NCBI GenBank assembly: GCA_029762625.1
Contig: JARVGI010000014.1
Coordinates: 1 to 35,792, forward strand
From: Methanomicrobiaceae archaeon
GTDB taxonomy: Archaea > Halobacteriota > Methanomicrobia > Methanomicrobiales > Methanomicrobiaceae
Direction of reading: 5' to 3'
Length of the DNA: 35,792 nt
Each line of letters starts with the position of its first letter. Position 1 is the first letter of the stretch. The position numbers were made by a program, and so were the translations under genes. Shown here piece by piece: positions 1 through 35,792 of this stretch. Under the pieces are notes generated by a model that searched no databases, had not been told where the DNA came from, and saw only the letters and a list, made by a program, of their open reading frames with translations.

Positions 1-77
1 TCAACGTATGGTGCGGTACTGAGATACGAGAGTTCTCGGGAACCACCATGAGCTGCTATTACTACCCCTTATTATTC
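1..77. repeat. Left copy of exact 77-bp inverted terminal repeat
   Basis: This stretch is identical to the reverse complement of 35716-35792, base for base, and identity stops abruptly at position 78. It holds a short dyad (CGAGA-GT-TCTCG) near its middle and no open frame of note. It is either the edge of a repeated element present in opposite orientation on both flanks or the k-mer overlap of an assembly graph node shared by both contig ends. The sequence alone cannot decide. Confidence 0.95.
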
Positions 78-483
78 CTGGTTTTCTGAATCGTAGCTAT
101 TCTGAAAAGTTCGCGTTCCGTTCTGGCATCCGACATCAGATTTCAAAATCCTTGCAAAACTGGCTGAGACATGCATTCTCGGAAGGCGCAGTATCCTGCG
201 AGAACCGGATATGGACATTGCCGGGGCCATCGCGCGGTCCTGTCCTGCGGAAAGGATTGAGGGAGAAGAAATGTCCCGCCCAGGGCCAAACCGAAAGAAT
301 GCAGCCTGTCGGTGCGCCTCGTAGCCCATACAGCCGGATGGGATCCGGGCAGAAGGGCTTGAACGCAGGATGTGCCGTCAAATAAGCTCTGTGCCCCCAG
401 AATATCCATGACGGCACCTGCACTCCTTCTCCCACGCACCCATTGACGGATGCGCTGGAGGCATCGTCCGGCAGAGTAATAAT
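78..483. other. Left flank without recognisable gene
   Basis: I find no convincing gene here. Short open frames exist on both strands, but none has a good ribosome binding site or resembles a family I know. Around 165-260 there is a loose resemblance to the reverse complement of about 35575-35640 (shared short words such as TGCAT, GAAGGC and GAACCG in the same order), which hints that both flanks may hold decayed copies of one element. That resemblance was judged by eye and is weak. Confidence 0.4.
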
Positions 484-516
484 ACTTTGCGAGGCAACCT
501 GCCCCCCTCGCAAAGT
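484..516. repeat. Strong hairpin (11-bp perfect stem), possible 3' end signal
   Basis: The arms ACTTTGCGAGG (484-494) and CCTCGCAAAGT (506-516) are perfectly complementary with an 11-nt loop. It lies about 39 bp beyond the stop codon of the minus-strand DUF151 gene, so its transcript could fold at the 3' end. The sequence after it in the minus direction is AT-rich but has no good T-tract, so termination is uncertain. A second small dyad (CGTAC-GGGAG-GTACG, 526-540) sits between it and the gene. Confidence 0.6.
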
Positions 517-554
517 GCAGCCATACGTACGGGAGGTACGGCGGGCATGGTGTT

Positions 555-1001
555 TTACATAAAATTCGATATATCCTTCAGATCTCCAAGCTCCTCCCGG
601 GCAACACCCGCGCAGTCCACCACGTCCTTATCGATCAGAATGGGGGCATCGGCACGGAGTGCAATTGCTATCCCGTCACTCGGGCGGCAGTCGATTGTTT
701 GTTTTTCGTGATCGCCGGTGCAGGTGAGTTTTGAATAAAACACCCCGCCGTCCAGAGAATCGATGTGAAGAGAGAGGACCGAGATTGAAAACTTTTCCAT
801 GAGATCCAGGAAGAGATCATGGGTGATCGGGCGGGGAAGGATCTCTCCTTTCAGGGCATGGGAAATGGAAAGCGCTTCAAATAGACCCACATAAATAAGA
901 ACGCACTTGTCATCCGCCGTTTCCACGACCACCGTGGGCGCCCCGCCGCGCTCGGTGATGGCCATGAACACACCGAGCACACCACATGACATGAAACTCA
1001 T
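555..1001 (-). CDS. Bifunctional nuclease family (DUF151) protein
   Basis: A 148-residue protein of the DUF151/bifunctional nuclease family. Its signature is the stretch around residues 105-125, where CRPSDGIAIALRADAPI matches the family's conserved RPSDAIALA-type core. The N-terminal part (GVFMAITERGGAPTVVVE) fits the usual first strands, and the length is normal for archaeal members. Plant and bacterial homologues have reported nuclease activity; the archaeal role is unknown, so no substrate is assigned. The chosen ATG is followed by a second ATG nine bases later and a third in GVFMAITE, and none has a strong ribosome binding site, so the start could be slightly downstream. It is the last gene of the minus-strand series and is followed by a strong hairpin. 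Confidence 0.85.
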   Translation of the reverse strand: MSFMSCGVLGVFMAITERGGAPTVVVETADDKCVLIYVGLFEALSISHALKGEILPRPITHDLFLDLMEKFSISVLSLHIDSLDGGVFYSKLTCTGDHEKQTIDCRPSDGIAIALRADAPILIDKDVVDCAGVAREELGDLKDISNFM

Positions 1002-1127
1002 AAACGTGTTCCCAGAACTATCTGCTGCAATATTAATGTATCGTACACCCCAGCCGAGGGTCCCGTGCTCCGGTGTCAGGCCTGCCGGGATCGATAGGAG
1101 GCGCCGGCACCCGGCAAAGCCGTGCCC

Positions 1128-2159
1128 CTATTTCAATCCGATTCGTTTCAGGATCATTTCGCGGCGCACAATGAAGATGCTTGCCAGTATTCCGATAATA
1201 ATATTGACGTAATAGAGAATGAACCGCCACAGCACCACGAATATTCCCACGATAGAAGAGGGTATAAAGAGCCCGTAAAGCGATGTGGCACTCAGTTCTG
1301 CAATGCCGGAGCTGCCCGGCGTGAGGGGGATCATCATAAAAATGGCGATGATCAGCTGCACGATGAACGACTCGAAGAGATATGGTTCTTCTCCCAGGCC
1401 CATCAAAATCAGGGATGCGATGGAAAACTCAGACACCCAGTAGAGTGTGGTGAACAGAAACCCACAGATCAGGCCGATTTTGCCCCCCCCTACAAAGCGG
1501 GATAGACTGCCGTTGAAATTATCCACTTCATGATCGATGGCGTCGATGAAACGGTCGAGCTTTGTGCTGTGCCATCTCCGTGCAACCCACAGGGAAACCC
1601 TCCTGAGGATCCCCTTGAGAAAATCCGGATTTCGAACGGAATACGCAAAGAGAAGGACCGCGATGGTGACGGCCATCCAGGAGAAAAACATCGGCGTGGC
1701 AAAGTCGACATCAAGCGTGCTCCAGTGACTGCTCAGCAGAAGCATTGCCAGTGCCGCAATACCACCGAGCACGATTCCGTCGATCACACGCTCCATGATC
1801 ACCACAGCGGTGGCATCCCCCACTCTCACCCCGGAACGGTATAGCTCGTGAATTCGCACCGGTTCGCCGCCCATCTGGGAGGGCGTGATGGCAGCGACAA
1901 GCATGTTGGCAAAGACCATATTGAGGCAGTGACTGAATTTTACCCTGTAGCCAAGGGATTTTGACATAGTTTTAATTCTCAGCGCCCAGAAGCAGAGAGA
2001 TGCGAGATGAAAGCCGAGTGCGAGGAGGAGAAAGGCGGGATCGAGCCGGGCAAGGTACGTGATCGTGTCCTCATCGATGGTAAAATAGAGCACCACCGCC
2101 AGCACCATCACGCTAAATCCGATCGAGATGGCCAGCCATTTCCATTGCTTTCTCTCCAT
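1128..2159 (-). CDS. Integral membrane protein, LPG synthase TM / flippase-like family
   Basis: A 343-residue, strongly hydrophobic protein with about eight membrane segments, starting with a short basic N-terminus (MERKQWK). Motifs typical of the lysylphosphatidylglycerol-synthase transmembrane family (UPF0104/AglD-like) are visible: NMVFANMLVAAITPSQMGGE near residues 80-100, and the late MMIPLTPGSSGIAE motif. There is no C-terminal aminoacyl-transferase domain, so it is the membrane part only. Archaeal relatives are linked to glycan or lipid-linked sugar transfer or flipping; the substrate here is unknown. The start is well supported by GAGGT six bases upstream. A TATA-like element lies about 75 bp upstream, so it is probably transcribed on its own. 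It ends with the basic tail RREMILKRIGLK. Confidence 0.85.
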   Translation of the reverse strand: MERKQWKWLAISIGFSVMVLAVVLYFTIDEDTITYLARLDPAFLLLALGFHLASLCFWALRIKTMSKSLGYRVKFSHCLNMVFANMLVAAITPSQMGGEPVRIHELYRSGVRVGDATAVVIMERVIDGIVLGGIAALAMLLLSSHWSTLDVDFATPMFFSWMAVTIAVLLFAYSVRNPDFLKGILRRVSLWVARRWHSTKLDRFIDAIDHEVDNFNGSLSRFVGGGKIGLICGFLFTTLYWVSEFSIASLILMGLGEEPYLFESFIVQLIIAIFMMIPLTPGSSGIAELSATSLYGLFIPSSIVGIFVVLWRFILYYVNIIIGILASIFIVRREMILKRIGLK

Positions 2160-2228
2160 GTGCGGACCTCAGGCGGGAAACTTCAAATTGTAGGATTTAT
2201 CGATAAAAACACGCATATGAGGTTGTGA

Positions 2229-2243
2229 TTTATAGTATAAACC
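2229..2243 (-). promoter_or_regulatory. TATA-like promoter for the LPG-synthase-type membrane protein gene
   Basis: On the minus strand this reads GGTTTATACTATAAAT, an archaeal TATA box with a purine-rich upstream flank. It lies about 70-85 bp before the ATG at 2159, giving a leader of roughly 45 nt if initiation is 25 bp downstream. It sits between the end of the DUF357 gene and this gene. Confidence 0.5.
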
Positions 2244-2253
2244 TTTTAATGGT

Positions 2254-2826
2254 TCAAACCGTGAAAAGGTGCCTCTTTTCGGTGATCCTGAGCAGGCCGG
2301 CCCTGATACCCGCATCGAGAAAGCCGTAGCCGTAGCTGAACCATCCCAGCGCATTGATGCGAGCACCTCTCTCCTGCCATTCTCTCCCCCGCTCCCTTGA
2401 GACACAAGCATTCTGCCATATCGCCCTCGCAGTCTCATACATGGGGCTTTCCCTGTCCGGGGCACACTCCACGGCATCCTGTGCCTCACCGAGCATCCTC
2501 GCATACCGCCCGGTCTTTTCAAAGAGGTGATCGTGGAGGTGCATGGGCATTGTTTCGGTGAAGATGGGCAGCGGTTCCGGCTGCCGGGCAGTCACGAGAA
2601 GGCCGATGAGGCAGCCCGCAGCAAACCACCCTCTCCCATAGGTAAACGAGGCATGTGCGTTCACGAGATCGCCGCGTTCCAGAAACACCCCGCCGTCGGT
2701 ACAGTAGGCAGCCACCATCTCCCGGACCTCTGCTGCCGTCCGGTACAGGCAGGTCCCTTCCGGGGTCGTGATTGCCGCGGCGGTGAGATCGACTCCCACC
2801 AGTTCTCCGAATTCCTCGATCCTCAT
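2254..2826 (-). CDS. DUF357 family protein, duplicated domain
   Basis: A 190-residue protein of the archaeal DUF357 family, commonly encoded beside diphthine synthase. Two similar halves are visible. Each has an alpha-helical stretch with the pattern 'rG-x-A-x-x-S/W-FxYGxGwxxAGxxxGLL': [26 protein letters not shown] around residues 52-77 and [25 protein letters not shown] around 155-180. This suggests an internal duplication of a four-helix-type domain. No catalytic motif is seen and the function is not known. The ATG overlaps the stop codon of dphB (ATGA), so the two are almost certainly translated together; a role near diphthamide synthesis is an inference from that coupling only. Confidence 0.8.
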
Positions 2827-3575
2827 AGGCCGGCAAACATTTCCAGGTATTCCTTCTCGATCACATGCAGCTCCGCCGGGATCACGAGGATGTGGAGGGG
2901 AGGACCAAAATCGATGTGGTTGATCGTTTCGGCATCACCGGCGGCAACGACAGGCTCCGGAGATCCCGCCCGGGCAACCCCCACATAGAGCGGCGGAGCG
3001 GGTAGTCCCGAGGCCTCGGCCATCCCCTCTATCGCCTCAATCCCCTCCCGTACCCGCATGTAGCGATCTTCCTGAATGTCCAGGTAGACGAGTGTGTGCA
3101 GGTTCTGGTTCTGGTTCTGCCATATCGTCTCCAGCGGGGTGGTCGGGAACCATCCGCGGGTGGGAAACGGCAGTGAACACGATTTTCCAAAGCGGTAGTT
3201 CTGCAGCCCGGTCAGGCCGCAGACCGCGCTTGAGATCGATGCCCCGTGGATGATGCGGGTGGGAACGTGCTCCCGTGCCGCCCGGATGCGCAGATCGGCG
3301 TGTGTGGTGGAGACCATCGGGTCGCCGCCGGTGAGAAAGACCACCTCACCCGTTTTTGCCTGCTCGAGAATCGGTTCAGGATTCTGCTCCACATCCTCCC
3401 TGCCGAGGGTGATCAGCGGCTTTCCGTAGAGCCGTTCGAGCGCAGGAACGTCGGCGCCCATGAGAACCGACGTGTAGGATTCAAGGTATACGCGGTCTGC
3501 ACAGCGTATGCACTCCAGACCCTTGAGGGAAATGTCCTGTTCATCAAACAGGCCGAGACCAACGAACGTCAGCAT
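2823..3575 (-). CDS. dphB: Diphthine synthase (diphthamide methyltransferase)
   Basis: A 250-residue tetrapyrrole-methylase-fold enzyme that methylates, using SAM, the modified histidine of elongation factor 2 during diphthamide synthesis. Visible features are the N-terminal [16 protein letters not shown], the SAM-binding [10 protein letters not shown] loop near residue 88, [23 protein letters not shown], and the C-terminal [17 protein letters not shown]. The length matches the archaeal family. I chose the ATG at 3575 because homologues begin with M-L-x-F-V-G-L-G; a GTG four codons upstream is open, and a GGGAG site lies 13 bases before the ATG. A small curiosity is a hexanucleotide repeat (three units, about 3101-3119) encoding NQNQN in a surface region. 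Translationally coupled to the DUF357 gene downstream. Confidence 0.93.
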
Positions 3576-3665
3576 GAATCTGCACACACTCCCGGATTGT
3601 TGTCATGTAGGTATCGCAGAAAAACCCGATAAGGCCTCTGTCTGGTTGCGGGAACGGTATCCCCC

Positions 3666-5516
3666 CTACCCGAAGATCTGGTTGATAAGCGCACCGATAA
3701 TGATGCCGAGACCCACGGTATAGAGGGTGACCGCGGCGGTGATGCGCCCCCCCATCTCCCTGAAAAGGACGGCGATGGTCGATACACAGGGCACGAAGAG
3801 CACACTGACCAGGCCGAAGATATAGAGCTGGAGCGAGGTCATGATGGCAGAGAGATTGGCAGTTCCCCCGAGTATTGCCAGCATCTCGAACGCCATCTCC
3901 TTGCGCAGGATCCCGAAGAGCAGTGCGGTGGCGGCATAGGGAGGGACTCCCAGCACGCCTTCCGAGAACGGCGCGATAAGCTCCTCGAACATTGCAGTGA
4001 TCCCGATATACTCAAAGAGCCCCAGAACGATGCTTCCCACGAGGAGCATTGGCATGGCGATGAAGAGGAATTCCTGCATCCTCAGCCATGATTTCTTGAT
4101 CACGAGCCGGCTCTGCGGACGACGCAGGGGCGCCATCTCCAGGATCATCCCGAACTGTTCTCCGGGGGTGACACGGGAGAGCAGGAGCCCCGTTGCGGTA
4201 ATGAGGAGGAATACGATGAGGTAGATAGTGAGCGCAGGCAGTATTCCCACGAACGCAGCCACGATGCCAAGGATAATGACTGTGCGGGCGGAGCACGGCA
4301 CCATGGTGATCAGGAAGGCCCCGATGATCTTTTCACGTCTGCTGGCAAGGTTCCGGAGTCCCATCACCGCCGGCACGTTGCATCCCAGGCCGAGCACGAG
4401 AGGAATAATTGCGCCGCCGTGCATGCCAACCCGGTGCATGGCTTTGTCGGCGAGAAATGCCGCCCGCGTCATATAGCCGGTGTCCTCCAGAATGGAGAGC
4501 AGGATATAGAAAATAAAGACGAAGGGAAAGGCGATCCCCAGTCCTGCCTGCAGGGCGATTGCGAGCGAGAGGGCAATGGTTTCCGCAAGGGGAGGAAGGC
4601 CGAAAGCGAGCAGGGGATCGATGAGTATGACCTGGAAGGCGTCGACAATCGTCTCCTCGAGGAACGCCCCCACGATAAATACAACCAGGAGCGTCGAAAG
4701 CAGCACCAGAACGAGGATGGGAATCCCAGGGATGCTGCTTGTCAGCAGCTGGTCGAGGTCGAACCCCGGTTTCGTCTCCCGCGTTTTGATCACCCGGTCT
4801 GCAATGGTGCGGGCATAATTGTGGCGGTTTGCGGCGATTATCTGCTGGACGGTCATGCGGTGCCGGGCTTCGATCTGCTCGGTAATCGCGGACGCTGCCT
4901 CGCTCACGGTGCCATCCTTCGCGATCCCCTGCAGGGCCCAGAGGCTTTCCGTACGTCCGGCGCCGAGCGTTTTTTCCAGCGTCCTGACCGCGGCCTCAAC
5001 GGACCTGTCGTAGGGGATGGTCAGCGTTGCCTTCCGCGCGCCGCTCCGCACAAGGGGGACGATTTTTTCGATGTTGTGGCCTTTGGATGCCGCCGTCTCC
5101 AGCACTTCGATTCCCAGCTGGTATTCAAGCGTCGCCGTGTCGATCTCGAGACCTTCTTTCTCCATCTCGTCGATCATGTTGAGCACGGCGATCATGGGTA
5201 TGCCGAATTCGGCAACCTGAAGGAGCAGGTAGAGATTGCGCTCCAGCCGGGTTGCGTCCATGACCACAATCACCGCATCAACCATACCTTCCTGAAGGAA
5301 GGTGCGCACGAGATCCTCTTCCTCGGACGTGCCGTCCAGCGAGTAGATGCCGGGGAGATCGACGATGTCGATCATTTCGCGCTGGTAGCAGGTACTCCCC
5401 CCCTTCAACTCGACGGTCGTGCCCGGATAATTGCTCACCTCGACGCCGACGCCGGTGAGCTGGTTGAAAATCAGGGATTTGCCCACACTGGGATTCCCGA
5501 TCAACGCAACTTTCAT
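3666..5516 (-). CDS. feoB: Ferrous iron transport protein B
   Basis: A 616-residue iron(II) transporter with an N-terminal GTPase. G1 is GNPSVGKS (7-14), G3 DLPG (53-56) and G4 NMID (113-116). A linker follows to about residue 255, then a membrane domain of about eight to ten segments with the family motifs GLGCNVPAVMGLR and the two Gate-type regions. It is shorter than the E. coli protein (773 residues), as is common in archaea. The start ATG overlaps the stop codon of the upstream DtxR-FeoA gene (ATGA), so regulator and transporter are translated together. It is predicted to import Fe2+ across the cytoplasmic membrane under control of the neighbouring regulator. No FeoC-like gene is present. 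Confidence 0.96.
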   Translation of the reverse strand: MKVALIGNPSVGKSLIFNQLTGVGVEVSNYPGTTVELKGGSTCYQREMIDIVDLPGIYSLDGTSEEEDLVRTFLQEGMVDAVIVVMDATRLERNLYLLLQVAEFGIPMIAVLNMIDEMEKEGLEIDTATLEYQLGIEVLETAASKGHNIEKIVPLVRSGARKATLTIPYDRSVEAAVRTLEKTLGAGRTESLWALQGIAKDGTVSEAASAITEQIEARHRMTVQQIIAANRHNYARTIADRVIKTRETKPGFDLDQLLTSSIPGIPILVLVLLSTLLVVFIVGAFLEETIVDAFQVILIDPLLAFGLPPLAETIALSLAIALQAGLGIAFPFVFIFYILLSILEDTGYMTRAAFLADKAMHRVGMHGGAIIPLVLGLGCNVPAVMGLRNLASRREKIIGAFLITMVPCSARTVIILGIVAAFVGILPALTIYLIVFLLITATGLLLSRVTPGEQFGMILEMAPLRRPQSRLVIKKSWLRMQEFLFIAMPMLLVGSIVLGLFEYIGITAMFEELIAPFSEGVLGVPPYAATALLFGILRKEMAFEMLAILGGTANLSAIMTSLQLYIFGLVSVLFVPCVSTIAVLFREMGGRITAAVTLYTVGLGIIIGALINQIFG

Positions 5517-6160
5517 GTCCGTTTCTCCACAAAAATCGAGCGGGCGATCTCAGGGCTGAGAGCGACGTCGCACTGTTTCACCCTGACGACAATCGACTGG
5601 TTGCGCAATTTGCGCTTCAGAGAGATGGTCTGCCCGGGTATGATGCCGAGATCCATCAGGCGGCGTTTCCACCCGGGCCCGCGCATCGACACCACGCGCA
5701 GTTCATCTCCTTCCGAAAAATCAAGGAGAGAATGCATCCCGGCTCTGGAAGGCTCCCGTTCCTTTTTCTTCCCCCACCGGTACGCCCCCGGACAGCTGTC
5801 ACGGATATACAGGGATAGCCGATCGATCGTTTCATCAGAAACGTCGTGTTCGAGACGGCATGCCTCCTGAGAGGCCTTATCCGTATTCATCCCCAGCATT
5901 TCAGTCAGAAAACACTCCAGAGTACGGTGCTTGCGCAGTACTCCCTCTCCACGTTGCCGCCCTGAATCGGTCAGCATGATATCTCCGCCGGCCACTCGAG
6001 CGATATGCCCTTCCCGCTCCAGTTCATCGAGTATTGATCGGATCTCCTCATCGCTCATCTGGAGCTCCCCGCTCAGCTCGACAAATCCTACCGGCCTGTT
6101 GCGCTCCGATGAAATTTTATAGAGTGCCTCGAGACAGTCTTCCCTCTGGGAGAGGCGCAT
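5513..6160 (-). CDS. DtxR/MntR-type iron regulator with C-terminal FeoA (SH3-like) domain
   Basis: A 215-residue protein. The N-terminal winged helix (MRLSQREDCLEALYKISSE, then LDELEREGHIARVAGGDIMLTDSG) and the helical dimerisation and metal-binding segment (HRTLECFLTEMLGM, ACRLEHDVSDETIDRL) match DtxR/MntR repressors. From about residue 140 a FeoA domain follows (FSEGDELRVVSMRGPGWKRRLMDLGIIPGQTISLKRK). One polypeptide can thus serve as metal-sensing repressor and as the FeoA partner of FeoB. I chose the ATG at 6160 because the winged-helix homology begins there; the frame stays open 64 codons upstream but that part has no homology. It probably autoregulates the feo operon from the 157-bp divergent gap shared with polX. 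Confidence 0.9.
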   Translation of the reverse strand: MRLSQREDCLEALYKISSERNRPVGFVELSGELQMSDEEIRSILDELEREGHIARVAGGDIMLTDSGRQRGEGVLRKHRTLECFLTEMLGMNTDKASQEACRLEHDVSDETIDRLSLYIRDSCPGAYRWGKKKEREPSRAGMHSLLDFSEGDELRVVSMRGPGWKRRLMDLGIIPGQTISLKRKLRNQSIVVRVKQCDVALSPEIARSIFVEKRT

Positions 6161-6317
6161 GAGAACAGGTTTGTTCTTTCCTTCTTTTATCCATTTGTAT
6201 CGTGCGCAGTGCAGAACGGAGATACACGCGGGGATACCAGAGTGCCGAAACGCGTCGCGCGCTTCCGTTGCGCAACCGGTTTCAAGATGCATGCACAAAT
6301 GAGAAGAAGGGAACAGG
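6161..6317. promoter_or_regulatory. Divergent promoter region, iron operon / polX
   Basis: This gap separates two divergent starts. On the minus side an AT-rich TATA-like stretch (GGATAAAAGAAGG) lies only about 20-30 bp before the regulator's ATG, which implies a very short leader. An 8-bp palindrome TGCATGCA is at about 6288-6295, close to the polX start. I see no convincing DtxR box, so the operator is not assigned. Confidence 0.4.
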
Positions 6318-8006
6318 ATGGCTCTCAGCAACCGGCAGATCGCGGACACCATTCGTCATATGGGGCAGTTACTGGAAATCCAGGGCGAAGAGAACTTCAA
6401 GGTACGCGCCTATGCGCGTGCGGCCGAAACCATCCTGCGGCAGCAAGAGCCGCTTTCCGAAAAGACCGCTGCGGAAATGAGCCGGTTGCCGGGCATCGGG
6501 AAAAATATCGCTGCCAAGATCGTGGAATTGCACGAGACCGGCACCATAGGGGAATATAAACATCTCAGGGAGAGTATCCCCGCAGGAGTGGTGGAACTTC
6601 TGGAACTCGATGGTGTGGGCCCCAAAACCGTGCACAAGCTCTGGAAAAAGTTCGGTATTGTACATGTCGACGCGCTCGAAGCTGCTGCCCGGGGCCACCG
6701 CCTGCGCAGCATGCGAGGGTTCGGGGAAAAGAAGGAGGCTGAAATACTCCGCTCAATTGCACGCCACCGGCAACAGAGCGGGCGGATGAGAAGGGATCAA
6801 GCGGAAGAGGTAATCGATTCCGTCACCGCGGTGCTCCCACCGGATTCGTATATTGTTGCAGGAAGTTTCCGGCGTGGAAAAAGCACGGTGGGTGATATTG
6901 ATATCGTCTCAATTGCACCGGCCGCCAGCGTCAACCGCCTCCTTTTCACGGTTGCCGATGAGGTGATCGACGAGGGAGAACGGCGCACATCGATCCGGGT
7001 GGGCACACGAAGGGTCGACGTCAGGTTCACCGATCGTGCCCATTTCGGCTCGATGCTCGTGTACCTGACCGGGTCCAAACAGTTCAATATCCGCCTCAGG
7101 GGTATTGCACAGGATCAGGGGTGCAAACTGAACGAGTATGGAATCGAACACCTTCAGACCGGCGAACAATTCGCCTTCGTGAATGAAGAGGCGATGTTTC
7201 ACCACCTCGGCATGGACCCCGTCCCGCCCGAACTCAGGGAGGATACCGGCGAGATCGAACGGGCGCAGGCCCACAACCTCCCCTCTCTCGTGGAACGCGG
7301 CCAGATCAGGGGTGATCTGCATGTGCACAGTTCATGGAGCGATGGAGTGCTCGATATTACGGATCTCGCACGGATCGGAGAGCAGCGGGGGTACGAGTAT
7401 ATCCTCATCACCGACCACTCGGCCAGTCTCGGTGTTGCCGGTGGACTGGACGAGCACGCAATCCGGCGGCAGGTACACGAAATCGAGCTGGCGAACAGGA
7501 ACGGAGGCTGCCATCTTCTCGCCGGCATCGAAGTGGACATTCTCAGCGACGGCAGACTCGGGCTTCCCGACCGGGTACTGCAGGATCTTGACGTCGTCGT
7601 GGCTTCGATCCATTCAGGGTTCAAACAGGAGGAGGATGTCATGACCCGCCGCGTCATTGCGGCGCTGCAAAACGAGCACGTGGACATCCTCGGGCATCCC
7701 ACGGGAAGACTGCTTGGCAAGCGCCCTGCGGTGGACATTGACATGGGGCGTATTATCGATGCGGCGGCCGAAACAGGTACCGCAATGGAGATCAACGCCT
7801 CCCCGCACCGGCTCGATATCGACGATACTCATGTTCGGCAGGCGAAGGAGCATGGCGTGCGCATGGCAATTAGCACCGATGCGCACAGGACAGAAGATTT
7901 CGCCAGCATGCACCACGGCCTGGCCGTTGCGCGCAGGGGATGGTGCGAAAAGAACGATATACTCAATACCAAACCTATCCACGAATTGCTGGAGTTCATG
8001 CAATGA
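6318..8006 (+). CDS. polX: DNA polymerase X family protein with PHP exonuclease domain
   Basis: A 562-residue family X DNA polymerase with a C-terminal PHP domain, a base-excision-repair-type gap-filling enzyme with 3'-5' exonuclease or phosphatase activity. In order: helix-hairpin-helix motifs (LPGIGKNIAAKIVEL near 57-72; LDGVGPKTVHKLWKKFG near 95-112); the nucleotidyltransferase motif GSFRRGKSTVGDID at about 182-195, with two catalytic aspartates, and a third in RRVDVRF near 233; then PHP from about 331 with GDLHVHSSWSDG, ITDHS, EVDIL, HPTGR and STDAH, which supply metal-binding His and Asp residues. The length is normal for archaeal and bacterial PolX. Its stop overlaps the start of the next gene (ATGA). 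No defects seen. Confidence 0.95.
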   Translation: MALSNRQIADTIRHMGQLLEIQGEENFKVRAYARAAETILRQQEPLSEKTAAEMSRLPGIGKNIAAKIVELHETGTIGEYKHLRESIPAGVVELLELDGVGPKTVHKLWKKFGIVHVDALEAAARGHRLRSMRGFGEKKEAEILRSIARHRQQSGRMRRDQAEEVIDSVTAVLPPDSYIVAGSFRRGKSTVGDIDIVSIAPAASVNRLLFTVADEVIDEGERRTSIRVGTRRVDVRFTDRAHFGSMLVYLTGSKQFNIRLRGIAQDQGCKLNEYGIEHLQTGEQFAFVNEEAMFHHLGMDPVPPELREDTGEIERAQAHNLPSLVERGQIRGDLHVHSSWSDGVLDITDLARIGEQRGYEYILITDHSASLGVAGGLDEHAIRRQVHEIELANRNGGCHLLAGIEVDILSDGRLGLPDRVLQDLDVVVASIHSGFKQEEDVMTRRVIAALQNEHVDILGHPTGRLLGKRPAVDIDMGRIIDAAAETGTAMEINASPHRLDIDDTHVRQAKEHGVRMAISTDAHRTEDFASMHHGLAVARRGWCEKNDILNTKPIHELLEFMQ

Positions 8007-8593
8007 TACACTGGCTGTATGAATACCTCCTGAGGAGAAAACTGCAGGTCTTCCCCCGGCACATCTGTTTCATGATCGCGGATCACGATCTTGCGGCCAG
8101 CCCGGAAAAGATCGTCGACGTGGTGTCATGGTGCAGGGAGCTTGGCATCGAGGGCGTGACCGTCCATATCAGCACATCCGAGAGTGCTTCGATTGCATCG
8201 CTCATGCCTGCCATCCGCAAGATCGAAACCATCGCACAGCTGCATCTCCACTGCGGCAGCGACACGGAAATTTCGGGCACCGGGATGCCCGTGTTCGTCG
8301 CCATCGGAAAGAGCGGCCGCGAAGAGATTTGCGCCTGTATCAGGGATCTTGCAAAGGAAGGGGTTGCACCGGAGGACGTGGACGAACAACGCATCGAAGC
8401 GCTCCTCACGTTCAAATGCGAACCCGATCTTGTCATCAAGACCGGCGGGAGCCATCTCACCGACTTTCTGATCTGGCAGTCGGTATACTCCGAGCTCTTT
8501 TTTTCGGACGTCAACTGGAAATTATTCAGAAAAACTGATTTCCTGCGTGCCCTTCGAGATTATCAATTCCGCACGCGGCGTTTCGGGACATAA
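8003..8593 (+). CDS. Degenerate cis-prenyltransferase homologue, probable non-catalytic subunit
   Basis: A 196-residue relative of undecaprenyl diphosphate synthase. At residues 18-29 (PRHICFMIADHD) it aligns with the active-site motif H-I-A-V-I-x-D-G-N-R-R-Y-A, but the catalytic aspartate column is alanine and the GNRR(Y/W)A residues plus about 15 following ones are missing. The C-terminal half keeps PDLVIKTGG and DFLIWQSVYSELFF, the usual dimer and product-site region, and the protein ends in RRFGT, an RxG motif as at the end of bacterial UppS and eukaryotic NgBR/Nus1. This pattern fits the accessory subunit of a heteromeric cis-prenyltransferase (inference), with the catalytic partner encoded convergently next door. 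Start ATG overlaps the polX stop (ATGA); the 3' end overlaps the partner gene by 31 bp. Confidence 0.8.
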   Translation: MIHWLYEYLLRRKLQVFPRHICFMIADHDLAASPEKIVDVVSWCRELGIEGVTVHISTSESASIASLMPAIRKIETIAQLHLHCGSDTEISGTGMPVFVAIGKSGREEICACIRDLAKEGVAPEDVDEQRIEALLTFKCEPDLVIKTGGSHLTDFLIWQSVYSELFFSDVNWKLFRKTDFLRALRDYQFRTRRFGT

Positions 8594-9354
8594 GCATTCA
8601 ATTTCATCCGCTGGTCGTATACTCTGATAGCCCGCAGGAGATCCAGTTTCCTGAAGACGGGCCAGTAGGGGGCGCAAAAATACACTGCAGACTCGTTGCC
8701 GTTCGCCGACCACGGAAGAAAATTTGACGTCCGCTGCTCGTCGCCGGTGCGAATGATCAGATCGACCGGTGGGAGGTTCATTCCGTTGTGGAGGTGTGCT
8801 TCCACCACCCCCATATCGATCGCTTCGGGAGCAAGGGATCCCTGCCTGACCTCTTGCAGGATGGATCGGGCCGCATGGACGATCTCGTTGCGTCCTCCAT
8901 AGGCAAGGGCTACATTGACGAAAAAATTGCCGTATGCCGCGGTTGCCTGCTCCACTTCCCGGATGCATTCGAGGAGATCGGGGGGGAGGAGGGTGCGGTC
9001 GCCCACCATCCGGACGCGCATCTTATATGCATGTGTCCGTTCATCCTCCAGCACGCGCTGGAACATTTCCTTGAAAAGGGCAAAGAGCGATTCGACCTCT
9101 TCCATGTCACGGGAAAAATTTTCGGTGGAAAATGAGTAGAGGGTGATATGGCGGATACCCAGATCGCGCGACCATTCAAGCAGTTTTTCCGTGGTCCCGG
9201 CGCCAGCGCGGTGTCCCAGTGTTGCCCCAATGCCATAGAGGCGCGCGTACCGGCGGTTGCCGTCCTGTATCACGGCGATATGGTTGGGAACATAGGATAT
9301 GTGTTTTACAAGGAGTTTGCCATAGCCTGCTTCAACCAGACTGCGCACATTCAT
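8563..9354 (-). CDS. uppS: Cis-prenyltransferase, catalytic (undecaprenyl diphosphate synthase family)
   Basis: A 263-residue cis-prenyltransferase that would condense isopentenyl diphosphate onto an allylic primer to make the polyprenyl phosphate carrier for glycosylation. Near the N-terminus it has the active-site motif HIAVIQDGNRRYA (catalytic Asp), then GHRAGA, LYSFSTENFSR, NVALAYGGRNEI and the substrate motif IIRTGDEQRTSNFLPW. The C-terminus (KRRVRN) lacks the RxG motif that completes the active site in homodimeric enzymes, which points to need of a partner. The ATG at 9354 overlaps the upstream radical SAM stop (ATGA); the frame is open upstream, but that part overlaps the neighbouring gene and lacks homology. 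It is the last gene of the lysS operon. Confidence 0.92.
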   Translation of the reverse strand: MNVRSLVEAGYGKLLVKHISYVPNHIAVIQDGNRRYARLYGIGATLGHRAGAGTTEKLLEWSRDLGIRHITLYSFSTENFSRDMEEVESLFALFKEMFQRVLEDERTHAYKMRVRMVGDRTLLPPDLLECIREVEQATAAYGNFFVNVALAYGGRNEIVHAARSILQEVRQGSLAPEAIDMGVVEAHLHNGMNLPPVDLIIRTGDEQRTSNFLPWSANGNESAVYFCAPYWPVFRKLDLLRAIRVYDQRMKLNAYVPKRRVRN

Positions 9355-10319
9355 AGAGGGGTTACCTCCACCACCATACCCCCGTTGGGATACCGCTCGA
9401 CCACGTATTTCGTTCCCGGCAGGTGTTTTGCATGCTCGACCAGAACCCACCATGCCATGTGGAGTTGATCCCCTACATCTTCATAAAGATCGTGATCGAA
9501 AGGTATCACCTGGCCTGAGCGCTCCCAGACTCCGTACACCACTGTCCCGTCATCGGTGATCTCGTCGAAGCTGCGGGCGGTGTTGCGGGCAATGCGTTTC
9601 AGCCGCTCCCGCAACTGCACCGAGTCCTTGAACACCGACGAGCACCAGTGGACACGGGTATGGGCAAGGAGTTCCTCCGCCCACACGCGTGCCCCCCCGA
9701 CGGCGTTGTGGTAGCAGTCCTCGAGATCGTACCCCCGTGATCGCATCGCATTCGCATTGGTCTCGCTCCATTCGAGTTCGTTGATATTGAGGAAATCGAG
9801 CAGAGGAAGCACAGGGATGAGTGCCTCGAGGCCCGGAAGCGACGGCACCTCGATGCCCACTGCGAATCCAAGGTCTCTGGCAGCATGGATCGCCGAGATA
9901 TATGGGGAATGCAGGATCTCCGGCCAGCATTCGTGAGGCGGATGGAGGCGGATTTCATCGACAAGGCCCTGCAGTTGCCGGAGATCTTCGATAGATGGCG
10001 CTTTTCCGGTATAGAGATGAATGTGGTGCTCCTTCCCGAATTCGGATTTGAGCAGCGAGCAGTAGCGGACCAGCACCTCCATGGCGATGAGCGGTTCGCC
10101 CCCGGTGATTCCGGTGCCGAGTGCGCTCATGATCCGCCCCTCCTCGATCAGGTCGGCATCGGACCCGATACGGCGGTCGTTGGCATATGCTGCATCACCG
10201 CCGCGCCGTTCCGCTGAAATCGGACAGTACCAGCAGTTTCTCGGGCATATTCCCGTGAGGAAAAGCACCATTTTCGCACCCTGGTGGCACAGGATGCATC
10301 CTTCACTCAGTTCCTGCAT
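9351..10319 (-). CDS. Radical SAM protein, COG2108 type (PflA-related)
   Basis: A 322-residue radical SAM protein. The cluster motif is CPRNCWYCP near residues 25-33 (C-x3-C-x2-C), preceded by GCILCHQGAKMVLFLTGI, whose extra CxxC pair is typical of the archaeal group related to pyruvate formate-lyase activating enzyme (COG2108). A GGEP SAM-contact motif lies near residue 74. The barrel continues (VDEIRLHPPHE, FAVGIEVPSLPG, FLNINELEWSETNA), followed by a C-terminal domain of unknown type. The substrate is not known. It sits between lysS (17-nt overlap) and the cis-prenyltransferase gene (4-nt overlap), so all three are probably one transcript; whether that reflects function or only packing is open. 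Confidence 0.85.
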   Translation of the reverse strand: MQELSEGCILCHQGAKMVLFLTGICPRNCWYCPISAERRGGDAAYANDRRIGSDADLIEEGRIMSALGTGITGGEPLIAMEVLVRYCSLLKSEFGKEHHIHLYTGKAPSIEDLRQLQGLVDEIRLHPPHECWPEILHSPYISAIHAARDLGFAVGIEVPSLPGLEALIPVLPLLDFLNINELEWSETNANAMRSRGYDLEDCYHNAVGGARVWAEELLAHTRVHWCSSVFKDSVQLRERLKRIARNTARSFDEITDDGTVVYGVWERSGQVIPFDHDLYEDVGDQLHMAWWVLVEHAKHLPGTKYVVERYPNGGMVVEVTPL

Positions 10320-11835
10320 TGACCGCTTCCATCAGTCGCCCGACCACGAATTCCCTGCCCAGCGCCTCAAGGAACCACCCCAGTCTCGGACCGCGTTTCT
10401 GCCCGAGAATCGAGAGGTACACCGCAGTGAAAATCTGCTTCGGGTCCACATTCGTCTCCTTGCCCACCTCGTAGACCGCGTTGTGGAGGCGCTCCGCCGA
10501 CCAGTCATCAAGTGCCATATACCGCGCGGCGAGCACGCCAAGGGCATACCGCTCATTCGCACCCGGTTCGAGTGCGGAGGGGGGGAGGGTCTCCTGCACC
10601 TCGAACTTCACGAAATCGGGCGCGTATCGCTCAATCCAGATCCGCGCGCGATGGGCGGCGGCAAGCACACCTTCCCGGGTGCCGATCGCATAGCCGCTCC
10701 GTTCGAGTATCTCGAGCACCCCCTCGTCATCACGGGCAATCTGCACAACGGTCACCATGTGGCGGAAGGGGATGGCGGATTCGATCCCGGTAATGGAGGA
10801 GAGCTCGTATTCCCTGCTTTCTCCAGCCTGCGCCACGCGATCGAACTCATCGATGAGTGAAAGCAGCCCCATTGCAGGGTCGAAATCGATCGCTTTCTCC
10901 GGTTTCGTCCGGGCGATCAGGTAGCGCAGGACGTCCGGGGGGACGAGTTCGAGCATCGAGTTGATCGTCACCGCCACGCCCGTGGAAGAGGCCATGGCCC
11001 CTCTGCCTTTGAGGCTGATCCACTCGTACATTACCGGGAAGGGAGCCCTGTACCTGAAGATCGCCTCGGCGATTTCCATGCCCGTATCATATGAGCCTCC
11101 GGCTGCCGCATGGTCTTTGCCGAATGGCTCCACAGTCACCCTGAAGTGTACCCAGCGCATGGGCCAGTCAACCCGCCAGACGAGCTTGCCCTCGCCTTTC
11201 GCGTAGTCGGCATCGCCCACATGCCCGCATTCACAGCGGTACCGTACCTTATGCGCGTCGGGGTCGAATATGAGAATTTCTGCATTGCTAATCCTCCTGC
11301 ATTGCTCACAGATCGGGTAGAATGGCGACCATGTGTCGGGAAGCGCGCGATGCGACACCCTCTCGAGAATTTCTCTGATCTCTTCCCTTTTCTCGATGAC
11401 GCGGGTGATCTCTTCGGTATAGGATCCGCCGCGATATTCCCTGCTCGCCCTGATCACGCGCGGGTGCACGTCCATTACATCGAGTGCTGCCAGGAACGGC
11501 GCGAGAAAATGCTCTGCATAGTTCTCGCATGCACCGCAGGGACAGGGGATGTCACAGAGGGGTCGCCCGATATACTGCGCATAGTCCTGCGGGAGAAAGG
11601 GGTAAACTTTCCTGAGCGGGTCAAAATCATCCGCGATATAGATAAGTTCGACATCAAGCCCCCGGTCCCGCATCGCTTTGTATACAAGGTCTCCCGTGAC
11701 CACCTCGCGCATATTGCCGATATGGATCGGTCCGGAGGGCGTGATCCCGGTTGCTACCCTGTGGCTGATTTCCGGTTCAACCTTTGCCGCGAAGACATCA
11801 GCCCAGTGAATTTTCTCGCTCACCGCAACCACCAT
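10303..11835 (-). CDS. lysS: Lysyl-tRNA synthetase, class I
   Basis: A 510-residue class I LysRS, which charges tRNA-Lys. The HIGH-type motif is PSGPIHIGN near residues 33-41. A zinc-binding insertion carries CPCGAC and CEQCRR...CECGHVG, and the KMSKS-equivalent loop is KGRGAMASSTG near residue 280, an accepted variant in this class. The helical C-terminal anticodon-binding part ends in RLGWFLEALGREFVVGRLMEAV. The length matches the archaeal family, which is unrelated to the class II enzyme of most bacteria. The ATG at 11835 is followed four codons later by a GTG (VSEKIHW), which could also serve; neither has a clear ribosome binding site. It leads an operon with the radical SAM gene and uppS. 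Confidence 0.96.
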   Translation of the reverse strand: MVVAVSEKIHWADVFAAKVEPEISHRVATGITPSGPIHIGNMREVVTGDLVYKAMRDRGLDVELIYIADDFDPLRKVYPFLPQDYAQYIGRPLCDIPCPCGACENYAEHFLAPFLAALDVMDVHPRVIRASREYRGGSYTEEITRVIEKREEIREILERVSHRALPDTWSPFYPICEQCRRISNAEILIFDPDAHKVRYRCECGHVGDADYAKGEGKLVWRVDWPMRWVHFRVTVEPFGKDHAAAGGSYDTGMEIAEAIFRYRAPFPVMYEWISLKGRGAMASSTGVAVTINSMLELVPPDVLRYLIARTKPEKAIDFDPAMGLLSLIDEFDRVAQAGESREYELSSITGIESAIPFRHMVTVVQIARDDEGVLEILERSGYAIGTREGVLAAAHRARIWIERYAPDFVKFEVQETLPPSALEPGANERYALGVLAARYMALDDWSAERLHNAVYEVGKETNVDPKQIFTAVYLSILGQKRGPRLGWFLEALGREFVVGRLMEAVNAGTE

Positions 11836-11956
11836 GCTGTCTGCATTGCCCTAAGGGTTGGTCGTCCTTCATTAACAATCTGTAGGTCATGCACAGTGCA
11901 ATCGGGCTCACGCATCTGCATGGGATGAAGGGATGAGTCAGGAAACACGAGGATTG

Positions 11957-11970
11957 AAAAATATATGCCC
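11957..11970 (-). promoter_or_regulatory. AT-rich element between kamA-type gene and lysS
   Basis: On the minus strand this reads GGGCATATATTTTT, about 15-25 bp beyond the stop of the KamA-type gene. The five T residues could terminate that transcript, and CATATAT could be the TATA box of lysS with a leader of about 100 nt. I cannot separate the two roles by eye. Confidence 0.35.
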
Positions 11971-11983
11971 GGCTTCGTACGGG

Positions 11984-13087
11984 TCACGGGGAGACGCGGT
12001 ATGAGGTGATGCAATCGGTGTAGTCGTCGAACCAGTATGCCCGCGGATTGCGTGCATACACCAGTACCCTTCCTGTGTTGTCTGACTCTGCGGCCTGGTT
12101 GTACCGGAAGATGATCGCTTTCGCGGTGTTCCCGGTGACCTCGATCTTGCCGCTTGCGTGTGACATCACGAACCTCGCAGACTTGGCGAGGCCTGAACAG
12201 CGGGCGCGCGCCATCTCCACGATGCGGTATGCTTCCTCGACCGGGACGGTGTAGATTTTGTTTCCCGTTGAGGGCCTGCACTGGAACACGTAGTACGGAG
12301 AGATGCCGGCGTATGATAACTGGTTGAAGAGCTCGGCGAGGACCACCGGATTATCGTTCACACCACGGATCAGCGGGGTCTGGTTCATCAGAATTGCTCC
12401 GCTCTGCTGGAGCTGCGCGATTGCCCTCCGCGCCGCATCCGTCATCTCCCGGGGGTGGTCGAAATGCGTCATGACGTAGATGCGCCTCGCAGGTGTACTG
12501 TGGCGGGCAATCATCCGGAGAAGGGAGGGATCCTGTGTTATCCTGAAAGGATTATACGCGGGAATCTTGCTGCCGATACGGATGATGCGGACGTGATCGA
12601 TCGTGCGGAGCGCGGCGACGATCGCTTCTAGTTTTGGGGTGGGCAGCATGAGCGGATCACCGCCCGATATGAGCACATTGCTGATTTCGGGATGGTTGCG
12701 GATATAATCCAGCCCTTCTCCCATATCAAACGCCACTTCGGAGTCGTCATCGACAAATATCCGTTTTCTGAAACAAAAACGGCAAAACCCTCCGCACATG
12801 TCGCTGACCAGCATGAGGGCTGTCTGGCCGTATTTGTGTTGCACCCCGGGAGCCACGGTGAAGCGCTCTTCCGAAGAGGGATCCAGCGTCCCCCACGTAT
12901 CCAGTTCGCCTTCATGCGGGATGATAAGCCTGCGTATTGGATCCTCGGCATCTTTCCAGCGGATCAATGACAGGTAATAGTCATTCGCGCGAAACGCAAA
13001 CCACCGTGTTACCTTCTTTAAGGAAATTTTTTCTTCGTTGGTTAACCCGACCACATGTTCAATATCGGTAACGTACTGTGGTTTCAT
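11984..13087 (-). CDS. KamA-family radical SAM aminomutase, substrate uncertain
   Basis: A 367-residue member of the lysine 2,3-aminomutase family. The radical SAM motif C-GGF-C-RF-C (in MCGGFCRFCFRKR) and the GGDPLMLP loop are present, as is the PLP-type lysine in the late ASGKIEV segment. Against lysine 2,3-aminomutase, the two aspartates that hold the lysine side-chain amine seem absent: the YxCDL region reads YVFQCRPSTG and the VVDAPGGGGK region reads FVMSHASGK (my alignment by eye). It may therefore act on another amino acid. In methanogens this family is known for beta-lysine synthesis with an acetyltransferase (AblB), but none is adjacent. I chose the ATG at 13087 because GGAG lies six bases upstream; an ATG 14 codons earlier is also open. 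Confidence 0.82.
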   Translation of the reverse strand: MKPQYVTDIEHVVGLTNEEKISLKKVTRWFAFRANDYYLSLIRWKDAEDPIRRLIIPHEGELDTWGTLDPSSEERFTVAPGVQHKYGQTALMLVSDMCGGFCRFCFRKRIFVDDDSEVAFDMGEGLDYIRNHPEISNVLISGGDPLMLPTPKLEAIVAALRTIDHVRIIRIGSKIPAYNPFRITQDPSLLRMIARHSTPARRIYVMTHFDHPREMTDAARRAIAQLQQSGAILMNQTPLIRGVNDNPVVLAELFNQLSYAGISPYYVFQCRPSTGNKIYTVPVEEAYRIVEMARARCSGLAKSARFVMSHASGKIEVTGNTAKAIIFRYNQAAESDNTGRVLVYARNPRAYWFDDYTDCITSYRVSP

Positions 13088-13333
13088 GCCAGACTCCGTA
13101 GTTAATTTTGAGGGCAAAATGCGGTGCAAACCTCCATCCTGTGGGTTTTTAAAATATTGTCATCCGCTGAAGTGGTCGCCCTCAGTACCACTACAGGGAA
13201 GATCTATTTAATTATTTAGGTATCTCGATAAAATTATTTATAATTTTGTTTTCCTTCTGAGGGTCAATGTAAGCCAATTTTGGCTTTCTCCCAGAGAAAT
13301 GTGGTGGGATAATAGAGATATGAGAGAAATATA
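13088..13333. other. Gene-free AT-rich stretch with two dyads, leader of the KamA-type gene
   Basis: No coding frame is supported here. On the minus strand a TATA-like run (AATTATAAATAATTTT, about 13226-13241) could start the KamA-type transcript, leaving a leader of about 110 nt that contains a 6-bp stem (AGTGGT 13171-13176 with ACCACT 13187-13192). A second perfect dyad, AAGCCAA-TT-TTGGCTT (13271-13286), lies between that promoter and the end of the zinc-ribbon gene. I do not recognise a known riboswitch fold. Confidence 0.45.
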
Positions 13334-13342
13334 TTATTTCTC
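13324..13342. terminator. Hairpin at the end of the zinc-ribbon gene
   Basis: GAGAAATA (13324-13331) and TATTTCTC (13335-13342) form a perfect 8-bp stem with a 3-nt loop, spanning the stop codon of the minus-strand zinc-ribbon gene. It probably marks the 3' end of the GTPase/DUF2073/zinc-ribbon transcript. The downstream minus-strand sequence is AT-rich without a clean T-run. Confidence 0.4.
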
Positions 13343-13720
13343 CTCTTTCTTTTTCTTTCCTTTTGCCATGGAGAGGATGTCGACCATATATTTCTCATCG
13401 TTTCCGATGCGGACGACAACCTCATCGCTGTGGGCCAGTTTTTCAATGTTCAGCTCATAGGATCCCGGCTGAAGTACACGAATACTTTCGATGCGATCGT
13501 ATGCGTCTGTTTTTCGAGGCTTCTCTTCTTTGATCTCAAGGACTTCTTCCTGGGTCTCCTCGACAATCTCTTCAATGCTCTTTTCTTCCAGTACGTCCTT
13601 GTGCCGCTCGCTCTCCCTGATGTAGAGAAATTTTTTTCCCCCGCAACTGGGACATCCCTTGAGAATTTCCGTGGATCCGTCCTTGAATTCACGACCGCAT
13701 TTTGTGCACTTATGTGCCAT
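13334..13720 (-). CDS. oapC: Zinc-ribbon protein, archaeal origin-associated type (OapC-like, DUF2072)
   Basis: A 128-residue protein with an N-terminal zinc ribbon (CTKCGREF at 5-12 and GCPSCGGKKF near 24-33). A glutamate-rich, probably disordered or coiled linker follows (residues 40-70), then a small C-terminal domain (YDRIESIRVLQPGSYELNIEKL...VVRIGNDEKYMVDIL) and a lysine-rich tail. The set GTPase + DUF2073 + this zinc ribbon is conserved across Euryarchaeota and is named origin-associated in haloarchaea; its biochemical role is unknown. I chose the ATG at 13720, which has GGTGA eight bases upstream; the GTG at 13732, overlapping the preceding stop (GTGA), is the alternative. Third gene of the operon. 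Confidence 0.78.
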   Translation of the reverse strand: MAHKCTKCGREFKDGSTEILKGCPSCGGKKFLYIRESERHKDVLEEKSIEEIVEETQEEVLEIKEEKPRKTDAYDRIESIRVLQPGSYELNIEKLAHSDEVVVRIGNDEKYMVDILSMAKGKKKKEEK

Positions 13721-13728
13721 CTTCGCAC

Positions 13729-14088
13729 TCACCTTGAAGAAACCCAGGCGGTAATGAAGTCTTTTTCCTTTTTGATGGTCTTCAGCTGGTCTGCCGGGCC
13801 GATCACGGTGAGGCGTGTCGGGGATGACTTCCCGAGCAGGCGATCGAGGAATCCAGGCTTTTCCTTTGCAGGGTAGGTTTCCATTTCTATGCCTGCAAAA
13901 CCGTCAGGCGTGATCTCCCGCATGGTAATCTCGATGAGCTTGCTCTGCTCTTCCGGGGCAAGCCCCTTTTCGAGCACCACGATATTTCCTTCCATCACAT
14001 CATCGAGAATGAGGCGGATTTTCTCCATCATCGTCATACTGTCCAGACGATCAGCGGAAATCAGATCGATTTGTACACCCTGTATCAT
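13729..14088 (-). CDS. oapB: DUF2073 family protein (OapB-like)
   Basis: A 119-residue protein matching the archaeal DUF2073 family: IQGVQIDLISADRLDSMT at the start, a glutamate-rich helix (MMEKIRLILDDVMEGNIVVLEKGLAPEEQSKLIE), then GIEMETYP and a C-terminal LTVIGPADQLKTIKKEKDFI. No catalytic motif is evident and the function is unknown. The ATG at 14088 has GGTGA five bases upstream; a GTG at 14097 overlapping the GTPase stop (GTGA) is also possible. The same GGTGAGTGC junction recurs before the zinc-ribbon gene, so the three genes look translationally coupled. Not to be confused with the unrelated bacterial OapB of OLE RNA complexes. Confidence 0.78.
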   Translation of the reverse strand: MIQGVQIDLISADRLDSMTMMEKIRLILDDVMEGNIVVLEKGLAPEEQSKLIEITMREITPDGFAGIEMETYPAKEKPGFLDRLLGKSSPTRLTVIGPADQLKTIKKEKDFITAWVSSR

Positions 14089-14093
14089 GGCAC

Positions 14094-14735
14094 TCACCCG
14101 AAGTATTCCACCATTTTTTCGTAGAGTTCTTCGACGTTGTCCCCCTCAAGTCCCGAGATGGAGATCACAGGATGCTGTGGGAAGGCGCTCTTGATACGCT
14201 GGGGGGCGGCATCGGGGAGATCGATCTTGTTCGCAACGATGATCACCGGCAGTTTCCTGCTCTCGATGATGCCGACCATCATGATGTTGACCTGCATGAA
14301 GGGATCGAGCGTGGAGTCCAGCATGTAGATGACGCCGTTGATGTCTTCCCGGAGCCAGTGCATCGCCTCCGCAACGCCCTCGGTCGCTTCACGGGCGCGC
14401 TTGACCGCCTCGTCTTTTTCCATCCCGTACTCGATGAACTCCTTGTAATCGATCTTGGTGGTTACTCCGGGCGTATCCACGATGTCGATGGTAATCGATC
14501 CGCCGTTGTTCCCGGTTATCACGATACCTTCCTTTCTCCGAGCCCGTCGCGTCTCGTGGGGAATTTCGCTGACCGGCCCCAGCGCGTCGCCTGTCCAATC
14601 ACGAACAATCCTGTTCGCCAGTGTGGTTTTTCCTGCATTTGGCGGGCCGTAAATGCCAATCCGGGATTGACGATTTGAGAAGAAAGCCTTCAAAAATTTT
14701 GATATCTTTTTCCTCGCTCTGAACAAAAAACTCAT
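14094..14735 (-). CDS. Era-like GTPase of the origin-associated gene trio
   Basis: A 213-residue GTPase. A basic, possibly membrane- or RNA-associating N-terminus (FLFRARKKISKFLKAFF) precedes G1 GPPNAGKTT (about 30-38), the G2 region (IPHETRRARRKEG), G3 DTPG (about 88-91) and G4 NKID (about 171-174), with SISGLEGDN as the G5 region. It belongs to the TRAFAC/Era-like group found next to DUF2073 and zinc-ribbon genes in Euryarchaeota. Cellular role unknown; ribosome, DNA-replication or envelope functions are all possible. The start has AGAGGGG four bases upstream and a TATA-like TTTTATTAAAC about 35-45 bp upstream, so this gene leads the operon. Confidence 0.85.
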   Translation of the reverse strand: MSFLFRARKKISKFLKAFFSNRQSRIGIYGPPNAGKTTLANRIVRDWTGDALGPVSEIPHETRRARRKEGIVITGNNGGSITIDIVDTPGVTTKIDYKEFIEYGMEKDEAVKRAREATEGVAEAMHWLREDINGVIYMLDSTLDPFMQVNIMMVGIIESRKLPVIIVANKIDLPDAAPQRIKSAFPQHPVISISGLEGDNVEELYEKMVEYFG

Positions 14736-14767
14736 AGGACCCCTCTGAATGTGCGCTAATGGGAATG

Positions 14768-14778
14768 TTTAATAAAAC
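14768..14778 (-). promoter_or_regulatory. TATA-like promoter for the GTPase/DUF2073/zinc-ribbon operon
   Basis: The minus strand reads GTTTTATTAAA here, about 35-45 bp before the GTPase ATG. With initiation about 25 bp downstream, the leader would be roughly 10-15 nt and still include the AGAGGGG ribosome binding site. Confidence 0.45.
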
Positions 14779-14830
14779 TATAGCTATCACAAATTAATAA
14801 TATCTTCTTTTTCGTTTAGGAGGAATAACC

Positions 14831-14880
14831 TTTAAAAGAGGAGAAAATGTAAAAAAGCGCGTCCATATCCTTTTATAGTA
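14831..14880 (+). promoter_or_regulatory. Candidate promoter(s) of the CBS-domain operon
   Basis: Two TATA-like elements precede the first CBS gene: TTTAAAAG (14831-14838) and TTTTATAGTA (14871-14880). The second would give a leader of about 45 nt. Between them lie AGGAGG- and GAGGAG-type purine runs, one of them just before an ATG directly followed by a stop codon (about 14847-14852), which I take as chance in an AT-rich promoter region. Confidence 0.4.
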
Positions 14881-14948
14881 AAAATCATATTTACTCATTT
14901 AACCCATGTTTCAGCGAACTGATCCAAGCTGAGCTTTGTGGTGATCAT

Positions 14949-15515
14949 GTGAACAACAACAGAAACGAAGCAATCCACTTCGAGACACGCGTTCCGCTCA
15001 GGGAAGTGATGAAGTACAATCCCACCACCATCGAGTGCGAAACAACCGTTGCGCGAGCAGCAGAAATCATGTGTCACGATGAAGTGGGAAGTTGTATTGT
15101 GTTGCGGAATAATGCGCCAATAGGCATTATCACTGAACAGGACATTAACTGCAAGGTTGTGGCCAGAGATATCAGACCCGGATCCATCAGCGTAAGCCAG
15201 GTCATGAGTACACCGCTTATCACCATCGACGCAGATTCCACCGTTGGCGATGCCGCGCATATGATGGTCAGACACAAGGTACGGCGTTTGCCTGTCATTG
15301 AAGGATTGAAGGTAGTAGGAATTGTGACGGTCCGGGATATTCTCTCCGTTGCCAATGAGATCAACGAGATAATGTCAGATCTCATCGCCATCAATCGCGA
15401 AGATGAGATGATTATGGGAGTATGCGATGCATGCGGTGCCATGTCCGATGACCTCGCACAGATCGATGGCATGATGCTCTGTCCGGACTGTCGTGAGGAG
15501 GTCAGCCTTCGATGA
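14949..15515 (+). CDS. CBS-domain pair protein with C-terminal zinc ribbon
   Basis: A 188-residue protein of two CBS domains (about 15-70 and 78-136), each with the usual V-M-x-x-x-x-x-T-I entry and G-I-V/I-T-x-x-D exit. A C-terminal zinc ribbon follows, with cysteines 159, 162, 178 and 181 (CDAC...CPDC). CBS pairs bind adenine nucleotides or SAM and act as sensors; the zinc ribbon suggests binding to a protein or nucleic acid partner. No catalytic domain is attached. The start is a GTG preceded at short distance by GGTGAT. First of five CBS genes; its stop overlaps the next start (ATGA). Target unknown. Confidence 0.87.
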   Translation: MNNNRNEAIHFETRVPLREVMKYNPTTIECETTVARAAEIMCHDEVGSCIVLRNNAPIGIITEQDINCKVVARDIRPGSISVSQVMSTPLITIDADSTVGDAAHMMVRHKVRRLPVIEGLKVVGIVTVRDILSVANEINEIMSDLIAINREDEMIMGVCDACGAMSDDLAQIDGMMLCPDCREEVSLR

Positions 15516-16288
15516 AGGTTGTACATGACCTGATGGCTGTATTCCCGGTAGAAATCCCCGCGCTTTCTGACGCCGATTATATTACCCGTGCACGGCAGAT
15601 TCTCCGGGACTATGTGTTCAGGGAAGTCTATGTCCGGGACGCGCACAATGCGCTCGTCGGCTACATCGATATCACCGATGTGCTCAGGGTAACGAATACG
15701 AAATCAAACGTCACCATCAGCGGTTACGTCAAAGAAGCGCCGGTCGTGGCGCCGGATGACATGCTTGAGGATGCCGCGCGCACAATCGCGCGCGCGGGCA
15801 CGGGGAGCGCGGCGGTGGTCGGTGACGGGAGAACACTGAAAGGGGCAATATGGCTCTCAAAGATCTTTCCCGTTCTGGTGACACGGCACGAGCTCAGGGG
15901 AAGCGTGGAAGACTGCATGTCGAGGGATGTGGTATTCTGCAACAGTGACGACAGTCTCCAGAAAATTTACTCAAAGATCGTGGAGAGCACCTTCGACGCA
16001 CTCCCTGTCATGAAAAAAGGCAGTCTGGTGGGCATTATCTCACGCAGCGACCTCTTGAGAAAGGGCACACTGCGCAGGGCGATCAATGATGCCCATACCG
16101 ATATGAATGTCGAGAGCGTAATGACTACACCGGCTCTTACGATTGCGCCGGATGAAGGTATCGCCGCCGCCGCACAGCTCCTCGTCCGGCACGACATCAG
16201 CCGCGTACCCGTCGTTGCAGGAGGAGATGTGGTGGGGATTCTTGACCGCCATGATGTGCTCAAGGGATTAAAAATCCAGGAGGGCTGA
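15512..16288 (+). CDS. Four-CBS-domain protein (second of cluster)
   Basis: A 258-residue protein made of four CBS modules: the first diverged (IPALSDADYITRARQILRDYVFREVYV), the second beginning VTISGYVKEAPVVAPDD, the third SVEDCMSRDVVFCNSDD and the fourth NVESVMTTPALTIAPDE, ending GGDVVGILDRHDVLKGL. No other domain is present. GGAGGT lies ten bases before the ATG, inside the upstream gene, whose stop overlaps the start by four bases. Modules three and four keep the exit motif G-I-I-S-R-S-D and G-I-L-D-R-H-D used in adenosine binding, while modules one and two are more diverged, so perhaps only one Bateman pair binds ligand (inference). Confidence 0.87.
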   Translation: MKVVHDLMAVFPVEIPALSDADYITRARQILRDYVFREVYVRDAHNALVGYIDITDVLRVTNTKSNVTISGYVKEAPVVAPDDMLEDAARTIARAGTGSAAVVGDGRTLKGAIWLSKIFPVLVTRHELRGSVEDCMSRDVVFCNSDDSLQKIYSKIVESTFDALPVMKKGSLVGIISRSDLLRKGTLRRAINDAHTDMNVESVMTTPALTIAPDEGIAAAAQLLVRHDISRVPVVAGGDVVGILDRHDVLKGLKIQEG

Positions 16289-16292
16289 GGGC

Positions 16293-17234
16293 ATGCGCAG
16301 AAACAACCGTAATGAAAAGCAGGGAGACAAATTGCTGAAAATGCCCGGAAAACTCGACCGGGGTCCTGTTGATTTCAAGTCCAGGATTGCAGAAAAGGAA
16401 TCGAACATACTAGCCCTCGGGAGCAGGGATGTTATCTCGGTTCCGCTTACCACCACCATTCTCGGTGCAATCGGAACGATGACAAAACACGGGTTCCGGA
16501 GGCTTCCCGTATGCGATCCGGGAACACATAAGATCAAGGGAATTGTTACCGCGGGCGACATCATCGATTTCATGGGCGGGGGAAGCAGGTACAACCTCGT
16601 CCAGGTGAAACACAAAGGAAACCTCATCGCAGCGATCAACGAAAGCATCAGGGAGATCATGACGAGGGACCTGACCACCGCAGGCGTATACGATCCGGTG
16701 AACGAGGTTGTTGCAACGATCATCGAAACCGGCATCGGCGGTCTTCCCATCGTTGACGAAGAGGGTGTGCTGCAGGGGATTATCACGGAGCGGGACGTGC
16801 TCCGCATCCTCACCCATGAGAAGAGTGATCTCCGCGTTGAGGATATAATGAGCACGTCGATTTACGTCACCTCTCCCGAGTCGCCCCTCGGGACAGCGAC
16901 AAAGGAGATGATCACCCATGGTATCCGGCGCCTGCCGGTGGTGAGCGACGATGTGCTTATCGGGGTCATCACCGCCTCCGATGTCATGAAATTCATCGGC
17001 GGAGGGGGAGCGTTCGACAACCTCCTGACCGGAGACGTCGCCGATATCATGAATTTGCCGGTTCGTGAGCTGATCGACGGCACCCTGCATACCACAATCC
17101 CCGAAGAGGGGATCAACAGGGTGGCCCAGGATATGCTCGACAAAAATGTGGGAGCCCTGCCGGTAATCGAACAATCTCGACTTGTCGGACTTGTAACGGA
17201 ATTCGACTGCGTGAAGGCTCTGGTAGAGAGGTGA
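16293..17234 (+). CDS. Four-CBS-domain protein (third of cluster)
   Basis: A 313-residue protein with a basic N-terminal extension (about 45 residues, rich in Arg, Asn and Lys) and then four CBS modules: SRDVISVPLTTTILGAIGTM, IMTRDLTTAGVYDPVNEVV, IMSTSIYVTSPESPLGTAT and IMNLPVRELIDGTLHTTIPE. Three of the four keep a G-I/V-I/V-T exit with a following Asp. Glycine-rich turns (GGGS and GGGG) follow modules one and three. AGGAGG lies eight bases before the ATG, and the gap to the previous gene is four bases. As in its neighbours there is no enzymatic domain, and the ligand and target are not known. Confidence 0.87.
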   Translation: MRRNNRNEKQGDKLLKMPGKLDRGPVDFKSRIAEKESNILALGSRDVISVPLTTTILGAIGTMTKHGFRRLPVCDPGTHKIKGIVTAGDIIDFMGGGSRYNLVQVKHKGNLIAAINESIREIMTRDLTTAGVYDPVNEVVATIIETGIGGLPIVDEEGVLQGIITERDVLRILTHEKSDLRVEDIMSTSIYVTSPESPLGTATKEMITHGIRRLPVVSDDVLIGVITASDVMKFIGGGGAFDNLLTGDVADIMNLPVRELIDGTLHTTIPEEGINRVAQDMLDKNVGALPVIEQSRLVGLVTEFDCVKALVER

Positions 17235-17237
17235 ACC

Positions 17238-18077
17238 ATGAAAGCATCTGATATCATGACCTCGCCGGTGTATGTCGTGGCGCCCGCCGACCACATGGCA
17301 TATGTGCGCAACCTGATGATCAAGCACAGGATCTCACGATGCCCCGTGCTGGAGGCAACGGAGCTCAAGGGAATGGTAACGAAAAAGGACCTTGCTCGCG
17401 GATTGCATCAGCTGGAACCGATCTGGAGGCGTCGCCCTATTGACAGGATATCGGTTGAAATGTTGATGACTCCGGACCCCCTCACCATCAAGCCGGGGTT
17501 GGGGGTGAAGGCAATCGCGTCCCTGATGGTTGAACATGATATCAGTGGAATTCCGGTGAAAAAAGGTGATGAAATCATCGGTATTGTTACCAAATCGGAT
17601 ATCATGCATTCGAAGACGGTACAGGACCTCTCCGTGGACATCTCCCGTCTGATGCACCCGGCGGAGACGATAAGCCGGTACCATTCGCTCGACCATGTGC
17701 TTGATTTGATGAATACGCATAATGATAAAATCGTGGTCGTCAATAACAATGGTACACTCGCAGGGATAATCACGGAGAGCAATGTCGCATTCTTCACCTA
17801 TATGGACAAAAAAAGGCGGCTCCCCGAAAAGCACGTAAAGATGCTCCGCAGCGAGGAGATCGCGGGAAGGAAAATGTTGCGAGATGTCATAGAAGTCTCT
17901 GCGATCGCAGAAGATGTGATGACCCGGCCGGTCATCACCATTGCCCCGGATGCCCCCATCAGCGAAGTGGTGACGCTCATGAATGAGCATTCGATCAACA
18001 GTGTCGTTGTCGCACAGGACAATGATCTCAAAGGTATCGTAAAGAGGGATGATATTATTAAGGAAGTGGCAAAATGA
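17238..18077 (+). CDS. Four-CBS-domain protein (fourth of cluster)
   Basis: A 279-residue protein starting directly with a CBS module (ASDIMTSPVYVVAPADHM). Further modules begin at SVEMLMTPDPLTIKPG, DISRLMHPAETISRYHS and IAEDVMTRPVITIAPD. A charged linker of about 35 residues separates modules three and four (DKKRRLPEKHVKMLRSEEI). The ATG follows AGGTGA closely and lies three bases after the previous stop. Modules two and four are the most canonical. The stop overlaps the next start by four bases (ATGA). Confidence 0.87.
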   Translation: MKASDIMTSPVYVVAPADHMAYVRNLMIKHRISRCPVLEATELKGMVTKKDLARGLHQLEPIWRRRPIDRISVEMLMTPDPLTIKPGLGVKAIASLMVEHDISGIPVKKGDEIIGIVTKSDIMHSKTVQDLSVDISRLMHPAETISRYHSLDHVLDLMNTHNDKIVVVNNNGTLAGIITESNVAFFTYMDKKRRLPEKHVKMLRSEEIAGRKMLRDVIEVSAIAEDVMTRPVITIAPDAPISEVVTLMNEHSINSVVVAQDNDLKGIVKRDDIIKEVAK

Positions 18078-18865
18078 GCTCCGAATTACTGATCAAAGAT
18101 ATAATGTCGAAAGCAGTGACCATCGCAAAATCTGCTGTCATTACCGAAGCCCTTGACAAAATGCTCGACGAAGAGCGCGACCCCCTCATCGTCACCAATA
18201 ATGGTGCCGTCGTGGGAACCATCTCCCGCAAGTCCATCGCAGAGACGCTTGGATCCAGCAAGATGGATCTCAAGCGGCCGAACGGACTAGCCCCCACGCA
18301 AATACACGTTGCAAAGAAGATTGACGAGGATTTTACCTCCGCATACCCCGATGAACGTGCGGACATCCTGATCCCCCTGCTGCAGGAGTACAACCTCGTG
18401 GTCGTGCTCGACGAGGAGCACAAACTCGTCGGTCAAGTATGCCCGAAAGACCTCCTGAAAGCCATGGTGCCCACCACCATCATGGAGCATATCATCCAGA
18501 CGGCCTTCACCATCCGTTCGGACGAGCGCGTCGTTCACCTTCGCAGGAGAATGATCGACGATGGCATCAGCAAATTCGTTGTTGCGGACGACGGTGACGT
18601 CATCGGAATCGTGACGGAGACCGACGTTGCGCGGGCAATGAAAGCCTTCCGGACGGTCGTGAACGATAAGCATCAGGACGCGCGCATCCGCAATCTTCTG
18701 GTGAAGGACATCATGTCCACGCCCGTCGTCTCGGTCTCGCGTGACGCGGCGATCATGGATGTGGTGAATGTCCTGGTCAGTAAAAACATCAGTGCCATCC
18801 CTGTCATTGAAGACGGCAAACTGATCGGGCTGATCAACCAGCACGCTCTTATCAGCGCGCTTTAA
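18074..18865 (+). CDS. Four-CBS-domain protein (fifth of cluster)
   Basis: A 263-residue protein with four CBS modules: LIKDIMSKAVTIAKSAVI, a diverged second module (IDEDFTSAYPDERADILIPL), TIMEHIIQTAFTIRSDERV and LLVKDIMSTPVVSVSRDAAI, ending in LIGLINQHALISAL. The second module resembles an insertion-bearing variant and keeps KLVGQVCPKDLL as its exit. It overlaps the preceding gene by four bases and is followed by a T-rich terminator, so it is the last gene of the CBS operon. No catalytic domain; ligand unknown. Confidence 0.87.
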   Translation: MSSELLIKDIMSKAVTIAKSAVITEALDKMLDEERDPLIVTNNGAVVGTISRKSIAETLGSSKMDLKRPNGLAPTQIHVAKKIDEDFTSAYPDERADILIPLLQEYNLVVVLDEEHKLVGQVCPKDLLKAMVPTTIMEHIIQTAFTIRSDERVVHLRRRMIDDGISKFVVADDGDVIGIVTETDVARAMKAFRTVVNDKHQDARIRNLLVKDIMSTPVVSVSRDAAIMDVVNVLVSKNISAIPVIEDGKLIGLINQHALISAL

Positions 18866-18892
18866 ACGCCGGAACCACTGGATTCTGGCACC

Positions 18893-18907
18893 TTTTTTAT
18901 TTTTTTT
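18893..18907 (+). terminator. T-rich terminator after the CBS operon
   Basis: Two runs of T (6 and 8) separated by a single A lie about 28 bp after the stop codon of the fifth CBS gene. Such T-tracts are the known intrinsic termination signal of archaeal RNA polymerase. Confidence 0.75.
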
Positions 18908-18987
18908 GCCGTGACCGGCACCGCTCCGCGATCTTCCTGTGGGGCTGGCGAAACGCTATCCCTTATTACCCTGTGTCCACAATTTGT

Positions 18988-19983
18988 ATGCGAATCGCAA
19001 TGAAACCGACCATTCCCGTGCAACCTGTGCGTCCGGAGGCGGATATTTCCCGGCTTCTCGAAGGGATGAGCAGGACAGGATTCCAGGGCAGAAAACTGGG
19101 AGAATCACTCGACATCTGGTCGAGGATGATCGAGGATGACGGGTGTACCATTATGCTCGGCCTCTCGGGCGCGATGGTCCCCGCCGGCATGCAGCGGTGT
19201 CTCATCGAGCTGGTACGAAGGCGTTATGTCGACGTCATCGTGTCCACGGGGGCGAATATCTTTCATGATACGTGCGAGCACCTCGGGGTCCGCCATTACC
19301 GGGGCCATCACCATGTCGACGACCGGCAGCTTTTTGAGTGCGGCATCGACCGAATTTACGACGTATTTGCCTTTGAAGAGCAGTTCCGGGAAATTGATGC
19401 GTATATTGCTGATTTCTCTCGCAGCATCGCCCCGTTTGCGGGTTCTTCACGTGCATTTATCCGGAAGCTCGGCAACTATCTTCTCGATGCGGCACCCGGG
19501 AAAGAATCCCTGGTCGCCGAGTGCGCGCGCCAGGATGTACCTCTCTTTATTCCGGCCCTCTGCGATTCTTCAATTGGAATCGGCCTTGTTATAGCGCGCA
19601 GGAAAGGCATCGACGTGAATGTCGACCAGATCGCGGATACGGATGAAATTACGCGCATTGTCGAGCGCGCCACGCGCACGGGCGTCATCTACATCGGGGG
19701 CGGCGTTCCGAAGAATTTTATCCAGCAGACGCAGGTCATCGCTTCCCTCCATGAGCAGAACTGCGGCGGGCATGCGTATGCCATCCAGTATACGACTGAT
19801 GCCCCTCACTGGGGAGGGCTTTCCGGATGCACCTTTGAAGAGGCGATCAGCTGGGGAAAGGAAGCACCATTCTGTCCAAATGTCCAGTGCTTCTGTGATG
19901 CGACCATTGCCCTCCCCCTTATCACGTCAGGCCTGATAGGGAAAGGTTTGCAGCGGCGCTCCGTTCCCGATACAGTCCTGTGA
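18988..19983 (+). CDS. dys: Deoxyhypusine synthase
   Basis: A 331-residue enzyme that transfers the aminobutyl group of spermidine to a lysine of initiation factor aIF5A. Visible motifs are KLGESLDIW, the NAD-binding LGLSGAMVPAGM, STGANIFHD, IYIGGGVPKNFIQQT and DAPHWGGLSGCTFEEAISWGKE, whose lysine (about residue 291) corresponds to the catalytic lysine of the family. The length is near the usual 310-340. Start choice is uncertain: a GTG at 18973, the ATG at 18988 and an ATG at 19000 (MKPTIPV) are all in frame without a clear ribosome binding site. A weak TATA-like CTTATTA 20-26 bp before 18988 would suit a leaderless message. The gene stands alone after the CBS terminator; aIF5A is not in the window. 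Confidence 0.93.
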   Translation: MRIAMKPTIPVQPVRPEADISRLLEGMSRTGFQGRKLGESLDIWSRMIEDDGCTIMLGLSGAMVPAGMQRCLIELVRRRYVDVIVSTGANIFHDTCEHLGVRHYRGHHHVDDRQLFECGIDRIYDVFAFEEQFREIDAYIADFSRSIAPFAGSSRAFIRKLGNYLLDAAPGKESLVAECARQDVPLFIPALCDSSIGIGLVIARRKGIDVNVDQIADTDEITRIVERATRTGVIYIGGGVPKNFIQQTQVIASLHEQNCGGHAYAIQYTTDAPHWGGLSGCTFEEAISWGKEAPFCPNVQCFCDATIALPLITSGLIGKGLQRRSVPDTVL

Positions 19984-20023
19984 CCATAACCCTTAAACCA
20001 TTTTCATGCCAATATGTCTAAAC

Positions 20024-20057
20024 ACACTTCATGGAGCAGCACTTGCGCTGCGAGTGT
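20024..20057 (+). repeat. Two-part hairpin upstream of tRNA-Ser
   Basis: ACACT (20024-20028) pairs with AGTGT (20053-20057), and inside it GCAGC (20036-20040) pairs with GCTGC (20047-20051) with a 6-nt loop. The element lies between dys and the tRNA gene, just downstream of an AATATG TATA-like stretch. It could be the 5' leader of the tRNA/ribosomal operon transcript or the 3' end of the dys message. Confidence 0.4.
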
Positions 20058-20079
20058 CGTAAGATGCGAGATTATCTCT

Positions 20080-20164
20080 GTTGAGGTAGCCTAGCCAGGT
20101 ATGGCGCGGGATTGCTAATCCCGTGTCCCTTTGGGACTCGAGGGTTCAAATCCCTCCCTCAGCG
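20080..20164 (+). tRNA. tRNA-Ser (anticodon GCT)
   Basis: An 85-nt class II tRNA. The acceptor arm GTTGAGG pairs with CCTCAGC (one G-T wobble), followed by discriminator G. The anticodon stem CGGGA/TCCCG encloses loop TTGCTAA, giving anticodon GCT for AGC/AGT serine codons. A long variable arm (TGTCCC-TTT-GGGACT) and the T-arm GAGGG-TTCAAAT-CCCTC complete it. No 3' CCA is encoded and no intron is present. It lies 32 bp before rps13 and is likely part of its transcript. Confidence 0.95.
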
Positions 20165-20196
20165 CTCCTGATCCAATCTCAGTGTGAGGCGGTCGA

Positions 20197-20646
20197 ATGG
20201 AAGAAGAAGAGATCAAATACTTTGTCAGGATTAAAAACACCGATCTTGACGGGACAAAAGCGGTGTATATCGCCCTTACCGGCATTGCAGGTATCGGCAT
20301 GCACACGTCGGGTATCGTCGCCAGACTCGCGGGTGTGGATCCGCGCGCAACGCTCGGGAAAATGGATGACGATTCGGTCGAGCGGCTTCGCAATGCCGTT
20401 GAGAGTTACGCCGATCATGTACCGACATGGATGCTCAACAGGCAGAAGGATGTCTATACCGGCGAGCCGAAACAGCTGCTGGGGACCGACCTTCGCCTCG
20501 CCATCGAGGATGACATCAACCGGATGCGAAAGATCCGCTGTTACCGTGGCATCCGCCACGAAACCGGGCAGAAGGCACGCGGTCAGCGCACCAAGTCCAC
20601 GGGCAGGACCGGAACGACTGTTGGCGTGAAGAGAAAGAAGAAGTGA
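20197..20646 (+). CDS. rps13: Small ribosomal subunit protein uS13
   Basis: A 149-residue protein of the 30S head. The helix-two-turns-helix region with [21 protein letters not shown] near residues 28-50 and the basic C-terminal [26 protein letters not shown] are diagnostic; the length is typical of archaea. It opens the conserved operon with rps4, rps11 and rpoD, 32 bp after tRNA-Ser. Eleven bases separate it from rps4. Confidence 0.97.
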
Positions 20647-20657
20647 GCGGTGATTGA

Positions 20658-21206
20658 ATGGGCTATCCTGGAAAAAACCACAAGCGGTATGAAACTCCCA
20701 AGCGGAGGTTTGAAAAGAGCCGTATTGAAGAGGAGAACAAGCTCCTCATGGAATACGGCCTTCGAAACAAGCGCGAGCTATGGAAAGCGCAGAGTACGTT
20801 GCGTGGATACCGCCGCGCAGCGCGGGATCTTCTCGCGCTCTTGTCCGGCGCTGCGGATGAACTGTTCGTCGACCGGAAAAAGAACGAGCTGCTCGGAACG
20901 TTGAACCGTTACGGCATGCTGGGAGAAGATTCCGGTATCGATGACGTGCTGGCCATGAAAGTCGAGGCCGAACTCGAGCGCCGCCTGCAGACGCAGGTGT
21001 ATCGCAGGGGTCTCGCCCGATCACCCAAGCAGGCCCGCCAGCTCATTGTGCACGGGCACATTGCAGTCGGCGGCAGGAAAGTCACCATCCCCGGGTACCG
21101 TCTCCAGCGGGCAGAAGAAGGCACAATTCGCTACTATGGCGGTTCGCCCCTCACGAACGAGGTGCACCCCGAGCGGACGAGGATCACCAAGGCCGGAGGT
21201 CGATAA
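20658..21206 (+). CDS. rps4: Small ribosomal subunit protein uS4
   Basis: A 182-residue primary 16S rRNA-binding protein. It has the N-terminal [25 protein letters not shown], typical of archaeal S4, and the S4 RNA-binding domain [34 protein letters not shown] around residues 117-150. GGTGAT three bases before the ATG is an ideal ribosome binding site. Second gene of the operon, three bases from rps11. Confidence 0.97.
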
Positions 21207-21209
21207 CGT

Positions 21210-21605
21210 ATGGCAGCGGAAAACGAAAAGTGGGGCATTGCACATATCTTTGCCTCCTTTAACAATACCATCATCACCGTCACCGATCTCTCCGGCGCCG
21301 AGACGGTTACCAAGAGCAGCGGCGGCATGGTGGTCAAACAGGCTCGCAACGAGAGTTCTCCCTACGCAGCGATGCAGATGGCAACCAACGTGGCGCATAA
21401 CGCGAGGGACAAGGGTATCGTCGGCGTGCACGTGAAGGTTCGCGCACCCGGACGCGGGAAACAGCGCAGCCCTGGCCCGGGCGCCCAGGCCGCCATTCGC
21501 GCACTGGCCCGCGCCGGGATGCGCATTGGCCGCATTGAGGATGTGACGCCGGTGCCCCATGACGGGATCCGTACCAAAGGCGGGAAACGGGGCAGGAGAG
21601 TCTAA
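21210..21605 (+). CDS. rps11: Small ribosomal subunit protein uS11
   Basis: A 131-residue 30S platform protein. The sequence runs [78 protein letters not shown] and a C-terminal [27 protein letters not shown] lies nine bases before the ATG. Its TAA overlaps the ATG of rpoD by one base (TAATG). Confidence 0.97.
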
Positions 21606-22447
21606 TGAATATCTCATTCAGCAGGCTGGATGACACAATAGCACGATTTACCCTGGGTGATTCGTCACCCGCATTTGCCAACGCATTCCGCAGGACCATG
21701 ATCGGCGAAGTGCCCACGCTTGCCATCGAGGAGGTGCGCATATATGACAACAATAGCGCTCTTTTCGATGAGATGCTGGCACACCGCCTCGGCCTGATAC
21801 CCTTAACGACCGATCTTCGAACCTATGTGCGCATGGAAGAATGCTCGTGCGGCGGCGAGGGATGCCCGGGCTGCTGCGCGACCTACACGCTGAGCGTGGA
21901 AGGTCCCAGAACAGTCTGTTCAAGCGATCTTATCCCGGCAGACCCCAAGACCGCCCCGGTGCACGACACCATTCCCATCGTCAAGCTTGTCGAAGATCAG
22001 AAGGTTGTGCTCGAGGCGCGTGCAGTCCTTAATATCGGCAGAGAGCACGCAAAGTGGCAGCCCACGCTCGCCTGCGGCTACAAGAGTTACCCGGTTATCA
22101 CCATCGACGAGCGCTGCGATGCATGCGGCATGTGCGTCGATGAATGCCCCCGCGGCGTCCTTGCGCTGGGAAGCAGGTCGGTCGAGATCGTCGAGGCAAA
22201 ACTCGAGGACTGTTCCCTCTGCAAACTCTGCGAAAAGGCCTGTCTCGCCGGCGGTATCGGCGAAAACCCGGCGATCCACATCAATCAGGATGACACGCGC
22301 TACCTCTTTGTGGTGGAGAGCGATGGATCGCTTCCGGTCAGGGAGATCATGGAATACGCCCTGCTGCGTATCAAGAAAAAGTCAGAAGACCTGGTGGATA
22401 TCCTCAATGACATATCTGGTGGGACGGTACATGAAGCGAGCAGCTAA
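21605..22447 (+). CDS. rpoD: DNA-directed RNA polymerase subunit D (Rpo3)
   Basis: A 280-residue homologue of one half of the bacterial alpha dimer, which nucleates polymerase assembly with subunits L, N and P. It has FANAFRRTMIGEVPTLAIEEV near residues 20-42 and a ferredoxin-like insert with two complete cluster motifs, C-x2-C-x2-C-x3-C-P (CDACGMCVDECP, about 173-184) and C-x2-C-x2-C-x3-C (CSLCKLCEKAC, about 200-210), as known for methanogen subunit D. The C-terminal dimerisation helix (DGSLPVREIMEYALLRIKKKSEDLVDIL) is present. Eight cysteines are intact, so two [4Fe-4S] clusters are expected. The end overlaps rpl18e by 17 bases. Confidence 0.97.
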   Translation: MNISFSRLDDTIARFTLGDSSPAFANAFRRTMIGEVPTLAIEEVRIYDNNSALFDEMLAHRLGLIPLTTDLRTYVRMEECSCGGEGCPGCCATYTLSVEGPRTVCSSDLIPADPKTAPVHDTIPIVKLVEDQKVVLEARAVLNIGREHAKWQPTLACGYKSYPVITIDERCDACGMCVDECPRGVLALGSRSVEIVEAKLEDCSLCKLCEKACLAGGIGENPAIHINQDDTRYLFVVESDGSLPVREIMEYALLRIKKKSEDLVDILNDISGGTVHEASS

Positions 22448-22796
22448 CAAAACGAATCCGCGCATTCAGTATCTCGTTGCAATGTTAAAAGAGACATCGC
22501 GCAGCAATGAGGCGAATGTATGGCGAGAGATTGCACGGAGGCTCGAAGCACCGAACAGGAATTATGCTGAAGTCAATATCGGCAAAATCAACCGTTACGC
22601 ACATGACGGCGAGACGATTCTCGTGCCCGGGAAGGTACTTGGGAGCGGTGCGCTCGACCGCGCGGTTGTGGTTGCGGCAATGAACTTCAGCGAATCGGCG
22701 ACCAGCAAGATCGAAAAAGCCAAAGGAACGTGCATGTCGATCGAGGATCTGGTCAGGAACAACCCGACAGGAAGCCGTGTGAGGATTCTGAGGTGA
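22431..22796 (+). CDS. rpl18e: Large ribosomal subunit protein eL18
   Basis: A 121-residue archaeal L18e. I chose the ATG at 22431 ([15 protein letters not shown]) because homologues begin with this motif; it lies inside the 3' end of rpoD in another frame. Diagnostic parts are [20 protein letters not shown] and [26 protein letters not shown], ending [13 protein letters not shown] longer upstream frame is open but overlaps rpoD and has no homology. Confidence 0.95.
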
Positions 22797-22801
22797 GAGG
22801 A

Positions 22802-23224
22802 ATGGTAACAGTAATCGATGCAGACGGGCTTCTTCTGGGGAGACTGGCAAGCGTGGTGGCGAAACGCACCCTTGACGGCGAGGAGATTGCCATCGTGAAT
22901 GCGGAGAACGCCATTGTCTCGGGATCAAGGGCCTATGTGTATGCAAGCTACGACAAAAAGCGCAAGCGCGGTTCCCGTGAAGGGGGCCCCCATTTCCCGC
23001 GGCGCCCCGACCATATTATGAAACGGAGCATTCGCGGGATGCTGCCCTACAAGCGGCAGCGCGGCGCCGACGCATTCAAGCGTGTCCGGGTCTATGTGGG
23101 TGTTCCCGTCGCATTTACCGATGCCGAAACGGAAACGGTGGCGGAAGCGCAGGTGGACCGCCTCAGCAGTCCCCGGTATGTCACACTGGGTTCGATCAGT
23201 ACGAAACTTGGAGCCAGGTACTAG
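22802..23224 (+). CDS. rpl13: Large ribosomal subunit protein uL13
   Basis: A 140-residue L13. The start [41 protein letters not shown] and the later [28 protein letters not shown] are characteristic. The ATG at 22802 is preceded by a GTGAGAGG purine run overlapping the rpl18e stop; the frame is open further upstream, but only non-homologous sequence lies there. Nine bases separate it from rps9. Confidence 0.96.
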
Positions 23225-23233
23225 GGTGGTGGA

Positions 23234-23635
23234 ATGGCGAAAACAATAAATACAAGTGGAAAACGAAAAACAGCGGTTGCTAGGGCAACCCTGAAGGAAG
23301 GCATGGGCCGGGTCCGGATAAATTCCGTCCCTCTTGAGATCTACGGAACCGAGCTGATCAGGATGAAAATCTCAGAGCCGCTTCTGCTCTATCCTGACGG
23401 CGTGACAGGCGTCGATGTCGCCATCGATGTGCGTGGCGGCGGTGTGATGGGGCAGGCCGAGGCTGCGCGCACCGCACTTGCGCGCGGGATACTGAAATGG
23501 TTCAATGACCCGCAGATCAAGGATCTCTATCTGGGATACGACCGTACCTTACTGGTCAATGACTCCAGGCAGAAAGAAACGAAGAAGCCGCACGGTCGCG
23601 GTGCACGAAAGAAGTTCCAAAAGTCTTATCGTTGA
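23234..23635 (+). CDS. rps9: Small ribosomal subunit protein uS9
   Basis: A 133-residue S9. The beginning [26 protein letters not shown] and the C-terminal [27 protein letters not shown] (an S9-type tail that reaches the tRNA in the P site) are diagnostic. Length normal. Followed after 30 bases by rpoN. Confidence 0.97.
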
Positions 23636-23665
23636 GATGAGTTACTTATAAAGAGAGATCGTTCT

Positions 23666-23854
23666 ATGATTCCAGTCCGATGTTTTACATGCGGGAAAGT
23701 AATCTCCACGGCATGGGTGGAATTCAAGCAGCGGCGAGATGCAGGCGAGGATCCCAAAACGATCCTCGACGATCTCGGCATTGAACGCTACTGCTGCAGG
23801 CGCATGCTACTGACGCATAAAGAGATTATAGATGATCTCATACCGTATCAATGA
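23666..23854 (+). CDS. rpoN: DNA-directed RNA polymerase subunit N (Rpo10)
   Basis: A 62-residue zinc-binding polymerase subunit, equivalent to eukaryotic Rpb10. The motif [13 protein letters not shown] (CxxC) and the later [11 protein letters not shown] (CC) supply the four cysteines of the atypical zinc bundle. The stop codon TGA at 23852-23854 is followed immediately, with no spacer, by the first base of the tRNA-Pro gene. Confidence 0.97.
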
Positions 23855-23927
23855 GGGGTCGTGGGGTAGCCTGGAATCCTACGGCGTTCGGGATGCCGTA
23901 ACCTGAGTTCAAATCTCAGCGACCCCA
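23855..23927 (+). tRNA. tRNA-Pro (anticodon CGG)
   Basis: A 73-nt tRNA. The acceptor GGGGTCG pairs perfectly with CGACCCC, with discriminator A. The anticodon stem CGGCG/TGCCG encloses loop TTCGGGA, giving anticodon CGG. The T-arm is CTGAG-TTCAAAT-CTCAG. No intron and no encoded CCA. It begins on the base after the rpoN stop codon and lies 33 bp before rpoK, so it must be cut out of the ribosomal operon message unless it has its own internal promoter. Confidence 0.95.
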
Positions 23928-23960
23928 TTTATTATTGATCACATATTTTGAGGAGACATG

Positions 23961-24131
23961 ATGGATTCGTATACTCGGTATGAAAGAGCACGGATAATCG
24001 GAGCTCGCGCTCTTCAGATATCGATGGGTGCTCCTCTCCTGGTCAGGACTTCATTTATTGATCCGCTTGAGATTGCGATCGAAGAGTTTGAAAAAAACGT
24101 AATTCCTATCACGGTGAAAAGAACGAAGTGA
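23961..24131 (+). CDS. rpoK: DNA-directed RNA polymerase subunit K (Rpo6)
   Basis: A small 56-residue gene that is easily missed. It encodes the archaeal equivalent of bacterial omega and Rpb6, which clamps the largest subunit. The sequence [25 protein letters not shown] followed by [21 protein letters not shown] is diagnostic. Two ATG codons stand in tandem (23958 and 23961); AGGAG at 23951-23955 is five bases from the second, which I chose, and two from the first. It sits between tRNA-Pro and eno, four bases before the latter. Confidence 0.95.
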
Positions 24132-24135
24132 TTGG

Positions 24136-25323
24136 ATGACATCGATTACCCGCATTATTTTACGATCAATCCTCGACAGTCGCGGCAATGCGACGGTTGA
24201 AGCGGACATTTTCACGGAAAATGGGTTCGGGAGAGCAGCAGCCCCGAGCGGGGCGAGCACAGGTATGTACGAGGCGAAGGTCCTCCCCCCGAAGGAGGCC
24301 ATCGAGAATGCTGAAAAACTGGTGATCCCCGACCTCCTGGGAAGAGATGCCGCCGATCAGGCTGGTTTTGATATACTTCTCCGTGAAATCGACGGGACGC
24401 CAAATTTCAGTGCCATCGGGGCCAACGTATCGGTCGCACTTTCCCTTGCGAATGCAAAAGCCGCTGCCTGTGCATTCGATCAGGATCTCTTCCGCTACCT
24501 TGGAGGCGTCTATGCCGCCGATACGCCCCTGCCGCTCGGCAACGTGATCGGGGGCGGCGCGCATGCAGCAAATGCCACCGATATCCAGGAGTTTCTCATC
24601 GTGCCCACGGGGGCAGTGGATGCCGAAGAAGCGGTATTCGTCAACGCTCTCGTGCACAGGCAGATCAAGCAACTTCTGATCGAGCGGGGCAAGGGGTGCG
24701 GGAAAGGTGACGAAGGAGCGTGGGCGCCACAGATTGGCGACATCGAGGCGTTCGAACTGATTCAGGAGGCGATCTCTGCAGTATCCGATGAGAACATGGT
24801 GGAGATCGATATGGGTATCGATGTGGCCGCAAGCGAACTGTGGAAGGACGATGTTTACGTCTACAAGGATGCCCGCCGGTCACGCGAGGATCAGGTTGCC
24901 TATATGGCCGAACTTGTCGATCGTTTTGCCTTGGTTTACGTGGAAGACCCCCTGCAGGAGGAGGACTTCGAAGGATTTGCCGACCTGACCGAACAGGTGA
25001 AAGACCGCTGTCTCATCTGCGGCGATGACCTTTTCGTGACAAATGCCGACCGCATCGAGGAAGGAATCGAGAAGGGATCGGCGAACGCGGTGCTCATCAA
25101 GCCCAACCAGATCGGAACGCTCACCGACACCTATGAGGCGATCCGTCTGGCACAGGCGCATGGCATGGAGACGGTGATGAGCCACCGCTCGGGTGAGACC
25201 ACCGATATGACGATCGCCCACCTTGCAACCGCGTTCGGGTGCATTTATCTCAAGACCGGTGTGGTGGGTGGAGAGCGTATCGCCAAATTAAATGAATTGA
25301 TTCGAATTGAGGAGCTGATTTAG
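24136..25323 (+). CDS. eno: Enolase
   Basis: A 395-residue phosphopyruvate hydratase linking 2-phosphoglycerate and phosphoenolpyruvate in gluconeogenesis and glycolysis. Seen are [32 protein letters not shown] (the mobile loop Ser), the metal-binding [25 protein letters not shown] and CGDDLFVTN, the catalytic lysine in [16 protein letters not shown], and [17 protein letters not shown]. It is slightly shorter than bacterial enolase (about 430), as in many methanogens. Its TAG stop overlaps the GTG start of rps2 by one base. Location within the ribosomal operon is conserved in Euryarchaeota. Confidence 0.97.
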
Positions 25324-25931
25324 TGAATTCCAATGAAATTGAGATCGAACTGAACGAGCCGCTTGTTCCGGTCGAGGAATACCTTGCCGCGGGGGTACAC
25401 ATCGGAACGCAGCAGAAGAGCAAAGACATGATGAAATTCATTTACCGGGTCCGCGGCGACGGCCTGTATATCCTTGACATCAAGGAGACGGATGAGCGTA
25501 TCAAGAAGGCTGCTGCATTCCTCGCGCGCGTCGACCCGTCCCGGATCCTCGTCGTCACCTCGAGGCAGTACGGCCAGTATCCGGCCCGGAAGTTTGCGGA
25601 GACCATCGGGGGCGTTGCAGTGGTCGGCCGGTTCATCCCCGGGATGCTCACCAACCAGCGGCTCGACCGCTATCTGGAACCCGAGGTTCTCGTGGTGACC
25701 GATCCGATCGGCGACTCGCAAGCGGTCAAAGAGGCGGTCCAGATGGGCATTCCCATCATCGCTTTCTGCGATACCAACAATATGACGAGTTTCGTCGATC
25801 TCGTCATCCCCACCAACAACAAAGGAAGAAAAGCCCTGAGCATGGTATACTACCTCATGACCCGCGAGGTTTTGCGCCACCGCGGCATTGCCACCTCACT
25901 CACCATCGAGGACTTCGAAACAGAATTGTAA
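25323..25931 (+). CDS. rps2: Small ribosomal subunit protein uS2
   Basis: A 202-residue archaeal S2. [61 protein letters not shown] and the late [23 protein letters not shown] are diagnostic. The start is GTG, overlapping the eno stop by one base (TAGTG); the nearby ATG at 25333 is out of frame. Confidence 0.97.
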
Positions 25932-25952
25932 TTGCAGGCCCAATGGGGGTTG

Positions 25953-26744
25953 ATGATGAAGCGCAGACCCAGAGTCGCCGGCATGTTTTATCCGGCAGAT
26001 CCTGCCTCCTTGCGAGAGATGGTGGCAGGGTTTTTTGCCAGGGTTGACAACGGCGGCGACAATGCTCTGGGGGTCGTATCACCCCATGCCGGATACGTCT
26101 ATTCCGGCCAGATAGCCGCATACGCCTATTCTTCTTTTGGAAGCGATTTTGACGGAACATTTGTGATTGTCGGCCCGAGCCATTCAGGCTATTCGACCTG
26201 CGCCTCCGCAATCCCCTGGGAGACACCGCTCGGCACCGCGCCCGTCGACGACGAATTCATCCGTTACCTCGATCTCACCATCGACGAATTCTCTCATCGC
26301 GACGAACATTCTATTGAAGTACAGATACCGTTCATCCAGTATCGCTTCCCGGTGGCAAAGATCGCCCCGATCCTGATGGGCGAACAGAGCCTTGCCAGCG
26401 CACTCCACCTTGCCGAAAAAATTACGGCAGCCGCGGAGAAAACGGGCATTCCGGTTCGCATCGTCGCTTCAAGCGATTTCTCCCACTACATTCCCGACGA
26501 GACGGCAAAACGGCAGGATCTGTATGCCATCGAGGCACTGGAAACCCTCGATGTGGAGGAGTTCTTCCGGAGAATCTGGGAAGAGGGAGTGTCTGCCTGC
26601 GGGTACGGACCCATCGCCTCAATGGTGACCGCCTGCAGGGCAGCGGGTGCAAGGAACGGGCGCCTCGTGCGCTACGGAACAAGTGCGGAAGTATCGGGCG
26701 ATTATTCGCAGGTTGTGGGATATGCAGCAATTGCGGTGATATAG
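25953..26744 (+). CDS. amrB: MEMO family protein (AmmeMemoRadiSam system protein B)
   Basis: A 263-residue MEMO-family protein, related in fold to extradiol dioxygenases. Conserved stretches are RRPRVAGMFYPADPASLREMV, SPHAGYVYSGQIAAYAY, GPSHSGY, the DEHSIEVQIPFIQYRF region and ASSDFSHY, whose histidines line the putative metal site. Gene-neighbour studies link MEMO to AMMECR1 and a radical SAM protein, neither of which is adjacent here. Its place between rps2 and mvk is conserved in Euryarchaeota, but its function is not established. Two adjacent ATG codons (25953, 25956) follow a GGGGGT run; a TTG at 25932 is a less likely start. Confidence 0.9.
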   Translation: MMKRRPRVAGMFYPADPASLREMVAGFFARVDNGGDNALGVVSPHAGYVYSGQIAAYAYSSFGSDFDGTFVIVGPSHSGYSTCASAIPWETPLGTAPVDDEFIRYLDLTIDEFSHRDEHSIEVQIPFIQYRFPVAKIAPILMGEQSLASALHLAEKITAAAEKTGIPVRIVASSDFSHYIPDETAKRQDLYAIEALETLDVEEFFRRIWEEGVSACGYGPIASMVTACRAAGARNGRLVRYGTSAEVSGDYSQVVGYAAIAVI

Positions 26745-26745
26745 G

Positions 26746-27651
26746 GTGGCGATGTGGAGTGCTCCCGGCAAGGTGTTCCTGTTCGGTGAACATGCCGTGG
26801 TATACGGAAAGCCAGGGCTTGCGATGGCAATCAAACCGCGTGTCTTTGTAACGGTACGCAAAGCGCGCCACCCGCCGAAAGTCAAGTCACCCTACATTGA
26901 ACATTGTTTCCGGGAGCTGGGTGTAAACGGGAGCGTGTATATCCACTCACAGCTGCCAAGCTCTTCCGGGCTCGGGTCGTCAGCGGCGGTGGTAGTGAGC
27001 ACCCTTGCCGCGATCAACGAAGAATTCGATCTCAATCACGACAGGGCAGAGATCGCCGACATCGCATTCGGGATAGAGAAAAAAGTTCAGGAAGGGAGAG
27101 CAAGCCCGACCGACACCTATGTCTCGTCATTCGGCGGGATCGTACTCATCAAGGGTGGATCGAAACGCCGGCTCCCGCCCCAGACGATGCACCTCGTGAT
27201 AGGCAACAGCCTTGTCTCCCACAGCACCTCAAAAATGGTCGAACAGGTGAGTGCGTTCAGAAAAAAAGATCCCCTGATCGTTGATCCGATACTCGATTCG
27301 ATCGAGGCGACCTGCACCAGAGCACTCCACTGCCTCAGCGATCCCAAAATTCTCGGCCGGTATATGGATATCAACCATGCTCTCCTCGATGCTCTTGGCG
27401 TGGGTCACCCCTCGCTCTCGCGCCTTGTGCTCGCTTCGAGAGCCGCGGGGGCATACGGAGCCAAAATTACCGGAGCCGGAGGCGGAGGGTGCATGATCGC
27501 CCTATGCCCGAAGCGCCATAAGAGCCGGATTGCGGGAGCAATTGAAGCCTGCGATGCACGCGCCATCATCACATCCATCGACACAGAAGGGGTTCGGAGA
27601 GAGAATGAAAGAAAGGGTCCTCGTCAAACTGGGCGGCAGCATCATCACTGA
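26746..27651 (+). CDS. mvk: Mevalonate kinase
   Basis: A 301-residue GHMP kinase phosphorylating mevalonate. Motif 1 is SAPGKVFLFGEHAVVYG near the N-terminus, the ATP-binding motif is LPSSSGLGSSAAVVVS near residue 75, and motif 3 is AYGAKITGAGGGGCMIAL near 237-255. Residues IEKKVQEGRASPTDTYVSSFGG are typical of archaeal MVK. The GTG start at 26746 has GGTGAT five bases upstream; the ATG two codons later is the alternative. The 3' end overlaps ipk by 47 bases, an unusually long overlap. First of the isoprenoid genes. Confidence 0.95.
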   Translation: MAMWSAPGKVFLFGEHAVVYGKPGLAMAIKPRVFVTVRKARHPPKVKSPYIEHCFRELGVNGSVYIHSQLPSSSGLGSSAAVVVSTLAAINEEFDLNHDRAEIADIAFGIEKKVQEGRASPTDTYVSSFGGIVLIKGGSKRRLPPQTMHLVIGNSLVSHSTSKMVEQVSAFRKKDPLIVDPILDSIEATCTRALHCLSDPKILGRYMDINHALLDALGVGHPSLSRLVLASRAAGAYGAKITGAGGGGCMIALCPKRHKSRIAGAIEACDARAIITSIDTEGVRRENERKGPRQTGRQHHH

Positions 27652-28372
27652 CAAGTCGGGAGACTGCGAGATCAATCATGAGCGTCTCTCGGGTATTGCC
27701 CGGGCCATTTGCGCACGCAACGGAAATGATTTGATTCTCGTCCATGGCGCGGGCTCATGCGGCCATCCAGAGGCGAAACGTCATCACCTTGATATAGGTC
27801 TAGACCAACATAATAAACAAGGGATATATGTCACCCATCATGCAGTGCGTGCATTGAATGATGCGGTGGTCAGTGCACTTCGCGCCCACGGCGCGGAGGC
27901 AATCGGGATACACCCGCTTGATGCGTGTGTAGCAAACAACGGACGAATAATCTCGTTCGAATGTGGTGCTGTTGAACTTCTGGTTCAGCACGGGATAATA
28001 CCGGTCCTTCACGGCGACGTGGGAATGGATAGATCGCGCGGAGCGTGTATTATCTCGGGGGATCAGCTGGTGAGGTACCTGCCACAGGTACTGCAGATTC
28101 ACAGGATTGGACTGGCAACCGATGTACCGGGTGTTCTTGACGGAGATAATTCGGTTGTTCGACGGATTGACCGTGCTACCGCCTGTGAGCTGAATATCGG
28201 CATGTCAGGGAATACCGACGTCACGGGAGGCATGAAAGGCAAGATCGAAGAACTGCTCGCGCTTGCCGAGAGCGGAATCGTATCGCATATCTTTCATGTA
28301 TCCCGCCTTGCCGATTTCCTCGCCGGTCGCGATCATGGCGGCACCCGGGTTTGCCCGACCGGCCAGGACTGA
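27605..28372 (+). CDS. ipk: Isopentenyl phosphate kinase
   Basis: A 255-residue amino-acid-kinase-fold enzyme that converts isopentenyl phosphate to isopentenyl diphosphate in the archaeal variants of the mevalonate pathway. MKERVLVKLGGSIITDK, LILVHGAGSCGHPEAKRH (with the catalytic histidine), PVLHGDVGMD, ISGDQLVRYLP, ATDVPGVLDGD and TDVTGGMKGKIEELL are visible. GGAGA lies just before the ATG. It starts 47 bases before the end of mvk. Its presence implies a phosphomevalonate-decarboxylating route rather than the eukaryotic order. Confidence 0.95.
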   Translation: MKERVLVKLGGSIITDKSGDCEINHERLSGIARAICARNGNDLILVHGAGSCGHPEAKRHHLDIGLDQHNKQGIYVTHHAVRALNDAVVSALRAHGAEAIGIHPLDACVANNGRIISFECGAVELLVQHGIIPVLHGDVGMDRSRGACIISGDQLVRYLPQVLQIHRIGLATDVPGVLDGDNSVVRRIDRATACELNIGMSGNTDVTGGMKGKIEELLALAESGIVSHIFHVSRLADFLAGRDHGGTRVCPTGQD

Positions 28373-28452
28373 CCCGAAATCGGATCTCTGATACAGGGAC
28401 ACCGGGAATGGAAAACGAGCCCGGTACCCCCGAACAGTGAGGGGGAATCACC

Positions 28453-29505
28453 ATAACAGACAGAAAACATACATCGTCACGGAAAAAGGATCATCTTCTC
28501 ATCTGCTGCGAAAACGCGGTGGAATACGGAACGAGCGGGTTCGATGATATCCGGCTCGTCCACAATGCGCTTCCTGAATGCAATCTCGATACGATCGATA
28601 CCTCTGCAAGGTTTCTCGGGCGCACCCTGCAATCACCGCTCTTTATCGCGGCGATGACCGGCGGGCACCCCGACACCGCCGATGTCAACCGGCGCCTTGC
28701 CCGTGCCGCAGAGCGGTTCGGCCTTTGCATCGGTGTCGGCTCGCAACGCGCCGCGCTCGAGAATCGCGACCTTGAGGGGAGCTTCACCGTGGTCCGCGAG
28801 CACGCGCCCTCCGCATTTGTGTGTGCCAACCTCGGCATCATCCAGCTGCGTGATCACGGGCTCGAATGGGCGGACCGCGCCGTGGAGATGATCGACGCAC
28901 AGGCATTGTGCGTTCACCTCAATCCCCTGCAGGAGGCAATCCAGCCCGAGGGCGATCATGATCTCGGCGGATGCATCGATGCACTCGCACACCTCTGCAG
29001 CGAGCGCCGCTATCCCGTGATCGCGAAAGAGACGGGAAGCGGGATCTCGGGAGAAACTGCCCGGAAACTCTGGTCGGCCGGTGTTGCCGCCATCGATATC
29101 GGTGGATACGGCGGGACGAACTGGGCTGCCGTGGAGCGGGAACGGTCGAGGACCGTGGAACAACGCAGGCTCGGGGAACATTTTCTCGAGTGGGGCATCC
29201 CTGCCGCGGTGAGTATTGCGGAGGTGGTCCGTACCGGGGGCCCGGTCATCGCCACGGGAGGGGTGCGTTCGGGCACCGATATGGCAAAAGCAATCGCTCT
29301 CGGGGCAGGACTGTGCGGGATGGCCCTCCCCCTCCTCAAAAGTGCAATGCAGAGCGATGAGGCGCTGTTTGAGACAATCGAGGATATGCACACACAGCTG
29401 CGGGTGGCGATGTTTCTTACCGGCTCAAAGACGCTCGCGGAATTGGGGCGTGTACGGACATATATCACCGGAACAACTGGACAGATACTTCACATGGAGG
29501 AATAG
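28453..29505 (+). CDS. fni: Isopentenyl-diphosphate delta-isomerase type 2 (unusual start)
   Basis: A 350-residue FMN-dependent isomerase interconverting IPP and DMAPP. The body is complete: LQSPLFIAAMTGGH, GVGSQRAALEN, ANLGIIQL, VHLNPLQEAIQPEGD, VIAKETGSGIS, DIGGYGGTNWAAVE and VIATGGVRSGTDMAKAIALGA. The start is the oddity. The conserved N-terminal motif (TSSRKKDHLLICCENAVEYG) lies upstream of the first canonical start codon in frame, a GTG at 28519, and there is a stop at 28438. A GAGGGGG site (28439-28445) stands seven bases before an ATA at 28453, which I take as the most likely initiation point, giving normal length. An ATG-to-ATA sequence error is possible. Followed by rnj after two bases. 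Confidence 0.88.
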   Translation: MTDRKHTSSRKKDHLLICCENAVEYGTSGFDDIRLVHNALPECNLDTIDTSARFLGRTLQSPLFIAAMTGGHPDTADVNRRLARAAERFGLCIGVGSQRAALENRDLEGSFTVVREHAPSAFVCANLGIIQLRDHGLEWADRAVEMIDAQALCVHLNPLQEAIQPEGDHDLGGCIDALAHLCSERRYPVIAKETGSGISGETARKLWSAGVAAIDIGGYGGTNWAAVERERSRTVEQRRLGEHFLEWGIPAAVSIAEVVRTGGPVIATGGVRSGTDMAKAIALGAGLCGMALPLLKSAMQSDEALFETIEDMHTQLRVAMFLTGSKTLAELGRVRTYITGTTGQILHMEE

Positions 29506-29507
29506 CA

Positions 29508-30848
29508 TTGGATATTGAAATTGTAGCAGTGGGCGGTTACTGCGAAGTCGGACGAAACATGACCGCGGTCCGCTGTGGAAAAGAGATTGTAATATTTGAT
29601 ATGGGGCTTCGCCTCGACCAGATCATGATCCACGAGGATGCCGAGATCGAGAACATGCATTCTCTCGATCTGATCGAGATGAAGGCGATCCCCGATGACA
29701 CGCTCATGAATACGGTGGAAGGCAGCGTCAAGGCGATCGTGTGCACGCACGGGCATCTTGACCATATCGGGGCAATACCCAAGCTGGCCCATCGGTACAA
29801 CGCGCCTATCATCGGCACGCCGTATACGGCGGAGCTCATACGCCAGCAAATCGCCGGCGAACAGAAATTCGGGGTGAATAATAAGATATTCAGTCTGCGG
29901 GCGGGCCAGAAATACACCCTCTCCCAGAATGTAACGCTTGAGTTCGTGAATGTACAGCACAGTATCATCGATACGGTCATGGCTGTGCTTCATACGCGAG
30001 ATGGCGCCGTGATTTATGCCAACGACTTCAAGCTTGACCGGACCCCCACCATCGGTGCGCCCCCCGACTTCGCACGGCTTCGGGAGATCGGAAAGGAGGG
30101 TGTCGTTGCCCTCATCAGCGAGAGCGTGAATGTGAGCCAGAACGGGAAATGCCCCAGTGAACGAGTGGCCGGCAATCTTGTCAGGGATGTCCTGACCAGC
30201 TTTGAGGACGACAAGCACGCCATCGTGGTGAGCACGTTTGCATCCCACATCTCACGGGTCAAGGCCATTGCCGAGTGCGCCCACGAGATAGGCCGAAAGC
30301 CGGTCCTGCTCGGGCGCTCCATGGAGAAATACGCTGCCGCCGCAGAGCAGATGAAACTCGTTGGCTTTCCGCAGACACTCAGCATGTTCGGCAACCGCAG
30401 GACCGTGGACCGCACATTCAAACGTATCCTGAAGTCGGGCCGTGAGAATTTCGTCCCCATCGTGACCGGCAACCAGGGAGAACCGGGGGCAATCCTCACC
30501 CGCATGGCAGCAGGAGACACGCCATTTAAATTTGAGAAAGGAGATAAGGTGCTCTACAGCGCCGACGTCATCCCCAACCCGATGAATTTCGGCCAGCGAC
30601 ACAACCAGGAGACGCGGCTGCGGATGCGGGGCGTGCGGATATTTGACAATCTTCATGTCAGTGGACACGCATATCGTGAAGACCACTATGAGCTGATCCA
30701 CCTCCTCAACCCGCAGCATATCATTCCCTCCCACGGCAATATCGACATGACAGGCGAGTACGTCAGTTTTGCCGAGGAATGCGGGTACCAGAACAACAAG
30801 GATGTGCATATCCTGCGCAACGGGCAGAGGATCAAGATCGAGCGTTAG
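29508..30848 (+). CDS. rnj: Ribonuclease J family metallo-beta-lactamase nuclease
   Basis: A 446-residue archaeal RNase J, a 5'-3' exoribonuclease/endonuclease for RNA turnover. The metallo-beta-lactamase motif HGHLDHIGA is near residues 82-90, YANDFKLD and SVNVSQNG belong to the beta-lactamase and beta-CASP parts, and the C-terminal HVSGHAYREDHYELIHLLNPQHIIPSHG supplies further metal ligands. The start is TTG with GGAGG seven bases upstream, well supported. It is embedded among isoprenoid genes, an arrangement conserved in Euryarchaeota. Confidence 0.95.
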   Translation: MDIEIVAVGGYCEVGRNMTAVRCGKEIVIFDMGLRLDQIMIHEDAEIENMHSLDLIEMKAIPDDTLMNTVEGSVKAIVCTHGHLDHIGAIPKLAHRYNAPIIGTPYTAELIRQQIAGEQKFGVNNKIFSLRAGQKYTLSQNVTLEFVNVQHSIIDTVMAVLHTRDGAVIYANDFKLDRTPTIGAPPDFARLREIGKEGVVALISESVNVSQNGKCPSERVAGNLVRDVLTSFEDDKHAIVVSTFASHISRVKAIAECAHEIGRKPVLLGRSMEKYAAAAEQMKLVGFPQTLSMFGNRRTVDRTFKRILKSGRENFVPIVTGNQGEPGAILTRMAAGDTPFKFEKGDKVLYSADVIPNPMNFGQRHNQETRLRMRGVRIFDNLHVSGHAYREDHYELIHLLNPQHIIPSHGNIDMTGEYVSFAEECGYQNNKDVHILRNGQRIKIER

Positions 30849-30858
30849 GTGATGCGGA

Positions 30859-31824
30859 ATGGATTTGCAGGACTATCTGGATACGACGGCGGAAGATATC
30901 GATAAATCGCTCTTCCGGACGTATGGAACGGTGACGGGCGAACTTGACCGGGCGAGCGCTCACCTGCTCCTTGCAGGAGGAAAGCGGCTTCGCCCCGCCG
31001 TGGTCATGCTTGCCGCTGATGCGATCAGGAAGGGACTATCGAGAAATGTGATGCCCGCCGCCCTTGCCCTTGAAGTGACGCATACCTTCACGCTCATCCA
31101 TGATGACATCATGGACGGCGACGAGGTAAGAAGAGGTGTTGCCACCGTCCATGCACAATGGGATCAGGCAACCGCCATCCTGGCAGGTGACGTGCTGTAT
31201 GCACAGGCATTCGAATTGCTCTGCAAATCGGATGCAGAAGAACTGGAGAAGGTGCGCGCGGTGATGATGCTCGCACGCACCTGTGCAGAGATATGCAAGG
31301 GTCAGCACATGGACATTGCATTTGCGTCGCGCCAGGATGTCACGGAAATCGAGTATCTCGATATGGTGAGCAAAAAGACCGGCGCCCTCTATGCCGCCGC
31401 AGCATCCATCGGTGGTAGTCTCGCCGGAGGGAATGCGGTACAGACAAAAGCGCTCTTCGACTGGGGACTGAACAGCGGGATCGCCTTCCAGATACAGGAC
31501 GATCTCATCGATCTGGTGGCCTCTGCAGAAACAAGCGGCAAAGACCGCGCATCCGATCTCAGGGAAGGCAAACAGACGCTGATCGCGATCAAGGCCCGGG
31601 AACATGGTGTCGACCTTGCCGGATACCGAAAAGAAACCCTTAGCGATGCGGAAATCGATTCGGCGATCGCCGAGCTGGAAGGGGCGGGGGTTCTCGACGA
31701 GGTGCGCGAGGCAGCGGCGAGACGTGTTGATGTTGCCAAGAAGTCCCTTGCCAACCTCCCTGAATCCGAGGCGAGGCAGCACTTGAGCGAAATCACAGAT
31801 TATTTCGTCACTCGAGGGTTCTGA
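30859..31824 (+). CDS. idsA: Geranylgeranyl diphosphate synthase (short-chain trans-prenyltransferase)
   Basis: A 321-residue polyprenyl synthase making the C20 precursor of archaeal membrane lipids. The first aspartate-rich motif DDIMD is at 82-86 and the second, DDLID, at 214-218; GGKRLRPAVV and QHMDIAFASR are also typical. The fifth residue before the first motif is Phe, in keeping with limited chain length in archaeal enzymes of this type, so FPP/GGPP synthase is the best call. The stop is immediately followed by the gltX start. Confidence 0.94.
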   Translation: MDLQDYLDTTAEDIDKSLFRTYGTVTGELDRASAHLLLAGGKRLRPAVVMLAADAIRKGLSRNVMPAALALEVTHTFTLIHDDIMDGDEVRRGVATVHAQWDQATAILAGDVLYAQAFELLCKSDAEELEKVRAVMMLARTCAEICKGQHMDIAFASRQDVTEIEYLDMVSKKTGALYAAAASIGGSLAGGNAVQTKALFDWGLNSGIAFQIQDDLIDLVASAETSGKDRASDLREGKQTLIAIKAREHGVDLAGYRKETLSDAEIDSAIAELEGAGVLDEVREAAARRVDVAKKSLANLPESEARQHLSEITDYFVTRGF

Positions 31825-33510
31825 ATGGCAGAAGAACTCCGCGAGATCCTTTTCATCTATGCCCTCGAAAATGCAGTGAAGCACAGGAGTGTTCCCAAGC
31901 CCGGGGCAGTGCTGGGAGCGCTTATGGGGAGGCATGCCGAGTTCAGGGGCAGGGCTGGGGAGGTCGCCGCCGAACTCAAGGAGGTGCTGGCGGAGGTGGA
32001 CGCCCTCTCTCCGGAAGAGCGGGAGGAGCGATTGTCGGCTCTTGCACCCGATCGCCTGCGGTCGGAGAAGCAAACATCGGGCGGTGAGAGGGAACTCCCC
32101 GCCCTCGAACATGCGGAAAACGGCGTCGTGATGCGGTTTGCGCCCAATCCAAGCGGCCCTCTGCATCTCGGCCACGCTCGGGCGGCATACCTCAACGACT
32201 ACTATGTCCGCCGGTATGACGGGCACTACGTGATCCGCATCGAAGATACCGATCCGCGCCGTGTCGAGCAGGAAAACTACGGGTTGCTTCTCGACGATGT
32301 CGACTGGCTCGGCCTGAAGGTTGGGGAGATCGTCTACCAGAGCGACCGGATGGATATCTATTACGAGCACTGCAGACGCCTTATCGAACTCGGTGGGGCG
32401 TATGTCTGCATGTGCGATGCGGCGTACTTCCGTGACCTGAAACTGGAAAAAAGGGCATGTCCCTGCCGCAACCAGACCATCGAAGAGAATCTCGACCTCT
32501 GGGATCGAATGCTCGGGGGGGCATTTTCCGAAGGGATGATCACGGTGCGGGTCAAAACCGACCTCGAGCATCCCGATCCTGCCATGCGAGATTTCTCCAT
32601 TTTCCGGATCGTCGACGCACCACTCCATCCGCGGATCGACACAAAAGTCTACCCGATGTACAATTTCTCTGTGGTGGTGGACGACCACCTGCTGGGGATC
32701 ACCCATGTGATCAGGGGAAAAGACCATATTGCCAATACGCGCCGGCAGCGCTACATATATGACTATTTCAGCTGGAAACCTCCGGTATTCAAGCACTACG
32801 GCAGGCTGTCCATCGGCGGCGTGGTTCTCTCGACATCCGCCATCAAGGAGGGCATTGTCTCGGGTGTATACTCCGGCTGGGACGATATTCATCTCGGGAC
32901 GCTCAAAGCCATCGCCCGGCGGGGGTTCGAACCGGATGCGGTGCGCAAAGCGATGATCGATATCGGTATCGGGGAGACCGACATTACGTTTTCATGGGAG
33001 AACCTGTTTGCCCAGAACAAGGCGATTGTCGATCCACTGGCGAACCGCTATTTCTTCGTGCCAGACCCGGTCACGCTCCAGGTGGCTGATGCGCCGGTTC
33101 ATACGGCTGAGGCGGCACTTCACCCGAACGAGCCGGAACGGGGAGTGCGCAGGCTCCTCTTCGAGGGATCTGTTGTCGTGCCGAGGCGCGAGATCGAGGG
33201 AAAAGCCATGGTGCGTCTCAAGGATCTCTTCAACGTGAATATCGCGTGGGAGGGCGAAAAACCCACCCTGAGCTATGCGGGCGAGTCGCTCGAGGAAGCG
33301 CGCAACGCCCACGCCACCATCATCCAGTGGCTCCCGCCGGGGCAGGCGCGCGCCTGTATCCTGAAGACCCCCGACGGCGATGTCGGGGGATACTGCGAGG
33401 AGGCTTGCGCCGCGGAATGCCACCGCGTGGTCCAGTTCGAAAGGGTCGGTTTTGCGAGGATCGATGCGGTTGCCGACGACCTGGTGACGGCATACTTCGC
33501 GCACCGGTGA
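31825..33510 (+). CDS. gltX: Glutamyl-tRNA synthetase, archaeal type
   Basis: A 561-residue class I synthetase of the archaeal/eukaryotic GlxRS branch, charging tRNA-Glu (and, in most archaea, tRNA-Gln for later amidation). A helical N-terminal domain of about 100 residues is followed by the HIGH motif APNPSGPLHLGHARAAYLNDYY, RIEDTDPRR, the KMSKS-equivalent VVLSTSAIKEGI near residue 335, and a beta-barrel anticodon-binding domain. Its ATG follows directly after the idsA stop. It ends the conserved operon and converges with a membrane protein gene six bases away. Confidence 0.96.
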   Translation: MAEELREILFIYALENAVKHRSVPKPGAVLGALMGRHAEFRGRAGEVAAELKEVLAEVDALSPEEREERLSALAPDRLRSEKQTSGGERELPALEHAENGVVMRFAPNPSGPLHLGHARAAYLNDYYVRRYDGHYVIRIEDTDPRRVEQENYGLLLDDVDWLGLKVGEIVYQSDRMDIYYEHCRRLIELGGAYVCMCDAAYFRDLKLEKRACPCRNQTIEENLDLWDRMLGGAFSEGMITVRVKTDLEHPDPAMRDFSIFRIVDAPLHPRIDTKVYPMYNFSVVVDDHLLGITHVIRGKDHIANTRRQRYIYDYFSWKPPVFKHYGRLSIGGVVLSTSAIKEGIVSGVYSGWDDIHLGTLKAIARRGFEPDAVRKAMIDIGIGETDITFSWENLFAQNKAIVDPLANRYFFVPDPVTLQVADAPVHTAEAALHPNEPERGVRRLLFEGSVVVPRREIEGKAMVRLKDLFNVNIAWEGEKPTLSYAGESLEEARNAHATIIQWLPPGQARACILKTPDGDVGGYCEEACAAECHRVVQFERVGFARIDAVADDLVTAYFAHR

Positions 33511-33516
33511 TCCATC

Positions 33517-34128
33517 TCACTTCGCGATTTTCCGAATGGTCCCGAAGAGCATTCGTTTGATGTCTTTTCTGGTCATTTTACCAAGGTAGAAATTGGCCAG
33601 CGAGGCGACGATCAGCGCTCCGAATAAGTTAAAAATGAGATCCCACATGGTATCCTCCAGGCCGTGCTGTAAATTTAGGCCGAAGAGCGTGTCCAGGGTA
33701 AATTCATAGATCTCCCAGATCGCCCCGAGCCCCATGGTGGCCATGATCACAAAGAAGACGATCATGAACCGCGTGCACCGCTGCTCGCTGAACTGCTCGA
33801 GGAGAAAGACAACCACAAATCCGAGGACGGCAACCGTTATTGCCGATATTAAGTGGGCAAGCTTGTCATACAGGGGAGAATAGGTGTCGTAGAACCCGGC
33901 GACATGGCCCGCAACGTGGAGATAGAGAGAGAGTGCGACAAGGAAGTTGATCTTCCACGGCAGGGTGATATTCGCTCTCCGTTCCACAAGATGGGGGACG
34001 ATGGTAAGGAAAAACGCAAATAATGCGGGAATGGCCAGAAACCAGTCTCCGATATAGACGCTGTAGGCAACATTCAGGAGGATGAGGGCCTGCATGAAGT
34101 ACGCGAGAAAGATCCCTGAGGGTTTCAT
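33517..34128 (-). CDS. Membrane protein, DUF2238/YjdF-like
   Basis: A 203-residue membrane protein with about six hydrophobic segments. The motif YDKLAHLISA near 87-96 and the later WEIYEFTLDTLFGLNLQHGLEDTMWDLIFNLFGAL (about 140-175) match the pattern of the DUF2238 family, in which conserved Asp, His and Glu residues face the membrane interior. Function unknown. The C-terminus is basic (GKMTRKDIKRMLFGTIRKIAK). A TATA box lies 37-45 bp before the start codon, so it has its own promoter; its end nearly meets gltX. Confidence 0.75.
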   Translation of the reverse strand: MKPSGIFLAYFMQALILLNVAYSVYIGDWFLAIPALFAFFLTIVPHLVERRANITLPWKINFLVALSLYLHVAGHVAGFYDTYSPLYDKLAHLISAITVAVLGFVVVFLLEQFSEQRCTRFMIVFFVIMATMGLGAIWEIYEFTLDTLFGLNLQHGLEDTMWDLIFNLFGALIVASLANFYLGKMTRKDIKRMLFGTIRKIAK

Positions 34129-34164
34129 TTGCCTGCCGTCCTGATATAAAATGGGGATTCTGTG

Positions 34165-34173
34165 CTTTTATAT
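34165..34173 (-). promoter_or_regulatory. TATA box of the DUF2238-like gene
   Basis: The minus strand reads ATATAAAAG here, a good archaeal TATA box about 40 bp before the start codon at 34128. The rest of 34129-34380 (252 bp) contains only short frames without recognisable products; I could not find an equally clear promoter for the plus-strand gene at 34381. Confidence 0.55.
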
Positions 34174-34380
34174 GCTATACCTATCGCTGCAGTTGATATC
34201 TGAAAGCCTGCAGGTTCATCTGCGGTTTTTCCATGATGATGTGGTGTCCTGCAAGCATCTCACATTTTTCCTCCGCCCGTCGCACTATCTTTTCGCCTGT
34301 CTGCGCAGGTCTGCACAGATCGCAGCGTGCATCTATGACAACAACGCTCATCATCGCGCAGTTCAAACCTGTACAGAACT

Positions 34381-35343
34381 ATGACAAATACCGACATCGC
34401 AATACTCGGGCAGCCCGGTTATGCGAAGGGGATCGGGAAAGTGGGCACTGCGTCGGATATCACCTTTTACAACCTCAAACGAGGCGACGACACCGTCACC
34501 CTGATTGAGCCGACCCGGTATCCCGAACGCCTCGCGCCCCTGTTCTATGCCGTCTCTCTCGCTGATGCGGCGTTGCTGGTTATCAACGAGATTACACCGT
34601 CCTTCGGGGAAATGGTGGTCATGCTCGATGTAATGGGAATACAAAAGGGATACATCATCCTCCAAAACTACCTCGATCCTTCCCGGATCATGCCGCTGGT
34701 TCAGGGAACCGTGGTGGCGAACTACGCCTTCCTCGAGGACAATGCCATCGAGCTGCGGGAGCACCTGCTCAACGAAGCGTCCGGAAAGGAATCGGGGGAA
34801 GGCGATGCGCGCGAGGGGGTGGTCTTCGTGGATCACCATTTCAATGTCAAGGGAATCGGAACCGTGGTGCTGGGAAGCGTGGAGCGGGGTACTATCCGAA
34901 AGCACGATATCCTCAATGTCCTGCCAGGAACCACAACCGCACAGATCCGCTCGATCCAGAAGCATGATGACGATTATGATGAGGCGCACGGCGGCGACCG
35001 GGTGGGGCTGGCGCTGAAGAATATCGATGCGGAAGAGCTGGACAGGGGGTATGTACTCACGCGAAGCAAAGAGGTCGTCACCACGGACGCGATCCGGGGT
35101 GACGCGCGGCTGGTCCGCTACTGGCAGGAAGCACTTCATGAAGGGATGGTGGTGCACGTCGGTCACTGGATGCAGTTCGTCCCCGCGCGCATCGAATCGG
35201 TGTATGCAGGAGAAGACTGGCGTGCGCCGGTCCTTTCCCTGTCGCTGGAAAAAGAACTGGTCTACCTGCCCGGCGACACGGCGGTGCTGCACTACCTCGA
35301 CGGCGGCAAGCTCCGCATCGCCGGCTCCATGCGGATCGAGTAG
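34381..35343 (+). CDS. EF-Tu/SelB-like translation factor homologue with degenerate GTPase domain
   Basis: A 320-residue protein with the layout of an elongation factor. The first 135 residues correspond to a G domain, but the P-loop reads GQPGYAKGIGKVGTASD instead of GxxxxGK(S/T), and the G3 motif is replaced by EPTRYPERL; an N-x-x-D remnant (NYLD) remains at the G4 position. A typical EF-Tu domain 2 follows (NVKGIGTVVLGSVERGTIRKHDILNVLPG, then GDRVGLALKNI), and then a domain 3-like barrel. GTP binding is therefore unlikely. Related P-loop-less EF1A/SelB-like proteins are, to my knowledge, conserved in methanogens with unknown role. No clear ribosome binding site precedes the ATG. Followed by a T6 run. 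Confidence 0.75.
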   Translation: MTNTDIAILGQPGYAKGIGKVGTASDITFYNLKRGDDTVTLIEPTRYPERLAPLFYAVSLADAALLVINEITPSFGEMVVMLDVMGIQKGYIILQNYLDPSRIMPLVQGTVVANYAFLEDNAIELREHLLNEASGKESGEGDAREGVVFVDHHFNVKGIGTVVLGSVERGTIRKHDILNVLPGTTTAQIRSIQKHDDDYDEAHGGDRVGLALKNIDAEELDRGYVLTRSKEVVTTDAIRGDARLVRYWQEALHEGMVVHVGHWMQFVPARIESVYAGEDWRAPVLSLSLEKELVYLPGDTAVLHYLDGGKLRIAGSMRIE

Positions 35344-35354
35344 GCCCGATCCCA

Positions 35355-35360
35355 TTTTTT
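35355..35360 (+). terminator. T6 run after the elongation-factor-like gene
   Basis: A run of six T residues lies 11 bp after the stop codon, suitable as an archaeal intrinsic termination signal. It is short, so efficiency may be modest. Confidence 0.45.
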
Positions 35361-35715
35361 CCTGGAGCATGAATTGGTGCTTCGTCCTTGCGATCCATCC
35401 AACTGATACCACTGTCACCGGCGACACACTTGTTACCCGAACCTATCCTGCACTTCCCTTTACCATGCGATTCTCCGGGGATACCCCTGTCCGTCGGTGA
35501 TGGACCAGGAGATTTTGCAGTATTTCATTGCGGGTTGCCGGGGCATATGTCATCGCAGGGCATCCTTGTTCACGCAACAGGACGGTTCTATCCGCGCATC
35601 GAGAGCACTGCCTTCTGGAAGTGATGATGCAGTCGCTCAACGATACTGGCCCCGCGCGCAGAAAATCACGAAATGGAATTGATACAATGTGCGTTGATTG
35701 CCAGAGAATTGTTAC
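35361..35715. other. Right flank without recognisable gene
   Basis: Short open frames exist on both strands but none has family resemblance or a supporting ribosome binding site. Part of it, read in reverse complement, loosely resembles the left flank (see 78-483). It may be the remains of an inserted element or simple intergenic DNA. Confidence 0.4.
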
Positions 35716-35792
35716 GAATAATAAGGGGTAGTAATAGCAGCTCATGGTGGTTCCCGAGAACTCTCGTATCTCAGTACCGCACCATACGTTGA
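35716..35792. repeat. Right copy of exact 77-bp inverted terminal repeat
   Basis: This is the exact reverse complement of positions 1-77. The boundary is sharp: the base before it (35715) no longer pairs with position 78. No gene lies inside. Confidence 0.95.

Follow-up and report, generated by a model that had tools for sequence, protein, structure and literature searches.

In archaea, two subunits have been reported to be required for cis-prenyltransferase activity (PMC8904820), and in Methanosarcina mazei MM_0618 and MM_1083 constitute a heteromeric enzyme yielding C45-50 products (Emi et al. 2019, cited in PMC8131916). A further M. mazei protein, MM_0014, lacks the RxG motif and is nevertheless an active homodimer (PMC8131916). 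In the human enzyme, the tail of the accessory subunit NgBR enters the active site of DHDDS, where the terminal carboxylate, located one residue past the Gly, binds R37 and R85 (PMC7573591).

The window, that is, the whole stretch of 35,792 nucleotides analysed here, contains two PF01255 genes that converge tail to tail. The plus-strand gene (8003..8593, from the ATG at 8003 to the TAA at 8593) encodes a catalytically degenerate, NgBR/Nus1-like protein of 196 amino acids, hereafter the accessory subunit, while the minus-strand gene (8563..9354, from the ATG at 9354 to the TGA at 8563) encodes a DHDDS/UppS-like catalytic protein of 263 amino acids. The two genes overlap by 31 bp (8563..8593), the catalytic stop codon TGA lying at 8565-8563, just as the preliminary description had them. 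Relatives of both proteins were found throughout the order Methanomicrobiales at about 45-96% identity, and therefore neither gene is a chance open reading frame. The start codon of the accessory gene overlaps, as ATGA, the stop codon of a DNA polymerase X (PolX) gene situated directly upstream (6318..8006, plus strand; NF006375, 507 bits). Similarly, the ATG of the catalytic gene overlaps, also as ATGA, the stop codon of the gene upstream of it, which encodes an uncharacterised radical SAM protein (9351..10319, minus strand; PF04055 at its cut-off). The pair constitutes the 3' ends of two opposite transcription units. Farther along on the catalytic side lies a gene for a class I lysyl-tRNA synthetase (LysS; 10303..11835, minus strand; TIGR00467, 524 bits), a neighbour that is shared with other families. 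In the host genome (2.2 Mb in 28 contigs, 99.8% complete), these are the only two PF01255 genes, and there are two genes for STT3, the oligosaccharyltransferase. In a scan of a collection of genome contigs, the best 80 matches were all from Methanomicrobiales.

The catalytic protein matched the whole PF01255 profile (1-215, E value of 4e-65). It carries HIAVIQDGNRRYA, ends in PKRRVRN, and contains the Asp, GNxR, FSTEN and RxS motifs. The DGNRR catalytic motif (D31-R35; 9250..9264, minus strand) did not vary among the 180 catalytic homologues that have residues at these columns, and neither did the two Arg and the Ser of the pyrophosphate-binding RxxxxxRxS motif (R202-x5-R208-x-S210; 8725..8751, minus strand), whose residues correspond in the profile alignment to R194, R200 and S202 of Escherichia coli UppS. 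Thus, Asp31, Asn33, Arg34, Arg35, Arg202, Arg208 and Ser210 were each kept in 180/180 sequences of that alignment, a count of related sequences and not of independent events. An RxG at a conserved place was not found in the catalytic tails, in which scattered chance R.G occurrences were present in 19/179; the protein had indeed been described as catalytic and devoid of RxG. Its predicted structure (pLDDT of 87) was compared with the PDB by Foldseek, and the best seven matches were chains of human DHDDS (TMq of 0.83-0.86). The idea that the accessory subunit provides in trans the equivalent of Glu213 of E. coli UppS was set aside as unproven, given that HMMER and MAFFT place Glu221 of the catalytic protein differently.

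For its part, the accessory protein matched PF01255 over the C-terminal half of the profile (106-219, E value of 1.5e-26). The place of the catalytic Asp is occupied by Ala in the window and mostly by Thr, Ser or Ala among the homologues, and GNRR is lost; in the RxS region a Lys stands at the place of R194, and the places of R200 and S202 are altered. The protein ends in RTRRFGT, in which the C-terminal RxG (R193-F194-G195; 8579..8593, plus strand) is followed by a single residue and the stop codon. This R-x-G-x-stop arrangement was present in 182 of 187 homologous open reading frames, again related sequences and not independent events, the five exceptions being RKFG (three), RTLG (one) and a truncated frame (one). 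Arg192, Arg193 and Gly195 were kept almost without exception. The preliminary reading of this protein as one that had lost the catalytic Asp and GNRR and yet ended in RxG was thus borne out. In one draft genome (G131; locus L057, 2052-2324, plus strand), the accessory frame stops after IKTGG, which reflects either a sequencing error or a real loss.

Human NUS1 was the PDB family whose alignment with the accessory profile covered nearly all of it (12-196), and it was also the best match, albeit a weak one (E value of 0.002), of the N-terminal half of the protein. At the lost catalytic site, the pattern LPxHhxxhIT is common to the accessory protein and NUS1. The predicted structure (pLDDT of 85.8) has the cis-prenyltransferase fold, and UppS, plant enzymes and NgBR matched it about equally. 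The loss of the catalytic Asp, GNRR and the Arg and Ser of RxS is what would be expected if the plus-strand gene were the decaying pseudogene of a second synthase. However, the frame is open at 174-208 amino acids in 79 loci of the order (the shortest ends at a contig end), 28 columns are invariant in an alignment of 64 accessory sequences, and the gene is conserved across the phylum. Decay is refuted by this conservation, and we give it practically no credence.

PF01255 genes were present in 144 of the 150 genomes sampled from the order, nearly always as two; the few genomes without the usual two were mostly incomplete assemblies. Among order genomes at least 90% complete, one had no PF01255 genes and one had the accessory gene only. 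Both genes were found in all 61 high-quality genomes of the order, the full-length accessory gene being detected with its own profile. Outside the order, 52 genomes of the phylum were examined, 47 of which carried both genes and 5 neither, so that both were present in 47/47 of the PF01255-bearing genomes. The PF01255-less genomes (G155, G164, G173, G182 and G189) all belonged to one family, f12. The split active site is close to invariant across the phylum, with complete co-occurrence in nearly all good genomes, in agreement with the earlier proposal of two complementary subunits.

These observations bear on the possibility that the catalytic protein alone is a homodimer without RxG and that the plus-strand protein acts as a regulator or in some other role. 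MM_0014 offers a precedent, since it works as a homodimer without the motif (PMC8131916). Nevertheless, a partner that lacks catalytic residues has preserved the RxG tail down to the exact residue, and a catalytic gene deprived of its partner, the very finding singled out beforehand as contrary to a split enzyme, occurred neither in the 61 high-quality genomes of the order nor in the 47 other PF01255-bearing ones. Furthermore, MM_0014 belongs to a distant subgroup: although it is archaeal and lacks RxG like the catalytic protein of the window, it is shorter, ends in TLGG instead of PKRRVRN, and scores 77 bits with the catalytic profile versus about 200 bits for UppS and DHDDS, and an MM_0014-type identity was rejected on these grounds. 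A homodimer therefore seems unlikely to us. A third cis-prenyltransferase that ends in TLGG like MM_0014 was observed in one relative, G008 (locus L060, 2496-3416, minus strand).

We consider it very likely that the pair codes for the two subunits of a heteromeric cis-prenyltransferase for the glycan carrier lipid, and that the overlap stems from a poorly constrained catalytic 3' end. The residue split, the conservation, the co-occurrence and the fold are observed; by homology with the described enzymes, the two proteins would assemble into an active complex. The minus-strand subunit would bind the allylic primer, Mg2+ and IPP through Asp31, GNRR, FSTEN and RxS. The plus-strand subunit, of the same fold but without catalytic residues, would pair with it through the dimer interface typical of cis-prenyltransferases, and its R-x-G-x-COOH tail would enter the partner's active site, as that of NgBR does in DHDDS. 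Both subunits would presumably be needed, and the product would be a polyprenyl (dolichol-type) diphosphate that serves as carrier in glycan assembly, probably used by the two STT3 proteins of the host. The word obligate, applied to the heteromer in the preliminary description, is unproven because MM_0014 is an active homodimer without RxG (PMC8131916).

Among the described systems, the M. mazei pair MM_0618/MM_1083, which bears out the earlier statement that a heteromeric enzyme had been reported for an archaeon (PMC8131916), comes from a methanogen of the same wider group, and its two paralogues jointly serve a glycosyl carrier lipid. Unlike the pair of the window, which is adjacent, convergent and overlapping by 31 bp, the M. 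mazei genes lie far apart, the comparison being made from the published description and the locus tags; in addition, M. mazei has a third paralogue, MM_0014, which has no counterpart in the host genome. Human DHDDS/NgBR (NUS1) and yeast Rer2/Nus1 share with the pair the same folds, a catalytic subunit without RxG and an accessory subunit without the catalytic Asp, and in NgBR, as in the archaeal accessory protein, RxG is followed by exactly one residue. However, only 17 residues precede the conserved Pro18 of the archaeal protein, leaving no room for a membrane region, and for lack of this N-terminal region its classification as a eukaryotic NgBR/Nus1 sensu stricto was rejected. Likewise, the catalytic protein has too few residues to accommodate the helix-turn-helix extension of DHDDS. 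Bacterial homodimeric UppS resembles the pair in fold, in DGNxR and RxS, and in the RxG sequence RRFG, but it combines the catalytic Asp with RxG in a single chain, whereas here they are on two; an assignment to homodimeric UppS was accordingly discarded.

Regarding gene order, the pair was convergent in all 81 loci of the order with both genes inside the fetched flank, and the tail-to-tail orientation was present in linked pairs of all six order families sampled. Beyond the order, every linked pair fetched, from eight families, was convergent too, and convergence is therefore an old and common state. The head-on arrangement had been thought unusual, an idea that must be abandoned because nearly every linked pair of the phylum shows it. 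The pair was rearranged or separated in a few genomes (e.g., G014, G021 and G033), and the genes are unlinked in several families and kilobases apart in some other lineages. Genes for the radical SAM protein and for LysS are repeatedly found on the side of the catalytic gene, while PolX stands beside the accessory gene within the order only. In the order, and in one family besides, the radical SAM gene (9351-10319, minus strand) usually neighbours the catalytic gene on its upstream side; searches for a close NCBIfam family or a PDB match to its protein gave none, and a link to polyprenyl lipids is conceivable. The gene adjoining that of the class I LysS (11984-13129, minus strand) encodes a KamA-family radical SAM aminomutase-like protein, which scored above the TIGR00238 subfamily cut-off and fell far short of the equivalog cut-offs for AblA, glutamate and arginine.

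As for the overlap itself, which the preliminary description had left to a survey of the Methanomicrobiales, convergence held throughout the 81 loci of the order, whereas the length of 31 bp did not: overlaps of 31, 27, 20 or 13 bp were found depending on the lineage. In most cases there is no overlap. Two observations from separate families outside the order were overlaps of the same convergent pair by 186 bp (L132, 1227-1412) and by 54 bp (L126, 2232-2285).

In the window's family the two frames are in a wobble-versus-wobble phase, codon position 3 of the plus strand facing codon position 3 of the minus strand, and because of this phase the catalytic tail nearly mirrors the accessory codons. 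Thus, Gly (GGN) is read in antisense as Pro, Phe (TTY) as Lys or Asn, and Arg (CGN) as Arg; the catalytic P-K-R-R-V-R-N-stop is paired with G-F-R-R-T-R-F-Q of the accessory protein, the KRRVRN tail being the antisense reading of FRTRRF, and the catalytic stop TGA faces the Tyr187-Gln188 codons of the partner. Whether the overlap measures 13 or 31 bp is decided in this family by one codon of the RxG motif. With RRYG (TAY after CGT), the antisense strand reads TAA, which cuts the catalytic protein short by six residues and gives 13 bp (12/12 cases); where the motif is RRFG or RTLG, the catalytic frame continues to the TGA opposite TAT-CAR, giving 31 bp (10/10). The choice between Phe and Tyr changed at least three times on the family tree, from which the truncated accessory frame of L057 was left out, and both states were found within a single genus, g5 (L040 and L043). 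In L043, a synonymous AGA in place of CGN in the accessory gene converts an Arg of the catalytic tail into Leu. All four lengths seen in the order correspond to sites at which the strand antisense to the accessory gene has its first in-phase stop.

The accessory gene has a fixed end to which the catalytic tail conforms, and therefore the lock is one-sided. The claim that neither tail is free to change does not stand: the overlap is variable or missing, and only the RxG side is conserved. Judging from the aligned sequences, the catalytic tail, which is variable, is apparently dispensable and the lock harmless. The locus thus provides an example of a substitution in the active-site motif of one gene that makes the product of the neighbouring gene six residues longer or shorter, apparently without harm.

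The recurrence of tail-to-tail pairs in six families of the order and eight outside it could also be explained if the overlap were a functional device, with the two subunits kept in balance by antisense transcription at the 3' ends or by a coding lock acting both ways. We regard such a device as very unlikely, since the overlap varies from 186 to 54, 31, 27, 20 or 13 bp or is absent, in other lineages the genes are unlinked or separated by kilobases, and the catalytic tail shifts even with synonymous codons of the partner, as with the Arg-to-Leu change above. A related proposal, that the tail-to-tail order persists in much of the phylum, despite the separate transcription units, since converging 3' transcripts couple the amounts of the two subunits, overlaps being its tightest form, appears very unlikely. 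Equal expression is not enforced by the gene order, because the subunits are encoded on opposite strands. The overlap looks like a by-product and not a device: a poorly constrained catalytic 3' end would run into the partner's antisense strand as far as the first stop.

The type of enzyme was already known; this pair is a new member of it, and its overlap is incidental. The analysis extends the NgBR-type split enzyme from one archaeon to almost every genome sampled in the phylum, and in many genomes, that of the host included, the split pair is the sole PF01255 enzyme. Mutation of the RxG motif in the human DHDDS/NgBR complex causes disease, and the small archaeal pairs may provide simple models of that complex.
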